Positions 1 through 57,273 of a DNA stretch of 57,273 nt are shown here, piece by piece. The position numbers and the translations under genes are program-made. Within the stretch, counting starts at the first letter, position 1. Every line of letters starts with the position of its first letter. Under the pieces are notes generated by a model. It searched no databases, had not been told where the DNA came from, and saw only the letters and a program-made list of their open reading frames with translations. This DNA is from Bdellovibrio sp. ZAP7 (GTDB lineage: Bacteria; Bdellovibrionota; FAC87; UBA2466), in assembly GCA_945878405.1 (NCBI GenBank), contig CAMCTJ010000012.1:1-57273 (forward strand), in the 5' to 3' direction.

Positions 1-33
1 TTGAAGCATTTTGATGTTTTTTACGCGGTGGGT

Positions 34-969
34 CTAAGCGATAAATCCTTGGAGAATCGCAAATAAAACAGTGCTCGCAACGGTAATCCACAAAACGACT
101 CCCATGAGAAAGGGCTTAAATCCCACACTCTTGAGAGTTTGTGATGTCAAATTGGCTCCAATCAAAAATAATGTCAGCACCAAGAGTCGTTTTGCCACCA
201 TTTCAACCCAATCCCCGATGGGATTAAGAGCCGGCACGTAAGTCATTACCGTTGCAGCAATTAAAAAGCCCAAGATGAACCAGGGCTTCTTTATTTTTCC
301 AGAAGGCTCCTGACGAGATCGAGTAAATCCGATGAGTAGAGTTAAGGGAACTATCCAAAGTGCTCGAGCAAGTTTCACAGTAGTGCCGACTTTTAGGGCA
401 GTTTCACCGTACTGCAACGTGGAGCCTACAACTGAGCTTGTGTCATGAATAGCCAAAGCGCTCCAGAGGCCAAACTGATTTTGATCTAAACTAAAGAAAT
501 GGCCAATCGGCGGAAAAATCAGAAGCCCGAGCGCGTTTAAACAAAATACTGTCGCCAAAGCGATGCTGACTTCTTGATTTTTGGGACGAATAGCTGATGC
601 AACTGCGGCAATTGCACTGCCTCCGCAAATAGCAGTTCCGGAAGTGATTAAAAGAGAAGTGTCTCTTTCCACTTTGAGTAGTTTTCCGAGGAGAGAGCCA
701 ACTAAGAAAGTGAGAGTAATGCCTGTCACCGTGTACCCTAGGCCTTCCATGCCTGTTTGAGCCACCGTTTGCAAATTCATCCCGCATCCCATTCCAACAA
801 TAGCGATAGCAAGAAACCGAGAGGTGAGTTTCTGAGTGCGCGACAAAAACGGGTTTCCAAAGGTCAAAGCGATCACCATGCCCAATAATAAAGCTCCCCA
901 AGAGGGGAACTGGGGCCAAAAACACAGGCAAGCCCCCAAGATGATCAGTCCCTTTGATAAATCTTTCAT
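34..969 (-). CDS. YeiH/UPF0324-family membrane transporter
   Basis: A 311-residue, very hydrophobic protein with about ten membrane segments and almost no soluble part. Its pattern matches the UPF0324 (YeiH) family, annotated as putative sulfate exporters. Conserved features seen are the glycine-rich stretch GTAICGGSAIAAVA in the middle and the following IHDTSSVVGS segment; both are typical of the family and probably line the transport path. The length is normal for the family. It is transcribed away from the membrane-protein gene that starts near 1028, so the two genes are divergent. The substrate cannot be read from sequence; sulfate export is a family-level annotation with limited experimental support. 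Confidence 0.85.
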   Translation of the reverse strand: MKDLSKGLIILGACLCFWPQFPSWGALLLGMVIALTFGNPFLSRTQKLTSRFLAIAIVGMGCGMNLQTVAQTGMEGLGYTVTGITLTFLVGSLLGKLLKVERDTSLLITSGTAICGGSAIAAVASAIRPKNQEVSIALATVFCLNALGLLIFPPIGHFFSLDQNQFGLWSALAIHDTSSVVGSTLQYGETALKVGTTVKLARALWIVPLTLLIGFTRSRQEPSGKIKKPWFILGFLIAATVMTYVPALNPIGDWVEMVAKRLLVLTLFLIGANLTSQTLKSVGFKPFLMGVVLWITVASTVLFAILQGFIA

Positions 970-1027
970 TCCCTTAAGTTAAATCGACTAGTTTTATTTG
1001 TCACTCGTCCATGGGAAAATATCCCAC

Positions 1028-1420
1028 ATGGAAAAACTAGCTTTAATTTTGGCAGCTTTCAATTGGGGCGCGATTTGCTTTGTCTCCGTAGTTCACTATC
1101 CCTTATTCGCAGATGTCCACCGAGATTTTTTTGTGAGCTATCACCGCAAACACGTCACCCGAACGACTTTGCTTTTAGGAACGACTCTTAGTCTTGAGAT
1201 GGTGTTGCAACTTTTTTTGTTTTCGGTAGGACCAAAAGATCTCTCGCACTATCTCATTTTGTCTTTTCTGGGTGCCGGCTGGATAATTACTTTTTTGGTA
1301 AGTGTTCCCCAGCATCGAAAGTTGGAACAGGGCTTTTCACAACAGGCCCATCAGATTTTGTTGCTTTCCAATTGGGGACGAGTGGCGTGCTGGGGAGTTG
1401 CAACGATATTGCTTGCCTGA
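1028..1420 (+). CDS. Small four-helix membrane protein (DUF1772-like)
   Basis: About 130 residues with four predicted membrane helices, each with an Asn-Trp or His near its end (FNWG, VVHYP, SNWGRV). It resembles small DUF1772-type membrane proteins, which carry a conserved HR...LLLSNW-R pattern in the last helix. I chose the ATG at 1028 (MEKLALIL); an upstream TTG at 998 would add ten polar residues and has no better ribosome site. The last 70 bases overlap the 3' end of the convergent hydrolase-phosphoribosyltransferase gene. The function is unknown and the family call is moderate. Confidence 0.65.
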   Translation: MEKLALILAAFNWGAICFVSVVHYPLFADVHRDFFVSYHRKHVTRTTLLLGTTLSLEMVLQLFLFSVGPKDLSHYLILSFLGAGWIITFLVSVPQHRKLEQGFSQQAHQILLLSNWGRVACWGVATILLA

Positions 1421-2706
1421 CCGAGCAACTGCAAACATTCCTCGTCATCGACCTGAGGAAACTCTTTATAAAATTCTCCGACAGAAAAAAATAGGGGCGG
1501 CGTGGCTAGAGAGATGATTTCATCAGCCACTCCTGCCAAAAGCTCCAGTGAATCCCTCGCCGCAACGGGAACTGCGACAATCAGCTCTTTTGGCTTTTGA
1601 CTTCGAATGTATTTGGCCGCAGCCAGAACGGTCGCTCCAGTCGCAATTCCATCATCGGTGAGAATGACTGTCCGGTTTTGAAGTCTTCCTACCGCGGTGA
1701 AATCTCTAAATTTTCTTTGGCGTTCTTCAATTTCTTTTCTCTGTCGCTTGATCTCTTCTTTTACAGACCTGGGGTTTTCTTCTCTGGTCCTTACCCCTCC
1801 TTCTGTTAAGACCGGATCTTGATCGTGACAAATCGCACCGATCGCAAGCTCTGAAGAAAGGGGATGTCTCAATTTTCGAGAAAAAACGAGCCCCATTTCG
1901 GCGCCCAGCTCTTTTGCCAATGGTATTCCCGTTACCACTCCTCCCCTTGGGATAGCAGCCACGATGGGATTTGAAAAAACTCGACCCCGCAAGCGCTTAG
2001 CCAACTGCTCTGCTGCACTCTTTCTTGATTCAAAGGGTAGCCGAGGGGACTTCAGGTTTTCATTAAGCCAATGACAGGCAAGCCTTGCGACTTCTTCTAA
2101 TTTTCCTGGTTCTTCAAATAAATGAGTAGCGCCTGGAACAATCTCCATCTTTTTTTTGCAATTGAGTTTATCGAGAGCCTGACGATTCAGTCGCAAGACC
2201 ACTTCATCGAGTCCACCAACAATCAGGAGTGTCGGCTGCCTTACTTGAGACAAGTAGTCCTTGGCCAAATCGGGACGTCCCCCTCGAGAAATAACGGCAC
2301 TGAAGCGTTGGGGCCACTGGGCCGCTGCTATCAGCGCAGCTCCAGCTCCCGTGCTAGCACCAAAAAGTGCCATCGGAAGCTCCGAAAGATCCTTCTGATT
2401 TCTCACCCAAAGGGCCACTTCCATCACGCGAGTAGCAAGAAGTTCGCAATCAAAAACCTTCTCTCGATCTTCGGCCTCATCTTCCGTCAATAAGTCCACT
2501 AGCAACGTCGCATAATTATCATTCTGTAAGATATTTGCGACCATTTGATTACGAGGGCTCTTTCGACTGCTGCCACTTCCATGGACAAACAAAATGATCG
2601 CTTCAGACAGAGGCGGGCGGGTGAAATTGCCGAACACTTTTTTTCCATCGGTCAAAGTGATTTCGAACGTTCTTGTTTCTTTCACAGGTGAAAATGCAAA
2701 AGGCAA
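1351..2706 (-). CDS. Alpha/beta hydrolase - phosphoribosyltransferase fusion
   Basis: 451 residues in two domains. Residues about 1-215 are a dienelactone-hydrolase-like alpha/beta hydrolase: the strand IILFVHGSGSS, nucleophile elbow GASTGAG, acid in GGLDEVV and histidine in GATHLF. Residues about 230-435 are a type I phosphoribosyltransferase with AAIPRGGVVTG and the PRPP-binding loop VILTDDGIATGAT. Fused proteins of this kind are known as predicted phosphoribosyltransferases, often with the domains in the opposite order. The upstream 83-residue gene ends 5 bases before this start, so they are probably co-transcribed. The C-terminal tail (after about residue 430) looks unlike a folded domain and lies opposite the convergent membrane-protein gene. 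The substrate is unknown. Confidence 0.85.
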   Translation of the reverse strand: MPFAFSPVKETRTFEITLTDGKKVFGNFTRPPLSEAIILFVHGSGSSRKSPRNQMVANILQNDNYATLLVDLLTEDEAEDREKVFDCELLATRVMEVALWVRNQKDLSELPMALFGASTGAGAALIAAAQWPQRFSAVISRGGRPDLAKDYLSQVRQPTLLIVGGLDEVVLRLNRQALDKLNCKKKMEIVPGATHLFEEPGKLEEVARLACHWLNENLKSPRLPFESRKSAAEQLAKRLRGRVFSNPIVAAIPRGGVVTGIPLAKELGAEMGLVFSRKLRHPLSSELAIGAICHDQDPVLTEGGVRTREENPRSVKEEIKRQRKEIEERQRKFRDFTAVGRLQNRTVILTDDGIATGATVLAAAKYIRSQKPKELIVAVPVAARDSLELLAGVADEIISLATPPLFFSVGEFYKEFPQVDDEECLQLLGQASNIVATPQHATRPQLESNKI

Positions 2707-2711
2707 TCACT

Positions 2712-2963
2712 CTAGAAACAGCCCTTTTTTACCTCATCTCCGATGAGTTCTTTGAGCATTTCTACATTGCCTTCCTCTTGCCCCTTAATTTGCCTCCAAA
2801 AACTTTCAATCTTTGGGTGGCCTTTAGAGTTTGAGATGTACTGGTCATATCTCCAGAGTCCATCGAGCCGCTTACTCAATTCATGGATGAGATCATGATC
2901 ATGATCAGTACAACCAGCAGACTTCCCAATATCTTTCATTTCTTTTTCAGCTGTCATTGCCAT
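2712..2963 (-). CDS. Small charged cytoplasmic protein, unknown function
   Basis: 83 residues, probably all helical. A histidine/aspartate cluster (CTDHDHDLIHEL) is followed by SKRLDGLWRYDQY and a conserved-looking FWRQIKGQEEGNVEMLKELI helix. The ATG at 2963 is favoured over an upstream start at 2996 because a strong AGGAGG lies just upstream of it. It precedes the hydrolase-phosphoribosyltransferase gene by 5 bases and probably shares its operon. The His/Asp helices suggest a metal-binding or ferritin-like four-helix half, but I recognise no family, so that is only an impression. Confidence 0.6.
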   Translation of the reverse strand: MAMTAEKEMKDIGKSAGCTDHDHDLIHELSKRLDGLWRYDQYISNSKGHPKIESFWRQIKGQEEGNVEMLKELIGDEVKKGCF

Positions 2964-3152
2964 GTTTTCCTCCTGTTTAACTACCCAGAGGAGCAAAACA
3001 TGTGCCGCTGGTGTTACTTTTAAGGATTACGCAAGTAGAGGGAATATTCTTTTTGCCAAGGGAGGTCGACCAAGACTTGCCGGTACATTTTTTCCCGTCT
3101 CTTTTAACGAGGAGGAAAACCCCGCCTTAGCGATCATGGAGTGCGGCAACTA

Positions 3153-5417
3153 CTACTGCTTCGGAATGACTCGCAGATAAAACCGCTTTTTAGCTTGAGC
3201 TTCTTCTTTTTCTCCATCGTTCCAGACGTGGATATAGGCATAATCTACACAGCTTCCATCTGGACGATTTACTTCATCACAGGCTCCACTCACAGACAAC
3301 GGGATCAACGCAGTATCGTTTTCATTTCGAAGAACATATTCCAGAGGCTCATCACTTTCGTTCTTCCAGTGAATCGCTCCTTGAATGGGTCCTTGTCGCA
3401 ACTGAACTTTTACAATGACGGGATATTTAAATTGATAAGTTTCACTCCCTTTTAGCTGAACCCGCAGCTGAAAATCCTTGGAGTCCTGTGAAGCAAGTCT
3501 GACAGGAATCGGCTGCGCTCTTGAGCCAAATCCTGTTGAGTCAATTTCTTGTTGTCCGTGGATAAGTTTGAATTCTGCGGGAGCTAAACCTTCCAAACTA
3601 AAATTTCTCCCCTTGAGAGCTTCCTCGATGATCTCTTTGAATTCTCCGGGACGTCTTAAGGGAAGATTTCCCAATTCATCTGCAAAAAGAAGATGAGAAA
3701 ACCAGTCATAAGCCGTAAGTTCTGGATGGTTTCGAGTTAACCTCATCGCTTCCAAGGTTAAATCCGTAACTTTTTTAAGTCCTACGAGGCCATGAGTATC
3801 CATCACTTTTTGTAAAATATCGTGAAGAGTTCCTCCGTAGGCCTCTCCATCATCGTGAGACTCATTTGTCAGATTAAACCCTGTACGATTAAGAATTCTG
3901 AGTTGCTCTGAGCCAACAAATGGTTTTGCATTCGTTACGTCCCGAATTACTAAATCTGCGACAAAATCAGCGATTCCCTCGCTTAATCCTCCGGTATCAG
4001 CAAGATTTAATTGGTCGCCCATCAATCTATCCATGAGCCCGTGACCCAGTTCGTGCCAAATGGTGGTGTTATCTCGAGCCATATTGTGAGTTTGGCTCGA
4101 ATAAGTAGTGAAATTGATCGTGTCGTCTGTGTAGTAGGCGTTATCTCTCATCGAAATATCGGTATCATACAGATAAGCATGAAATGGCCGAGTGGACAGT
4201 TCCGGATCGGTAAAGCCCATAGGACGAAGAGACTCAAAAAGCTGTGTCACTGCCCAATAGACTTGAACTTCGTCAAAACCATCGTTGATATAATCCACCA
4301 CAGAATGATCAGGAAGTCTGCGAGCAGCTCGGGTGTATGCATCGTTCATCGAAGTCAGGGGACGCCCCAACACACCAGACTCAGGAATCATCTCCATCAT
4401 TTCAGAGTCTTGATCAATCACTACCCAGTTAGGCCGAAACTGCGAAGACCGCTTTAAGTCAAAATCAATTCCTGACAGCTTCAGCACTGAAGGATGAAAA
4501 TTCACGGTTGCGTATTTGCCTTCGAGAATCATTCCGTTTTTAAACGAGTTGGGCACCAGCGGGAGTCTTTCATAAATTTGGGAGGCCTGATTTTTGACGT
4601 AAGACATCGCCCAAAACCCTTCTTTTCTTCCCTCTTCAGTGAGCCCTTTGATGGGATCAAACATGCTTTCGAGATACTTCATTTCGTTTTGGAGAACTTC
4701 GTAGGGGTTGGTTCCCGCTTCACGAACTTCAGTTTTCAGAAATTTAAGTTCGCTGGCAACTCGACCAGTGAGATCGAGTGGTACCTTCTCGTATTCTTCC
4801 CAAAGAGGATAAACCAAAGCGGGCACACTCGTGTACTGATCAGCAAAGGGAAAAGGCTCATAGCGCGATTCGAGAATCCGTCTTTCATTAATAACAATAG
4901 CTATTCGGTGATAGCCCCTTCTTGCTTTCACTCTCACACTTCGCACCAGTTGCCGATTCGCCCATTCATCTTTCCAACGAATATCTCGAATCTCAGTGTC
5001 GTCTGACTTTTGAATTGCTCTTTTTACGAGCTGGATGGTGGACCGAGAATCTAACGCCGGACGTTTAGCCCACAATCGGATAGTGCCCTCAGGAATGGGC
5101 TCGTCGACATGGGCTTCCACTTGAATTGTCTCTTGATTATCGAGACGACTCCAAATACGAATCAACTGGCCACGCACGGGAAAATCACCAGACTTTTGGC
5201 CAAACATGACAAACCGACTGGTAGCGAGGGGCCGATCTTCCAGCAGAGAGAAGTCTTCTTGTTTCAGATTCAGACCTGTTTTTTGATTCACCAAAGAAAG
5301 CACATGAGCAAAGTCAGAGTTTTTATCTTCCTGACCCGTCCAGCGAGCGGTCTTAATTTGCGCCAATGATAGGGAGGAAACAATCAAAGACAAGGCGAGG
5401 AGGGCATTTTTTCTCAT
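3153..5417 (-). CDS. Secreted gluzincin metallopeptidase (M36/M4-like)
   Basis: About 754 residues. A short signal peptide (MRKNALLALSLIVSS) is followed by a propeptide-like region of the FTP type. The zinc site HELGHGLMDRL lies near residue 454, with GGLSEGIADFVADL about 20 residues later supplying the third (Glu) ligand; this HExxH...E arrangement is the gluzincin pattern and most resembles fungalysin (M36) and thermolysin (M4). About 250 residues follow the catalytic domain, probably a beta-rich accessory region. I favour the ATG at 5417, six bases after AGGA; an ATG at 5423 is also possible. The ribosome site overlaps the stop of the upstream secreted-protein gene, so translation is probably coupled. 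Likely role: extracellular protein breakdown. Confidence 0.85.
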   Translation of the reverse strand: MRKNALLALSLIVSSLSLAQIKTARWTGQEDKNSDFAHVLSLVNQKTGLNLKQEDFSLLEDRPLATSRFVMFGQKSGDFPVRGQLIRIWSRLDNQETIQVEAHVDEPIPEGTIRLWAKRPALDSRSTIQLVKRAIQKSDDTEIRDIRWKDEWANRQLVRSVRVKARRGYHRIAIVINERRILESRYEPFPFADQYTSVPALVYPLWEEYEKVPLDLTGRVASELKFLKTEVREAGTNPYEVLQNEMKYLESMFDPIKGLTEEGRKEGFWAMSYVKNQASQIYERLPLVPNSFKNGMILEGKYATVNFHPSVLKLSGIDFDLKRSSQFRPNWVVIDQDSEMMEMIPESGVLGRPLTSMNDAYTRAARRLPDHSVVDYINDGFDEVQVYWAVTQLFESLRPMGFTDPELSTRPFHAYLYDTDISMRDNAYYTDDTINFTTYSSQTHNMARDNTTIWHELGHGLMDRLMGDQLNLADTGGLSEGIADFVADLVIRDVTNAKPFVGSEQLRILNRTGFNLTNESHDDGEAYGGTLHDILQKVMDTHGLVGLKKVTDLTLEAMRLTRNHPELTAYDWFSHLLFADELGNLPLRRPGEFKEIIEEALKGRNFSLEGLAPAEFKLIHGQQEIDSTGFGSRAQPIPVRLASQDSKDFQLRVQLKGSETYQFKYPVIVKVQLRQGPIQGAIHWKNESDEPLEYVLRNENDTALIPLSVSGACDEVNRPDGSCVDYAYIHVWNDGEKEEAQAKKRFYLRVIPKQ

Positions 5418-5425
5418 ATTCATTC

Positions 5426-5968
5426 CTAATCGTTTTTAGTTTCAAGTCTGACATTAAAAAAACAAAAGCTTGCCGGAAAGTCGGACACCTTCGAGCCCTG
5501 GGAATAGGCAATCACGATATGTTCACTGACCCCATCTCGATAAAGTCGGGTTGCACGAGTCACCCTAGAGTTTGGGTACTGAAAGTTATTTACGAGAGAG
5601 CCCTCTTCATAAAACACAGGATTCCACTGTTCATTCTTTAACCAAAGCTGGATTTGCGGATCTTTATCCAGATCTTGCAGAGTGTAGGTGTCGTATTTCT
5701 CAGTTTGCTGGTTGAACCAAGTATGCGACTGGCTATAACGACCAAAACTTTGTTCTCTGCTCTCTAGGCGTTTGAATTGAAAAAAGGCAGGCCAAAGACG
5801 AGTGGGATCTGCCTGATGAACACAACGACCCAGCCAAGTCCCTATTAACTTTTCTGCTTGAGGTGTCTGCGAGGCACGGAAAATAGCCTCCATATCACTA
5901 TAGTCTAGAGCTTGACCCCAGCTGGAAAGGGTCACAATGACTACCAGAAAAAACTTGATAACTCTCAA
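5426..5968 (-). CDS. Secreted protein of unknown function
   Basis: 180 residues with an N-terminal signal peptide (KFFLVVIVTLSSWGQA). The mature part is mixed alpha/beta and aromatic-rich, with two cysteines (GRCVHQ and SFCFFN) that could form a disulfide across the domain. Its fold is reminiscent of small lipocalin-like periplasmic proteins, but I cannot name a family. It lies immediately upstream of the metallopeptidase gene with essentially no gap, so it is probably co-expressed and may be an accessory, such as a chaperone or inhibitor of the peptidase; that role is inferred from position only. Confidence 0.7.
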   Translation of the reverse strand: MRVIKFFLVVIVTLSSWGQALDYSDMEAIFRASQTPQAEKLIGTWLGRCVHQADPTRLWPAFFQFKRLESREQSFGRYSQSHTWFNQQTEKYDTYTLQDLDKDPQIQLWLKNEQWNPVFYEEGSLVNNFQYPNSRVTRATRLYRDGVSEHIVIAYSQGSKVSDFPASFCFFNVRLETKND

Positions 5969-6030
5969 TGACTCACCACTTTAAGAAGAATTTAGCTAAC
6001 TCTACGAATTAATCAATCCCGATTCTTAAG

Positions 6031-6585
6031 CTATTCTTCCCAAGTGTATTGTTCGGACATACAGCGGATTTCCCCGGAGGCGTTCTTGGGTTGTCCGTAA
6101 TCGTTGAAAAGGTTCATACATTGAAAAGCTACTTCAACATAAGTCCCTTGAACTTTGGGTCGCACCTGGCATTGAGTCGAATTGCCTCGACCATTGGAGC
6201 TTTGGTTACGGTAAGAATTAAGCCGCTGGTCCCCGCCGGCTTTCAAAAAGATACTGCCCCCGCTACTTCTTCCAGCGCCGACGATTTGATGTTGGCTATT
6301 TTGGGGATTGAGCCCGGACAAAACCAGTCGCAATTCCGAGTCACTTTCAGAATCTTGAAAATTCACTTCCAAGACTCCCAAACCGTTCTGTGAGGAATTA
6401 AATTGGCATCGAGTTAAACTACGAGACGAAAACCCGCGCTCCATCCAATCTAGCTTAAAATATCCCCCAGGGGAGACGTTGGTTGGGTTTCCATTGGCAT
6501 CAAATTCACCACTGCCAGAAAAGACCCCACACCCGGCTAAGAAGGCTGAGCAAGCAACTGTTAAAAGAAGCGCTGTAAGACGCAT
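6031..6585 (-). CDS. Lipoprotein of unknown function
   Basis: A 184-residue lipoprotein. The signal peptide MRLTALLLTVACSAFLAGCG ends in a canonical lipobox (LAGC), so the cysteine at residue 19 should be lipid-modified. The mature part starts with a Gly/Ser/Asn-rich linker and continues as a probable beta-rich domain with three further cysteines (LTRCQF, TQCQV, FQCMN). The ATG at 6585 is preceded by a G-rich ribosome site. The gene stands alone, with a plausible promoter upstream (6622-6649). No family recognised. Confidence 0.75.
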   Translation of the reverse strand: MRLTALLLTVACSAFLAGCGVFSGSGEFDANGNPTNVSPGGYFKLDWMERGFSSRSLTRCQFNSSQNGLGVLEVNFQDSESDSELRLVLSGLNPQNSQHQIVGAGRSSGGSIFLKAGGDQRLNSYRNQSSNGRGNSTQCQVRPKVQGTYVEVAFQCMNLFNDYGQPKNASGEIRCMSEQYTWEE

Positions 6586-6621
6586 TGAAATCCCCCCCAA
6601 TTAGAGTTTCAGACTTGCCCT

Positions 6622-6649
6622 AGAATACGGATTTGCTGCGCCGTGTCTA
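6622..6649 (-). promoter_or_regulatory. Candidate sigma70-type promoter for the 6031-6585 lipoprotein gene
   Basis: Read on the minus strand, TAGACA and TATTCT are separated by 16 bases, about 40 bases upstream of the start codon. The -35 matches 5 of 6 and the -10 matches 4 of 6 consensus positions. No experimental support. Confidence 0.4.
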
Positions 6650-6715
6650 GACTGCAATTTTTGTCACTCTTGGGCGTCCAAACTCAACGCTGGGAGATTT
6701 TATAAGTAATTGTTT

Positions 6716-7393
6716 TTATTTGCCTTTAAGTCTTCGCTCTATAATCTCTTCAAAAGATTGAACGGGGTAAGCTCCCTTGAGAGAGACTCCGGCAACAATA
6801 AATCCGGGAGTTCCAGAAATATCGAACGCTTTAGCTTCTGCTTTATCTTCTTCGATTCGTTTTTGAACTTTTGGACTTTTTAAGTCTTTTTTCAATCTCT
6901 CCATATCGGCGCCCACTTTTTTGGCGATATCAGCCAAAAGTTTTTCGCCGCCAGATTGAAGTTCTTGTTGGTTCTTAAAAACTTCGTCATGGAACTTGTA
7001 AGCTTTTGCAGGCTCCTGAATGGCAATGGCTTCGAAATATTCAGCAGCTGGTTGTGCCATCGAATGAAATGGAAGCGGGAGATGCTTGAATATAAAAGCT
7101 ACTTTCTTGCCATATTTTTTTCTGACTTCTTCAATCGTGCTGGCTCCTCGGGAGCAGTAAGGACATTGAAAATCTGAATAAGCAACAATGATAATGGGAG
7201 CCGAGAGACTTCCCAGAACTGCTCTATCCGCAGAGACTTTGGGTTTTTTAGGATTTTTAAATTCGCTCTCGCGTTGATCGGCTTCAGCTTTTTGCTGCAT
7301 CATTTGTAAAAACTGAGCATCTTGTTGGGATAGACCCTGCTCCGCAAATAGGGGGGCTTGAACTAGAAGCGCTAGAAAAATAAATTTAATCAT
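6716..7393 (-). CDS. Periplasmic DsbA-like thioredoxin-fold protein
   Basis: 225 residues with a signal peptide (KFIFLALLVQAPLFA), then a charged, Gln-rich helical segment (residues about 21-50) and a DsbA-type thioredoxin domain. The redox motif CPYC is at residues 77-80 in YSDFQCPYCSRG, and the cis-proline loop is GTPGFIV near the C-terminus. CPYC and the N-terminal helix resemble the DsbA/DsbG and Com1 group seen in many proteobacteria. Likely role: thiol-disulfide exchange in the periplasm, useful for the cysteine-containing secreted proteins nearby. It appears to be a single-gene unit. Confidence 0.88.
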   Translation of the reverse strand: MIKFIFLALLVQAPLFAEQGLSQQDAQFLQMMQQKAEADQRESEFKNPKKPKVSADRAVLGSLSAPIIIVAYSDFQCPYCSRGASTIEEVRKKYGKKVAFIFKHLPLPFHSMAQPAAEYFEAIAIQEPAKAYKFHDEVFKNQQELQSGGEKLLADIAKKVGADMERLKKDLKSPKVQKRIEEDKAEAKAFDISGTPGFIVAGVSLKGAYPVQSFEEIIERRLKGK

Positions 7394-7437
7394 GGTTGAG
7401 GCATCCTCGTGGTTAGTGATTTAGATGCCAAAGAATA

Positions 7438-8535
7438 TCAGGTGGGAACGGGCGTTACAAGCTCGGGGCTATTTTCAAAATGCTTTTTTAATTTCAAAAA
7501 GTGTTTCTCGTATCCATGATAAACAATGATTGCGATCAAAAGCGTCGTTAAGACCGAAGCGACATGAAAAAGAACTTGCGTGAAAAAACCACTCCCCCAA
7601 CGGAGCTGTGAAAACAACCAATGGATCACAGGCACATGAAAGAGATACATCCCAAAGCTGTATTTTCCACAGACCTGCAAGAACCTGTTTCCAAAAACGG
7701 AATTCAAAACTGAAATTTCTTTTTTACATGAACAACCAATGAGTGCAGTAGCTAGGAGGGCATTTGCAGAGAACCCTAACGTCCGCATCAACGGACTATC
7801 CAATCCGACATCCCAAGCAAAGACGCATCCGACAACACCCAGCATGAGATAAAACATTTTCTTGAAAAACTCAGGTCGTAAGGCGTCTAATCGACAGGCA
7901 AGCCACGCTCCCGCGGCAAGGCTATCAACCCTACACAAAAGAAGAACATAATTCTTAATCGGAGAGGCTCCCAGCCAGAAAAGCCCCACCCGACTTGCGA
8001 AACCGACCAAAAAGAAAGCTACAGCTATCTTAGGCAGGTTTTCTTTTTTAAAGATCCAAACGACAAGCGGCCACAAAAGATAAAACTGCTCTTCGACTGC
8101 TAGAGACCAAGTAATATCTAAGACTGGGGATTGGAAGTGTCCTAATCTCCCAATGAGAATATTCGATAAAAACGTCCAGTAAGTAAACCCAAAGGAAACA
8201 ACCTGTGGAAAAACATAAAAGGCTAAGAACAAAAACAGGTAATAGAGGGGAAAGATACGAAGGATTCGCCGCATGTAAAAATTAAGAAAGAAACCAGGAG
8301 AATCTTTGGTCTGGATCAAAATTCGCGTAATCAAAAAGCCGGACAAAACAAAGAACAGATCAACTCCTGCCCATCCTGAAAGAGCAGCTCCATGCAAGAT
8401 TTTATCTGCGAGTTTTTGCACGGGAATTAAAGAAGAATGAAAGAGAACAACAGCTAAAACCGCACCCCCTCTAACTCCATCTAATAAGGGATCGTGTGCC
8501 GGGTGAGATTGGTTCATGAATTTCAATTTTACCAC
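7438..8535 (-). CDS. Acyltransferase 3 (OafA/YrhL-type) membrane protein
   Basis: 365 residues with about ten membrane helices. The N-terminus has the family pattern LDGVRGGAVLAVVLFHSS, including the catalytic histidine (LFH) in the first helix, followed by GWAGVDLFFVLSGFLIT and, later, LDITWSLAVEEQFYLLWP. These mark the acyltransferase 3 family, which moves acetyl or other acyl groups onto surface sugars, peptidoglycan or small molecules. The GTG at 8535 is supported by GGAG seven bases upstream; an ATG at 8517 is the alternative start. No polysaccharide genes are adjacent, so the acceptor is unknown. Confidence 0.88.
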   Translation of the reverse strand: MVKLKFMNQSHPAHDPLLDGVRGGAVLAVVLFHSSLIPVQKLADKILHGAALSGWAGVDLFFVLSGFLITRILIQTKDSPGFFLNFYMRRILRIFPLYYLFLFLAFYVFPQVVSFGFTYWTFLSNILIGRLGHFQSPVLDITWSLAVEEQFYLLWPLVVWIFKKENLPKIAVAFFLVGFASRVGLFWLGASPIKNYVLLLCRVDSLAAGAWLACRLDALRPEFFKKMFYLMLGVVGCVFAWDVGLDSPLMRTLGFSANALLATALIGCSCKKEISVLNSVFGNRFLQVCGKYSFGMYLFHVPVIHWLFSQLRWGSGFFTQVLFHVASVLTTLLIAIIVYHGYEKHFLKLKKHFENSPELVTPVPT

Positions 8536-8749
8536 ACCACTACTCCTCGAACAGTTGTGTATTCTTTAGGCGTTCCAGGCTGAAGGGGTGGCCAAGTCAT
8601 TGATATTCCATGTATTCTAAGGGCGATATTTTCAAGCGTTGCTTGTTTTCTGGTCAGGTTCCACAGAACAAGTCTATCCCGCAGGCCCGTATTCTCTTGG
8701 CTTCACCCTTGCAGTTCTTATCCTCAACAACGTGAAAGCAACTATAAGT

Positions 8750-9310
8750 ATGGCAACTTTGAAAAACATTTTAAGCCTAAGCTCACTCGCTCTTTTAGTC
8801 TCCGCATGCGGAGCGAAAAGTCAGCTCGGGTACAACTATGGTAATCAAAATCAAGCGAATGGTTATTCGCAAGTGATGGCTGCAGGAACTTTTGCGGGTT
8901 CTCTACCCCAGCTTTCTTCGGTAGTTCAGAGCCCCAATGTGAATCAAACTGTTCCTATTCAATCACCAGCCAACGCCAGTCAAAATGTTGCACCGATTTT
9001 GAATCAAACTTCGCAAGACTTTGGATACCTCAATGATTGTTATCGAAGCATCATGGCTCAAGCGAATGGATACTTTCAGTCTGGAGTGGGAGCAAACGAC
9101 ATTTTTCTGGGAGCCGGACAACGGCTGGTTCAGTGCTACAACGACACGGTTAAGCTACGTACTGAGCAACAAAAAGCACTACAAGCTTACCAAACCTACA
9201 TTTACCAACAGAACTACATCAATCAGATGTTTGCGGCTTATCAAATGATGAACCAGCAAAATGCAAATGCGGCTAAATTCACTATCGCTCGCCCACCAGG
9301 AGTACGATAA
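8750..9310 (+). CDS. Lipoprotein of unknown function
   Basis: A 186-residue lipoprotein. The signal peptide begins MATLKNILSLSSLALL and ends in lipobox VSAC. The mature protein is Asn/Gln/Ser-rich and of low complexity for about 80 residues, then has a helical part with two cysteines (NDCYRSIM and LVQCYND) and a Gln-rich helix near the end. I chose the ATG at 8750 because it gives a proper lipoprotein signal; the in-frame codons upstream do not. The next lipoprotein gene starts 3 bases after its stop, so they form an operon. No family recognised. Confidence 0.72.
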   Translation: MATLKNILSLSSLALLVSACGAKSQLGYNYGNQNQANGYSQVMAAGTFAGSLPQLSSVVQSPNVNQTVPIQSPANASQNVAPILNQTSQDFGYLNDCYRSIMAQANGYFQSGVGANDIFLGAGQRLVQCYNDTVKLRTEQQKALQAYQTYIYQQNYINQMFAAYQMMNQQNANAAKFTIARPPGVR

Positions 9311-9312
9311 CG

Positions 9313-9756
9313 ATGAACACTTTTTTTAAATTAGCAATGACACTCAGTTGTTTAACTCTGATTTCTTGTGCGAAGAGTACAATGCCAAAGATGATGGCTA
9401 ACTCGAGCTCGCCTGATACTCAAAGTCCTCTATTAGGTGCTATGAGCTCTGCCAGACAAAGAGGCGTCACAAATATTTATTCCGGTCCGACGGGGAGTCC
9501 AACAAGCAACAACGCATATGCTCCAGGTACAGCGTCAGGTTTTCCTAGCGCTGTGCCTGGGCAGAATCTGTTTGGTCTGACAAACCAAACCTCAGCAACA
9601 GATCCCCAGGAATGCGTGAACACCTATAATCGTTATCCACGTTTCTCGGGAAATTTTGATACTGCTCTCGCGGAACTAGCAACTTGTCTCAACCGAGTCA
9701 TGATCAGCCAAAATCCTACTTTGTTCCAACAGTATCAAACGATCCAGCAAAACTAA
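9313..9756 (+). CDS. Lipoprotein of unknown function
   Basis: 147 residues, starting with a lipoprotein signal (MNTFFKLAMTLSCLTLISC; lipobox LISC). The mature N-terminal half is Ser/Pro/Gly/Asn-rich and probably unstructured. The last 50 residues carry two cysteines (QECVNTYNRYPRF and ATCLNRV), spaced like the cysteines of the preceding lipoprotein. The two adjacent genes may therefore encode distant paralogues or partners; this is an inference from composition and cysteine placement. It converges on the subtilase gene. Confidence 0.7.
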   Translation: MNTFFKLAMTLSCLTLISCAKSTMPKMMANSSSPDTQSPLLGAMSSARQRGVTNIYSGPTGSPTSNNAYAPGTASGFPSAVPGQNLFGLTNQTSATDPQECVNTYNRYPRFSGNFDTALAELATCLNRVMISQNPTLFQQYQTIQQN

Positions 9757-9774
9757 GGTTATGGGTATTAACCT
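9756..9774. other. Small inverted repeat between convergent genes
   Basis: AGGTTA and TAACCT arms separated by 7 bases, lying between the stops of the lipoprotein gene and the convergent subtilase gene. There is no T-run on either side, so it is at best a weak bidirectional 3'-end hairpin. Confidence 0.3.
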
Positions 9775-11546
9775 GCGATTTCGCGCGGGTTCGGGGTTCT
9801 CCACACTTTATTTGCAGGAACTTCGGTGTACGCAGCATCTCCTAAAGCGCCATTGACGTGCCTGATTTTTTTAAGGTGCAGGTATTCTCTTTCATCTCTT
9901 CCCGAGTAATCCCATGGAAAGTAAGGCACCACTCCACTTGGGTTTTTGATACAGCACAAAGCCTCGCCTCGGCCATAACAAACCGGATCTTTTACTCCTC
10001 GATTAAAAGTAATGAAGTATTCGGCATCTCCTTTAGCTTGCTGAAAGGCTTGATGGCCTGCGGGGATTTCCCCACAAAGCAATTTGAAAGTATCTAAAGG
10101 GGAAACGGGAAGTCCTAGTGCAAAGCGACCACTAGCATATTGCCCTGCCATCGTCGGAGCTCCAGAAAGTTGCTGGCGAAGTTCCTTTAAAAGTCCCGAA
10201 AAAGATTGAGGCAGTTCAAACATCGGAACCACTTTCAATTTTTCTTCAGACGGTGCCGAAGATACTCGAGCTTTATCTTTAACAAATCTCAAAAGATCGT
10301 ATTTCGAGAGCGAAGGATTATACGCTTTTAATATGGCAACAATTCCAGCAAACAAAGCAGCTGCATTGGACGTTCCTGATGAAATAGTTCCATTGGAGAA
10401 GCTAGCTTCCGATCGTTCCATCAAGAAATCTGGCTTTTCGTCCCCTCTCATATTGGGACCAGAAGCAGAATAAGCGTTGATGTCTCCAATCGTTAACACA
10501 GTTGGATTATCGGCAGGAACCATCAATTCATAACCCGGAGTTGCATCTAAGAGTTGAACAGGATCAACTGGCTTTGACTGATCCTGCATTTTGATTGGGT
10601 CTCGCTGGGGAATCACAACAATTCGGACATGGTCATTGCCAGTAAAAGCTCCTGACTTCGCTCTTAATTCCAAAGTGTAATCGCCGTCCTTTCGTGCAAA
10701 AGTATAGTTGATTCTTTCTCTTGCTAAGAAAGTCTCGCCAGATTCCAACTTATCTTTTTGCAAAACCTGTTTCAGATCAGCCTTAGCAACTTGGTTACCT
10801 TCTGGATCGTAAAGAAACATATCGATGTCTTTTTCCGTTCCTTGAGTTTCAGAGTCCCACCCTCCGGTGTAACTCAGGATGATCTGGGCTGGATTGTCAT
10901 CAACATGGCTCTTAATTCGTAGACGTGAGCGAGTTCCATAATAGAGCAGCCCTTCTTCATCCATCACGACATTGGCATTGAATACTCGACCGCCATAGTT
11001 TCCAGCTGCATTCACCCAGAGAATTCCCTGAGCCGTTGCTTCATTAACGATTTGGTTGATAAACCCACCGCCATCAAAGTTTCCACAGCACTCTCGATTC
11101 TGGCTGTAGAGAACGATATCGACTCGATTTTCAATAGCGTAGCGAACAGCTCTTCTAAAATTTGTAATTCCGTTTCCATTGAGAAGGTAAAACTGAGGTC
11201 CTTCTTCTTTTCCACCAGACAAAGCCCAGGCGATTTCGGCCATCTGAAGCCCGTGTTCAGTCTGACCCATATTTTCGTGGTAGGCCGGATTTCCTAAGTT
11301 ATATTTTTTGATGAATTCTGGATCATATTTTTCAATGAGGACCGCAGATGAAGGGAGTTGTCCAGAGCCCGCTTGGTAACCCAAAAAACCATTATCAATA
11401 ACAGCGATTTTTACTTGAGAAATTCTATCGGTCGGAAACCGATTCACTCCATAAAAAGCGCGCATCTTGTCGCCATCGACGAGTTTTACAGCGGCGACCG
11501 CTTGAAGTCCCAATCCCAACGCAATTACAAATAATAGTTTTTTCAT
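9768..11546 (-). CDS. Secreted subtilisin-like serine protease (S8)
   Basis: About 592 residues. The signal peptide is MKKLLFVIALGLGLQAVAA. The catalytic triad is visible in order: Asp in KIAVIDNGFLG, His in QTEHGLQMAEI and Ser in SSGTSNAAALFAG; the oxyanion Asn is in NAAGNYGG. An insertion of roughly 150 residues between the Asn and the Ser regions contains beta-rich sequence with ADLKQVL and DGDYTLELRAKSGAF, resembling a pre-peptidase C-type domain. About 150 cysteine-containing residues follow the catalytic core. The ATG at 11546 is preceded by GGAAG; upstream in-frame codons run into the terminator of the next gene. A secreted degradative or processing protease is likely. Confidence 0.9.
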   Translation of the reverse strand: MKKLLFVIALGLGLQAVAAVKLVDGDKMRAFYGVNRFPTDRISQVKIAVIDNGFLGYQAGSGQLPSSAVLIEKYDPEFIKKYNLGNPAYHENMGQTEHGLQMAEIAWALSGGKEEGPQFYLLNGNGITNFRRAVRYAIENRVDIVLYSQNRECCGNFDGGGFINQIVNEATAQGILWVNAAGNYGGRVFNANVVMDEEGLLYYGTRSRLRIKSHVDDNPAQIILSYTGGWDSETQGTEKDIDMFLYDPEGNQVAKADLKQVLQKDKLESGETFLARERINYTFARKDGDYTLELRAKSGAFTGNDHVRIVVIPQRDPIKMQDQSKPVDPVQLLDATPGYELMVPADNPTVLTIGDINAYSASGPNMRGDEKPDFLMERSEASFSNGTISSGTSNAAALFAGIVAILKAYNPSLSKYDLLRFVKDKARVSSAPSEEKLKVVPMFELPQSFSGLLKELRQQLSGAPTMAGQYASGRFALGLPVSPLDTFKLLCGEIPAGHQAFQQAKGDAEYFITFNRGVKDPVCYGRGEALCCIKNPSGVVPYFPWDYSGRDEREYLHLKKIRHVNGALGDAAYTEVPANKVWRTPNPREIAG

Positions 11547-11564
11547 GTTTCTTCCCTTCCCCAT

Positions 11565-11604
11565 AAAAAAAGGCACCCGCGGGTTTTAACCCGACAAGTG
11601 CCTT
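11565..11604 (-). terminator. Intrinsic terminator of the Gly/Tyr/Trp-rich gene
   Basis: On the minus strand a long hairpin (outer arms AAGGCAC/GTGCCTT, inner arms CGGGTT/AACCCG, TT loop) is followed by a run of Ts. It lies 34 bases past the stop of the gene at 11638-12102 and separates it from the subtilase gene on the same strand. Confidence 0.85.
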
Positions 11605-11637
11605 CTTTAATTTATCAGACTGACGAGAGGCTGTTTC

Positions 11638-12102
11638 TTACCAGTACCAGCCACCCCAGCAACCACGTCCCCAGCCCCAGCCGTAACCGAAGCCATATCC
11701 GTAGCCGCCATAACCGAAGCCGTATCCGCCCCAGCCCCAGCCGTATCCGCCCCAGCCATAGCCCCACCATCGGCCCCACCATGCTTGGGTGGAAGCTTCG
11801 TTATCGAGCTCGCTTGTGGAAGTTACGATATCCATTTCGCCGACTTTATTGGCATCGACTGCAATGGTTGATGCATAAGCATTCATCGTGGCTTCGTCCA
11901 TGCTTCGAGCTTTCACTCGAGCATCCAAAGAATTAACACGATAAACGTGAACCTTCTTTGCATCTTGGTCCACTTTCACGAGAACAGCTGCAGGAGCCTG
12001 CGCTAATTCGTGAGCTTCGTTGTCGATTTGATCCGCGTGAACATTGTTCACAACAGCCATTGCCAATACAGCAAACGCTGCCAAAGATTTACTTAGTTTC
12101 AT
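11638..12102 (-). CDS. Secreted Gly/Tyr/Trp-rich repeat protein
   Basis: 154 residues. The signal peptide MKLSKSLAAFAVLAMAVVNNVHA is followed by an ordinary acidic domain of about 80 residues (VLVKVDQDAKKVHVYRVNSL), then a C-terminal tail of about 48 residues made almost only of Gly, Tyr, Trp and Phe, with Arg and a single Cys (units such as GYGWGGYGWGWGGYGFG). The ATG at 12102 follows GGAGG at good spacing. It has its own promoter and a strong terminator, suggesting high, independent expression. I recognise no family. Gly/aromatic tails occur in surface, adhesive or phase-separating proteins; which applies here is unknown. Confidence 0.8.
   Translation of the reverse strand: MKLSKSLAAFAVLAMAVVNNVHADQIDNEAHELAQAPAAVLVKVDQDAKKVHVYRVNSLDARVKARSMDEATMNAYASTIAVDANKVGEMDIVTSTSELDNEASTQAWWGRWWGYGWGGYGWGWGGYGFGYGGYGYGFGYGWGWGRGCWGGWYW
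11640..11770. repeat. In-frame repeats coding for Gly-Tyr/Trp units
   Basis: Short degenerate repeats built on the words CCGTAACC, CCATAACC and CCCCAGCC encode the aromatic-glycine tail of the secreted protein. The units are not identical and stay in frame, so this is coding low complexity rather than an independent element. Confidence 0.75.
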
Positions 12103-12391
12103 ATGAAACACCTCCATCAGGGCTAACGCATAGCAATATTCGAAAAGATTTTCAAGTAGTTTAGTAATTCTGAGGAAGTCGAAAAGTGCCCAATTTTGTC
12201 ATGGCTTTTTTAGGGGGGCTAAAGGGCTTTAAATACAAGGCTATTTTTCCATCGAAATAGCATCGACGTGGGTTTTCCGGATCGACTGTAGGAAGATTTC
12301 CTAAAAGAAAAACTTTGGTTTTTATTGGAGCTAAGGAAGTCTGATGATTTCGGAGGACCTTTATTATAGACTGCCCTGAAGGAGATTTGCG
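12103..12391. other. Divergent intergenic region
   Basis: 289 bases between the Gly/Tyr/Trp-rich gene (minus) and the epimerase gene (plus). It holds the minus-strand promoter at 12127-12155 and the AAGGAG ribosome site of the epimerase just before 12392. I see no convincing plus-strand promoter and no open frame. Confidence 0.5.
12127..12155 (-). promoter_or_regulatory. Candidate promoter of the Gly/Tyr/Trp-rich gene
   Basis: On the minus strand TTGAAA and TATGCG are 17 bases apart, with an extended -10 (TGC before the hexamer), about 25 bases upstream of the start codon. The -35 is 5 of 6; the -10 is weak but the TG extension compensates. Confidence 0.45.
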
Positions 12392-13348
12392 ATGAGAGTA
12401 GCTATTACTGGAGCGACAGGATTTATCGGAAAATATCTAATAGAGGCTTTGTTGAAAGACGGCGCAACCCCCGTTGTTTTGACCCGAAATGTTCAGAGCG
12501 CCCAAAAGTCTTTAGGGTCGGGGATTGAGGCCCACGCCTGGAATCCTGAATCAGAATTAGCTCCTCAAAAAGTTTTGGAATCAGTTGATGCAGTTATTCA
12601 TTTAGCCGGTGAAGGTATCGCCAATAAAAGATGGTCTGAAAAGCAAAAGAAAAAGATTTTGGACTCCAGAGTATTAGGCACTCGAAATCTTGTCTCCGCT
12701 TTAAATTCACTCAAGGGAAAAAAACCAAAAACTCTCATTAGCGCATCGGCAATCGGCTTTTATGGAAACCGTGGCAGCGACGTACTGAATGAAAAGTCTC
12801 TTCCTGGAAACGGTTTTTTGTCAGACGTTTGCCTTGCCTGGGAAGAGGAAGCTCACAAAGTAGATTCTTCGATAAGGTTAGTAACTCCCCGAATTGGGAT
12901 TGTTTTGGGACGTGAAGGAGGGGCATTGGCGAAGCTGCTTCCTCTCTTTAAATTGGGAGGTGGTGGCCCGGTGGGAACTGGAAACCAATACATGAGTTGG
13001 ATCCATGTCCGAGACGTTGCGGGACTTCTCGTTTTTGCTTTGAAGAATGAATCGATTCGGGGACCCATGAATGCTGTTGCCCCCGCCCCAGTCACAAATG
13101 CCGAATTTTCAAAGGCCCTGGGAAAAGCGGTCCATCGCCCAGCCTTTATGCCGGCTCCGGCATTTGCCATTAAATTAGCGATGGGGGAACTATCGGTACT
13201 AGTTCTTCATAGTCAGCGAGTATTACCAGAGACAGCCCAGCAAAACGGTTACCCGTTTCAGTTTGCTGACGTCCAAACGGCTCTGAATGACCTAGCCAAA
13301 AAAAAATCTCCTCTTAAGATGTCAGTGGCTACCGCAACCGGTGGATAA
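12392..13348 (+). CDS. NAD-dependent epimerase of the TIGR01777 (YfcH-like) family
   Basis: 318 residues. The N-terminal Rossmann motif is VAITGATGFIGKYLIEALL. The family hallmarks VDAVIHLAGEGIANKRW and LISASAIGFYGNRG follow, and the C-terminal half has the SWIHVRDVAGLLVFAL pattern. This is a sugar-nucleotide-epimerase-like SDR family (YfcH in E. coli) of unknown substrate. An AAGGAG lies before the ATG. The stop and the next start overlap (TAATG), so it is translationally coupled to the DCC gene. Confidence 0.92.
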   Translation: MRVAITGATGFIGKYLIEALLKDGATPVVLTRNVQSAQKSLGSGIEAHAWNPESELAPQKVLESVDAVIHLAGEGIANKRWSEKQKKKILDSRVLGTRNLVSALNSLKGKKPKTLISASAIGFYGNRGSDVLNEKSLPGNGFLSDVCLAWEEEAHKVDSSIRLVTPRIGIVLGREGGALAKLLPLFKLGGGGPVGTGNQYMSWIHVRDVAGLLVFALKNESIRGPMNAVAPAPVTNAEFSKALGKAVHRPAFMPAPAFAIKLAMGELSVLVLHSQRVLPETAQQNGYPFQFADVQTALNDLAKKKSPLKMSVATATGG

Positions 13349-13743
13349 TGAATGAATCATTAAAAATTTTTTACGACGGGGCTTGCTACCTTTGTTCTGC
13401 AGAGATTGATCATTATCGAAAACTCAATTGCAAGAATCTTGAATTTGTAAATATTGCCGATCCCCATTTCAGCGCCGAAAAAGAGGGGCTGGATCCCTAT
13501 GCGGTACAACTTGAAATGCATGTCAAAACCTCTGATGGGAAATTAATTAAAGGGGTAGATTCGTTTATTGAAATTTGGAAGCACCTGCCAAGGTATCAAT
13601 GGCTTGTTCCCATCTGTGATAACAAAATAACCAAGCCCTTTTTACGCGGTGGCTATTTTGTATTTGCGAGAATGATAAGGCCCTACCTTCCCAAAAAGAA
13701 AGTCCAGTGTGAGACAGGAAGTTGCCCGGTGGAAAAAAGATAA
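13348..13743 (+). CDS. DCC-family thiol-disulfide oxidoreductase-like protein (DUF393)
   Basis: 131 residues of the DUF393/DCC type. The hallmark YDGACYLCSAEI gives the CxxC-like pair near residues 13-16, and GVDSFIEIW lies in the middle. The fold is predicted to be thioredoxin-like. The C-terminus carries two extra cysteines in VQCETGSCPVEKR. It sits between the epimerase (shared A of TAATG) and hslO (3-base gap), forming a three-gene operon. DCC genes are often next to SDR or redox genes, which fits here. The substrate is unknown. Confidence 0.88.
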   Translation: MNESLKIFYDGACYLCSAEIDHYRKLNCKNLEFVNIADPHFSAEKEGLDPYAVQLEMHVKTSDGKLIKGVDSFIEIWKHLPRYQWLVPICDNKITKPFLRGGYFVFARMIRPYLPKKKVQCETGSCPVEKR

Positions 13744-13746
13744 CCC

Positions 13747-14628
13747 ATGGATAAAGTCTATAAATTTTATACGGAAGATCTGGCGGTTAGAGCATCGTTT
13801 GTTAACTCAACGGCTATTTGTCAGGAAGTGGTAAGGCGACAAGGCACAGATCCCCTAGCCACTATAGCGATGGGCCGATTGCTCACGGGAACTATCCTCA
13901 TGGCAAGCCAGCTCTGGGAAAATCAATCGCTCTCTGTTCGCCTCGAGGGAGATGGGCCCTTAGGCCATCTCTATGCTGAGTGTTCTTTCGAAGGAAATAC
14001 TCGCTGTTATGTTTCCAATCCACAAATAGCTGCAGGATCTCTTCCGCCAGAAAAATTGAATCTCAAATCTGCCATTGGAGAAGGCATCCTGGTGGTCAGT
14101 CGCAATCTTCCTTTTCAAAAACAACCCCAGTCGGGAATTGTTCCGATTGTGAGTGGAGAAATTTCCCAAGACTTGGCTTTTTACCTGCAGCAGTCTCATC
14201 AAATCCCATCCGTGGTTTCGCTTACTGTTACTCTAGATGAGCGAGGACAAATCAAGCTAGCAGGCGGAGTTCTTTTGGAGCTGATTCCCGGCGCCCCCGA
14301 TTCCATAATCAACATTTTAGAGGAAAGAGCGAGAGAGACTATCCCTCTCTCACGCCAGCTCTTGGAAGAAGCTTCTCCTGAGACCATCGTCCAAGGCTAC
14401 GTCCACCAAAGTCGTCTTAAATCGGTGGAACACTCACACCCGATAAAATTTACCTGCCGGTGTAATCAGGAAAGAGTGGAGAAAACACTATCGCTGATGG
14501 GGAAAGCGACCCTTAGTGAAATGATCCTCAAAGGTGAAGAGGTTAAGGCCAAATGTGAGTTCTGCGGCCAACATTACAGTGTGGGGGTAGAACGACTCAG
14601 AGAGATTCTTCATTTAAAAGAAGACTGA
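13747..14628 (+). CDS. hslO: Redox-regulated chaperone Hsp33
   Basis: 293 residues, the usual length of Hsp33. The C-terminal zinc/redox centre has cysteines at 237 and 239 (TCRCNQE) and at 270 and 273 (KCEFCGQ), i.e. the CxC...CxxC pattern that releases zinc on oxidation and activates holdase activity. The N-terminal core contains typical motifs (MGRLLTGTILMAS, VRLEGDGPLGHLYAE). It is the last gene of the epimerase-DCC operon. Its final 32 bases overlap the convergent mutH-like gene. Confidence 0.95.
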   Translation: MDKVYKFYTEDLAVRASFVNSTAICQEVVRRQGTDPLATIAMGRLLTGTILMASQLWENQSLSVRLEGDGPLGHLYAECSFEGNTRCYVSNPQIAAGSLPPEKLNLKSAIGEGILVVSRNLPFQKQPQSGIVPIVSGEISQDLAFYLQQSHQIPSVVSLTVTLDERGQIKLAGGVLLELIPGAPDSIINILEERARETIPLSRQLLEEASPETIVQGYVHQSRLKSVEHSHPIKFTCRCNQERVEKTLSLMGKATLSEMILKGEEVKAKCEFCGQHYSVGVERLREILHLKED

Positions 14629-15268
14629 GAAGATTTTTTGTGGCGTAAAAAGCTCGAGCTGGAAAGTTTTCTCCCGTAATGGGACACAAACTTCTCTGTT
14701 TTCCATCCCCCACGGGACGCAATTGAACCAAGCCTGCAGATGAGCCCAAGTTAATCAAGTCTCTTATTTCACCTGAACAAATCGTGTGCCTTACATCTTC
14801 CCAAAATTGCTTTATCTCAGCGGTAATTTTATTGTCGGTGAGGTTAATGGAAATAATTTTCCGAGTCTGAACAATCTCTTCAGAGGGAGAGTCATAAGCA
14901 ACGATGAGCAACCGACCTAGCTTTCTCCAAAAAATGGAGTTCTCAAATTCTTCCTCAAGGATCTGCTGAGGATTCAATTGAGTGATCTTTAATGTCTCTT
15001 TGGGAAACCATCTACCTTCTTTGAACGACACCTCGGTCGTCTTGAGTTCAAAATCAGCTCCATCAGGACTGGCCTCGCTGCTTATCTTAAGGCCGGCAAC
15101 TTTTTCAATCGTTTGGCCCACCCATCCCTTATTTTTTTTTTCGCCAAATCTGATAGGAATTTGATGCTTCCGCGCCAGATCATACAAATTGCGCCCGGGG
15201 AGATCCTCTTGGAGACGCTCAAGAACCTCGGCGCATCGCGGCTTTAGCCATTCACTTGTATCAACCAT
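14597..15268 (-). CDS. mutH: MutH-like DNA mismatch repair endonuclease
   Basis: 223 residues, close to the ~229 of E. coli MutH. Shared landmarks, in order: LPGRNLYDLA (compare SGYTLGELA), KGWVGQTIEK at 47-56 with Glu55, the nuclease motif DGADFELK with Asp69, Glu74 and Lys76, and a C-terminal VQLRP...RAFYATKNLLSLLL matching the LQIRP...GFYLKKNFTSALL region. All expected catalytic acidic and Lys residues are present. Sau3AI-type restriction enzymes share the fold but are about twice as long, and no methyltransferase gene is nearby, so a MutH-type nicking role at hemimethylated GATC is favoured. It overlaps hslO tail to tail by 32 bases. Confidence 0.82.
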   Translation of the reverse strand: MVDTSEWLKPRCAEVLERLQEDLPGRNLYDLARKHQIPIRFGEKKNKGWVGQTIEKVAGLKISSEASPDGADFELKTTEVSFKEGRWFPKETLKITQLNPQQILEEEFENSIFWRKLGRLLIVAYDSPSEEIVQTRKIISINLTDNKITAEIKQFWEDVRHTICSGEIRDLINLGSSAGLVQLRPVGDGKQRSLCPITGENFPARAFYATKNLLSLLLNEESL

Positions 15269-15344
15269 AGCCCTCTTTTAGCATACCTATCCATTTAAGA
15301 AAGAATCGTTTTCAGCCGTTACGATCGAGAGAGGAAAATAGTCC

Positions 15345-16019
15345 ATGAAATTTGATAAACTCGCCCAAAACCCGAATATTAAAAAACTTATTAGGGAATG
15401 TGACAAAGGGGATATCCTTTTTTCGGAAGGAAGCTCCGCCAATACCGTTTTATTGATACTCTCAGGATCTCTTCAGCTCACCCGAAAAAAGAATGGGCAA
15501 GTCTCTCTTCTGACGCTCGTGGGACCTGGGGAATTCATTGGTGAAAAAGCCCTTCTCCAAGAGCAATCATTTCCCCGAGCGGCCACGGCTACGGCTCTTG
15601 CTCCTACAACGCTCCTTGAACTTGGGTCCGTTCATTTTTCCCAACTCGAATCAGAAGCGCCTTCTATTTATAATTTGCTCTTAAAAAAGGCCTTCAAATC
15701 GCTTATTTCACGAAATGAGCGCTCAGAGTCTCTCAACCAGATTTTAAAAAGTTATGATGCTCAAAAAAGATTTTTATTATTCGTGCATTTTCTAGCTACT
15801 CAGGGAGAAAATACCTCCCAGGGAAAAGTCTTCTTTCTGGATGAGGAAACCACAGCATCACAAATTAATTGTTCGCGTGAGGAGATCCAGGAATGGGTCC
15901 AGGTCCTAGTGAATTTAAAACTTATCTGCACTCGAAATGATGGGAGATTTTCAACCCCCGACGAAAACGTTTTTTTAACTATGGAGCCATCTACCTTAGC
16001 GGTTTCTAAAGCCGCCTAA
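15345..16019 (+). CDS. Crp/Fnr-like cyclic-nucleotide-binding regulator
   Basis: 224 residues. Residues about 15-120 form a cNMP-binding beta-barrel (GDILFSEGSSANTVLLILSG; GPGEFIGEKALL; FPRAATATAL). A long dimerisation helix follows, then a winged-helix-like segment (ETTASQINCSREEIQEWVQVL) in the Crp position. The phosphate-binding cassette is degenerate (QSFPRAATA keeps the Arg but not the full RxAxA context), so the ligand is uncertain. GAGAGG precedes the ATG. A 6-base gap to the next gene suggests an operon. Confidence 0.82.
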   Translation: MKFDKLAQNPNIKKLIRECDKGDILFSEGSSANTVLLILSGSLQLTRKKNGQVSLLTLVGPGEFIGEKALLQEQSFPRAATATALAPTTLLELGSVHFSQLESEAPSIYNLLLKKAFKSLISRNERSESLNQILKSYDAQKRFLLFVHFLATQGENTSQGKVFFLDEETTASQINCSREEIQEWVQVLVNLKLICTRNDGRFSTPDENVFLTMEPSTLAVSKAA

Positions 16020-16025
16020 GTTATT

Positions 16026-16853
16026 ATGCACCACCTTTTTTTACTCATTTTTGTTCCGTTGGTTGCTTTCGGAGAGCAAGACCTGTTTCAAAGATACGAA
16101 GCTCTTCATGCATCCACACTGCAACGATTGGTCACTTTGGAAAACAAAATAGATGGCTTATCAGATGAGTTTAGAACACTTTTAAAAGACAGGAAGCGAT
16201 CCTACGAGGTTTCCTTTAAAGGAAAGGGAAAACTTCTTGATTCCCCCACGCTGACTATCGCTATCATCACCGAGCGCAAACGACTAGAAAGGGAAGAGGC
16301 GTTCCTTGAAGACCTAAGAAAGAGTCCGCTCCTAGCAAAACAGTTAGAAAAAAAACTAGCTTCGAATCTTTTAGCATTAGAAACCACAAATATTGTCATC
16401 ACTTTTGTTGAGTTTCTGGATGAGTATAACCGGGGAGAAAAGCAGATTCCGGGGGCTAAAGACCCTGAAGTAATGAAGGTTCTTGCCGGAACCTTAACCG
16501 CTCTGTCGTATTCAAAGTCTAACAAGGAAAAAATGGCCCTAGCGGACCCTGCTGTTGTTCAGCTTGTTCCTTCCGACTCGCAAAACACTTTGAGAATGGT
16601 CGATTCGGGCCTCGGAAAAATGAGTGAAGATACTTTGTTTTTTATTCCTGAGGGAGTATCCAAAAAAGACCAAAACAAGCTTGAGTATCAGCGTCTTAAA
16701 AAAACCAAGAAATTAGTCGAAATGGTCGAACAGCTGGCGAAGATAATCTCAGTAGCCAACAAATCTCTCAGTGACGAATACCAGTATCACGTTCTTGTCT
16801 TGAATCAGAAAATGAAACAAGAAAGAGAAGTCACGAGCAAAACCAAACCTTAA
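16026..16853 (+). CDS. Secreted helical protein, unknown function
   Basis: 275 residues with a short signal peptide (HHLFLLIFVPLVAFG), then largely charged helices with coiled-coil character at both ends (residues about 25-60 and 215-270). No catalytic motif or known domain is recognisable. It directly follows the Crp-like gene and probably shares its transcript. It converges on the phosphatase gene with a 2-base gap. Confidence 0.65.
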   Translation: MHHLFLLIFVPLVAFGEQDLFQRYEALHASTLQRLVTLENKIDGLSDEFRTLLKDRKRSYEVSFKGKGKLLDSPTLTIAIITERKRLEREEAFLEDLRKSPLLAKQLEKKLASNLLALETTNIVITFVEFLDEYNRGEKQIPGAKDPEVMKVLAGTLTALSYSKSNKEKMALADPAVVQLVPSDSQNTLRMVDSGLGKMSEDTLFFIPEGVSKKDQNKLEYQRLKKTKKLVEMVEQLAKIISVANKSLSDEYQYHVLVLNQKMKQEREVTSKTKP

Positions 16854-16855
16854 TT

Positions 16856-17704
16856 TTACTTTTTACGATTTCTGAAGTGTTTGAACAAGACTCGACCGTC
16901 TTGGTCGATAAATTGAACGGTTGATTTATCGGGAGTTAATTCGATATGAGTGAACCCTTCGATGCTGGCTGAAAAAAGTGTTGATTTACCTTTTCCAACT
17001 GGACGTGTTTCCGCTGCTGCCCCACTTATAATAAATTCGGGTTTATATTCTTTTTTTATGTATTCCAAATCATGATCATGTCCAGCCAAATAGAAATGCG
17101 CCTTCTCTTTAATCAGGGGAAGCAGATTCTCTTTTAGCTTCTCACTATCCCCGTGTCCCCCATGAGAAAAAATAGGACGATGGCCCACTACGATTTTCCA
17201 TCGCGCGCGTGACAGGGCCAATGCCTCCTCAAGCCACAATGCTTGTTCCTTATCAAATCGCTCGGCATCGATCACAAAAAAGTCGGCGAAACACTGAGTG
17301 AATCTGTAATATCTTCCAGGAAATTTCCATTTTGGATTTACTTTTGAATACTCCCACTGAGCCTCGATGTTTCCAAAATAGTCATGATTGCCCAAGGTTG
17401 GGTAAAAGGGCACTCCAATGTCTTTATAAGGCAATTCAAATTTCTGTTTCCACTGGGGATCAGTAGGAGAATCCACCCCATTGGGATAAATATTATCCCC
17501 CAAAAGAGCCACAAAATCGCACGTGCCCTGTCGACAGAAGTTGACCATGGAGCTAGCCACTCGATTCTGAGTCGCATTTCCCATCCCGGCGTCACCAAAA
17601 GCGAGAAAGGCGATCTTTTCAGACGTGCACTGAGCATAGGTAACCGTATGAACCAAAAGGATCGTTAGAATTAATCCAACTAGGTGATTTTTACCGATTA
17701 ACAA
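16856..17704 (-). CDS. Secreted acid-phosphatase-like metallophosphoesterase
   Basis: 282 residues with a signal peptide ending around YAQC. The metallophosphoesterase ligands appear in the expected order: GDAG, GDNIYPNG, GNHDYFG, VVGHRPIFSHGGHGD and AGHDHDLEY. The arrangement is closest to tartrate-resistant (type 5) purple acid phosphatases. The start is a TTG at 17704 supported by AGGGGG seven bases upstream. A role in releasing phosphate from extracellular or periplasmic esters is likely. Confidence 0.88.
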   Translation of the reverse strand: MLIGKNHLVGLILTILLVHTVTYAQCTSEKIAFLAFGDAGMGNATQNRVASSMVNFCRQGTCDFVALLGDNIYPNGVDSPTDPQWKQKFELPYKDIGVPFYPTLGNHDYFGNIEAQWEYSKVNPKWKFPGRYYRFTQCFADFFVIDAERFDKEQALWLEEALALSRARWKIVVGHRPIFSHGGHGDSEKLKENLLPLIKEKAHFYLAGHDHDLEYIKKEYKPEFIISGAAAETRPVGKGKSTLFSASIEGFTHIELTPDKSTVQFIDQDGRVLFKHFRNRKK

Positions 17705-17843
17705 TTTTTACCCCCTGCCCCGAAACCAGATTGGTATCAAGAGTTTATGCCTCAGTCCATCGTTTTAATTTATTGCTGCATGTGGCCAACATCAAAAGAA
17801 ATTGGCAGTTCAGTTTTTTAGCCCAATTTACCGATAAAAGTCC

Positions 17844-17855
17844 TGAACGGGTTCA
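17844..17855. promoter_or_regulatory. Short inverted repeat upstream of the SpoIIE-type gene
   Basis: TGAAC-GG-GTTCA, a perfect 5-base palindrome 22 bases before the start codon. It could be an operator or a chance match; no clear promoter hexamers flank it. Confidence 0.25.
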
Positions 17856-17876
17856 ATTTTAGGAACAGGAACAACT

Positions 17877-19814
17877 ATGCGATTATCCCTCAAATACAAG
17901 TTATTGGGCGTCTTTCTGTTGGTTGTGGTGAGCGGTATATCCACTTTCTTCTTTTTTACTCGAAAAACATTTTTACAAGACAAAAAGCTCTTTGTGTTGG
18001 ACTGGAGTTTAACGACATTAAAGGCTAGTACGAGCGAAATTAAATTGGAATTAAAGGGCCGCTTAGATGAATTGCAAGTCATGTTACCTCGACTCTTCTC
18101 CGCTCCCGAGTCTACAGGGGTCAGTGATCCCAAAATAATGCAAGGCTTGTCTAATCGCTCCAGTCAGGAGGTTTTAGCGGTGACTTTTTACCAAGCCACC
18201 GGTGGAAATTACTCACCCATCCGAAGACACACCAATAAGAACCTTCTCGAGAGTTTGGGACTAAAGGCGGAGGCACTCAAGCACTTAGATCAGGTAAGGC
18301 CACTCAGCTCAACGGATTTAGCCAATCAATCACAATTGGTTTTAATTAACCGATCCGTAAGATTAGAAGGAACAACACCCACAAAACAGCTTCCCGTCTT
18401 AACTCTCATTTTCAATGGGAACATGGTGAGTGATCCCTCCTCAGATACTGCTATTGCTGTAGATATGACTCAAGACTTTTTACAAAAGACACTCAAGCAA
18501 TCCGAGTTGGCGACCTTGTTTTTAGTGACTAAGAAAGGCGATCTCGTTAGCCACCCTGATGACGATCAACTTCTCACCTTTTCGGGAAAACCCTTTGATC
18601 ACCCAGTTCTGAAACGGATTCAAACAACTTCACTTCCCAGAGAGGCTCTTGAAATCGAACTCAATAAAGAAGCTTACCTTGCCAACTTAGCCAATACCGG
18701 GATCGGAGACGTTTATTTAGTTTCTCAAATCAAACAAGCGGATGCCTTTCGAGCTCTGAGTATTTTGACTAGGCAATCTTTTGAAATTGGTCTTCTGATT
18801 ATTTCACTAGCACTTATCGCTAGCGTTATATTTTCTGCGAAATTGACGGAAAACATTAAAAAGCTTGAGAGTGCAGCAAGAGAAATTGGAACAGGAAATT
18901 TTGATTTGAAAATGAAGATAAGTTCGGGAGATGAAGTCGAGAAAGTAGCAACAGCTTTTGAATGGATGACCGGAAAGATCGTAAGCTTGCTCAAAGAAAC
19001 TGCAGAGAAAGCTCGAATGGAAGAGGAGCTGGCAACAGCAAGCCTCATTCAAAATACCATTCTCACCCCACCTCAACTTCAAATTGATGCAACCGAAGTC
19101 GTCCCCTTCTACAAATCAGCTTCGGAGTGCGGTGGTGACCTTTGGGATGCTTTTGTGAAAAACAATAAGCTTACTGTTCTTCTAGGGGATGCTACAGGGC
19201 ACGGTGCCCCTGCCGCGATCGTAACCGCGGTAGTAAAAAGCTGTGTCGCTACCTTAACTGAATTTCACACCGGTACCGCACTGACCCCAACAGAAATGCT
19301 CACGCGAATTAACGAAATCGTTTACCGGTCCTGTAAGGGCCAGCTCCTCATGACAATGAGCGTGGCACAACTAGACTTGGATTCGGGGGTTCTCACCCTC
19401 GCTAACGCCGGTCATGAAGCTCCTTTTCATGTTAGGCCCACGAAAACTTTAACTCCTGAGGGCAAGCCTGCTAAACCGAAAACAGATGCACTTTTTGTGC
19501 GCGGTGAACGCCTAGGCTTTCAGGCGAACTCAGTCTATGACAGTCTGACGGTCCAATTGGAGCCGGGAGACACGGTTCTCGTTTATTCTGATGGCATTTC
19601 AGAGGCCAATAATCAGGAGGGAAAGATTTGGGGCGAACGCGCTCTGAAAAACACCTTTGCAGCATTGGCACACGAATCTCTGGAAACCATTAAAAGTTCA
19701 CTCGTCAAGGCTCTTGATGATTTTTCACAAGGGGCCACACAAAAAGACGATATTACTTTCGTTCTTTTTGGATGGAAAAAAACACAGGAAAGAACAACTT
19801 CGAAGGCAGCATGA
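17877..19814 (+). CDS. Membrane sensor SpoIIE/RsbU-type PP2C phosphatase
   Basis: 645 residues. TM1 is at residues about 8-28 and TM2 at about 301-322, enclosing a ~270-residue periplasmic sensor region that looks Cache-like. A HAMP linker follows (KLESAAREIGTGNFDLKMKI), then a PP2C/SpoIIE catalytic domain starting with ATASLIQNTILTPP and carrying the metal motifs SECGGDLWD and LLGDATGHGAPA, plus VYSDGISEA near the end. Such proteins dephosphorylate STAS-domain antagonists in partner-switching systems. The next gene starts within its stop (ATGA). Confidence 0.92.
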   Translation: MRLSLKYKLLGVFLLVVVSGISTFFFFTRKTFLQDKKLFVLDWSLTTLKASTSEIKLELKGRLDELQVMLPRLFSAPESTGVSDPKIMQGLSNRSSQEVLAVTFYQATGGNYSPIRRHTNKNLLESLGLKAEALKHLDQVRPLSSTDLANQSQLVLINRSVRLEGTTPTKQLPVLTLIFNGNMVSDPSSDTAIAVDMTQDFLQKTLKQSELATLFLVTKKGDLVSHPDDDQLLTFSGKPFDHPVLKRIQTTSLPREALEIELNKEAYLANLANTGIGDVYLVSQIKQADAFRALSILTRQSFEIGLLIISLALIASVIFSAKLTENIKKLESAAREIGTGNFDLKMKISSGDEVEKVATAFEWMTGKIVSLLKETAEKARMEEELATASLIQNTILTPPQLQIDATEVVPFYKSASECGGDLWDAFVKNNKLTVLLGDATGHGAPAAIVTAVVKSCVATLTEFHTGTALTPTEMLTRINEIVYRSCKGQLLMTMSVAQLDLDSGVLTLANAGHEAPFHVRPTKTLTPEGKPAKPKTDALFVRGERLGFQANSVYDSLTVQLEPGDTVLVYSDGISEANNQEGKIWGERALKNTFAALAHESLETIKSSLVKALDDFSQGATQKDDITFVLFGWKKTQERTTSKAA

Positions 19815-20536
19815 ACTCCTCACACAAAAAATTAAGTCGATCCGTTCCGGAAATAAAGACGGGACTCTTCTCCAAACAAGAAGGGGCTGAGGCGATTATA
19901 AGTAATATTCGCCATGTTCACTCTTCTCTTTTGGGAAAAAATGATCCCTGCTGGAAAATGACCGACTCAAAATTGAGGAATGCCGTTGGTTCTTATCCTT
20001 GGGAAATCTCGCAGCTAAATGAGTTCACCCTCACCCACAGTAAAAAGCGCTCAGACTGCGTTGAACTTATTGCCTCAACAACTCAGTTTGGGAGTAAGTC
20101 TCAAAATAGAGAGCGCTTGACACTCGTCATGGAAGAACTTCTATCGAATGCCTTTTACCACGCCTACAAAAACCAAGCGAAGCATGACAAGTATGAGCGT
20201 CTTTCGCCCGTCTCTCTGGAACCTGGAGAAGAAATAAGAGTCTCTTTTGGAGAGAACTCAAACGGTTTGCACCTGGCAGTTGAAGATCAGGGGGGAACCC
20301 TCAGTTTTGAGGATTTCAAAAACTGCTTTTCCCGTTGTTTTCACCACACGAAGAAAGACATCACCTTTGATAAAAAACACTCTGGAGCGGGATTAGGATT
20401 GTATCTTCTCTATGAAGTGACCACCCACTTAAATATTTTTGTTGAACAAGGGAAAAAGACGCGGTTTTCAATTTGGCTTTCAAACACGAACCAATTCGAT
20501 CCGGATTCGTTCTCATTTAATTTTTTTGGGGAGTAA
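19811..20536 (+). CDS. Anti-sigma-type HATPase (RsbW-like)
   Basis: 241 residues from an ATG that overlaps the phosphatase stop (ATGA). About 100 N-terminal residues of no known type precede an HATPase_c fold: N-box VMEELLSNAFYHAY, G1 VEDQGG and the ATP lid SGAGLGLYLLYE. There is no His-containing dimerisation domain, so it is a GHKL serine-kinase type (RsbW/SpoIIAB class) rather than a classical sensor kinase. Its expected substrate is the STAS-like protein encoded next. Confidence 0.85.
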   Translation: MNSSHKKLSRSVPEIKTGLFSKQEGAEAIISNIRHVHSSLLGKNDPCWKMTDSKLRNAVGSYPWEISQLNEFTLTHSKKRSDCVELIASTTQFGSKSQNRERLTLVMEELLSNAFYHAYKNQAKHDKYERLSPVSLEPGEEIRVSFGENSNGLHLAVEDQGGTLSFEDFKNCFSRCFHHTKKDITFDKKHSGAGLGLYLLYEVTTHLNIFVEQGKKTRFSIWLSNTNQFDPDSFSFNFFGE

Positions 20537-20539
20537 AAG

Positions 20540-21010
20540 ATGCATAATGATAAATTCAAAGTCGAGAAGGTAGTTGTAAACGGTAAAGAGGAAATTCGGT
20601 TAACTGGGGTGATTGATGAAGATACGGATTTCGGGACTCTTGAAAAGAGTTCGGGGCCCCTCTATTTAAATCTTTCAGGAATAACCGGAATCAACTCGTT
20701 GGGAATAAGGGGATGGGTAAATTTCTGGAAAGCCCATACAGATAAGCCGGTATTTTATGTTGAGTGTCCGCCAGTTATTGTTCGGCAGATGAGTATGATT
20801 CCCAGCTTTTGTGGACACGGAAATGTTGTTTCTGTCTATGCACCCTATATTTGTAATAACTGCGAAGCAGAACAACTTGTTCTCGTCGGATCAGATGAAC
20901 TTGCCTCAAATCCGCCGAAAGTCACCGAATCCTTTTCCTGTACCAAATGCAACTCTGGCGAGATGGAGTTGGATGGAAGTCCAAGGCAATATTTTGCATT
21001 TAAGAAATAA
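20540..21010 (+). CDS. STAS-like antagonist with zinc-ribbon tail
   Basis: 156 residues. Residues about 1-95 resemble a STAS (anti-anti-sigma) domain: KEEIRLTGVIDEDTDF, LYLNLSGITGINSLGIRGW. The segment INSLG places Ser53 where SpoIIAA/RsbV is phosphorylated. Residues 101-140 hold two CxxC pairs (C105/C108 and C134/C137), a zinc-ribbon-like insert absent from typical STAS proteins. The gene lies 3 bases after the HATPase gene. I infer that it is the switch protein; the zinc ribbon may add a second partner or redox input. Confidence 0.72.
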   Translation: MHNDKFKVEKVVVNGKEEIRLTGVIDEDTDFGTLEKSSGPLYLNLSGITGINSLGIRGWVNFWKAHTDKPVFYVECPPVIVRQMSMIPSFCGHGNVVSVYAPYICNNCEAEQLVLVGSDELASNPPKVTESFSCTKCNSGEMELDGSPRQYFAFKK

Positions 21011-21015
21011 CCATT

Positions 21016-21963
21016 ATGGGTAATCCGGCCGTACAAATTGTAGCTCCACTGGAAGCGTGGCTTGAAGACTTTAGAAGCACTCTCGAAGTGTTTCTTGACG
21101 CTTATTGTGTCGTGGACATTGCCGGAAAAGTGGTCGACTTCAATTTAGCGTTCACCGAGCTGGTGGGCGAGTCTCACAGAAAAATACTAAAAATAGGTAA
21201 TTTCTCAGATCTTGTTCGCCTCAACTCTGATGTCAACCCGTGTATTAACGTCATGATTTCAGAAAAGGCCTTACGACTGGATGAGGTCTTGGGAAGCACT
21301 AAAGCTTATCCTGACCTTAAGTTAATCATCGGAGCGGTCCCGGTTTTTTCAAAGAGCAGAGAAGTCGTGGGTGCCCTGATCACCCTGCGAAATGTGACTG
21401 CCGAGGCAGTTCTTCTTTCTAAATACGATGAAAAGAAAAAGGACTCAGTAACGGATGGACTGACTACCCTTTACAATAAAGTATACATGGAAGAGACCAT
21501 CACAAAATCCATCAAGAACTCGCTAAGAGATACAAGACCCTTAACTTTGGTCATGTGTGACATCGACCATTTTAAGAAAGTTAACGACAATCATGGACAT
21601 CAAGCCGGTGACTATGTTCTTAAACTTGTAGCTAGCACTTTAAAGAACATGATGCGAGAGACCGATTTTGCAGGTCGCTTCGGCGGCGAAGAATTTGTAG
21701 TTCTCCTAACTAATTGTGGTGAACAAGGGGCCGAAATATTTGCTGAGCGCTTTAGGAAAGGCATCGAATCCAGCTTGTTCATTTTTGAAGGAAAAAGAAT
21801 TCCGGTTACTTTGAGTCAAGGAACAGCAACGCTCAATATGGCATGGCAAGATGGCCTCAATCCAGATACTTTACTGACCGAACTCATTCATCAAGCCGAT
21901 ACCGCTCTTTATCAAGCCAAGAATGCAGGTAGAAATCGGGTTGTCCAATTTAAAAAGCCTTAA
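21016..21963 (+). CDS. Diguanylate cyclase (PAS-GGDEF)
   Basis: 315 residues. Residues about 15-135 form a PAS-like sensor (LDAYCVVDIAGKVVDFN). Residues about 145-312 form a GGDEF domain with DIDHFKKVNDNHGHQAGD and active site GGEEF at 223-227. An inhibitory RxxD site (Arg214-Asp217) stands exactly five residues before it. It should therefore make c-di-GMP and be product-inhibited. It is the last gene of the phosphatase-ATPase-STAS operon and overlaps the convergent S41 protease gene by 14 bases. Confidence 0.92.
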   Translation: MGNPAVQIVAPLEAWLEDFRSTLEVFLDAYCVVDIAGKVVDFNLAFTELVGESHRKILKIGNFSDLVRLNSDVNPCINVMISEKALRLDEVLGSTKAYPDLKLIIGAVPVFSKSREVVGALITLRNVTAEAVLLSKYDEKKKDSVTDGLTTLYNKVYMEETITKSIKNSLRDTRPLTLVMCDIDHFKKVNDNHGHQAGDYVLKLVASTLKNMMRETDFAGRFGGEEFVVLLTNCGEQGAEIFAERFRKGIESSLFIFEGKRIPVTLSQGTATLNMAWQDGLNPDTLLTELIHQADTALYQAKNAGRNRVVQFKKP

Positions 21964-23695
21964 GTTCCAATACCTGATCCGCTATTTCAAACACCTGGGT
22001 AATTTCAGCCTTATCCTTACCACTTTCACGTCTTTGAATACGAGCTACTAAGTTCTGAAACTCACTTTCTTTTTCGTTTATCTCTCTTAACTGGGAAGAA
22101 TCCATCAAGGGTTCCAAATCTCTGGTCTTGAGTGCCTGGGGCTTTGATTCATGGCCAACCGATTTGGTGGATTTATCGGCTAACGAGATATGCGTTTTAA
22201 CTCCCCCGTTTGCTGGGGAGTGGCCCATAGGAGAAAAAAATGCGCTGGTAGTTAACTTTATTACCCCGGTATTTTTTTCTAATTTGAGATTGAGGAAAGG
22301 ATCATTGAGCCGAATCAACTTCTGAACACTTCCCTTACCGAAAGTGGTGGGGCTTCCCACGAGAAGGGCTCTTTGATGATCCTTTAGAGCAGCTGCAAGC
22401 ACTTCCCCTGCGCTGGCTGTTTCCTCATCAACCCAGACGATCAATGGACCCTTATAAATAGGACTTGTAGTCCAGTCCGCTTTCAAAGTACGTAGTTCTT
22501 CTCGATCCTTAATCCCCACGACTTCTTTGGGTCCCAAGAAAAAACCGGCCATGGTGATTGCTTCTTCTAAATAGCCGCCTGGATTGCCTCTCAAGTCAAG
22601 AATTAAGACATCCAATTTGTCCTCTTCTTGAAGAGATTCAATTTGGTTTTTTAAATCCTCGGCACTACTTCTTTCGCTTTTATCTTCTGAACCCAACCCA
22701 CTTCGCCCGTAAAAACTAGGGACCGAAACGAGTGCAATCTGTTTATCGCCAGCTTTTTTTATTTGTACTGTTGCAACTTTTTTATCTTCAAATACCCGGG
22801 TCGTTCGCTTGAGTGTTTTTACCGCGCGTTCATTTTTACTTTCGATAGTTAGTTTAAGTTCAGTCGCATCATCTCCTTTTAAAAGTTGAGCTGATTGTCG
22901 GAAGCTGAGTTGAGCTAAACTTTTCCCATCCACTTCGAGAATTTCATCACCCGATTTAATCCCAGCCAAATCGGCTGGAGACTGAGCGATGACTTCCGTA
23001 ATTTCTAGTCCTATGGGAGATTTTTCAACTGTGATCCCAACACCGGCAGATTTTCCGGACAGCTCTTCATAAAAATCGCTGAACTCACTTTCTGAAAAAT
23101 AGGTGGAGTACGGGTCCAGAGCGCCTAACATCGATTTTGCCAAAACCGTTTGAGGCTCTAACTCTTCGGGAAATAGAATCTCTCTGGCATCGTAAGGAAC
23201 GCTTTCTAGAAAGGCCTTTTGTCTGAGCGCAAGCTCCTGAGGGTCGGAGGCAAAAGAGGGGTACTTAGCAGGAGAGGCTTTGCGAACCGATTTTGATTTT
23301 GAAACGATCTGAGAATCCAAACGTTTCTTGGCGGCAGTGAGAGTTTGATTAAACCAATTTTTGAAAACCCCACAATCTTTTTTCTGAACTAAGGCACTCC
23401 AGCGTTTTGATACTGTTTTGCTGAGGGCTTGCACTTCAGATTCTAAAAATAAAACGTAGTTGGGATCTAGCTTTTCGGAAAAGAGGACCGCTACCCTTTT
23501 AGCAAACTCAGGATCATTCAGTGAGCTTTGGGTGAATCCGTGATTGTTACGGCTCCAAGAAAAGATCTGAAGGACATCGGAGCAACTTGGGGAATCTAAA
23601 GAAACCCTCTCTTTTTTCTGTCCTACTCCCTTGCCGCAAATAAGAACGCCCAAACCAAGAAAAAACGAAACGAGGAGAATACGCCTATAAAACAA
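21950..23695 (-). CDS. S41 C-terminal processing protease (Prc/CtpA type)
   Basis: About 581 residues from the TTG at 23695, chosen because AGGGGG lies seven bases upstream and it gives a clean export signal (FYRRILLVSFFLGLGVL); a TTG at 23731 would add 12 residues. After a helical region comes a PDZ domain (about 216-293; VIAQSPADLAGIKSGDEIL) and the S41 core: LDLRGNPGGYLEEA, nucleophile Ser428 in ETASAGE and general base Lys454 in FGKGSVQ. The C-terminal helical part resembles Prc/tail-specific proteases. It cleaves exported proteins at their C-termini in the periplasm. Confidence 0.92.
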   Translation of the reverse strand: MFYRRILLVSFFLGLGVLICGKGVGQKKERVSLDSPSCSDVLQIFSWSRNNHGFTQSSLNDPEFAKRVAVLFSEKLDPNYVLFLESEVQALSKTVSKRWSALVQKKDCGVFKNWFNQTLTAAKKRLDSQIVSKSKSVRKASPAKYPSFASDPQELALRQKAFLESVPYDAREILFPEELEPQTVLAKSMLGALDPYSTYFSESEFSDFYEELSGKSAGVGITVEKSPIGLEITEVIAQSPADLAGIKSGDEILEVDGKSLAQLSFRQSAQLLKGDDATELKLTIESKNERAVKTLKRTTRVFEDKKVATVQIKKAGDKQIALVSVPSFYGRSGLGSEDKSERSSAEDLKNQIESLQEEDKLDVLILDLRGNPGGYLEEAITMAGFFLGPKEVVGIKDREELRTLKADWTTSPIYKGPLIVWVDEETASAGEVLAAALKDHQRALLVGSPTTFGKGSVQKLIRLNDPFLNLKLEKNTGVIKLTTSAFFSPMGHSPANGGVKTHISLADKSTKSVGHESKPQALKTRDLEPLMDSSQLREINEKESEFQNLVARIQRRESGKDKAEITQVFEIADQVLELKAF

Positions 23696-23917
23696 CCCTG
23701 TGCCCCCTGTGTTTTTACAGAATACTTTCAACCCGAAATTTAACGCAATGTATCATATTGAGACAGGCTTTTGTAGTGACATTTTAGGCACTTGGCTAAG
23801 TCCCCTGAATGACTGATCGAATATCTGACGAAAAGCAAAATTTCTAGCTTATGGAAAATACAGGGTTTTCCGATAAGAAAAGGACGAATTGTAGAAAGGT
23901 TAGACGGGTTTTTGCTT

Positions 23918-23931
23918 GTGCTTTCAAGCAC
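23918..23931. promoter_or_regulatory. Palindrome upstream of the Tad promoter
   Basis: GTGCTT-TC-AAGCAC, perfect 6-base arms, 18 bases upstream of the -35 hexamer: a position suited to an activator. No family assigned. Confidence 0.35.
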
Positions 23932-23933
23932 TT

Positions 23934-23955
23934 AGGTCATGTACCGTTTTGACCT
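23934..23955. promoter_or_regulatory. Inverted repeat overlapping the Tad -35
   Basis: AGGTCA-N10-TGACCT, perfect 6-base arms one helical turn apart. The right arm covers the -35 hexamer, so a dimeric repressor bound here would block the promoter. No known regulator is assigned. Confidence 0.45.
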
Positions 23956-23977
23956 GGGGCTCAGGAGTTGCTACACT
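23949..23977 (+). promoter_or_regulatory. Sigma70-type promoter of the Flp/Tad operon
   Basis: TTGACC and TACACT separated by exactly 17 bases; the predicted transcript start is about 58 bases before the first pilin ATG. The -35 is 5 of 6 and the -10 is 4 of 6. It is the best promoter match in the window and directly precedes a co-directional gene run. Confidence 0.65.
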
Positions 23978-24041
23978 AAGAATATAGAACGTTGCGTCAT
24001 AACAACTTAAAGAACCAAACAACTGGTAAGGAGTAACAACT

Positions 24042-24233
24042 ATGTTGAAGCAATTCCTAAAAGACGAGCAAGGACAGACAACGGTCGAATACCTATTGAT
24101 CATTGCCGTAGTGGTAGTGGTGATCAGTGTGCTCGGTAAGCAAATGCAACAGAGAATTGGTCAGCTCACAAACCAAATCTTTGATCAAATCGGTGGAACC
24201 GTTAATGGAATCATGAAAGGTGCGGCTCGATAA
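24042..24233 (+). CDS. flp: Flp-type major pilin candidate
   Basis: 63 residues with a class III prepilin signal: a basic leader (MLKQFLKDEQG), cleavage after Gly, then QTTVEYLLIIAVVVVVISVL with Glu at +5 and Tyr at +6, the Flp hallmark. The mature pilin is about 52 residues. AAGGAG precedes the ATG. As the first gene after the promoter it is the likely major pilin subunit, processed by the peptidase encoded at 24502. Confidence 0.92.
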   Translation: MLKQFLKDEQGQTTVEYLLIIAVVVVVISVLGKQMQQRIGQLTNQIFDQIGGTVNGIMKGAAR

Positions 24234-24259
24234 AAAGTGCCGCTCCCGCAAGGAGAATG

Positions 24260-24451
24260 ATGAACGTTAGGGGCATCCTTAAGAAAACTCGTGGGCAAAG
24301 CACCGTCGAGTACATTCTTCTGGTTGCCTTTGGTGCCATCTTATCCGCGCAATTGGTGAGTTTCTTTAATGGTGTTTTTAATGAGGGCTTGCAAGAGCTT
24401 GAAAAAAACATCGAAATTGAAACTCGCACGGGTGAGAAATTTACCCGCTGA
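24260..24451 (+). CDS. Second Flp-type pilin
   Basis: 63 residues with leader MNVRGILKKTRG, predicted cleavage before QSTVEYILLVAFGAIL, and Glu-Tyr at +5/+6. I chose the second of two adjacent ATGs (24260) because AAGGAG is too close to the first. The mature tail is acidic (LQELEKNIEIET), unlike the first pilin, suggesting a minor or alternative subunit. Confidence 0.85.
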   Translation: MNVRGILKKTRGQSTVEYILLVAFGAILSAQLVSFFNGVFNEGLQELEKNIEIETRTGEKFTR

Positions 24452-24501
24452 TGTCTGTTCATAGGGCTCGTCTGGCTTCCTAAGTAACGTAAGGGGGACG
24501 T

Positions 24502-24966
24502 ATGGCCGGAGCTTTGGAAATAGGATTGTGGTGCTTGCTTTTTGTGGCAAGTGTCACCGATCTACTTTGGGGCAAAATCTTTAATGCTCTTACCTTTCCC
24601 TTTTTAGTGGTGGGGTTGGGGCTACGTTACTTTTCTTTCGGATGGGAAGATCTGAGCATTGGTCTTCTCGCAGTCGGTACGGCAGTACTTGTTTTTTTTC
24701 CCCTTTATTACGCACACATCATGGCAGCTGGCGATGTGAAACTCCTCATGGCCGCCGGAGCCTGGCTCAATCCTTCACAAACTTTGAAATTAGCCGCTCT
24801 TACGATTGTTATTGGAGCCCTGGCAGGAATCCTTATTCGTTTATTTAGAAATGGTCTCAAAGATTTGTTTCGCTCAAAACTCACTCGAATCCCATTTGCG
24901 CCAGCTTTTCTATGTGCTTTTTCAGTTTTAAAAATAGCGGAGACTCGTGGATGGACACTCCATTAA
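24502..24966 (+). CDS. cpaA: Prepilin peptidase (TadV/CpaA, A24 family)
   Basis: 154 residues with four to five membrane helices. The two aspartates of the A24 aspartic peptidase active site are visible: VTDLLWGKIFN in the first loop and MAAGDVKLLMA (the GxGD motif, here AAGD). The short form lacks the methyltransferase domain of PilD-like enzymes, as usual in Tad systems. It should cleave the class III leaders of the surrounding pilin-like proteins. Its 3' end overlaps the next gene by 16 bases. Confidence 0.9.
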   Translation: MAGALEIGLWCLLFVASVTDLLWGKIFNALTFPFLVVGLGLRYFSFGWEDLSIGLLAVGTAVLVFFPLYYAHIMAAGDVKLLMAAGAWLNPSQTLKLAALTIVIGALAGILIRLFRNGLKDLFRSKLTRIPFAPAFLCAFSVLKIAETRGWTLH

Positions 24967-25199
24967 AAAATAAAAGAGGGCAAACAGTAGTTGAATTTCT
25001 ACTTTTGACTCTTGCTGCGGCGGCGACCGCCTTCTTTGTCCTTCCAGAATTTGGAACATTCACCGTTAAAACCATCGAAGACATTCGATCGAAGTTGGGG
25101 AGCGTGGCAAAAGATGGGGAACTTTCTGAAACTGAAAAGCAACCTGGACAAAGAGGACATCCCTCAAATCCGGAGAGGTTCAAAGCTTTGCATTTTTAG
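24951..25199 (+). CDS. Pilin-like small protein with prepilin signal
   Basis: 82 residues from an ATG inside the end of the peptidase gene. Leader MDTPLKNKRG is followed by QTVVEFLLLTLAAAATAFFV, a prepilin-like N-terminus with Glu-Phe at +5/+6. The mature part is charged and ends in a Pro/Arg-rich tail. It is too short for a typical TadE/TadF; a minor pilin is the best guess. Confidence 0.75.
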   Translation: MDTPLKNKRGQTVVEFLLLTLAAAATAFFVLPEFGTFTVKTIEDIRSKLGSVAKDGELSETEKQPGQRGHPSNPERFKALHF

Positions 25200-25207
25200 A
25201 GGAGAGA

Positions 25208-25744
25208 ATGAAATTTCTAAATAGACTTAAAAACAGAAAAGGACAAACCGCTGTGGAATTCATGATGATTTCACTCGTGGTATTTTTCTTTTTGATCTTT
25301 TTTTTAAGTCTCTCCTTTGTTCTGGTTCTCAGTCAGTACATGGATTACGCCACTTTCATGGCAGCCAGAACTTATAAGGCAGCTCATGGTGATCGAGGAA
25401 GCCAAGTTTCAAAGGCTCAAGAGGTTTTTGAAGCCTACATTGAGCCCTTTCGCGTGAGTGGACTCATCAGAAATGTTTCTAGTTTGCAATTTACGAAGAT
25501 TAATACGGGAGATCGAGCAAATCTCTCTGAAGGGATCCGGGTTAATTATGATTTGAATTTGTTTTATCTCCCTCCCCTATTTGCGAAAAACAAAGTCGAT
25601 AGCGTAATTTCACTAACCAGTGAAAGTTTTTTGGGAAGAGATCCTAATTTTGATGAATGCATCGGCTTCTTTAAAGAATTTACCAGCAGGCTAGGTATAG
25701 ATGTCCGTGATCTCGTTAGTCGAATGGAGGACAACGGATGTTAA
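25208..25744 (+). CDS. TadE-like pseudopilin
   Basis: 178 residues with leader MKFLNRLKNRKG, then QTAVEFMMISLVVFFFLIFF and a ~130-residue extracytoplasmic domain. The YMDYATFMAARTYKAAHGD segment just after the helix is typical of TadE-like proteins. It should be a minor pseudopilin needed for Flp pilus assembly. GGAGAG precedes the ATG. It overlaps the next gene by 7 bases. Confidence 0.82.
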   Translation: MKFLNRLKNRKGQTAVEFMMISLVVFFFLIFFLSLSFVLVLSQYMDYATFMAARTYKAAHGDRGSQVSKAQEVFEAYIEPFRVSGLIRNVSSLQFTKINTGDRANLSEGIRVNYDLNLFYLPPLFAKNKVDSVISLTSESFLGRDPNFDECIGFFKEFTSRLGIDVRDLVSRMEDNGC

Positions 25745-26088
25745 ATTACATCAAAAATCGAAGAGGACAGGCAGTCGTTGAAATGGCTATTTCACTGCCG
25801 TTTCTGATTTGGCTCATTTATTACACTATCAATGCTTATTATTCCATGCGGACAGCTCAAGTGGGCCAAAAGTATGCCGCAATGAATCTATATCAACGCA
25901 CCGATTACAGAGCTAATTTTGTAGTCGATAAGGTGGCAGACCCTAATGGACGCCTAGCATCTCGCAATTTTCTTGCGGTGCAATATCAAAATCCTACCGA
26001 ACGAAATACTCCCAAAAGAAAAATCGTAAAAGGGCCGATCAGTATAGAGACAACTGTCGGGATTTGCCGCGAACCGAGGTGTGATTAA
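25738..26088 (+). CDS. TadE/TadF-like pseudopilin
   Basis: 116 residues with leader MLNYIKNRRG, then QAVVEMAISLPFLIWLIYYTIN; Glu is at +5. The extracytoplasmic part is shorter than in the preceding protein, with two cysteines near the end (GICREPRCD). It probably partners the TadE-like protein. Its start overlaps that gene's stop, so translation should be coupled. Confidence 0.8.
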   Translation: MLNYIKNRRGQAVVEMAISLPFLIWLIYYTINAYYSMRTAQVGQKYAAMNLYQRTDYRANFVVDKVADPNGRLASRNFLAVQYQNPTERNTPKRKIVKGPISIETTVGICREPRCD

Positions 26089-27024
26089 ATGAATCGAACT
26101 ATTCTACTTGCTGTTCTGGCTTTGGCCATTGCTATCGCTTTGGTCATTGGCTACACGAGCATGAGACAGTCCGAAATTACTCGTGGCTTCGGAGAAATGG
26201 TCGAAGTCGTAGTCGCCAAAGAAAACATCCCCGAGTATGGGCTCATCCGCGCAGAACAACTAACCACAGCAACTATCAATAAAAAATTTGTCCAGCCTCA
26301 AACCATCCCTCCCAGTTTAATGGCAGAAGTTTTAGGTCGTTCGAGTTATGTGAATATCTACCCGGGAGAGCAAATCACTTTAACTAAGCTCATCCAGCAA
26401 GAAGGAAAACCTGTTCTGGATAAGCAACTCGAGAAGGAAAACCGGGCCGTTACCATTCAAATTTCCCCTCACACGGGTGTTGGAAAACTCATTCGTCCAG
26501 GGAATCGTGTTGATATTATGGTAGCTGCTAAATATGAAAAAGATCAGCCAGGCGGTGCAGGTCCCAGAGGTTATGTTGAAGTAAAAACAGTTTTCCAAAA
26601 CGTTTTGGTTCTTGCGACTGGAAAAGCGGTCGTGCACAGTGTTCCCACTCGAGTTAACCGAGCTGTTCTGAGTAGCCTTGAGGCTGAATTTGAAGCCCAA
26701 AGAAGAAAAGATCTGTATCAAACGGGAATAGATCCTTCAACAACCGCTCGCCCCGACGACAATTACAACACCATTACAGTTCAATTACCTCTTGCAGAAG
26801 CGGAAAAGCTCATCCTGATTCAAAATGGCTTTGGGGATCAAGCCCTGTACTTAACTCTGAGAAACTCAGCTGAAGAAACAATTGTTCCCCTTCAAACAAC
26901 TCTTTTAGAACAAGTAATTGGCAAAGAAAGTGCTTTGGGTGACAGCAAAGTGAAGTTGCCTGCTCTACCAAAATACGAACCCAGATTTTATGACTATCGG
27001 GGAGGTCAGCCGTATCCCCAATGA
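26089..27024 (+). CDS. cpaB: Flp pilus assembly protein CpaB/RcpC, copy 1
   Basis: 311 residues with one N-terminal membrane anchor (ILLAVLALAIAIALVIGYT), a SAF-type domain (VVVAKENIPEYGLIRAEQLT) and a central RPGNRVDIMVAA motif that marks CpaB/RcpC. It probably sits in the periplasm and links the secretin to the inner-membrane complex. It begins immediately after the previous stop. A second CpaB-like gene follows 17 bases later. Confidence 0.9.
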   Translation: MNRTILLAVLALAIAIALVIGYTSMRQSEITRGFGEMVEVVVAKENIPEYGLIRAEQLTTATINKKFVQPQTIPPSLMAEVLGRSSYVNIYPGEQITLTKLIQQEGKPVLDKQLEKENRAVTIQISPHTGVGKLIRPGNRVDIMVAAKYEKDQPGGAGPRGYVEVKTVFQNVLVLATGKAVVHSVPTRVNRAVLSSLEAEFEAQRRKDLYQTGIDPSTTARPDDNYNTITVQLPLAEAEKLILIQNGFGDQALYLTLRNSAEETIVPLQTTLLEQVIGKESALGDSKVKLPALPKYEPRFYDYRGGQPYPQ

Positions 27025-27041
27025 TCGACGGATAACTAGTT

Positions 27042-27968
27042 ATGGAAAAAAGAGCAACAATTTTATCAATCGGTTTATCGTTTCTGGCGATGTATCTTGT
27101 CTGGCAATACATCTCTGGAGAAGATGAGCGCCTTAAGAGCGAATATCAAGTGACTGAAAATATCGTAGTGGCGAAGCGTGATATTCTTCAGTATGAAACC
27201 ATTCGCCCTACGGACATTACCCTTCTCACCGTTCCCGCCAAGTTTCTTCCCCCTGGCCGCATTGGAAATCAAGAAGATGTGTATGACTCAGTTGCTGCAA
27301 TCCCCATCAACAAGGGTGAGTTCATCCTAGACAATAAGATCATCTCAAAAAATATTTACTCGGGGTTAGACACTCAAATCACCAGAGGAAAAAGAGCCAT
27401 CTCCGTTCCCGTAAACATTAGAAGTTCGGTAGGTTACCAATTGCGCCCAGGAAACAGGGTCGATTTGGCTGCAGTATTTGAATATGACGTAGAGCAGTTC
27501 GGGAAGATTAAAAGAGTCAATGAGGTAAAAGTTTTCTTGCAGGATCTTCTCGTGCTTGCGTCGGGAAGAACGATTCAGACCGAAGCCCCTAAAGCAGTTG
27601 ATCAGCAAATCATCAGTCAATTAATGAGCGATAAGAATCCAGAGATTCCCAAAAACAAAACGGAACTCCGTGAAACCCTTAATTACGCAAAAACAGATGC
27701 AAACTATGCGACGGTAACTTTAGAGGTCACTCCCGAACAATCACAAACGATCGCCTTTGTAATGAGCACTTATGGAGCAACACTCACACTTTTAATGAGA
27801 AATGCAGATGACAGAACCATCACATCCAAAAGAAACCAAACACTGGAAGACGTGATGGGACCAGACTCGTTTTTTGTTCGAGGCCCAAAACCACCATCCG
27901 CACAGAAGCCTCCAACGGTTAAATTTAATGATTTCCAAGGTGGGAGTCTTGTTCCAGTGACTGAGTAG
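27042..27968 (+). CDS. cpaB2: Flp pilus assembly protein CpaB/RcpC, copy 2
   Basis: 308 residues, similar in layout to the preceding protein: N-terminal anchor (ILSIGLSFLAMYLVW), SAF segment (IVVAKRDILQYETIRPTDIT), RPGNRVDLAAVF and the shared C-terminal TVTLEVTPEQ pattern. The two are clearly paralogues from an old tandem duplication. Ends just before the secretin gene. Confidence 0.88.
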   Translation: MEKRATILSIGLSFLAMYLVWQYISGEDERLKSEYQVTENIVVAKRDILQYETIRPTDITLLTVPAKFLPPGRIGNQEDVYDSVAAIPINKGEFILDNKIISKNIYSGLDTQITRGKRAISVPVNIRSSVGYQLRPGNRVDLAAVFEYDVEQFGKIKRVNEVKVFLQDLLVLASGRTIQTEAPKAVDQQIISQLMSDKNPEIPKNKTELRETLNYAKTDANYATVTLEVTPEQSQTIAFVMSTYGATLTLLMRNADDRTITSKRNQTLEDVMGPDSFFVRGPKPPSAQKPPTVKFNDFQGGSLVPVTE

Positions 27969-27997
27969 TGGAACTGTTTTTTAGGAAGGAAGTAGTC

Positions 27998-29602
27998 ATG
28001 AAAGCTGTTATTCTAGCGATCCTACTGTTTGTTCCTGTGTTGGCTCTGAGCGTAGAGGATGAGATAGAAAAAACAACTACTGATGAAGCCGTCATCGTAA
28101 AGGGCAAGGAAAAAACCCTCACTCTGCCTATGGGAGCTTCCCGCATTTTACAATTTCCATTTGCAGTGGGTCCGGTCAACTTGGGCGATGAGACGATTCT
28201 CAAATACGAGCGCTATAAAGAAAAAGGAGTTCCGGAAATCACAAAGCTGATGTTAACCCCCAAGGCTCCAGGAACTACGGATTTAACCATTCATGATACC
28301 AGCGGAGTGCCACGCATATCCTATTCAGTTCGTGTTACTCGGGAAGACTTGGGACAAGTCATGTCCCAGCTCGAAGACCTTCTCGGAGACATTGAAGGAT
28401 TAAAAATCAGAGCGGTGGGTGGAACAGTTGTCTTGGATGGAGAAATTGTACTTCCAAAAGACATGGTTCGAATCAATCGCGTGGTGGAGGCATTAAAAGA
28501 ACGAGATACTAAGAAAGGCTCGGTTCCCGTTAAGAACCTCGCAACTATTAGCAAGCTCACCATGACCATTCTTGCGGAAAGAATTGAACGGGAAATCGGC
28601 TCTCCTGAAATCACAGTAAAAGTTATCAATAATAACCTATTTCTCGAAGGAACAGCTGCCGACGACACCGAAGGCGACAGAGCGAAAGAAATTGCTCGCA
28701 CTTATATGCCTGAAGTAGTGGTTTACAAAGCTAAGGGAGATGCGGATGTTCGAGAAAAGGCAGAGGGCGGAGAGTCTGGTGTACCCACCATTTATGATTT
28801 TTTGAAAACACGAAGAAGAGCCTCTCCTCCTCCGGCACCTGACATCAAAATTACCGTCAACTTTGTTGAGCTCAGTAACGAATATGACAAAGCCTTTAAT
28901 TTTAATTGGCGACCTTTGGGAGAGGACCAAAGTGCAGTGAAATTTGACAGTGCTGCAGGGGAAATCACCTCCACTCTCATAGCTACCGTGAGTGGTCTTC
29001 TTCCTAAGCTCAGTTCTCAAAAGACCCACCAACATGCAAGAGTTCTGAAACAACAGCAGCTAATTGTTAAAGACAAATCCGATCAACCTGGAACCATTGA
29101 TAGTTCGGTCGATATTTACTCAAGCGTCCTAAATGCGAATGGAGTCGCCTCGCTGACTCAAGTTCCCGTACAAAACTCCCTCAAGATCAAAGCTGCCACG
29201 ATAGATGGCTCGGATAGTATCGATTTGGGGGTTCAGCTTTCTTTGGGATCCGTTATCGGCAATAACCAAGGACAGCCCATCGTTGCTAGAAACTCCCTCG
29301 CAACCACAATTAATGTCAAAAATGGAGATTCTGCAGCTATTGGAGGGTTTGCGATTGATGAAGCTCTTGCCGGCTATAACAGAGCCCCTACTGCCGCAGG
29401 CGCTTCTGTCGGGGGCGGTTTTGGTCAGAACCAAAATCAGAACCCAAATCAAAGCCCACTTTTTAATTTAAATCGATCAAAAGCATTTGATCGCAGAAAA
29501 CAGCAATACATCATTTTTGTAACTCCAGAGGTTTTGAAAACAGCTAGCGCTGGGAACGAAGATATGACTCGTAAATTTCGATTAAACTCTGGGGAAAAAT
29601 AA
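27998..29602 (+). CDS. cpaC: Tad secretin CpaC/RcpA
   Basis: 534 residues with signal peptide MKAVILAILLFVPVLALS. An N-terminal pilus-formation (N0-like) domain (VKGKEKTLTLPMGASRILQFP) and BON-like repeats (GTVVLDGEIVLPKDMVRINRV; NNNLFLEGTA) precede the secretin domain, ending in YIIFVTPEVLKTA. An Asn/Gln/Gly-rich insert (about residues 465-490) lies in the last secretin strands. ATG 27998 is chosen for its AGGAAGGA site; an in-frame start at 27968 would add ten residues before the signal. Confidence 0.92.
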   Translation: MKAVILAILLFVPVLALSVEDEIEKTTTDEAVIVKGKEKTLTLPMGASRILQFPFAVGPVNLGDETILKYERYKEKGVPEITKLMLTPKAPGTTDLTIHDTSGVPRISYSVRVTREDLGQVMSQLEDLLGDIEGLKIRAVGGTVVLDGEIVLPKDMVRINRVVEALKERDTKKGSVPVKNLATISKLTMTILAERIEREIGSPEITVKVINNNLFLEGTAADDTEGDRAKEIARTYMPEVVVYKAKGDADVREKAEGGESGVPTIYDFLKTRRRASPPPAPDIKITVNFVELSNEYDKAFNFNWRPLGEDQSAVKFDSAAGEITSTLIATVSGLLPKLSSQKTHQHARVLKQQQLIVKDKSDQPGTIDSSVDIYSSVLNANGVASLTQVPVQNSLKIKAATIDGSDSIDLGVQLSLGSVIGNNQGQPIVARNSLATTINVKNGDSAAIGGFAIDEALAGYNRAPTAAGASVGGGFGQNQNQNPNQSPLFNLNRSKAFDRRKQQYIIFVTPEVLKTASAGNEDMTRKFRLNSGEK

Positions 29603-29613
29603 AAGATTAGATT

Positions 29614-31782
29614 ATGGCTGGCACACATATCATTTCTATTGTCGGTGGAAAAGGCGGAGTAGGAAAATCTACTTTCGCTGTTAACTTCGCTATCACCACC
29701 GCTATTGATACAAAGGCCAAAGTATGTCTGGTGGATATTGATCCCCGAGCTTGCGGCGACATTGCCCTTCTTTTAGGAATCAAGAGCAAACGTACTCTTC
29801 TTGAGTTGGGCCAGCACGAGGGAAAATTTGATCCCAACCTGATGAATAATTATGTGTCGCCTCATTCGTCGGGCATTCATTACATTCCAAGTGTTCTTGA
29901 GCCTGAGCAGATGAGCCAATTAGAGCCCCAGCAAGTGGCGCGTGCTTTTCAGCTGCTTCAAAGTGTCTACAACTACATCATTGTCGACATGGGCTCGGAT
30001 ATCGAATCCCAAAATGTTAAAGCTCTGGAAGTTAGCTCCATGATTATTGTAGCGACCCTTCCGGAAATTTTAGTTCTCCATCACACACGAAAAGTCATTG
30101 AAAAAGTACAAAACCTTCTCTTTCCGCCTGAGCTGATTAAGTTAGTCGTGAACCGATTTGCGCCAACAAAAGGAATTTCTCCGCAAGTCATTCAAAACAA
30201 CCTAAAGAAGCAAATTTTGGGGATCATTCCTGAAGACGAACCAACGACCGTGGCTGCGATGGCCAAGGCACAGCCCTTTATTTTAGCAGCACCTCGCACG
30301 GAAATTACAAAAGCCTATTTCACTTTATTCCGAACGATCCAACAGCAGCAACTTTTAGAAAAACTCTCTCAAATAAAAAAGCCGACCGATTCTGCGGCTC
30401 GTTTAGGCAGCGCTAGGAACCCAAAAGGATTAACCGAGGAGAAAAAGGCCCCCTCGCAAGTTGTTTTTGATCGCACCCAGATGCGCGATGAAAGGCCCTC
30501 CGATCAGTGGTCCGCGCTTAAGCAGAGAATTCACAAGCAACTCATCGAAACGATGGATCTGAAAAAGGTTGATACCGAAACAGGAAATGACCCGAAGAAA
30601 AAAGCCGTTTTACGGGAAAAAACAAAAACGGTTGTTGTAGAGCTTTTAGAGAAAGAAGAACATCCTTTCCGGTCCAGGGACGAGATCCAAAAATTAGTTA
30701 AAGAGATCTTGGATGAAGCACTGGAGCTAGGTCCCATACAAGATCTTCTGAGCGACGATTCCGTCAGCGAAATCATGGTCAATCGCAAGGATCAGATTTT
30801 CATTGAGCGCAATGGAAAGCTCGTACTGAGTAATGTTAATTTCTCAGGTACAGCCCAACTTCTGGGGGTGATTGAAAGAATTGTTTCCAGCGTGGGACGA
30901 CGTATTGATGAAAAACAACCTTATGTAGATGCTCGTCTCGCTGATGGATCTCGTGTTCACGCCATCATCCCGCCCCTAGCGATTCAAGGGCCCATGTTAA
31001 CCATTAGAAAGTTCTCCAAGAGCAGGATCACTTACAAAGACCTTGTTAAATATGGTTCGATGACTGATGAAATGGCTGACTTCTTGCGAGCTTGTATCGA
31101 AGCCAGACTGAATGTGGTTATCTCAGGGGGTACTGGTTCAGGTAAGACCACCCTGCTGAACGTTTTGTCATCTTTTATCCCGTCTGGGGAACGCATTGTG
31201 ACAGTGGAAGACTCTGCAGAGTTGCAGCTTATCCAAGAACATTGGGGCCGACTGGAGACACGACCGGCCAACATGGAAGGAAAAGGCGAGGTTACCATCC
31301 GAGATTTAGTTCGAAATACCCTACGTATGCGACCTGATCGAATTGTCGTCGGTGAGTGCCGTGCCGGAGAGGCATTAGACATGCTTCAAGCTATGAATAC
31401 GGGTCACGATGGCAGTATGACCACCGTTCACTCAAATACCCCTCGGGATTGTATCGCCCGTTTGGAAACACTTTGTTTAATGGCCGGAATGGATCTGCCC
31501 GCGAAAGCTATTAGAGAACAAATTGCTTCTGCAGTGAATTTAATCGTCCAGCAGACTCGTCTCTCTGATGGATCGAGAAAAGTCACCAGCATCACTGAAG
31601 TGATTGGGATGCAGGGAGATGTAGTTACCCTACAAGAGATTTTTGCTTTTAAGAAATCGGGAATGGACATGAACAGAAAAGTTATCGGAAAATTTGTTGC
31701 AACGGGTTTCATTCCTAAATTCATCGATGAACTGGATGCTCAAGGCGTTAAGATTCCTCGAGGTATTTTTTCAGTGAGTTAA
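29614..31782 (+). CDS. CpaE-CpaF fusion: ParA-like ATPase fused to Tad motor ATPase
   Basis: 722 residues. Residues 1-260 are a MinD/ParA-type ATPase with deviant Walker A KGGVGKST at 13-20 and DIDPRACGD, corresponding to CpaE/TadZ without its usual receiver domain. After a ~60-residue linker, residues about 320-715 are CpaF/TadA: LSDDSVSEIMVNRKDQIFIE, Walker A GGTGSGKT at 505-512, Walker B region RIVVGECRAGEALDML and the His box TTVHSNTPRDC. The frame is open across the junction with no internal stop, so a single polypeptide is predicted. In most Tad loci these are two genes. The fusion would couple localisation to the secretion motor. Confidence 0.92.
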   Translation: MAGTHIISIVGGKGGVGKSTFAVNFAITTAIDTKAKVCLVDIDPRACGDIALLLGIKSKRTLLELGQHEGKFDPNLMNNYVSPHSSGIHYIPSVLEPEQMSQLEPQQVARAFQLLQSVYNYIIVDMGSDIESQNVKALEVSSMIIVATLPEILVLHHTRKVIEKVQNLLFPPELIKLVVNRFAPTKGISPQVIQNNLKKQILGIIPEDEPTTVAAMAKAQPFILAAPRTEITKAYFTLFRTIQQQQLLEKLSQIKKPTDSAARLGSARNPKGLTEEKKAPSQVVFDRTQMRDERPSDQWSALKQRIHKQLIETMDLKKVDTETGNDPKKKAVLREKTKTVVVELLEKEEHPFRSRDEIQKLVKEILDEALELGPIQDLLSDDSVSEIMVNRKDQIFIERNGKLVLSNVNFSGTAQLLGVIERIVSSVGRRIDEKQPYVDARLADGSRVHAIIPPLAIQGPMLTIRKFSKSRITYKDLVKYGSMTDEMADFLRACIEARLNVVISGGTGSGKTTLLNVLSSFIPSGERIVTVEDSAELQLIQEHWGRLETRPANMEGKGEVTIRDLVRNTLRMRPDRIVVGECRAGEALDMLQAMNTGHDGSMTTVHSNTPRDCIARLETLCLMAGMDLPAKAIREQIASAVNLIVQQTRLSDGSRKVTSITEVIGMQGDVVTLQEIFAFKKSGMDMNRKVIGKFVATGFIPKFIDELDAQGVKIPRGIFSVS

Positions 31783-31784
31783 TC

Positions 31785-32663
31785 ATGGAAGCTTCTTTAC
31801 TTATAAAATTTGGTGCCATTGGGTGGGTCGGCGGCAGTTTATTCTATGGATTGTCCAAAAATGGACGCGACCTCTATTCCTGGCTGGGTGGCAAGGGCAC
31901 AGGACAAATTGAACAAATGGCCACCAAGCTTGATCTGATGTTTGTTGAAGTATCAGAAAAAAATCTTACGCGTTTTTATCAGGGGTATTTGCTCTTCCTT
32001 TTCTTTTTAGGTGTTTATCTCTTGTTACCCAATGTGGGTGCTGGTTTTGTATTCGGACTTCTTTTCGTTTGGATGGGCTGGACTATGCCCCTGAGAACAA
32101 TCAACCTTCTCTTTAGTCGAAGAATTAAAAAGTTCGTGCTCCAAATGGTCGATGGATTAAGCCTTATGTCAAATGGACTTCGATCGGGATTAAACGTTCC
32201 TCAAGCGATCTCAATTGTTCAAAACGAATTACCAAATCCCATCTCCCAAGAATTTGGAATGATCTTGTCTCAAAATAAATTGGGCGTAACTCTAGAAGAT
32301 GCCATGAGCAATCTATCTAAACGTATGGCTCATGATGACATCGAGATGTTTACCACAAGCGTCAACATCCTGAAGGAGACTGGCGGTAACTTAGCAGAGA
32401 CTTTTGACACTATTGCCTACACCATTCGGGAAAGAATAAAGATCGAATCAAAAATCGCAGCCATGGTTTCCCAAGGGGTACTCCAAGGGGTCATCGTTGT
32501 TCTTATGCCCTTTGCGTTAGGGGCAATTCTTTATCAAATCGATCCTGAAAGAATTCGACCGATGTTTACCACAGTACCAGGCTGGATCATGTTGGTCCTG
32601 ATGATGACATTACAGTTTTTAGGGGGGTGGACCATCTGGAAAATTGTGCAAATCAAAGTTTAG
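31785..32663 (+). CDS. tadB: Tad platform protein (TadB-like)
   Basis: 292 residues, with membrane helices near residues 1-20, 63-105 and at the C-terminus, flanking a T2SSF domain (LQMVDGLSLMSNGLRSGLNVPQAI; FGMILSQNKLGVTLEDAMSNL). This fits TadB/TadC, the inner-membrane platform acted on by CpaF. Only one such gene is present here, whereas Tad loci usually have TadB and TadC in tandem. Begins 2 bases after the ATPase fusion. Confidence 0.88.
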   Translation: MEASLLIKFGAIGWVGGSLFYGLSKNGRDLYSWLGGKGTGQIEQMATKLDLMFVEVSEKNLTRFYQGYLLFLFFLGVYLLLPNVGAGFVFGLLFVWMGWTMPLRTINLLFSRRIKKFVLQMVDGLSLMSNGLRSGLNVPQAISIVQNELPNPISQEFGMILSQNKLGVTLEDAMSNLSKRMAHDDIEMFTTSVNILKETGGNLAETFDTIAYTIRERIKIESKIAAMVSQGVLQGVIVVLMPFALGAILYQIDPERIRPMFTTVPGWIMLVLMMTLQFLGGWTIWKIVQIKV

Positions 32664-32698
32664 TTTTCCAGGTAATGGGTTCAAGTATAATAGTGAAG

Positions 32699-34438
32699 AT
32701 GCAAAAATTTACTTACATTCTCAGTGTCTTGTTGGCCTTAGTCACCCTGCAGTCTTTTGGGGTAAATATCAATCGCGTCAATGGAAGTTTAAATATTTCC
32801 TATGTCGATTTCAGTGTTCCGGGCTATGCCGTACCACTGGAGCTAGTCAGATCCTATAATTCCATTACAGCTCTCAACGAAACTTCGGGTTGGTCGGGAG
32901 CCTTCGGGTGGGGTTGGACTTCTCCTATTGAAACAACGCTCACGGTCACTCCAGAAAAAAAAGTTATTTTGAGAGATGGCGGCACGGGAAATAACGTTAT
33001 CTTCAGTACAGCTCAACCTAATGAAAAGGCGATTGAGGCATTTAGTGTTCGGGTAAAGAAGGCTTTTTTTGAACAGCAGAAACGTAGAAAACTATCCGAG
33101 AGCGAGCTCAGCCAATTGGAACTTCCCTCATCGATGTCCGAAAAGCTCAGAAACAATAGTCAGTTTCGTTCTGAAATTGCGTCACGTTTCAATATCACAA
33201 CTGATCCGGGCTCAGAGATGCTCATTTCTTCAGATTACGGATACCAAACGCTTCAGTTTCGAAAAAATCAGTGGTTTAGAGAAAAAGATGGGATTGTCCA
33301 GGTCTTTGATAAGGATGGCAGATTAACCCGTCAGATTGATAAAAATGGATTCTACTTTGAATACCTCTACGACAACTCAAGTAAATATCAAGTCACCGAA
33401 ATTCATGACCAAGATAAAGTGACTAGCCTCAAACTGACATGGAAAGGCGATAGAATTGTGTCCGCTATCGATAATCGCGGCAGAAAATCCTTATATCAAT
33501 ACGATGGATTAGGAAATCTAACTCAAGTCACCGATTCCAATCAACAGACCTACGTTTTCAAATATGAAACGAAGAAATTTCCTCACCTCATGACTCATAT
33601 TGATTATGTTTCGGAAAGCAAAGGAAGACCCCTCATTTCTCGAGGCTTTCGATACGATGAAAGTGGATTGATAACTTCTCATCGAGATAAAGACGGAATC
33701 GAAACCCTTTTTTCTTACGGCAGAAACTCGACAAATCCAGATTCTAACTTTTGGACAAAGACGGTTTACAAGTCCTCGGGAGGCCAACAACAAGAAACAT
33801 ACGAAGAGTTCTTTTTGAAGTTACGGGCCGATGGTTCAAAATATCTCTATAAACAAGATGTGAAAGAAGCTGGCCTGTCGTCTTCAACTCTGTTTTCATC
33901 TTGTTGTGGAAAGCCTTTGCAGATTACCAAAAATGGCGAGGTAACCACTTTCAAATATACAGCTGATGGCCTTTTGAAAGAAAAGGTAAGTCCACGCGAA
34001 GCCATTCAAATTGAGTACGAACCCAGATGGAATAAGATCAGCAAGGTGAATCAAAATGGAGTTGTATCCACCTATGAATATGATAACCGCGGCAACTTAA
34101 CCAAGGCGTTTAATACAAAAAATGAAAAAGTAGCTCTGTCTTATGACAAATATGGACGCATTACGGAATTGACCGATTTAGCAAAAAAGAAAATCTCTTT
34201 TAAGTATGGTCCCTTAGGAAAGCCCATTCTCATTGCCGATAAAAATATTGGCAGCGTTAAAATTAGCTACGACCCTGATGGCCGAATCTTAAAAACAGAC
34301 ACTGAACTACGAACCTCAAACAACCGAAGACCAACAGAAGAAGAATCAAAAGAAGTTGTAAGAAAAATTCTTGGGGGCTTTCAGAACCTTCTAGATATTA
34401 TTCGTCCGGCGGGAATCGGATTAAGCTCGGAGACCTAA
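32699..34438 (+). CDS. Secreted YD-repeat (RHS-like) protein
   Basis: 579 residues. The ATG at 32699 gives a signal peptide (MQKFTYILSVLLALVTLQSFG). A DUF6531-like N-terminal part (VNGSLNISYVDFSVPG, LELVRSYNS) is followed by YD repeats, e.g. YDNRGNLTKAF, YDKYGRITELT and YDPDGRI. It is far shorter than full RHS toxins and lacks the RHS core cleavage motif and a C-terminal toxin domain, ending at GIGLSSET. It lies 35 bases after tadB in the same direction. I infer a surface or secreted protein linked to the pilus; alternatives are a carbohydrate-binding adhesin or a truncated RHS protein. Confidence 0.82.
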   Translation: MQKFTYILSVLLALVTLQSFGVNINRVNGSLNISYVDFSVPGYAVPLELVRSYNSITALNETSGWSGAFGWGWTSPIETTLTVTPEKKVILRDGGTGNNVIFSTAQPNEKAIEAFSVRVKKAFFEQQKRRKLSESELSQLELPSSMSEKLRNNSQFRSEIASRFNITTDPGSEMLISSDYGYQTLQFRKNQWFREKDGIVQVFDKDGRLTRQIDKNGFYFEYLYDNSSKYQVTEIHDQDKVTSLKLTWKGDRIVSAIDNRGRKSLYQYDGLGNLTQVTDSNQQTYVFKYETKKFPHLMTHIDYVSESKGRPLISRGFRYDESGLITSHRDKDGIETLFSYGRNSTNPDSNFWTKTVYKSSGGQQQETYEEFFLKLRADGSKYLYKQDVKEAGLSSSTLFSSCCGKPLQITKNGEVTTFKYTADGLLKEKVSPREAIQIEYEPRWNKISKVNQNGVVSTYEYDNRGNLTKAFNTKNEKVALSYDKYGRITELTDLAKKKISFKYGPLGKPILIADKNIGSVKISYDPDGRILKTDTELRTSNNRRPTEEESKEVVRKILGGFQNLLDIIRPAGIGLSSET

Positions 34439-34440
34439 AC

Positions 34441-34740
34441 ATGAAAAAAGACCTATTTCCTCAATTAAAACAAAAAGCCACTGAAGTCGGAAAACAGGCC
34501 AAAAAGGTAACCCTTGAGGCCAAAAAAACCGCTGAAACCGTGAAAGATATGGTTCAAAAGGCAGTTGACGGCATTGATCGTTCTAAAATAGCCAAGGGCT
34601 TTGAAGTAGGGTCCAAGGGGGCAAAGTTGGCCGGCAAAGGGGCTCGAGCAGCCTCCGCTGGAGCCGATGCAGTTGCAAATACCCTCGAAAAAACTGCTGA
34701 GAAAATCAATCAACTAGGAAATCGTATTAAGAACAAGTAA
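34441..34740 (+). CDS. Lys/Ala-rich amphipathic helical protein, unknown
   Basis: 99 residues, about half Lys and Ala, with several tandem-like helices (LKQKATEVGKQAKKVTLEAKK; GSKGAKLAGKGARAASAGAD). It starts 2 bases after the YD-repeat stop, so translation is coupled. The composition recalls H1-like, phasin-like or membrane-lytic basic proteins. No signal peptide is evident. It may be a partner, chaperone or immunity-type companion of the YD-repeat protein; this is a guess from position and composition. Confidence 0.65.
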   Translation: MKKDLFPQLKQKATEVGKQAKKVTLEAKKTAETVKDMVQKAVDGIDRSKIAKGFEVGSKGAKLAGKGARAASAGADAVANTLEKTAEKINQLGNRIKNK

Positions 34741-34756
34741 GCTAAGGCTCATTTTT

Positions 34757-37700
34757 ATGAACCGAAAAACTGATGATTTTCCGTTAGGTATTTCCCCTTT
34801 CAACTTTTCTGATCTCTATAATCCTCTTCGCTTAAAAGCCCTGCATGAGGAATTTTGGGCTTATTGCCAGCAAGTGGCTCCTCAGGCCGTTGAAGATTTT
34901 AAGCGTTTGGACCAGGGAGGACTTACCTCGGGACAAGAGGGAGACATCCTTATCGGAGTGGGTCGAGTGGTTGGGGAGTTTGTGGCTCGGCTTTTTAACA
35001 TTTCGGGACAAACCAATCGCATCAAAACTGAAACACAACAACTATCTTATGTTTTTCGTCTTAAGAAAGATTTTCTGAACACCCGTGTTTTTAAGCGCTT
35101 TCAGGAACCAGCTATTTCAGATCTTGAGTTTTTGAAACTTGATGACTCTATACAACACCTTCTGCTGCACTTTTCCGCGAATTCCACTGATGCGGAGAAG
35201 AAATTTGCTGAACTAGTTTGTTTTCTTTTGGATTGTGAATCAAAACTCAAGAAATCAAACTTAGAGATTTCGGAAAATCAAAAGTTGATGAGCATCTGCT
35301 CTCATATTTCCTTAAAAACCCCAGCGGACAAAGTCACTCACTCCTTGAAATTATTAGAAGACTGGGCGACTCAGGTCTACGTTGCAGAAAACAGAAGAGA
35401 AAGAGTAAAAGGTTGGCTGTCTTATATCCGGGCTGGAAAACTGGACTTTGAAAACCTAGTTCACTGTGAACATACTGACGACCGCTTGCCCGAGAAACTT
35501 CAAGGACCCTCAAATCATCTTCGCCACCGAGACGGATTTAAATTAACCGATGAGAGGATGACTACTGCAGAGGTTTTGAGAGAAATCGACTACTGCATTC
35601 TGTGTCATCCCAGACAAAAAGATTCTTGCTCAAAAGGTTTCCCCGAGAAGACGGGTGGGTTCAAAAAGAATCCCTTAGGAATACCGCTTGAAGGGTGCCC
35701 GCTCGATGAGCGCATTTCTGAGATGCACACTTTGAGGAAAGAAGGTCAAGCAGTCGGTAGCTTGGCCATGATCATGCTCGACAACCCCATGTGTCCTGGA
35801 ACAGGCCATCGGATTTGCAACGATTGCATGAAGGGATGTATTTATCAAAAACAAGATCCCGTAAATATTCCCCAAATTGAGACGGGAGTTTTAACTGATG
35901 TTCTCAATCTGCCTTATGGCTTTGAAATTTATAGTCTGCTAACTCGCTGGAACCCCCTCAATCGAAAAAGACCTTACGCCCTTCCCTACAATGGTAAAAA
36001 CATTTTAGTCGTAGGCCTTGGTCCTGCCGGCTACACCGTTTGCCATTATTTGGCCAACGAGGGATTTGGGGTCGTAGGCATCGATGCTTTGAAATTAGAA
36101 CCTGTAGACCCCCGGCTGACTGGAAAAGGAAAAGAAAGTCCAAAGCCAGTTAAGGAGTTTTCTGAACTCAAGGAAGATCTCGATAAAAGAGTGCTGATGG
36201 GCTTTGGAGGAGTTTCTGAGTACGGAATTACAGTTCGTTGGGATAAGAATTTTCTCTCAGTTATCTATCTTTCCTTATTGAGACGAAAGAACATTCAATT
36301 TTACGGTGGAGTTCGCTTTGGCGGAACCCTTACATTAGATGACGCTTGGGAGCTGGGATTTGACCATGTCGCCCTAGCCACGGGAGCTGGAAAGCCAACC
36401 ATTATTAATATTAAAAACAACCTGAGCCGAGGGATAAGAAAAGCTAGCGATTTTCTGATGGGCTTACAGTTAAACGGTGGCTTCAAGAAAAATACCCTCT
36501 TTAATTTAGAAGTAAGACTTCCAGCAATTGTTATTGGTGGGGGCTTGACTGGGATTGATACTACAACGGAACTTTTAGCTTACTATCCCATTCAGGTTGA
36601 AAACGTACTGAACCGATTTGAATCACTCTGTGCTGATCTTGGTGAACCTGCTGTTTGGGCCATGTGTTCCGAAGAAGAGAAGCTCACTTTGACCACTTTC
36701 TTAGAACATGGGAAAGCCGTTAGAAATGAGAGAACTCTGGCTGAAAAAGAAAAAAGAAAACCAGACTTCATTTCGCTCTGCCGAAAATGGGGCGGGGTTT
36801 CCTTGGCCTACCGAAAACGGATGCAGGACTCACCTGCCTACCGTTTGAATCACGAAGAAATCATCAAAGCTTTGGAAGAGGGCATCTACTTTATCGAAAA
36901 CGTCAGTCCCACTGAAGCCGTAAAGGATCGATTCGGAGCGGTTGAAGCTTTGAAATTTAAAAAGGCAGACGGAACTGAAATCACCCTTCCCGCAAGAACT
37001 GTTTGTGTCGCTGCTGGAACTAGCCCAAATACGATTTACGAGCGCGAGTTTCCTGGGGTGTTTAAATTAGATAAAGATGGCTACTTCTTTGAAAAGCATC
37101 GCCTCGAAAAGAAAGATGGTAAGTGGCATGCTATTCAGGCCTCTGAGAATGAGCGCAATGCTTTCTTTCTCTCCTATGAAAAAGAACAGCACTTTGTTTC
37201 ATATTTCGGAGACAACCATCCTGACTACAATGGAAATGTCGTGAGGGCGATGGCCTCAGCGAAACATGGTGTTCCCTATATCTCTGAGCTATTTAAAGCG
37301 GACATTCAAGCTTGCGAAAAAGAACCCTATTCTGAAGCTAAATGGACAAACCTCCTCAAATATTTAGACTCAGGTCTTGTACCCAAAGTTCATAATGTTG
37401 TGAGATTAACCGACACGATCGTGGAAGTGATTGTGAAGGCAAAGTACGCTGCCAGGAAATTTGAGCCAGGCCAATTTTACCGACTTCAAAACTATGAAAC
37501 TTTATCTCCGGGTCTTGAAGGAACCAAGTTAATGACGGAAAGCTTGGCTCTCACCGGAGCTTGGGTGGATAAAGAAAAAGAACTCCTCAGCATGGTGGTC
37601 TTAGAGATGGGCGGAAGTTCGAGACTTTGCTCTGCCCTGCGCCCCGGAGATCCCGTTGTCGTGATGGGTCCTACCGGTACCCCCAGTGAAATCCCCGAAA

Positions 37701-38356
37701 ATCAGACGGTACTTTTAGCAGGCGGGGGCCTTGGCAATGCTGTTTTGCTCTCTATCTCGCGAGCGATGAGAGCGAAGGGCTGTAAAGTTCTCTATTTCGC
37801 TGGTTACAAAAAGGGCGCCGATATCTTTAAGAAAAAGGAAATTGAAGACGGTACGGATCAAGTTGTTTGGGCAGTAGACAAAGGCTCAGCTCCGATTTCT
37901 GCAGACCGCCCGCAAGATAAAACCTTTGTAGGCAATATTGTCGAGGCGATTCTTTCTTACGGAAAGGGTGAACTTCAAGGTCCCCCTCAGTTTCCCTTAG
38001 ATAAGGTTGATCACATTTTCGTTATTGGCTCGGACCGGATGATGGCAGCGGTAACCGCCGCTCGCCATGGGGTTTTAAAGCCTCTTCTAAAGCCAGATCA
38101 CGTTTGCATTGCCTCGATTAACTCTCCCATGCAATGCATGATGAAAGAAGTCTGCGCGCAATGCTTACAACGCCACGTCGAACCAGTTACAGGAAAGGAA
38201 AGCTTCGTATTTTCTTGTTTCAATCAAGATCAAATTTCCGATTGTGTGGATTACACAAATCTGAATGACCGATTAAAACAAAATAGCCTGACTGAAAAAC
38301 TGGCAAATCATTATTTGGATATTCTATTTAAAAAAGGACGCATCGAACGAGTTTAG
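34757..38356 (+). CDS. Multidomain Nfn/GltD-like flavin iron-sulfur oxidoreductase
   Basis: 1199 residues. An N-terminal region of ~270 residues is unrecognised. It is followed by a Cys-rich Fe-S part (CHPRQKDSC near 285; HRICNDCMKGC near 352) like the GltD N-terminus, then the FAD Rossmann motif VVGLGPAGYT near 414 and an NADP motif VIGGGLTGID near 594, as in GltD. A second reductase follows: GQFYRLQNY near 905, LLAGGGLGNA near 987 and a PyrK-like cysteine set C-x5-C-x2-C...C near 1126-1153. The order matches NfnB plus NfnA joined in one chain. Electron transfer between NAD(P)H and a low-potential carrier is inferred. It ends the Tad-direction run and overlaps the next gene by 4 bases. Confidence 0.82.
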   Translation: MNRKTDDFPLGISPFNFSDLYNPLRLKALHEEFWAYCQQVAPQAVEDFKRLDQGGLTSGQEGDILIGVGRVVGEFVARLFNISGQTNRIKTETQQLSYVFRLKKDFLNTRVFKRFQEPAISDLEFLKLDDSIQHLLLHFSANSTDAEKKFAELVCFLLDCESKLKKSNLEISENQKLMSICSHISLKTPADKVTHSLKLLEDWATQVYVAENRRERVKGWLSYIRAGKLDFENLVHCEHTDDRLPEKLQGPSNHLRHRDGFKLTDERMTTAEVLREIDYCILCHPRQKDSCSKGFPEKTGGFKKNPLGIPLEGCPLDERISEMHTLRKEGQAVGSLAMIMLDNPMCPGTGHRICNDCMKGCIYQKQDPVNIPQIETGVLTDVLNLPYGFEIYSLLTRWNPLNRKRPYALPYNGKNILVVGLGPAGYTVCHYLANEGFGVVGIDALKLEPVDPRLTGKGKESPKPVKEFSELKEDLDKRVLMGFGGVSEYGITVRWDKNFLSVIYLSLLRRKNIQFYGGVRFGGTLTLDDAWELGFDHVALATGAGKPTIINIKNNLSRGIRKASDFLMGLQLNGGFKKNTLFNLEVRLPAIVIGGGLTGIDTTTELLAYYPIQVENVLNRFESLCADLGEPAVWAMCSEEEKLTLTTFLEHGKAVRNERTLAEKEKRKPDFISLCRKWGGVSLAYRKRMQDSPAYRLNHEEIIKALEEGIYFIENVSPTEAVKDRFGAVEALKFKKADGTEITLPARTVCVAAGTSPNTIYEREFPGVFKLDKDGYFFEKHRLEKKDGKWHAIQASENERNAFFLSYEKEQHFVSYFGDNHPDYNGNVVRAMASAKHGVPYISELFKADIQACEKEPYSEAKWTNLLKYLDSGLVPKVHNVVRLTDTIVEVIVKAKYAARKFEPGQFYRLQNYETLSPGLEGTKLMTESLALTGAWVDKEKELLSMVVLEMGGSSRLCSALRPGDPVVVMGPTGTPSEIPENQTVLLAGGGLGNAVLLSISRAMRAKGCKVLYFAGYKKGADIFKKKEIEDGTDQVVWAVDKGSAPISADRPQDKTFVGNIVEAILSYGKGELQGPPQFPLDKVDHIFVIGSDRMMAAVTAARHGVLKPLLKPDHVCIASINSPMQCMMKEVCAQCLQRHVEPVTGKESFVFSCFNQDQISDCVDYTNLNDRLKQNSLTEKLANHYLDILFKKGRIERV

Positions 38357-39072
38357 GAAGCCTCACGTCCTAAGAATTTTAAGAGTCCTCTCGGGTCATC
38401 AGTCGTGATTCCCTGTACTCCCCAGTCCGTTAATTTTTTCCATTCAGAAGGCGAATTAACAGTATAGGGCATGAGCTTCACCCCTGCACGTTTCGCCCAA
38501 GACACGGTTTTATCATTGAGGGTTCCCACATAGGGGGCTATCCACTCTGGTTGAAGCTCCAGCACTTTAGAAAACTCCTCTTCATCTCTGCCAAGAAGGG
38601 GGATCGTTTGAAAAGTGGAAACGGTCTTATGAAACAACTTAAGAATTTTCCAATCAAAGGATCTGAACCGCGTCCGATTTAATTCCCAACTTAGGGAGAC
38701 TGTTCTTAATACCGAATCAACGAGCTTTTCTCTTTCGGGACTGTTCGGATTTCCTTCCAGATATTTCACTTCGAGATCCAACCACAACAATCGCGATGAC
38801 AGGGACTTTACTAGTTCACATACCTCGGTAAGAGTCGGCGCTTCAAAAGATCGCATTGCCGAAAGGTTCTGATCGCAAATAAATTTTGGCGTTGCCGAAG
38901 GTGGCAAAAAAAAGTCATGAAATACGATCAATGCTCCATCTCGCAGCAAATGAATATCGATTTCAATGCTGTCCACCCCTAGTTCAACTGCCCGCCGGAC
39001 ACTTTCTAGAGAGTTTTCTTTTTTTTCGAGGCTGGCACCTCGATGAGCTTGTACATGGAGATACTGATTCAT
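38353..39072 (-). CDS. Glycerophosphodiester phosphodiesterase
   Basis: 239 residues, the usual size of cytoplasmic GDPD enzymes (UgpQ type). Catalytic motifs are all at the N-terminus: QAHRGASLEKKENSLES (His-Arg and the metal-binding Glu), DSIEIDIHLLRDGALIVFHD. No signal peptide. It hydrolyses glycerophosphodiesters to glycerol-3-phosphate and an alcohol. It converges on the large oxidoreductase gene and shares a TTAG overlap with it. Confidence 0.9.
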   Translation of the reverse strand: MNQYLHVQAHRGASLEKKENSLESVRRAVELGVDSIEIDIHLLRDGALIVFHDFFLPPSATPKFICDQNLSAMRSFEAPTLTEVCELVKSLSSRLLWLDLEVKYLEGNPNSPEREKLVDSVLRTVSLSWELNRTRFRSFDWKILKLFHKTVSTFQTIPLLGRDEEEFSKVLELQPEWIAPYVGTLNDKTVSWAKRAGVKLMPYTVNSPSEWKKLTDWGVQGITTDDPRGLLKFLGREAS

Positions 39073-39126
39073 AGTAACAATACCGAAGCACTACCGTAAT
39101 CGGGAAAAAAGATTTATGATGTCGCT

Positions 39127-39426
39127 ATGGTATTAGTAGATGGAAAAACTTGCAAGGTGGCTGTTTTTGTCTGTGTAAATGATAGACCTATTGAGAGAGT
39201 AAGCTGTGCCAAAGTTGGGGGTTTAGAGTTTTATCAACAATTGAAAGAAAGAGTAAAAACCTTGGGTTTGCATCAGAGTCATTGGATCACCCGCACTGGT
39301 TGTTTGGGTTTCTGTAATTCAACCGGAACCACGGTTGCAGTGTTTAAGACAGGCAAGGACCCTATTTGGTACAATGAAGTTAAAATGGAGCATCTTGAGA
39401 CCATTTGGAAAGAGATCAACTCATGA
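39127..39426 (+). CDS. Thioredoxin-like [2Fe-2S] ferredoxin
   Basis: 99 residues with four cysteines in the pattern of thioredoxin-like 2Fe-2S ferredoxins: AVFVCVNDRP, RVSCAKVGG and TGCLGFCNSTG, and the family C-terminus IWYNEVKMEHLETIW. A TATGAT -10-like hexamer ends just 6 bases before the ATG and no ribosome site is visible, so the transcript may be leaderless. It overlaps the next gene by ATGA. A low-potential electron carrier is likely, close to the large oxidoreductase. Confidence 0.88.
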   Translation: MVLVDGKTCKVAVFVCVNDRPIERVSCAKVGGLEFYQQLKERVKTLGLHQSHWITRTGCLGFCNSTGTTVAVFKTGKDPIWYNEVKMEHLETIWKEINS

Positions 39427-40238
39427 AAAAGATCGTATTTTTCATTTTTGTTTGGGCATTCCAAGGAATTTTTGCTGAGGTTCCCCTGCCGGGACAGTCC
39501 TCTCCTTTCATATCTATTGAAACTTTAGAAAACAGTGGTCAGCTAGAATTTAAGGTCGGCGAAAAAACCGAGACATTTGAGTTCGGAAAAGGAAAACCTC
39601 ATTACGCAATGGGATTAGTTTTCAGCCGAAAAAATCTTCCTACATCATTTGCAAAATCAATTGGGCAAAATCAAATTGTTCAAATCGCGCTGGGCAACAG
39701 AAACACTTCTGCACCTGATTTGATTACGCAGTTTGGATCGCTCACTCTGAAAATTGAGGAGCTTCCCTCGGCCAATGCCTTAAAGCTCCCCTTTCAGGAC
39801 ACATCGAAGGCAGATAAAGATCAGGGACAATCGGCTTTTTTGATTCTGAATTCCAGTCAAATGAAATTTTCCCAAGAAGATCAGGAAAAACTAAAATCTA
39901 CCTACTTTTCAGAAACCGGAGAAATTTCAGTAACCTCCACCAAAGCGGTTGAAAAAATTTCGTTACCAAACACTGGGAAGAAACTTTCTTTCAAGAGAAA
40001 AAACATCAGTTTCAACATCGATGCGAAATTAGCAACTCCCTTCAGTGGGGAGAAAGGCAGCCTAAAAGGGACCGTCCAAATCCCTGTTTTTTCGCCCCAA
40101 GGTGCTGAGGCAAACGCCTTTGTTGCAGAGCTTGCGGAGACAAGTTTGGACAAAAATCCAGAGATTTCTCCTCCTAAAGAAGCCCCCAGGACTTTGGCCT
40201 CCCCCGAGGAGACTCTGAAGCCAAAGAGAGATAAGTAA
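39423..40238 (+). CDS. Secreted protein of unknown function
   Basis: 271 residues from the ATG overlapping the ferredoxin stop. The signal peptide is MKKIVFFIFVWAFQGIFAE. The mature part looks beta-rich, with a charged Pro/Glu/Lys tail (PKEAPRTLASPEETLKPKRDK). There are no cysteines or catalytic motifs. No family recognised. It is presumably co-transcribed with the ferredoxin gene. Confidence 0.65.
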   Translation: MKKIVFFIFVWAFQGIFAEVPLPGQSSPFISIETLENSGQLEFKVGEKTETFEFGKGKPHYAMGLVFSRKNLPTSFAKSIGQNQIVQIALGNRNTSAPDLITQFGSLTLKIEELPSANALKLPFQDTSKADKDQGQSAFLILNSSQMKFSQEDQEKLKSTYFSETGEISVTSTKAVEKISLPNTGKKLSFKRKNISFNIDAKLATPFSGEKGSLKGTVQIPVFSPQGAEANAFVAELAETSLDKNPEISPPKEAPRTLASPEETLKPKRDK

Positions 40239-40306
40239 TTGATTTAACGAGAGTAACTTAGCAAATCCCCTTCTTTTTTACGGTCCCACCGAGGCCCAAA
40301 AACGCA

Positions 40307-40335
40307 TTGTAATTATTGAAAAAATTTCATAGCAT
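40307..40335 (+). promoter_or_regulatory. Candidate promoter of prs
   Basis: TTGTAA and TAGCAT are separated by 17 bases. The predicted transcript start is only about 5 bases before the ATG at 40347, giving an almost leaderless mRNA; a second in-frame ATG at 40368 would leave a leader of about 26 bases. Neither has a clear ribosome site. Confidence 0.4.
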
Positions 40336-40346
40336 GGCGCACTAAT

Positions 40347-41315
40347 ATGCAGCCATCGACTTTCAATATGGGGGACAACTTTAAGCTGTTCACTTGTTCA
40401 GCGAACGTCCCACTCGCCAAGACAATTGCTGATGAACTCGGAATGCAATTGGCGCAGGCAGAGGTCCGGCGTTTTTCGGATGGCGAAATTTTTGTTGAAG
40501 TTCACGAAAGCGTTCGAGGTTGTGACACCTATATCATCCAGCCCACTTGTCAGCCTACAAATGATAGTTTGATGGAACTCTTAATCATGACGGATGCGCT
40601 GAAACGCTCCTCTTCGAATTCTATTACAGCCGTAATGCCTTATTATGGTTACGCTCGACAGGATAGAAAAGTTCAGCCCCGAGTTCCGATCACTGCAAAA
40701 CTAGTTTCAGATTTATTGACAGCGGCGGGTGTTGATCGCGTCATCTCAATGGATCTTCACGCAAGCCAAATTCAGGGGTTTTTCAACATTCCCTTCGATC
40801 ATCTTTACGCAAAACCGGTAATTTTGAATCATATTCGTCAAAGGTATGATTTGAGCAAACTCGTCGTTGTTTCTCCTGACTCAGGAGGGGTTGAGCGAGC
40901 TCGTGCTTATGCAAAAAGACTCGATTGTTCCTTGGCGATCATCGATAAACGTCGGCTGCGTCCTAATGAAGCTCAAGCGATGAATCTCATCGGAGATGTA
41001 ACGGGTAAACATGCGGTCATCGTAGACGATATGATCGACACTGCGGGAACTCTCATCCAATCTGCCAATGTCGTTTTAGACAAAGGGGCTGAATCAGTCA
41101 GTGCTGCCTGCACCCACGGAGTTTTTTCAGGCACCGCTTATGAAAGAATTAAAGAGAGCCCACTTAAAGAAGTAATTTGTTGTGACACGATCCCGCTGTC
41201 CCCTCTTATGGGCCAACTTTCGAAAGTCACGTGTCTCTCAGTAGCAAAAGTTTTTGCCGAAGCCATCAAGCGAGTTCACATGAAGGAATCGGTAAGCAGT
41301 TTATTTGATGAATGA
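40347..41315 (+). CDS. prs: Ribose-phosphate pyrophosphokinase
   Basis: 322 residues, the standard length of bacterial PRPP synthase. Key motifs: FKLFTCSANVPLAK (N-terminus), FSDGEIFVEVHESVRG, MPYYGYARQDRK (ATP site), SPDSGGVERARAYAK and the PRPP loop VIVDDMIDTAGTL. It makes PRPP for nucleotide, His, Trp and NAD synthesis. It heads the conserved run prs-rplY-pth-ychF. The true start may be the ATG at 40368, since homologues usually begin close to MGDNFKLF. Confidence 0.96.
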   Translation: MQPSTFNMGDNFKLFTCSANVPLAKTIADELGMQLAQAEVRRFSDGEIFVEVHESVRGCDTYIIQPTCQPTNDSLMELLIMTDALKRSSSNSITAVMPYYGYARQDRKVQPRVPITAKLVSDLLTAAGVDRVISMDLHASQIQGFFNIPFDHLYAKPVILNHIRQRYDLSKLVVVSPDSGGVERARAYAKRLDCSLAIIDKRRLRPNEAQAMNLIGDVTGKHAVIVDDMIDTAGTLIQSANVVLDKGAESVSAACTHGVFSGTAYERIKESPLKEVICCDTIPLSPLMGQLSKVTCLSVAKVFAEAIKRVHMKESVSSLFDE

Positions 41316-41331
41316 GGAAAGTAGGTAACAA

Positions 41332-41997
41332 ATGGAACAATTAAATCTAACAGTAGAAATGCGACAGGGAACCGGTAAAGGTGTAAACCGAAAACTGCGC
41401 GCAATTGGAAAACTTCCCGGTGTGGTTTATGGCCTTGGGAAGAATTTAAATATCGCAGTCGATCCTCGACCGATTAAAAAACTTCTCCTTGAAGAAGGGG
41501 GAAGAAATAAAACCCTAAACCTTATAGGTGAAGGACTCGAGGGACGTTTTGCTCTTATTAAGGATTACTTAGTTGATCCTTTGAGCCGTGAGCTACTCCA
41601 CGTCGATTTACTTGAAATTGACATCACCAAGAAAATTGATGTGACCGTTCAATTGAACTTTGTTGGTAAGGCTGCCGGCGTTGCCGAAGGTGGCGTTCTC
41701 AACATCGTTGAAAGAACCGTTATGGTCAGATGTTTACCCACAGCGATTCCAAAACATATCGATGTAGATGTGAGCGCTCTGAACATTGGGGATTCAATTC
41801 ACTTGAGTGAACTCGCTCTTCCTGAGGGAGTTGAAAAAGTAAGCCACATGAATCCTACCTTGGTCGGGGTAGTACCTCCTGCTAAGGAAGAAGAAGCAAC
41901 ACCTGCTCTTGCTGCTTCTGCTGAACCTGAAGTGATTACGGCTAAAAAGCCTGAAGCTGAAGGTGAAGCTGATAAAAAAGAAGAAAAGAAGAAGTAG
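41332..41997 (+). CDS. rplY: 50S ribosomal protein L25, CTC long form
   Basis: 221 residues: an N-terminal L25 domain binding 5S rRNA (GTGKGVNRKLRAIGKLPGVVYG) and the C-terminal TL5/CTC beta domain (HIDVDVSALNIGDSIHLSELAL), ending in a charged Lys/Glu tail. AGGAAAG precedes the ATG. It is co-transcribed with prs and pth, a common arrangement. Confidence 0.95.
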   Translation: MEQLNLTVEMRQGTGKGVNRKLRAIGKLPGVVYGLGKNLNIAVDPRPIKKLLLEEGGRNKTLNLIGEGLEGRFALIKDYLVDPLSRELLHVDLLEIDITKKIDVTVQLNFVGKAAGVAEGGVLNIVERTVMVRCLPTAIPKHIDVDVSALNIGDSIHLSELALPEGVEKVSHMNPTLVGVVPPAKEEEATPALAASAEPEVITAKKPEAEGEADKKEEKKK

Positions 41998-42012
41998 TCT
42001 GACAACGCTCAG

Positions 42013-42609
42013 GTGGCTTCGCAAGGAACTCGATTTCTGGTGGTGGGGCTTGGGAATCCAGGCCCCCAATATGAAAACACCAGGCACAATATTGGCTTTC
42101 ATGTAGTCGATGAGTTAGCTCAACGCTGGAAAACCGAGAGTTTCCAAAAAAAGTTCAAAGGACTTTTAGTAGAAGCAAGTTGCGGTGACCAAAGGGGGCT
42201 TCTTCTTAAACCTCAGACCTATATGAATCTCTCCGGCGATTCAGTACGGGAAGTTGTTCAATTTTACAAAGTACCTGTGGAAACGCACTTGATTGTGATT
42301 ACCGACGATCTTGATCTCCCTCCTGGCTCTATTCGAGTAAGACCATCGGGTGGTACCGGGGGACACAACGGCCTGAAGTCGATTACTGAGGTCTTTTCCA
42401 CAGAAGATTTTCCGAGGGTGAGATTGGGGATTGGTCGATCTCAAGTCATTCCGACCGAATCTTATGTCTTAGGAGTCATTCCCCCCAGCGAGAAAGAGCT
42501 TTATTCGCAGGCAGTGAAAACTGCTGCCGATGCGATTGAAATGTTTTTGAAAGATGGAATTCAAAAAGTCATGAATACTTTTAACAAGAGAAAATCAAAT
42601 GAGTCTTAA
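42013..42609 (+). CDS. pth: Peptidyl-tRNA hydrolase
   Basis: 198 residues. The Pth signature is complete: VGLGNPGPQYENTRHNIGFHVVD (catalytic His in RHNIG), KPQTYMNLSGDSV, DDLDLPPGSIRVR and GGTGGHNGLKSI. It recycles stalled peptidyl-tRNA. The start is a GTG at 42013, 15 bases after the L25 stop. It overlaps ychF by 11 bases. Confidence 0.95.
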   Translation: MASQGTRFLVVGLGNPGPQYENTRHNIGFHVVDELAQRWKTESFQKKFKGLLVEASCGDQRGLLLKPQTYMNLSGDSVREVVQFYKVPVETHLIVITDDLDLPPGSIRVRPSGGTGGHNGLKSITEVFSTEDFPRVRLGIGRSQVIPTESYVLGVIPPSEKELYSQAVKTAADAIEMFLKDGIQKVMNTFNKRKSNES

Positions 42610-43687
42610 ATGTGGAATTGTCGGTTTGCCAAACGTGGGAAAATCTACGCTTTTTAATGCGCTGGGATCTGCGAAAGCGGAAGCCGCTAATTATCCCTTT
42701 TGTACGATTGAGCCCAACGTTGGAGTGGTTGAGGTTCCGGATGCTCGGCTTTTTAAAATTGCTGGGATTATGAAATCTCAAAAAATCATTCCGGCCTCAA
42801 CACAAATCGTGGATATCGCGGGGATCGTAAAGGGAGCGAGTAAGGGCGAAGGACTGGGCAATCAATTTCTTCATCACATCCGTGAAGTAGACGCCATTGT
42901 TCATTTGGTTCGCTGTTTTGAGAATGAAGATATCGTGCATGTGGATGGAAGCGTGAATCCCGAACGAGATATCGAAGTTATCAATACAGAACTTTTGCTG
43001 GCTGATCTCCAAGCTTTGGAAAAACGGATCGACAAAGATGCTCGAGTTGCCAAGTCAGGTGACAAAGAGGCTCGAAAAAACATGGAAATTTTTGAAGGAC
43101 TGAGAGCTCACTTGAATGCAGGGAAGCCTGCACGTTCCTTCCCTCTGGATCCAGCAGATCTTCCTCGTTTAACTCAGCTCTTTTTACTCACCCTTAAACC
43201 GATTCTCTATGTGGCAAATTCCACGGGAAAACCCGAAGAAGCTGCTCACGTTGAGAAAGTTAAGGGAATCGCAACCAGCGAAAGGGCTCAATTTACTGTG
43301 ATCGATTGTGCTCTTGAAGCGGAAATCGCGCAGTTGCCCGAGAATGAGCGTACCGAGTATTTAGAGGGTTTGGGACTAACAGAGCCCGGACTGAATCGTT
43401 TCATTCGAGCAGCTTTCCAACTTCTCGGTCTGATTACCTACTACACTCTGGGTCCTAAAGAAGCACGAGCTTGGACCATTCCGGTAGGTACTAAAGGGCC
43501 CCAAGCAGCTGGAGTTATTCACTCTGATTTTGAAAAGGGCTTTATTTGTGCTGAGTGCTACAAAAGTGATGACCTAGTCAGACTCGGCTCTGAGCAAAAA
43601 ATTAAAGAGAGCGGACTTTATCGACAAGAAGGAAAAGAGTACACCGTTCAAGAGGGCGACGTACTTTTATTCCGTTTCAATGTGTAA
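42599..43687 (+). CDS. ychF: Redox-regulated OBG-family ATPase YchF
   Basis: 362 residues. G1 is GLPNVGKSTLF, G3 is DIAGIVKGASKG, and the nucleotide-specificity loop is LYVANSTG (the degenerate form that makes YchF prefer ATP). The C-terminal TGS domain ends in VQEGDVLLFRFNV. It binds ribosomes and is tied to stress responses. pth-ychF adjacency is widely conserved. Confidence 0.96.
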   Translation: MSLKCGIVGLPNVGKSTLFNALGSAKAEAANYPFCTIEPNVGVVEVPDARLFKIAGIMKSQKIIPASTQIVDIAGIVKGASKGEGLGNQFLHHIREVDAIVHLVRCFENEDIVHVDGSVNPERDIEVINTELLLADLQALEKRIDKDARVAKSGDKEARKNMEIFEGLRAHLNAGKPARSFPLDPADLPRLTQLFLLTLKPILYVANSTGKPEEAAHVEKVKGIATSERAQFTVIDCALEAEIAQLPENERTEYLEGLGLTEPGLNRFIRAAFQLLGLITYYTLGPKEARAWTIPVGTKGPQAAGVIHSDFEKGFICAECYKSDDLVRLGSEQKIKESGLYRQEGKEYTVQEGDVLLFRFNV

Positions 43688-43692
43688 CCAAA

Positions 43693-44586
43693 ATGGATAG
43701 CCCAATGAAAATCAGTGGATTTACGATTGTGAGAAACGCTGAAATCCTTGATTTTCCATTTAAAGAATCTGTGCGTTCAGCCATACCCCTATGTGATGAG
43801 TTCATCATTAATTGCGGGGATTCCGACGACAACACATACTCACTCTGTGATGAGTTGCAGAAAGAATTTCCAGATAAAATAAAAATCATTCGCAGCGTTT
43901 GGGAGCGAGAAAATCAAACGGGCGGCTTTCAGTTAAAATCACAGTCCGATGCGGCAATGAAACAGTGTCGCGGGAACTGGCTCATCTACATTCAGGCAGA
44001 TGAAGTTTTTCATGAAGAAGATTACCCCAAAATTCGAAACGCCATTCAAAAAGCCAATCCCCTTACCGAAGTAGATGGGATTGTTTTTGATTATCTCCAT
44101 TTTTATGGAAACTATTTTTTTCTAGCTCGAGGACGAAATTGGTATCGAAGAGAGGTTCGAGCTTTGAAAAACGGAAGAGGAATTGAGTCTTTTCGGGATG
44201 CTCAAGGTTTTAGGTTGTCCGGCAAGCGACTCAACGCCATTGCTTCCGAGGCTCGCGTCTTTCACTACGGCTATGTTAGGAATCAGGAAGGGTTGATGAA
44301 AAAGACCCACCAACTGTCCCAATGGTGGGGGGAAGCGCCCGCGACTAATGAAAAAGCCTTTCAAATTTACCGGCTTTTTGGGCTCACTTCCTTTCAGGGA
44401 ACCCACCCCCATACCATGTCGGAAAAGATTAAATATTCTAGTAATTTAATTGATCCAAGCCAGTGCAAGCGCAGATGGAATAAGCGCGAATTAAAAAACG
44501 CCATTACCCTTTTATGGGAAAAAATCTTTCCCTTTCGAATAGGCGAATATCGTAACTACAACCTTATTTCACGCAAATCAGAATAG
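43693..44586 (+). CDS. Family 2 glycosyltransferase
   Basis: 297 residues with a GT-A fold: ISGFTIVRNAEIL at the N-terminus, EFIINCGDSDDNTY and the metal-binding QADEVFHEED (in place of DxD). No membrane segment. An ATG at 43705 (MKISGFT) is an equally good start; neither has a ribosome site, and translation may be coupled to ychF 5 bases upstream. It probably decorates a surface glycan or protein; no other glycan genes are adjacent. Confidence 0.85.
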   Translation: MDSPMKISGFTIVRNAEILDFPFKESVRSAIPLCDEFIINCGDSDDNTYSLCDELQKEFPDKIKIIRSVWERENQTGGFQLKSQSDAAMKQCRGNWLIYIQADEVFHEEDYPKIRNAIQKANPLTEVDGIVFDYLHFYGNYFFLARGRNWYRREVRALKNGRGIESFRDAQGFRLSGKRLNAIASEARVFHYGYVRNQEGLMKKTHQLSQWWGEAPATNEKAFQIYRLFGLTSFQGTHPHTMSEKIKYSSNLIDPSQCKRRWNKRELKNAITLLWEKIFPFRIGEYRNYNLISRKSE

Positions 44587-44652
44587 CCTTTGACTTTTTG
44601 TGACGCTTGGCGCAAAACCGGTCCAGTTGTTAGTTTTTTTGGAGGTACCTAA

Positions 44653-44982
44653 ATGAAAAAGTTAATCGTTAGTTTGGCAGTTCTGGGCTCTGTGGTGAGC
44701 TCAGTTTCTCAAGCTCAATATATTTATCCAGCTCCGCTGGTTCCCGTTTATCCTGCTCCGATCGTTGCTTATCCAGCACCTGTTGCTTATCCAGCTCCGG
44801 TCGTATCAGTGTTTCCAGCACCTGTTGCTTATCCAGCTCCAGTAGTTCCTGTTTACCCTGTCGCACCTGCTTGCGGTTGGGTCACGGTTCCTACTTCTGC
44901 TTGGCAGTGGGTTCAAGGACCTTTCGGTGGTTGGCACCTACGTTGGGTTACAACGTTCCAAAATCAGCTGATTTGCCGCTAA
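44653..44982 (+). CDS. Secreted YPAP-repeat protein
   Basis: 109 residues. The signal peptide is MKKLIVSLAVLGSVVSSVSQA. Residues about 24-74 are repeats of YPAPV (YPAPVAYPAPVVSVFPAP...), followed by a short conserved-looking tail with WVTVPTSAWQWV, Trp-rich, and two cysteines (ACGW, LICR) that could pair. GGAGG precedes the ATG. A terminator follows at 45006-45045. Pro/Ala/Tyr repeats suggest an extended wall-spanning or surface spacer. No family recognised. Confidence 0.75.
   Translation: MKKLIVSLAVLGSVVSSVSQAQYIYPAPLVPVYPAPIVAYPAPVAYPAPVVSVFPAPVAYPAPVVPVYPVAPACGWVTVPTSAWQWVQGPFGGWHLRWVTTFQNQLICR
44772..44840. repeat. In-frame direct repeat in the YPAP coding region
   Basis: A perfect 27-base repeat occurs at 44772-44798 and 44814-44840 (period 42 bases = 14 codons), within looser CCAGCTCC-type repeats over 44728-44850. 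It reflects recent in-frame duplication of the YPAP unit and could vary between strains. Confidence 0.8.
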
Positions 44983-45977
44983 AAATATTGGCTTAAATCG
45001 GAAAAGGAGATGCCGCCCTTAAAGGGTTTGGTGTCTCCTTTTTTTATTCCTTCGAGAGCTTCCTTCACTCTGACATTTCCAGGATCTCTTCTCTGAGCTT
45101 CTACTAAATAATCTAAAGCTTCTTGTCCTCGTCCGTCTTTAAAAAGAGCCCAAGCGGCATAATAGGGACCTCGCCACTCATTAGGGAAATCTTCCGAAGC
45201 CTCTTTAGCTTTTTCTTGAGCATGGGCAGTATTATTGGAACGAAATAATTCGCTCATCAGTTCGGCTTCTAAAAGTTCAGGATCAGAGTTACCCAGCTCT
45301 TTTGCTTTTTGAATCGCCTCATCGAGTTTTCCCCAAATATCACTGTTTCCGGCTGGTGCCTCTTTAGTTGCCTGATAAAGTCGACCCAAAACTTGGGCTT
45401 TTCTCGCTTCATACAAAGAGGGCTCTAATTCCGAGAGTTTTTCGGCTGCTTTCGCGCTCAGTTCGGGATTGATTTCACGGTTAGCAAGCATCTTATCAAT
45501 CAAAATTTTTGGATCATTGATCTGTTCTACTTTGAGATTTCGAGTCAAAAAATCTGAAAGACCTGCTCGGTAATAATAGAGGGCGACTAAACACTGAGCA
45601 GAATTTGCATCAGACCCGCACGTCTTATTGAAATGCTCATGTAAATTCTTTAAAGCAGCAGGAACGGAACTGCAGCGCTCGTTTTTGGAGGCTGATTTGA
45701 TATCTGGAAATTCGGTCTGCCCTCGACTTAAATCAAAACCCCTTAGAGTATTCCAAAACTCCAAACATTCTGGTGTTACGTCTTTTCCCACTGGGGAAAT
45801 AGCATCCCGGGGAGCTCGATAAAGAACAGCCATCTGCTCTCGATTTTCTTGGGTCCGAACCTCGGCGTCCCCGTCATTTTCATTTCTCTGAGCGTCTGAC
45901 GTCTGGGCCAACCCCCACCACAAAACCAGAACAGAAACGAGAACTCCGCCCATAATTAACATATTCTTTTTCGACAC
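44979..45977 (-). CDS. Membrane-anchored TPR protein
   Basis: 332 residues with one N-terminal anchor (NMLIMGGVLVSVLVLWWGLA) and helical pairs typical of TPR repeats, most clear near the end (GPYYAAWALFKDGRGQEALDYLVEAQRRDPGNVRVKEAL). Three cysteines lie in the middle. The GTG start shares its G with the stop of the kinase gene (TAGTG), so it is coupled to it. Its 3' end carries the terminator of the convergent YPAP gene. It may scaffold the kinase at the membrane; inferred from position. Confidence 0.78.
   Translation of the reverse strand: MSKKNMLIMGGVLVSVLVLWWGLAQTSDAQRNENDGDAEVRTQENREQMAVLYRAPRDAISPVGKDVTPECLEFWNTLRGFDLSRGQTEFPDIKSASKNERCSSVPAALKNLHEHFNKTCGSDANSAQCLVALYYYRAGLSDFLTRNLKVEQINDPKILIDKMLANREINPELSAKAAEKLSELEPSLYEARKAQVLGRLYQATKEAPAGNSDIWGKLDEAIQKAKELGNSDPELLEAELMSELFRSNNTAHAQEKAKEASEDFPNEWRGPYYAAWALFKDGRGQEALDYLVEAQRRDPGNVRVKEALEGIKKGDTKPFKGGISFSDLSQYF
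45006..45045 (+). terminator. Intrinsic terminator of the YPAP gene inside a convergent CDS
   Basis: GGAGATGCC pairs with GGTGTCTCC (two G-T wobbles), enclosing a second stem CCCTT/AAGGG, followed by seven Ts on the plus strand. It starts 24 bases after the YPAP stop and lies inside the coding end of the TPR gene. Confidence 0.85.
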
Positions 45978-48682
45978 TAGTTTGCCTTATCTTCTAAAAG
46001 TTCAGTAAATAATACTTGAGCTTCAACTCGACCCCACTCCGAATTTCCAACCATTTTATTCGTAACGAAAAGCCGGTTAAAGTTTGCTACGTAAGCTTTT
46101 CCCATAAAAAGAGCGGGAGCTCTAGGAAGTACTCTTATTTTTCGTTGCTCCAGTTTCTCCCGTAACATTCGGCTCATTTGTTCAGTCACTAACCCAAGAG
46201 AATCAAAGAAATCTAGGTCCTCCTGCTGCAAGCGACGACGCATTTTATTGGTCGCTCCCAAAAGATGATCCACTACAGAAGATTCATAGCTCAGAAAAAG
46301 AACCATGTCGGGAGTTACTTTATCTTCCGAAACAAAGCTAACAACACTCGTAAAACCTCCGTCAAATCCTATGAGATCCGACTGGGAGGATTCTTGAGCC
46401 ATCGTCGCTTTGAGTTCGTATTCCGCCAAGCTCTGCTCGATTACTTGAGGGAGAACCTCAAAATAAGGAGGCGAACTGGAGATAACCTCTTTATTATTTG
46501 CCTCAGTAAATTCTTGAGGAAGTCTAAAGTCTCCAGCTAAATAAAACGAGTAGCCATTAATCTCACATTGAAAACAGTAAGTCGGAATGCCAAGAGCCTT
46601 CATGGGCTCTCCTAAACCATAATAGGTCAAGGGAGCCGAGGGTTGAAGCGTAATACCGACACCTGCACAGGCTTCAGCAAACTGATTCCCCATTAAATTT
46701 CCAAATTCAGTAAGCGATCCTAAAGCTCTTTTGTTGCCGATTTTTTCTTTGGAACCTGTGATGAAAGGATGGATAACTTCCTTTAAAGTAGACTCAGGCA
46801 AATAAATTCCCGCAAAACCTCTTCGGTCTCCGTTGAATTGAATTAACGCTCCATAAGGCATGCCGATGCCTTTTGTAAAATCGACTTCTGGCCGAACACT
46901 AAAAGAGCCATTTTTTGCGAGCGGAAGCAAAAAGTTTTCGACGGCATTTAAATGATACTTACCGATAAAGAGATGGGTTTTATCATCATTACGAGTTGAC
47001 CCCCAAATAAGTTGAAGCATTCTAGACTCGGACCGCCTCAATTTGTTGAGTGAAAATGATCCCTGGGTTCTTGATGCTGTATAAAAGCTTTTGAGTTGAA
47101 ATGCAGCTTCTTGAAGAGTTTGAATCGTATATTCACTCAGAACTATTTTTTCTTCTGAAAGCAGCTTCAAGACTTCTTCAAGGGGATACAAATAACTGAC
47201 AACGCGATTCCACCCCAAAAACCCGCAAATTCCCTTCATGAGGTGAGCAATCCGATAGGCTTCGTAAGCAGACTGGAGGGTCTCTTCTGACCCCAAGGCT
47301 TGGAGGGCCCGAATAAATCGCTCCTGATAATCGGTCAACTCATCTAGGAGCTGTGTCTTTTCCTCTTCTTCTTTTCTCAGAAGTGCGTTCTCGGCAGGCG
47401 CTGAAACGGGCGAAAAATCTTCATTCACAGGAATCAAAAGCTCAAAGGAAGTACCACGAGTAGAAGTAGAGACCAATCGGACGGTTCCGCCAACCGAGTC
47501 TAATGACTTTTTAACGACATCCAGTCCGAGCCCCCTGCCTGAGACAAAATTGGTTTGTTTTCGAGTGGTAAATCCCGGCTGAAAAATAAGTTGGGCCAAT
47601 TCTTCATTTGGTTTTGAGTTGGCTTCTTCAATATTAAAAATGCCCTTAGCAACCGCTCTCTCACGTATCGCACCAAAATCTAATCCCGTACCATCATCCG
47701 AAAAAATAATTCTTAAAATGCCTTGGTTGAAGCTTGCAAGGATTCCAATCCGCCCTGCTGACTTTTTTCCATTTTGTTCTCTACGCAGTGGATCTTCGAT
47801 ACCATGGTCAACTGCATTTCTAATGAGATGCAAGACGGGTTCATAAATGAAATTCAAAAGTGTTTTATGAAGATGAAGCCAAGTACCGGTGAGTTCTAAG
47901 TTTACTTGTTTTCCTTGGTTTTTTGCTAGGTCATTAACCAGTTTTTGAGCCGGCGGAAAAATCGTGTCTAAAGAATCCGTTCGCAATTGGTACAACGAAC
48001 GCTTCATTTTTTTGATTTGGCTTCTCAGCTGACTTCGAACTTCTGGCCCCTGAAGAAGGCGTCTCTCAAGCTGCTCCAGGCTCTGTACCTGTTCGACAAA
48101 AGAATCGATTTGTCCTGAAAAGACTCGGATCTTTTTTGTTTGATCAATTTTGCTTCTCTCTAGGATCTCGCTCTTAAGCTCTTTCGAGGTCGGCTGAAGA
48201 GATACAAACACATTTAATAAGCCGTAGGGAGTCTCCACAGGACAGCGAAACAACCCTGGGCCCCCAGGCACCACCTGATAGTTTTCTCGAAAACCCGTTC
48301 CTTTTCTAAGATCACATCGAAAGGACTCTTCAGAAAATTGCTTTTCAAAATTTTGAACCAAAGTTTCGTGAAGACTCAGCAACCCATTTCTTAAAATGAA
48401 AAGACTTTCATTCTGAGCGCTCCCCGACTGAGTAATTCCCCGAAGAGTTGAGCCATCACAGCCCATTCCAATTCGGCCTTCAAGATCCCCTCGCACCAAT
48501 GCCTCTATCCAAAATTCCTGAGCCACAGGTTCAGACACTTGCTCTAAGGTTCCAAAAACAATTTCCGACTTGAGGATGGGGCAAAGTGATTCAACGAGTG
48601 CTTTTGTAAGAAGATTTTGAAAGGGAAATCTTTCCGAAGTAAATTCGAGAAACTCTATTTGTTTTAGCGCCAGATCACCCAT
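45977..48682 (-). CDS. Unusual CheA-like kinase with CheX-like domains
   Basis: 901 residues. Residues 1-165 resemble a CheX/CheC-like domain. Residues about 190-260 look like a dimerisation helix pair, then a CheA-type HATPase: N-box HLIRNAVDHG at 285-294, DDGTG at 330-334 and GRGLGL at 382-387. An Hpt motif AHLMKG with His480 comes after the kinase domain rather than at the N-terminus. No CheW domain follows; instead two further CheX-like stretches occur (about 575-730 and 740-895). It overlaps the CheY-like gene by 8 bases and the TPR gene by one base. I infer a signalling kinase not tied to normal chemoreceptors. Confidence 0.85.
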   Translation of the reverse strand: MGDLALKQIEFLEFTSERFPFQNLLTKALVESLCPILKSEIVFGTLEQVSEPVAQEFWIEALVRGDLEGRIGMGCDGSTLRGITQSGSAQNESLFILRNGLLSLHETLVQNFEKQFSEESFRCDLRKGTGFRENYQVVPGGPGLFRCPVETPYGLLNVFVSLQPTSKELKSEILERSKIDQTKKIRVFSGQIDSFVEQVQSLEQLERRLLQGPEVRSQLRSQIKKMKRSLYQLRTDSLDTIFPPAQKLVNDLAKNQGKQVNLELTGTWLHLHKTLLNFIYEPVLHLIRNAVDHGIEDPLRREQNGKKSAGRIGILASFNQGILRIIFSDDGTGLDFGAIRERAVAKGIFNIEEANSKPNEELAQLIFQPGFTTRKQTNFVSGRGLGLDVVKKSLDSVGGTVRLVSTSTRGTSFELLIPVNEDFSPVSAPAENALLRKEEEEKTQLLDELTDYQERFIRALQALGSEETLQSAYEAYRIAHLMKGICGFLGWNRVVSYLYPLEEVLKLLSEEKIVLSEYTIQTLQEAAFQLKSFYTASRTQGSFSLNKLRRSESRMLQLIWGSTRNDDKTHLFIGKYHLNAVENFLLPLAKNGSFSVRPEVDFTKGIGMPYGALIQFNGDRRGFAGIYLPESTLKEVIHPFITGSKEKIGNKRALGSLTEFGNLMGNQFAEACAGVGITLQPSAPLTYYGLGEPMKALGIPTYCFQCEINGYSFYLAGDFRLPQEFTEANNKEVISSSPPYFEVLPQVIEQSLAEYELKATMAQESSQSDLIGFDGGFTSVVSFVSEDKVTPDMVLFLSYESSVVDHLLGATNKMRRRLQQEDLDFFDSLGLVTEQMSRMLREKLEQRKIRVLPRAPALFMGKAYVANFNRLFVTNKMVGNSEWGRVEAQVLFTELLEDKAN

Positions 48683-49061
48683 ATTTGACTTCCTTCGTTG
48701 GGGATTTGAGCAGCTCTAAAGCCATTTTTAGCTTATCCAAGGTGATCGGTTTGACCACAAATGAGCGCACACCTAACTCTTCGGCTTTCAGTCTAATTTT
48801 TTGAGATAAACTCGATGTGATCACGATCACTTTTGCATCAGGATCGTATTTAAAAATCTCCTGAGCAGCGTCGATGCCATTGAGCTCTGGCATCACAATA
48901 TCCAAAGTTACCAAATGGGGCCGAGTGCGAACATATTTATCAATGGCTTCTAGCCCGTTCTGAGCTTCTCCTATGACTTGGTAGCCGCATTCCTCTAGCA
49001 GAGAACGCAGCTGTTCCCGAATCGCGACGGAATCATCGACAATCAAAACGGTGTAACGCAT
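48675..49061 (-). CDS. CheY-like single-domain response regulator
   Basis: 128 residues from the ATG at 49061: acidic pair in LIVDDSVAIREQL, phosphoacceptor Asp in LVTLDIVMPELNG, Thr/Ser in VIVITSSLS and Lys in FVVKPITLDK. No output domain. It lies directly upstream of the CheA-like kinase and overlaps it by 8 bases, so it is probably that kinase's phosphoacceptor. Confidence 0.92.
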   Translation of the reverse strand: MRYTVLIVDDSVAIREQLRSLLEECGYQVIGEAQNGLEAIDKYVRTRPHLVTLDIVMPELNGIDAAQEIFKYDPDAKVIVITSSLSQKIRLKAEELGVRSFVVKPITLDKLKMALELLKSPTKEVKYG

Positions 49062-49125
49062 CGCATATTTCTCGGTTAAAGCAGGGCCAGACTTAAACAA
49101 CAAATTATGAGATTTCTTTCACAAT

Positions 49126-49887
49126 TTAAGGTTTTAACTGTAGTACGACGGGGCAGTGATCAGACCCCGAAACTTCGGGTTGATGAGCCACAGCTTTCAA
49201 GCGCTTAGCAAAATCTTGATGGGTCACCCAGTAATCTAAGCGCCAACCGATGTTTCTTTCCCGGATGGTGCGACGGTAGCTCCACCACGTATATTGTTCT
49301 GGAGACGAATTAAAAAGACGGAACCCATCCACATAGCCAGAACTCAAAAGCTTATCCATCCATGCCCGCTCTTGAGGCAAAAAACCTGCATTGTCTTTAT
49401 TATCTTTTGGGTTTTTCAGATCGATTTCTTTATGGGCGATATTAAAATCTCCGCAGAGAAGAATCGGCTTTTTAAGAGAGAGCTGATTTAAGTAAAACAG
49501 CATTTCATCACAGAACTTTAGTTTATAACCCAAGCGCGCATGATCTCTCTGGCTATTGGGAAAATAAGCATTAATCAGAAAAAAGTCGGGGTACTCAAGA
49601 GTCAGAACCCTTCCCTCTCTATCGAACTCAGGCTTGTTTAATCCCCCCACAACTTTCAGCGGCTCTTTTTTTGAATAAATAGCTAACCCGCTATAGCCGG
49701 CTTTTTCCGCCGGATGAAAAAAACTGTGGTACCGCTTGGGATTGATTAACGAAGCATCCAGCTGCTCGGGACGGGCCTTGATTTCTTGTAAACAAACAAT
49801 GTCCGGACTGAGGTCATCAAACCAATTTAAAAAGCCTTTTTCGGCAACTGACCGGAGCCCATTTACATTCCAAGTAGCTAGTTTCAT
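49126..49887 (-). CDS. xthA: Exodeoxyribonuclease III
   Basis: 253 residues: MKLATWNVNGLRS, the metal Glu in CLQEIKA, LLCGDFNIAH, WRLDYWVT and the final GSDHCPVVLQL. This is the ExoIII/AP endonuclease family, acting in base excision repair. The ATG at 49887 is right for the family; an in-frame extension to 50037 runs through the tRNA-Arg gene on the other strand and is rejected. Confidence 0.94.
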   Translation of the reverse strand: MKLATWNVNGLRSVAEKGFLNWFDDLSPDIVCLQEIKARPEQLDASLINPKRYHSFFHPAEKAGYSGLAIYSKKEPLKVVGGLNKPEFDREGRVLTLEYPDFFLINAYFPNSQRDHARLGYKLKFCDEMLFYLNQLSLKKPILLCGDFNIAHKEIDLKNPKDNKDNAGFLPQERAWMDKLLSSGYVDGFRLFNSSPEQYTWWSYRRTIRERNIGWRLDYWVTHQDFAKRLKAVAHQPEVSGSDHCPVVLQLKP

Positions 49888-49891
49888 ACGG

Positions 49892-49920
49892 TAGACGATA
49901 GAAAAACCCTGTGCTAGAAG
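49892..49920 (+). promoter_or_regulatory. Candidate promoter of tRNA-Arg
   Basis: TAGACG and TAGAAG are 17 bases apart, with an extended -10 (TGC). The predicted start is about 8 bases before the mature tRNA. Confidence 0.45.
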
Positions 49921-49934
49921 TAAAGCTTTTCCAG

Positions 49935-50008
49935 GGGTCCGTAGCTCAGTCGGATAGAGCACCAGATTTCTAATCTGGGGGTCGTAGGTTCGATCCCTAC
50001 CGGACCCA
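49935..50008 (+). tRNA. tRNA-Arg (anticodon TCT)
   Basis: 74 bases forming a full cloverleaf: acceptor arms GGGTCCG/CGGACCC, anticodon stem CCAGA/TCTGG with loop TTTCTAA, T-arm with GGTTCGATCC. Discriminator A; no encoded CCA. It reads AGA (and AGG by wobble). It lies between xthA and the ABC exporter genes. Confidence 0.97.
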
Positions 50009-50055
50009 CTTTCTCCTAACACATCCGCTAAATTCAACCGAAACGACTGAATAAT

Positions 50056-50775
50056 ATGGGATTTTCAATCGAACTTCAGAATTTGGGTTATTCGGTTTCA
50101 CCAAATCGATTCCTGCTGGATGGCATTTCTTTGACCGTTCCCACCGGGGCCTTCGTGGCTCTCCTAGGGGAAAATGGCGCTGGTAAGACTACCCTGATGG
50201 ATCTGCTGGTCGGTTTTAAAAAGCCAACTCACGGGAAGCTACTCGTAAATGATAAAGAACCGGCCCAAGATCCTTGGGAACAAAGAAAAACCATCTCCTA
50301 TCTTTCGGAAAAAATGGGGCTCCCTGGCGATTGGTCGGTAGCCGAGTTTCTTAAATTCAATCGATATTTTTATCCCGGTTATTCTTCTGAATTGGAATCC
50401 CAATTATTAGGGCTATTTAAAGTAAATCCCGCACAACGGATTTTTAATTTGTCTGCAGGAGAAATTAGGCGGGTTCAAGTGGTCAGCTCGCTGTCGATTA
50501 ATCCAGAATTAGTTTTAGCAGACGAAATTACTGCCGTCTTAGATATCATTGGAAGACAAAAGTTCCTGAGTTTTCTTTCTGAATTAAATCGAACGAGACA
50601 AACGACGGTAATCCTAGCAACGAATATTTTGGAAGATTTAATCAACCATATTTCTCATGTGGCACTCATTTCTCGAGGACGTTTGTCTCTTTTTAAAGAA
50701 AAGAAACAGTTTTTGGGAGGAGAAGAACCCAGTCAATTTTCCAAAATAGTTGCGAAACATCTGGATACCCTATGA
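50056..50775 (+). CDS. ABC exporter ATP-binding protein
   Basis: 239 residues: Walker A GENGAGKTT, signature LSAGEIRR (instead of LSGGQ), Walker B LVLADE. The switch (H-loop) position reads ILATNILED, where most have STH, so the histidine is replaced by Asn. This fits a small two-gene ABC-2-type exporter with the next gene, which overlaps by ATGA. No promoter is visible between it and tRNA-Arg, so it may be read from there. The substrate is unknown. Confidence 0.88.
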   Translation: MGFSIELQNLGYSVSPNRFLLDGISLTVPTGAFVALLGENGAGKTTLMDLLVGFKKPTHGKLLVNDKEPAQDPWEQRKTISYLSEKMGLPGDWSVAEFLKFNRYFYPGYSSELESQLLGLFKVNPAQRIFNLSAGEIRRVQVVSSLSINPELVLADEITAVLDIIGRQKFLSFLSELNRTRQTTVILATNILEDLINHISHVALISRGRLSLFKEKKQFLGGEEPSQFSKIVAKHLDTL

Positions 50776-51476
50776 TTAGTCACTTTCTTAAACGCGATCT
50801 GAAAGATTCAATGGTTTTCTGGATAATTTTAGGCCTGGTATCAGTTGCGATCTTGGGGGGGTACTGGTGGTCTCACTCTGATTCTTTAATCATGTGTCTG
50901 GGTTGGCTTTACTTTATATTTTCTCAGTTTGTTACCTTAAATATCACGGGCACACTTGTGCGAACGGACCACATGATATCCCGTCAATATTTTTTATCGC
51001 TTCCCCTAGCAAGAAATAACTTTTTCTTTATTACCCTTATTCGATTATCTATCTTTTATCTTCCTCTCTGGCTCTACTTAATTGTCGTGGTTTCATTATA
51101 TTCAATCCCAAGAAAACTTTACGTCCTTCCCAACTTCTACCTTTCTTTTGTGGTTTTTCTTTTTGCAATATCACTTACTTTGATTTGGTGGATTTCTCAC
51201 GGCCTTCTCTATTCGCTCCTTCTCGAAAGAAGTCTGCGTTTTTCGAGCAGCGTTAAAAGACTTCTCATGGCTCTGGTTCCCATGTTTTTGTTCCTTACCG
51301 AAGCATGCGTTTTCTTCTTTTGTTTCTTTTGGGCCTTGAAGCTGCTTCTAGGATTTGGGGCACTCCCCTACCCCTCACTTGAGTTTCCCGTGATTCTGAT
51401 TTGTTTGGGCGTCCCGGTATCAATCACAGCGATTACGCTCCGGCTTTCAAAAACCCGCTGGACTTCAGTAGCCTAA
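50772..51476 (+). CDS. ABC-2-type permease
   Basis: 234 residues with about six membrane helices and few charges. It starts in the ATGA overlap with the ATPase gene and ends facing the PTPS gene. The layout (helices in an N-terminal pair, then SRQYFLSLPLARNNFFFIT cytoplasmic loop) fits small ABC-2 exporters. The substrate is unknown. Confidence 0.82.
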   Translation: MISHFLKRDLKDSMVFWIILGLVSVAILGGYWWSHSDSLIMCLGWLYFIFSQFVTLNITGTLVRTDHMISRQYFLSLPLARNNFFFITLIRLSIFYLPLWLYLIVVVSLYSIPRKLYVLPNFYLSFVVFLFAISLTLIWWISHGLLYSLLLERSLRFSSSVKRLLMALVPMFLFLTEACVFFFCFFWALKLLLGFGALPYPSLEFPVILICLGVPVSITAITLRLSKTRWTSVA

Positions 51477-51477
51477 A

Positions 51478-51969
51478 CTAAATCGCAGACATTTCGGCAC
51501 TGGCTCCCTGGCCGGGGCTTTCTTCGACACGAATACGAATCATCGAAACCAGCTTCTTGAGATCTTTCCCGCCAAACTCCTTCACAAACAGCGAAAGAAG
51601 ATATTCAGCTAAGGTTTCACTCGAAATATTTTCTAGGGGCAAAAGCTCTACTTCATCCATTGGAAGAACGTAGCGTTTCTTACAGGAGGTAAATTCAATT
51701 TCCTTTTTAGAACGAGAGACCTCTTTAAAAAAGGGGTTTTGTTCCGCAATTAAGACTTTTTCATCCCAGCTATTGGTGAGTTTCTTTAAAATCTCTTTAA
51801 ATCTGCTAAAAGAAACCATCTTTTTAAAGGAGCTATCTTTTAGCTCAAGTGTCAGTTCCACCTGATAATTGTGTCCATGGAGCGCTTCCTTTGTCCCATC
51901 GGGAAAAACGGTCATGTGCGCTGCTGAGAACTTAATATTTTCTTTGCGAATATGAATTTGGGTTTTCAT
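51478..51969 (-). CDS. 6-pyruvoyl-tetrahydropterin synthase family, predicted PTPS-III type
   Basis: 163 residues. Zinc ligands are in FSAAHMTV and HGHNYQVEL. The catalytic Cys found before HGH in QueD (CxxxHGH) is absent; instead the sequence reads EALHGH, i.e. ExxHGH, the motif reported for PTPS-III enzymes that can replace dihydroneopterin aldolase (FolB) in folate synthesis. QueD-like 6-carboxytetrahydropterin synthesis is therefore less likely. SSETLAEYLL and RVEESPGQGASA complete the family pattern. It is divergent from the SDR gene. Confidence 0.85.
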   Translation of the reverse strand: MKTQIHIRKENIKFSAAHMTVFPDGTKEALHGHNYQVELTLELKDSSFKKMVSFSRFKEILKKLTNSWDEKVLIAEQNPFFKEVSRSKKEIEFTSCKKRYVLPMDEVELLPLENISSETLAEYLLSLFVKEFGGKDLKKLVSMIRIRVEESPGQGASAEMSAI

Positions 51970-52017
51970 GGCAAAGAAGCTATTCTAGGACACTCAAAAA
52001 GTCATGCGGAGGAAACA

Positions 52018-52734
52018 ATGAGAGAGCAAATCGCGATGATCACCGGGGGAGCCAAGGGAATCGGAAGAGCCTGTGCTGAAGCTTTCTTAGAAAATGGTGC
52101 TCGAGTATCTCTTATTAGCCGAAATTCAAGCGAACTTGAATCGTCCTCACAATCCCTCTCAAAAACCTATCCGGGGAAAGTTTCATCGCTTTCCGGTGAC
52201 ATTAGCCATCCCGAAACTGTCACTGCTTGGTTTGAGAAGACTCGCAAAGAACTTGGCACTCCCACTTCGTTGATTAATAACGCTGGCATTTTTATTAATA
52301 AAAGTGTCCAAGAACAAAGCCTTGAAGATTGGGAAAAAGTAATCCGCATCAATTTGACCGGGTCGTTTCTATGCGCCCAGGAGTTTTTTAAGCTTGGGAA
52401 AGCTACTACCTCTTCTCGAACGATTGTAAATATCAGCTCTCTCGCTGGGATTCGAGGCACTGAGAAATTTCCAGGACTGAGCTCTTATGTCGCTAGCAAA
52501 TTTGGGGTGGTCGGTCTCACCGAAGCTCTTGCCGTCGAAGGGAAAGCGCTAGGAATTCGTGTGAATTGTATTGCCCCCGGAGCCGTGGATACTGAAATGC
52601 TCAGACAAGCCATCCCGGGGATGAAAGCCAAAGCAACACCCAAAGACATTGCAAAAATCGTTTTGTTTCTCTGCGACGAAAACAAATCGGCAGTTGTTAC
52701 TGGCTCGACCATCGAAGTTTTTTCGAATCTATAG
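52018..52734 (+). CDS. Short-chain dehydrogenase/reductase (FabG-like)
   Basis: 238 residues: cofactor motif TGGAKGIG, NNAG, catalytic Ser in NISSLAG and YVASK, and a C-terminal TGSTIEVFSNL. The ATG at 52018 follows GGAGGAA; an earlier in-frame start would overlap the PTPS gene's 5' end. Substrate unknown. It is divergent from the PTPS gene with ~50 bases between them, so shared regulation is possible; a pterin reductase role would be attractive but unsupported. Confidence 0.9.
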   Translation: MREQIAMITGGAKGIGRACAEAFLENGARVSLISRNSSELESSSQSLSKTYPGKVSSLSGDISHPETVTAWFEKTRKELGTPTSLINNAGIFINKSVQEQSLEDWEKVIRINLTGSFLCAQEFFKLGKATTSSRTIVNISSLAGIRGTEKFPGLSSYVASKFGVVGLTEALAVEGKALGIRVNCIAPGAVDTEMLRQAIPGMKAKATPKDIAKIVLFLCDENKSAVVTGSTIEVFSNL

Positions 52735-52789
52735 TCTGGCACTCTCCGTGCATTCAAATCCATTGGGGAAAAATAAAAAAGGAGAGACC

Positions 52790-53083
52790 ATGTTGTCACA
52801 AAAACGATTAGAACGAGACTTAGAAACCCTACAAAGTGATCTCAAAGTACTTATTAACGATGCCAAGGAAATGGGTACCCAACAACTAGAAAAAGTGGAT
52901 ACCGAATCAGTTGCGCGACAAGCTCAAGAGACGATTCGCAATATTCGAAGCCAACTGAAAAGTGCCGGTGAGAAAGTCGAATCCAGCATTGAGACCCATC
53001 CCTACACTGCTATCGGAGCTGCCTTGGGACTGGGTTTTCTTTTGGGAAAGCTCGGGAACCTGGGAAAGCACTCAACACCCTGA
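52790..53083 (+). CDS. DUF883/ElaB-YqjD-like membrane-tethered protein
   Basis: 97 residues: a long amphipathic, coiled-coil-like helix (LERDLETLQSDLKVLINDAK; QAQETIRNIRSQLK), then HPYTAIGAALGLGFLLGKL, the C-terminal membrane anchor typical of the ElaB/YqjD/DUF883 family. Homologues tether ribosomes or DNA to the membrane in stationary phase. AAGGAGAG precedes the ATG. The next gene may be its membrane partner. Confidence 0.85.
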   Translation: MLSQKRLERDLETLQSDLKVLINDAKEMGTQQLEKVDTESVARQAQETIRNIRSQLKSAGEKVESSIETHPYTAIGAALGLGFLLGKLGNLGKHSTP

Positions 53084-53093
53084 GTGGGTTTTT
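53069..53093 (+). terminator. Weak terminator or attenuator after the DUF883-like gene
   Basis: CACTCA and TGAGTG arms (6-base loop) followed by GG and five Ts. The stem overlaps the stop region of the DUF883-like gene. Modest strength; it may only partly stop transcription into the membrane-protein gene. Confidence 0.45.
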
Positions 53094-53109
53094 AAAACTC
53101 AGACAAGAG

Positions 53110-53376
53110 TTGATCTTACAAAGTTCTTCTCAGCTGTTTTGGATTTTTTTTCTCAGGGGTCTTGGCGGAATTCTTTTTCTGAGTTCCCTGGGTTTCTTTT
53201 TAAGAAGCCTTTACCAAAATCTGATTGACCCGTTAGGCCCTAGCCTAACCAATGGTATTCTGGGATTTGTTTGCTTTGTTCTCGCTGGAATCGTCTTGGG
53301 ACTTGCCCGGGAAAAAAAGAAAAGTGCTCGCGGCCAGAATCGAACTGGCACGGCCTTGTGGACCGAGGGATTTTAA
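53110..53376 (+). CDS. Small two-helix membrane protein (YqjE/holin-like)
   Basis: About 88 residues from a TTG at 53110, with two membrane helices (FWIFFLRGLGGILFLSSLGFF; ILGFVCFVLAGIVLGLA) and a basic tail. It follows a DUF883-like gene, the place where YqjE-type proteins are often found. The similarity seems to extend upstream of the TTG into LSGFLKLRQEL, so the true start may be an unusual codon near 53080. Its last 52 bases lie antisense to tRNA-Leu. Moderately likely to be real. Confidence 0.5.
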   Translation: MILQSSSQLFWIFFLRGLGGILFLSSLGFFLRSLYQNLIDPLGPSLTNGILGFVCFVLAGIVLGLAREKKKSARGQNRTGTALWTEGF

Positions 53377-53409
53377 GTCCCTTGCGTCTACCAATTCCGC
53401 CACGCGAGC
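53325..53409 (-). tRNA. tRNA-Leu (anticodon TAA)
   Basis: 85 bases on the minus strand with acceptor arms GCTCGCG/CGCGAGC, anticodon loop CTTAAAA, a long variable arm and T-arm containing GTTCGATTC. Discriminator A; no encoded CCA. It reads UUA and UUG. A T-rich stretch follows its 3' end. Confidence 0.96.
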
Positions 53410-53428
53410 CCAGTAATTTGAACTCGAA

Positions 53429-53457
53429 AAGATACACGCTCGGTCCCTAAGTTTAAA
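53429..53457 (-). promoter_or_regulatory. Candidate promoter of tRNA-Leu
   Basis: On the minus strand TTTAAA and TATCTT are 17 bases apart, ending 20 bases before the mature tRNA. Both hexamers are 4 of 6. Confidence 0.4.
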
Positions 53458-53475
53458 TAGCCAAAATAGTGAAAA

Positions 53476-53494
53476 ATTTCGGTTCACCCGAAAT
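53476..53494. promoter_or_regulatory. Perfect palindrome between divergent promoters
   Basis: ATTTCGG-N5-CCGAAAT, 7-base arms, ending 2 bases before the plus-strand -35 hexamer at 53497. It sits between the tRNA-Leu and cyanophycinase promoters and may be an operator. Confidence 0.4.
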
Positions 53495-53496
53495 AA

Positions 53497-53525
53497 TTGA
53501 CTTATCGCGTCAAAATCGGTAATTT
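53497..53525 (+). promoter_or_regulatory. Candidate promoter of the cyanophycinase-like gene
   Basis: TTGACT and TAATTT separated by 17 bases; -35 is 5 of 6, -10 is 4 of 6. The start codon is 26 bases further on, behind GGAGAG. Confidence 0.5.
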
Positions 53526-53551
53526 ATCTGGAATTCACTCGGAGAGATCAC

Positions 53552-54379
53552 ATGAAGTCTATCCAAGCTATTGTTTTTACATTGTTTTTTTTGTTGGGTG
53601 GTCAGGCCCTAGCTCAAACGAAACTCCTTTTAATCGGCGGCGGGGATTATCCGCAAGAGACTTTAAGGCTCATGTCCGAGTGGGCCGGTAGCAAGAAATC
53701 AAAAATGATGATCCTCTCCTGGGCCACCGACGATACCGAGTACGCCCTAGAACACCTTCAAGAATCCTTTGCAGAACTTGGTGATGAAGCTCCGAAAGAG
53801 ATTATTGCGCCACCCTATCCCGGTCATGATGACTTTTCTAAAGAAGAATTTCTCAATGCTCTCAAAGAAGTTGGGGGAGTCATGATTTCGGGAGGAGATC
53901 AGATTGTCCTCATGGAACGGCTTATGAGCGAACCTGAATTTCTCCCAGCCCTTCACGAAGCTTATGAGAGAGGCGTTGTATTCGCTGGCAATAGCGCAGG
54001 AACCGCAGCTGCCACCCAGACAATGCTAACTGGAGAGGGGGATTTTCAAGTAATCGGGCCTGGCAAAACCGAAGTAGCAACGGGCATCGGATTTTTAAAA
54101 GACGTGATTGTTGATCAGCACTTTCTTGCCCGAAAAAGACAAAATCGCATCATGTCGGTCCTTCTCACATCAAAAGAGAGATTTGCATTTGGCATTGATG
54201 AGGATTGCACTTTAGCAATCGAAGATGGCCGAAAAGTAACTGTGATTGGGCCCAGCATGGCGATGACCTTTGATAATCACGAGGACCGAAACAAATTTGT
54301 CACACATCTCCTTTATCCTGGCGATACATTTGATATGATTACAGGTATCTATGGGACGATACCTAAGCCTAGACACTGA
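53552..54379 (+). CDS. Secreted cyanophycinase-like peptidase (S51)
   Basis: 275 residues with a signal peptide (MKSIQAIVFTLFFLLGGQALA). Peptidase family S51 motifs: LLLIGGGDYPQ, MISGGDQ and the nucleophile loop AGNSAGTAAA; also VDQHFLARKRQNR, the conserved His-Arg stretch of cyanophycinases. Extracellular cyanophycinases degrade the storage polymer multi-L-arginyl-poly-aspartate. Whether this one acts on cyanophycin or on other Asp peptides cannot be told. The next gene starts inside its end. Confidence 0.88.
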   Translation: MKSIQAIVFTLFFLLGGQALAQTKLLLIGGGDYPQETLRLMSEWAGSKKSKMMILSWATDDTEYALEHLQESFAELGDEAPKEIIAPPYPGHDDFSKEEFLNALKEVGGVMISGGDQIVLMERLMSEPEFLPALHEAYERGVVFAGNSAGTAAATQTMLTGEGDFQVIGPGKTEVATGIGFLKDVIVDQHFLARKRQNRIMSVLLTSKERFAFGIDEDCTLAIEDGRKVTVIGPSMAMTFDNHEDRNKFVTHLLYPGDTFDMITGIYGTIPKPRH

Positions 54380-54950
54380 AGCCACTGGTCTTGAAGTTGA
54401 TTGTTATCTCATTCAATTAGCGTTAGTTCCCGTTGATGGGCTTTCGAAAACCATTTTTACCGAATGGGGTAAAGAAGTTCTCATCCAATGTCCCAGTTTT
54501 GAGGAACTCAAACCCAAATTAAACCCCTGGGTCCTCGAACATAATGAAGATTTAATCCGAAAAGCTCATCGAGAGGGTATTAGCCCTGCTGATTTTAAAA
54601 AGTGGATGGAAAATTACCTCTCGGCTCCTGAAATCAAAGCATACTTTAAGAACGAACGCCCTACTCTGTTAGGAAAGTCCATGAGCGCACTCGATATCCC
54701 GGTGCTCACTCGCTATCTGGGAAAAGATTTCATGGAAAAATATTTTCATCACCACACGCTCGATCTAACTTGTGTGGCCCGTTTTCTTTCAGAGACGGGA
54801 AAGCTTCCGACGGGCTGTTACACCACTTCGAAATTACTCCAACACTTTAAAATCCGTCAAAAAGCTGAGCACACAGCCCTGTCCGATGCGAGCGATATGG
54901 GCCAAGTCTACTTCAAGCTCCTTGAACTTCTCCAACGTGACCCCGCTTAA
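54351..54950 (+). CDS. DnaQ-like 3'-5' exonuclease (DEDDh)
   Basis: 199 residues. Exo I: SLDTEATGLE (Asp-x-Glu); Exo II: MSALDIPVLTRYL; Exo III: EHTALSDASDMG with the His of the DEDDh type. It resembles the RNase T/oligoribonuclease-like branch of the superfamily; no polymerase domain is present. It overlaps the cyanophycinase-like gene by 29 bases and the DUF983 gene by 14, so the three are probably one operon. Confidence 0.85.
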   Translation: MGRYLSLDTEATGLEVDCYLIQLALVPVDGLSKTIFTEWGKEVLIQCPSFEELKPKLNPWVLEHNEDLIRKAHREGISPADFKKWMENYLSAPEIKAYFKNERPTLLGKSMSALDIPVLTRYLGKDFMEKYFHHHTLDLTCVARFLSETGKLPTGCYTTSKLLQHFKIRQKAEHTALSDASDMGQVYFKLLELLQRDPA

Positions 54951-55305
54951 GACGATAGTCCAGCATGCTTTGCGAATCCGCTGCCCCAGGTGCGGTCAGG
55001 GAAAAATATTTTTTGCCTGGGGTGAATTGGTAGAAAAGTGTGGGGCTTGCGGCCTGAAAATTCGAGAGAGAGAGCCAGACACTTGGTTTTTTATGTACAT
55101 GAGTACTGCAGCCATTACCGGCATCTTTGTTCTATCGATGCTTTCTCTTCCCGCTCCTAAAAATCAAAACGTTGCTGCTTTTTTTATCGGAGCGGGCGCT
55201 TTGGGAATATTCTTCCTGACAACCCCGCTCCGAAAGAGTTTCGCTCTGGCAATCGAGTATTTCACCGATTCACGATCAGAGCACCCTCGATACCCTGACG
55301 ATTAA
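54937..55305 (+). CDS. DUF983 zinc-ribbon membrane protein
   Basis: 122 residues from the GTG at 54937, inside the end of the exonuclease gene. A zinc ribbon (RIRCPRCGQGKIF ... KCGACGLKI) is followed by two membrane helices (STAAITGIFVLSMLSL; VAAFFIGAGALGIFFLT). This is the DUF983 layout. Longer upstream starts would run fully inside the exonuclease frame and are unlikely. Function unknown. Confidence 0.75.
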   Translation: MTPLKTIVQHALRIRCPRCGQGKIFFAWGELVEKCGACGLKIREREPDTWFFMYMSTAAITGIFVLSMLSLPAPKNQNVAAFFIGAGALGIFFLTTPLRKSFALAIEYFTDSRSEHPRYPDD

Positions 55306-55317
55306 AGTTATCGAGCC

Positions 55318-56064
55318 TCAAGGACATTCCGAAGCGATTATCCGACATAGCTCTGGTTCTTGAGAGCTCTCACGACAGTTTTTCAGAGCAAGCTCATGGG
55401 CCTTTGCAAGGCTTGCATTTTTTCCCCAGCCATAATCTTTGGCAGCATCGTGACCAATCGCGAAAGAAAAGCATTGGTTTTGCACTTGTACTAATTCTTC
55501 ACAATCATTAGGAGTGCAGCTGGCTTTAGCAGCAAGCTTTGCCGATTCGGCCTTTCTGTCTTTGGAAACCGCTATTTCGCCGCTTGAGGCCGATCTAAAA
55601 ACTGAGATGAAGGATTCTTTCATGTCAAAGTTCACCAGCCCACGAAAGCCGCTGTCTGAAAGTTTCCCCATCGGTATTTTTATAGCCTCGCGAGCTTTGC
55701 AGGAGCCATCGGCTTTTTCCGCATAATCAAAGTCGGTCTCCAGATTAATACAGGCTAACTCATTCGACCAGGTAGGTCTCCACTCGGAAGCCTCGGGATC
55801 AGTACTGCTGGTTGTTGCGAATCCATAGAGTGCTCTTTCTGAGGGAAAGGGTCCCAGCTTTTGGCAGGTTTGGCTTTTAATTTTCCACCAGCCTTGGGTT
55901 CTCCATTCGTTGTTTTCAAAGAATCGAATCGCCACCAAGAGTTCTGAATGAGAAGTTTCATTGCAAGCTCCAACGTAAGTTCGTGCATTTGTCCGAACGT
56001 CAGTTAGAGCAAAGCCAATGGCAGTAAATCCACACAGAAATAAAAGATAAAAATGTCTCATCAT
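55318..56064 (-). CDS. Secreted DUF1036-DUF4189 protein
   Basis: 248 residues from the ATG at 56064 (GGGAGG upstream), with a signal peptide (HFYLLFLCGFTAIGFA). Residues about 22-150 match DUF1036: ACNETSH, AIRFFENNEWRTQGWWKI, SCKAREAIKI. The C-terminal ~75 residues look like DUF4189: CFSFAIGHDAAKDYGWGKNASLAKAHELALKNC, with paired cysteines. The combination is uncommon to my knowledge. An in-frame extension upstream would cross tRNA-Gly and is rejected. Confidence 0.78.
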   Translation of the reverse strand: MMRHFYLLFLCGFTAIGFALTDVRTNARTYVGACNETSHSELLVAIRFFENNEWRTQGWWKIKSQTCQKLGPFPSERALYGFATTSSTDPEASEWRPTWSNELACINLETDFDYAEKADGSCKAREAIKIPMGKLSDSGFRGLVNFDMKESFISVFRSASSGEIAVSKDRKAESAKLAAKASCTPNDCEELVQVQNQCFSFAIGHDAAKDYGWGKNASLAKAHELALKNCRESSQEPELCRIIASECP

Positions 56065-56134
56065 AGAAACGTCCTCCCATTCGAAAAATTGAACTGCAAC
56101 GAGAGGGCCAGATTGGGAGTTAAAATGAAATTGG

Positions 56135-56208
56135 AGCGGGACACGGGTCTCGAACCCGCAACCTCCACCTTGGCAAGGTGGCGCTCTAGCCAATTGAGCT
56201 AGTCCCGC
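56135..56208 (-). tRNA. tRNA-Gly (anticodon GCC)
   Basis: 74 bases on the minus strand: acceptor arms GCGGGAC/GTCCCGC, anticodon stem CCACC/GGTGG with loop TTGCCAA, T-arm with GGTTCGAGACC. Discriminator T; no encoded CCA. It reads GGC and GGU. Confidence 0.97.
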
Positions 56209-56231
56209 ACTTTGGGAAAATCGAACTCTGA

Positions 56232-56260
56232 AAAATAGTGGCTTTTTCTCTCGTTGTAAA
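56232..56260 (-). promoter_or_regulatory. Promoter of tRNA-Gly
   Basis: On the minus strand TTTACA and TATTTT are exactly 17 bases apart, ending 24 bases before the mature tRNA. The -35 is 5 of 6. Confidence 0.55.
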
Positions 56261-56581
56261 GCTTCCCTGGCTGAAGACTAAAATCGTATTCGGATTGGCC
56301 GTTCTCAATGCATAGAGGTTGGTGCCCAAAGGAGTGCACTCGGGGCATTCTCATTTTTTATTTAATGATTTCAGTGTCTTATTAGTAATCCCGTGAATCG
56401 GATAAGTTTTAGACAACCGCTTAGGCCTTCGGGCGAGAAATTTATGGGGCTCCCAATGGCTCGCGTTTTTTTTCCAAAAGACACGAATTTAAACCATGGA
56501 ACTCGTTGGGATTTGAAAAAATCACGGATCTTTAGTCCCTCCCAGGCCTAGGCATTGCACAACGCTTAGGTAAGGAAAACC
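56261..56581. other. Intergenic region before the right-edge gene
   Basis: 321 bases without a credible open frame on either strand. It ends in AAGGAAAACC, the ribosome site of the secreted-protein gene at 56582. I found no convincing plus-strand promoter or strong hairpin. Confidence 0.5.
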
Positions 56582-57273
56582 ATGTTGACGACTAAGTACA
56601 TGCAACTTGCGCTGATGCTTTTAGCTTTGCTCTGCTTTGGAGAGCGAGGGTGGGGGTCGTATCATGGAATGGTTTCAAAAGAACCTGGACCCAGTGGAGG
56701 TTCAGAGAAAGAAAATTCCGATAACTTAGCTGAAAAGTTTATCCAGAGTTTTAGTGAATTCGAAAAAGGAGTTCCCTCTCCGCAAGAAATGCGAAAAGTC
56801 TATGACGACTTAAATGAACTCAAAGATAAGGTATCCGATGAACAATTTAATGAGCTTGTAGATAAGGTTTCGGCTCTGCAAGATGTCTATCTGCTTTTAG
56901 ATAGAGCCGAAGACTTGGGTGGAAGCAAAGACCCTACCGTGGAACAAACAGCTAAGATCTTAAAACTGGGCGAGGAACTAAAAGGTCTTGAAGAAAAGAT
57001 TCCTGCTGAAGTTAAAGAGGCGGCCTGGGAAAAACTAAAGAAAAAGAGTGACACGAACCTCAGTTCGATGGCTGAACAGGTCTGGACATTCGGAAAAAAC
57101 ATTCTGGGTGGAGGAACTTCCACGCCCGTCTACGGACCTCCTTTGCCACCGAAAGATCCTCTTTTTTCTTCTGCATCCTACGGTTTAAACTTTGGTGCCC
57201 CACGGTCAACTTATGATCCTTTAACGAAAAAATGGACTCCCTACCAAGATACGGTTGAGGGACTGGTCGATTA
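56582..57273 (+). CDS. Secreted protein of unknown function, cut by the window edge
   Basis: An open frame from the ATG at 56582 that runs without a stop to the window end (at least 230 residues). The N-terminus is a signal peptide (YMQLALMLLALLCFGERGWG). A charged, helical region with coiled-coil character follows (residues about 45-165), then a Pro/Gly/Ser/Tyr-rich stretch (TPVYGPPLPPKDPLF). AAGGAA precedes the ATG. The C-terminal part lies outside the window, so no family can be named. Confidence 0.7.
   Translation, partial: MLTTKYMQLALMLLALLCFGERGWGSYHGMVSKEPGPSGGSEKENSDNLAEKFIQSFSEFEKGVPSPQEMRKVYDDLNELKDKVSDEQFNELVDKVSALQDVYLLLDRAEDLGGSKDPTVEQTAKILKLGEELKGLEEKIPAEVKEAAWEKLKKKSDTNLSSMAEQVWTFGKNILGGGTSTPVYGPPLPPKDPLFSSASYGLNFGAPRSTYDPLTKKWTPYQDTVEGLVD

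Follow-up and report, generated by a model that had tools for sequence, protein, structure and literature searches.

A CheW-less, CheA-derived kinase as a candidate for steering flagella without chemoreceptors in one family of Bdellovibrionota

The chemotaxis kinase CheA is generally regarded as dependent on receptors. What, then, could a CheA-like kinase sense and control when it lacks the CheW domain? A gene raising this question lies in a stretch of 57,273 nucleotides of Bdellovibrio sp. ZAP7 (contig CAMCTJ010000012.1; hereafter, the window), as the second of three overlapping minus-strand genes arranged as in an operon. The first of them (48675..49061) encodes a CheY-like response regulator of 128 amino acids made of a single receiver domain (Response_reg, 1.4e-26), with Asp54 as phospho-acceptor (codon 48900-48902). 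Its best NCBIfam match is CheY, of the chemotaxis type; the acidic pocket (DD), Asp54 and the lysine are kept in 9/9 orthologs, which have T, S or G at the position of Thr-87 (n=9). The end of this gene overlaps by 8 nt the start of the kinase gene (45977..48682, 901 amino acids), which in turn shares 1 nt with a downstream gene (44979..45977) for a protein with a hydrophobic N-terminal segment and TPR similarity (TPR_16, 8.6e-5, below the cutoff). An earlier note on this DNA had mentioned the TPR protein in suggesting a self-contained signalling device. A central role for it in such a device is not supported: the gene adjoins the kinase-CheY pair only in genus g1 (G000, which is the window's own genome, G001 and G002), and G006 has two weaker homologs of it located away from the pair. 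Next to the TPR gene, a small protein with YPAP-V repeats and a signal-like start (44653-44982) is also kept in genus g1.

The kinase comprises, in this order, an N-terminal domain, dimerisation helices, a HATPase domain, an Hpt domain with His480 and two CheX domains. The earlier note had proposed the same order, with CheX-like domains at both ends and no CheW domain, and matches to structures, Pfam families and orthologs bore it out, with the nature of the N domain being probable. The dimerisation helices and the HATPase (P3 and P4; 47408..48145, minus strand, residues 180-425) are of CheA type. HATPase_c from Pfam matched residues 283-420 (8.2e-13), and the PDB matches of this region were led by CheA P3-P4 structures, with E-values of 1.2e-37 for the single protein and 1.6e-51 for the profile of its orthologs; the N, G1 and G2 boxes are intact in 8/8 kinase orthologs. 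The Hpt domain, of the CheA P1 type (47063..47365, minus strand, residues 440-540; His480 at 47243-47245), was matched in the window protein at residues 444-526 with 16.9 bits, below the Pfam cutoff, and in the orthologs of G006, G007 and G009 above it. The ortholog profile matched the CheA P1 structures 2ld6 and 1tqg at about 1e-8, and the motif H480-x-x-K-G is invariant in all eight orthologs. This P1 domain, with its histidine of the phosphorylatable type, stands C-terminal of P4 and not first in the chain. None of the eight orthologs, window protein included, matched a CheW domain at E-values up to 1. A degenerate CheW domain in the flanks was likewise ruled out, the structural matches of the C-terminal fragment being CheX.

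How far is such a protein still a CheA? In a survey of 13,673 CheAs, P1, P3, P4 and the CheW-type P5 were reported in all of them (PMC10782961). Because P5 is missing, the window protein falls outside CheA as surveyed, but its parts derive from a CheA, and the whole should work as a CheA does; proteins without CheW may have escaped recognition as CheA in that survey. Compared with the CheA order P1-P2-P3-P4-P5, its P1, P3 and P4 are homologous, with intact motifs and a CheY partner, whereas P1 follows P4, P5 is lacking, CheX-type domains have been added and most of the kinase-bearing genomes studied here have no receptors or CheW. In a tree of the kinase core, these orphan kinases formed one clade (100/99) with a long stem, whose position among CheAs the tree did not settle. 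Phosphotransfer and phosphatase activities are reported together for the CheA-type protein CheA3 of Rhodobacter sphaeroides (PMC6829392). CheA3 has retained CheW and acts together with CheA4 in a cluster of receptors, and its middle region consists of altered kinase, P2 and Hpt domains, not CheX (PMC10782961). In the CheA3/CheA4 split, Hpt and CheW share one protein and the kinase is in CheA4, whereas here kinase and Hpt share one chain devoid of CheW. We found no description of such a domain order without CheW in the literature searched.

The domains flanking this core were matched with differing confidence. The middle CheX domain (46499..46975, minus strand, residues 570-728) matched the family at residues 611-690 of the window protein with 23.3 bits, where the Pfam cutoff is 27, and exceeded it in G006 (28.8 bits, residues 615-688). 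Its profile alignment to CheX was not significant, and its CheX identity, as read from the sequence, is based on the Pfam matches together with its alignment to the last domain (P 1.3e-5). The latter (45992..46465, minus strand, residues 740-897) was above the Pfam cutoff in G007, G009, G011 and G012. Two structure models of low confidence (pLDDT 43 and 46) were used only where their Foldseek matches were significant. For the model of residues 549-901, all 11 matches with E<=0.001 were CheX/CheC-like (best, 2.9e-6), in agreement with the fold that the earlier note expected of this flank. The N domain (48188..48631, minus strand, residues 18-165) matched no Pfam family, and its best Foldseek match was also a CheC-like protein but non-significant (E 0.15, low-confidence model). 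Nevertheless, when aligned as a profile over its full length with 18 CheX domains, it scored 11.6, above 60/60 column shuffles (mean 3.0, sd 1.9), and its helices and strands are predicted to follow one another in an order similar to CheX, so that a CheX/CheC-type fold is probable.

Orthologs of the kinase occur in 11 of 14 genomes of the family, the window's own included. Seven others are full-length (G001, G002, G006, G007, G009, G010 and G012) and three are pieces at contig ends (G003, G011 and G013). Nearly all these loci have the same neighbours, a block read as prs, rplY, pth, ychF and a glycosyltransferase gene; in G006 this block is ~3 kb away, with other genes in between, and the contig of G013 ends short of the block. 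Wherever the contig reaches, a CheY gene lies upstream of the kinase gene, overlapping or adjacent, so the pairing proposed in the earlier note is conserved across the family. The full architecture was confined to this family among 291 genomes of the phylum. Full-length matches in these genomes came from no other family, and nearly all the outside matches inspected have Hpt before the kinase domain, as ordinary CheA, and one, whose frame is cut by a contig end, had no Hpt match. Viral contigs yielded no relative. A single scan of genome contigs with lineage-specific peptides recovered one relative; the lineage specificity of these peptides makes the reach of the scan beyond the phylum narrow. 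Three flagellated genomes of the family showed no orphan kinase (G004, G005 and G008). The CheA-like protein without CheW of G004 was rejected as an ortholog, being a different kinase (L082, contig C276, 691-2961) that reads as membrane-anchored and has Hpt before HATPase; neither CheW nor MCP was found in G004. G008 encodes FliM and showed no CheW, MCP or sign of the orphan kinase.

The genomes bearing the kinase appear to lack the apparatus to which a CheA would normally belong. CheW was found in none of the family genomes except G003 and G005, and MCPs (MCPsignal) in only one, G003, of the ten family genomes tested (G000-G009). Most of the family either lack CheR or have an atypical form of it, with a partial match in G000, a match inside a 1389-aa frame in G001 and a 313-aa frame in G006. 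FliM was present in 10/10 family genomes tested, and all nine copies with a complete start have at their N-terminus the segment LSQxEID(A/S)LL, the known docking peptide for CheY-P. Since CheW and, in those tested, MCP are missing from ortholog-bearing genomes that encode FliM (G003 excepted), the loss of a normal receptor array, suspected in the earlier note from the kinase alone, is supported genome-wide. Several of the metagenome-assembled genomes that share this absence are >90% complete, which makes incompleteness an unlikely cause. The neighbours of FliM in G000 read as FliL, FliN, FliO, FliP, FliR and FlhB. With FliM and its docking peptide encoded among flagellar genes, the organism is very likely flagellated, with a switch able to bind CheY-P but without a receptor array.

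From the domain content and order, the intact kinase and Hpt motifs, the pairing with CheY, the absence of CheW and MCP and the FliM peptide, we infer an array-independent pathway that leads from this CheA-derived kinase to CheY and, most likely, to the flagellar switch, with CheX domains replacing P2 and P5; we consider it our best explanation and evenly poised between right and wrong. ATP bound at P4 would serve to phosphorylate His480 on the P1 domain relocated behind the catalytic domain, and the phosphoryl group would pass to Asp54 of the CheY encoded directly upstream. CheY-P would then most likely act on the switch through the N-terminal peptide of FliM. CheX-family domains would take the place of P2 and P5. 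Of these, the two at the C-terminus would dock CheY beside the Hpt domain and may, in some lineages, remove its phosphoryl group as well. The N domain, which precedes the dimerisation helices and occupies the input position of sensor kinases, probably controls the dimer and is the best candidate for receiving the signal.

The link of this CheY to the motor is not certain because G000 has three other short, single-domain response regulators among a total of about 20; the motor could be under a different CheY, and the upstream one could act on something else. The kinase gene is not adjacent to flagellar genes, and the flagellated G004, G005 and G008 showed no such kinase. The same chemistry from kinase to CheY might have an output other than the flagellar switch, with CheY-P acting on type IV pili, on polarity or on some other partner, a possibility that we regard as on the unlikely side. 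The abundance of ATPases of type IV pili or secretion (T2SSE-type) would fit such an output, as would the location of the locus and the coexistence of the pair with canonical chemotaxis genes in G003. However, the CheY is of the chemotaxis type and the FliM docking peptide is kept in genomes without any other recognisable chemotaxis kinase, both of which favour the flagellar switch as the target.

A second alternative concerns what the CheX domains do. The earlier note suggested that they are built-in phosphatases for the neighbouring CheY, in which case the protein would be a bifunctional kinase-phosphatase and the balance between the two activities would set the level of CheY-P. Catalysis by CheX requires an ExxN pair (PMC3510030; PMC3035606), and an intact pair occurs in the window protein in the middle domain (E659, 46706-46708; N662, 46697-46699) and in genus g6 in the last domain. 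No standalone CheX was matched in G000, G001 or G002, and a dual function has been suggested for Leptospirae proteins in which CheC/CheX is fused to F1-class CheAs (PMC10782961). These fusions also join CheX-family domains to a CheA kinase, but they have the four core domains including CheW, whereas here CheW is missing, P1 is displaced and the CheX-type domains number two or three. Against the phosphatase, the asparagine of the middle domain occurs only in the window protein, being replaced by S, A, K or R in the other orthologs, even in those 63% identical to it. The last domain has lost the pair in the window protein and retains it complete only in g6, the N domain lacks it in every ortholog compared, and in G001, G002 and G006 none of the domains has the pair complete. 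This patchiness makes phosphatase activity unlikely as the conserved job of these domains, and we judge the bifunctional protein as a whole to be unlikely, with such activity possible in the window protein itself. Glu659 is invariant and the asparagine is not, which fits docking of CheY better than catalysis, and a conserved role in CheY docking or in control of the kinase seems more likely. With respect to CheX phosphatases, the fold of the last domain and the family match of the middle domain are shared, but these domains are fused to a kinase, repeated and mostly deprived of the ExxN pair. G027 encodes a protein of 370 aa (L053, 1258-2367) in which two CheX domains stand in tandem, both with an intact ExxN motif.

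A decaying, functionless relic of a chemotaxis kinase, to which the patchily lost CheX active sites and the long stem branch of the clade might point, is very improbable given full-length open frames in eight genomes, invariant kinase and Hpt motifs and the retention of both CheY partner and synteny.

Returning to the pathway from kinase to flagellar switch, its extended form would be a family-wide, CheA-derived kinase that steers the flagellar motor without CheW or chemoreceptors, uses CheX domains in place of P2 and P5 and senses its signal directly; this we propose tentatively, with somewhat less than even confidence. If true, a CheA derivative conserved without P5 in flagellated, receptor-less genomes would show that the core of CheA is able to turn into an independent sensor kinase, and it suggests a way of steering flagella that needs no receptor array. 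The kinase is also a system in which to test the role of CheX-family domains that are not phosphatases.

Elsewhere in the window, a plus-strand tRNA-Arg gene (49935-50037) overlaps the 5' part of a minus-strand open reading frame (49126-50037) similar to exonuclease III, the gene of which probably starts further downstream than this frame suggests.
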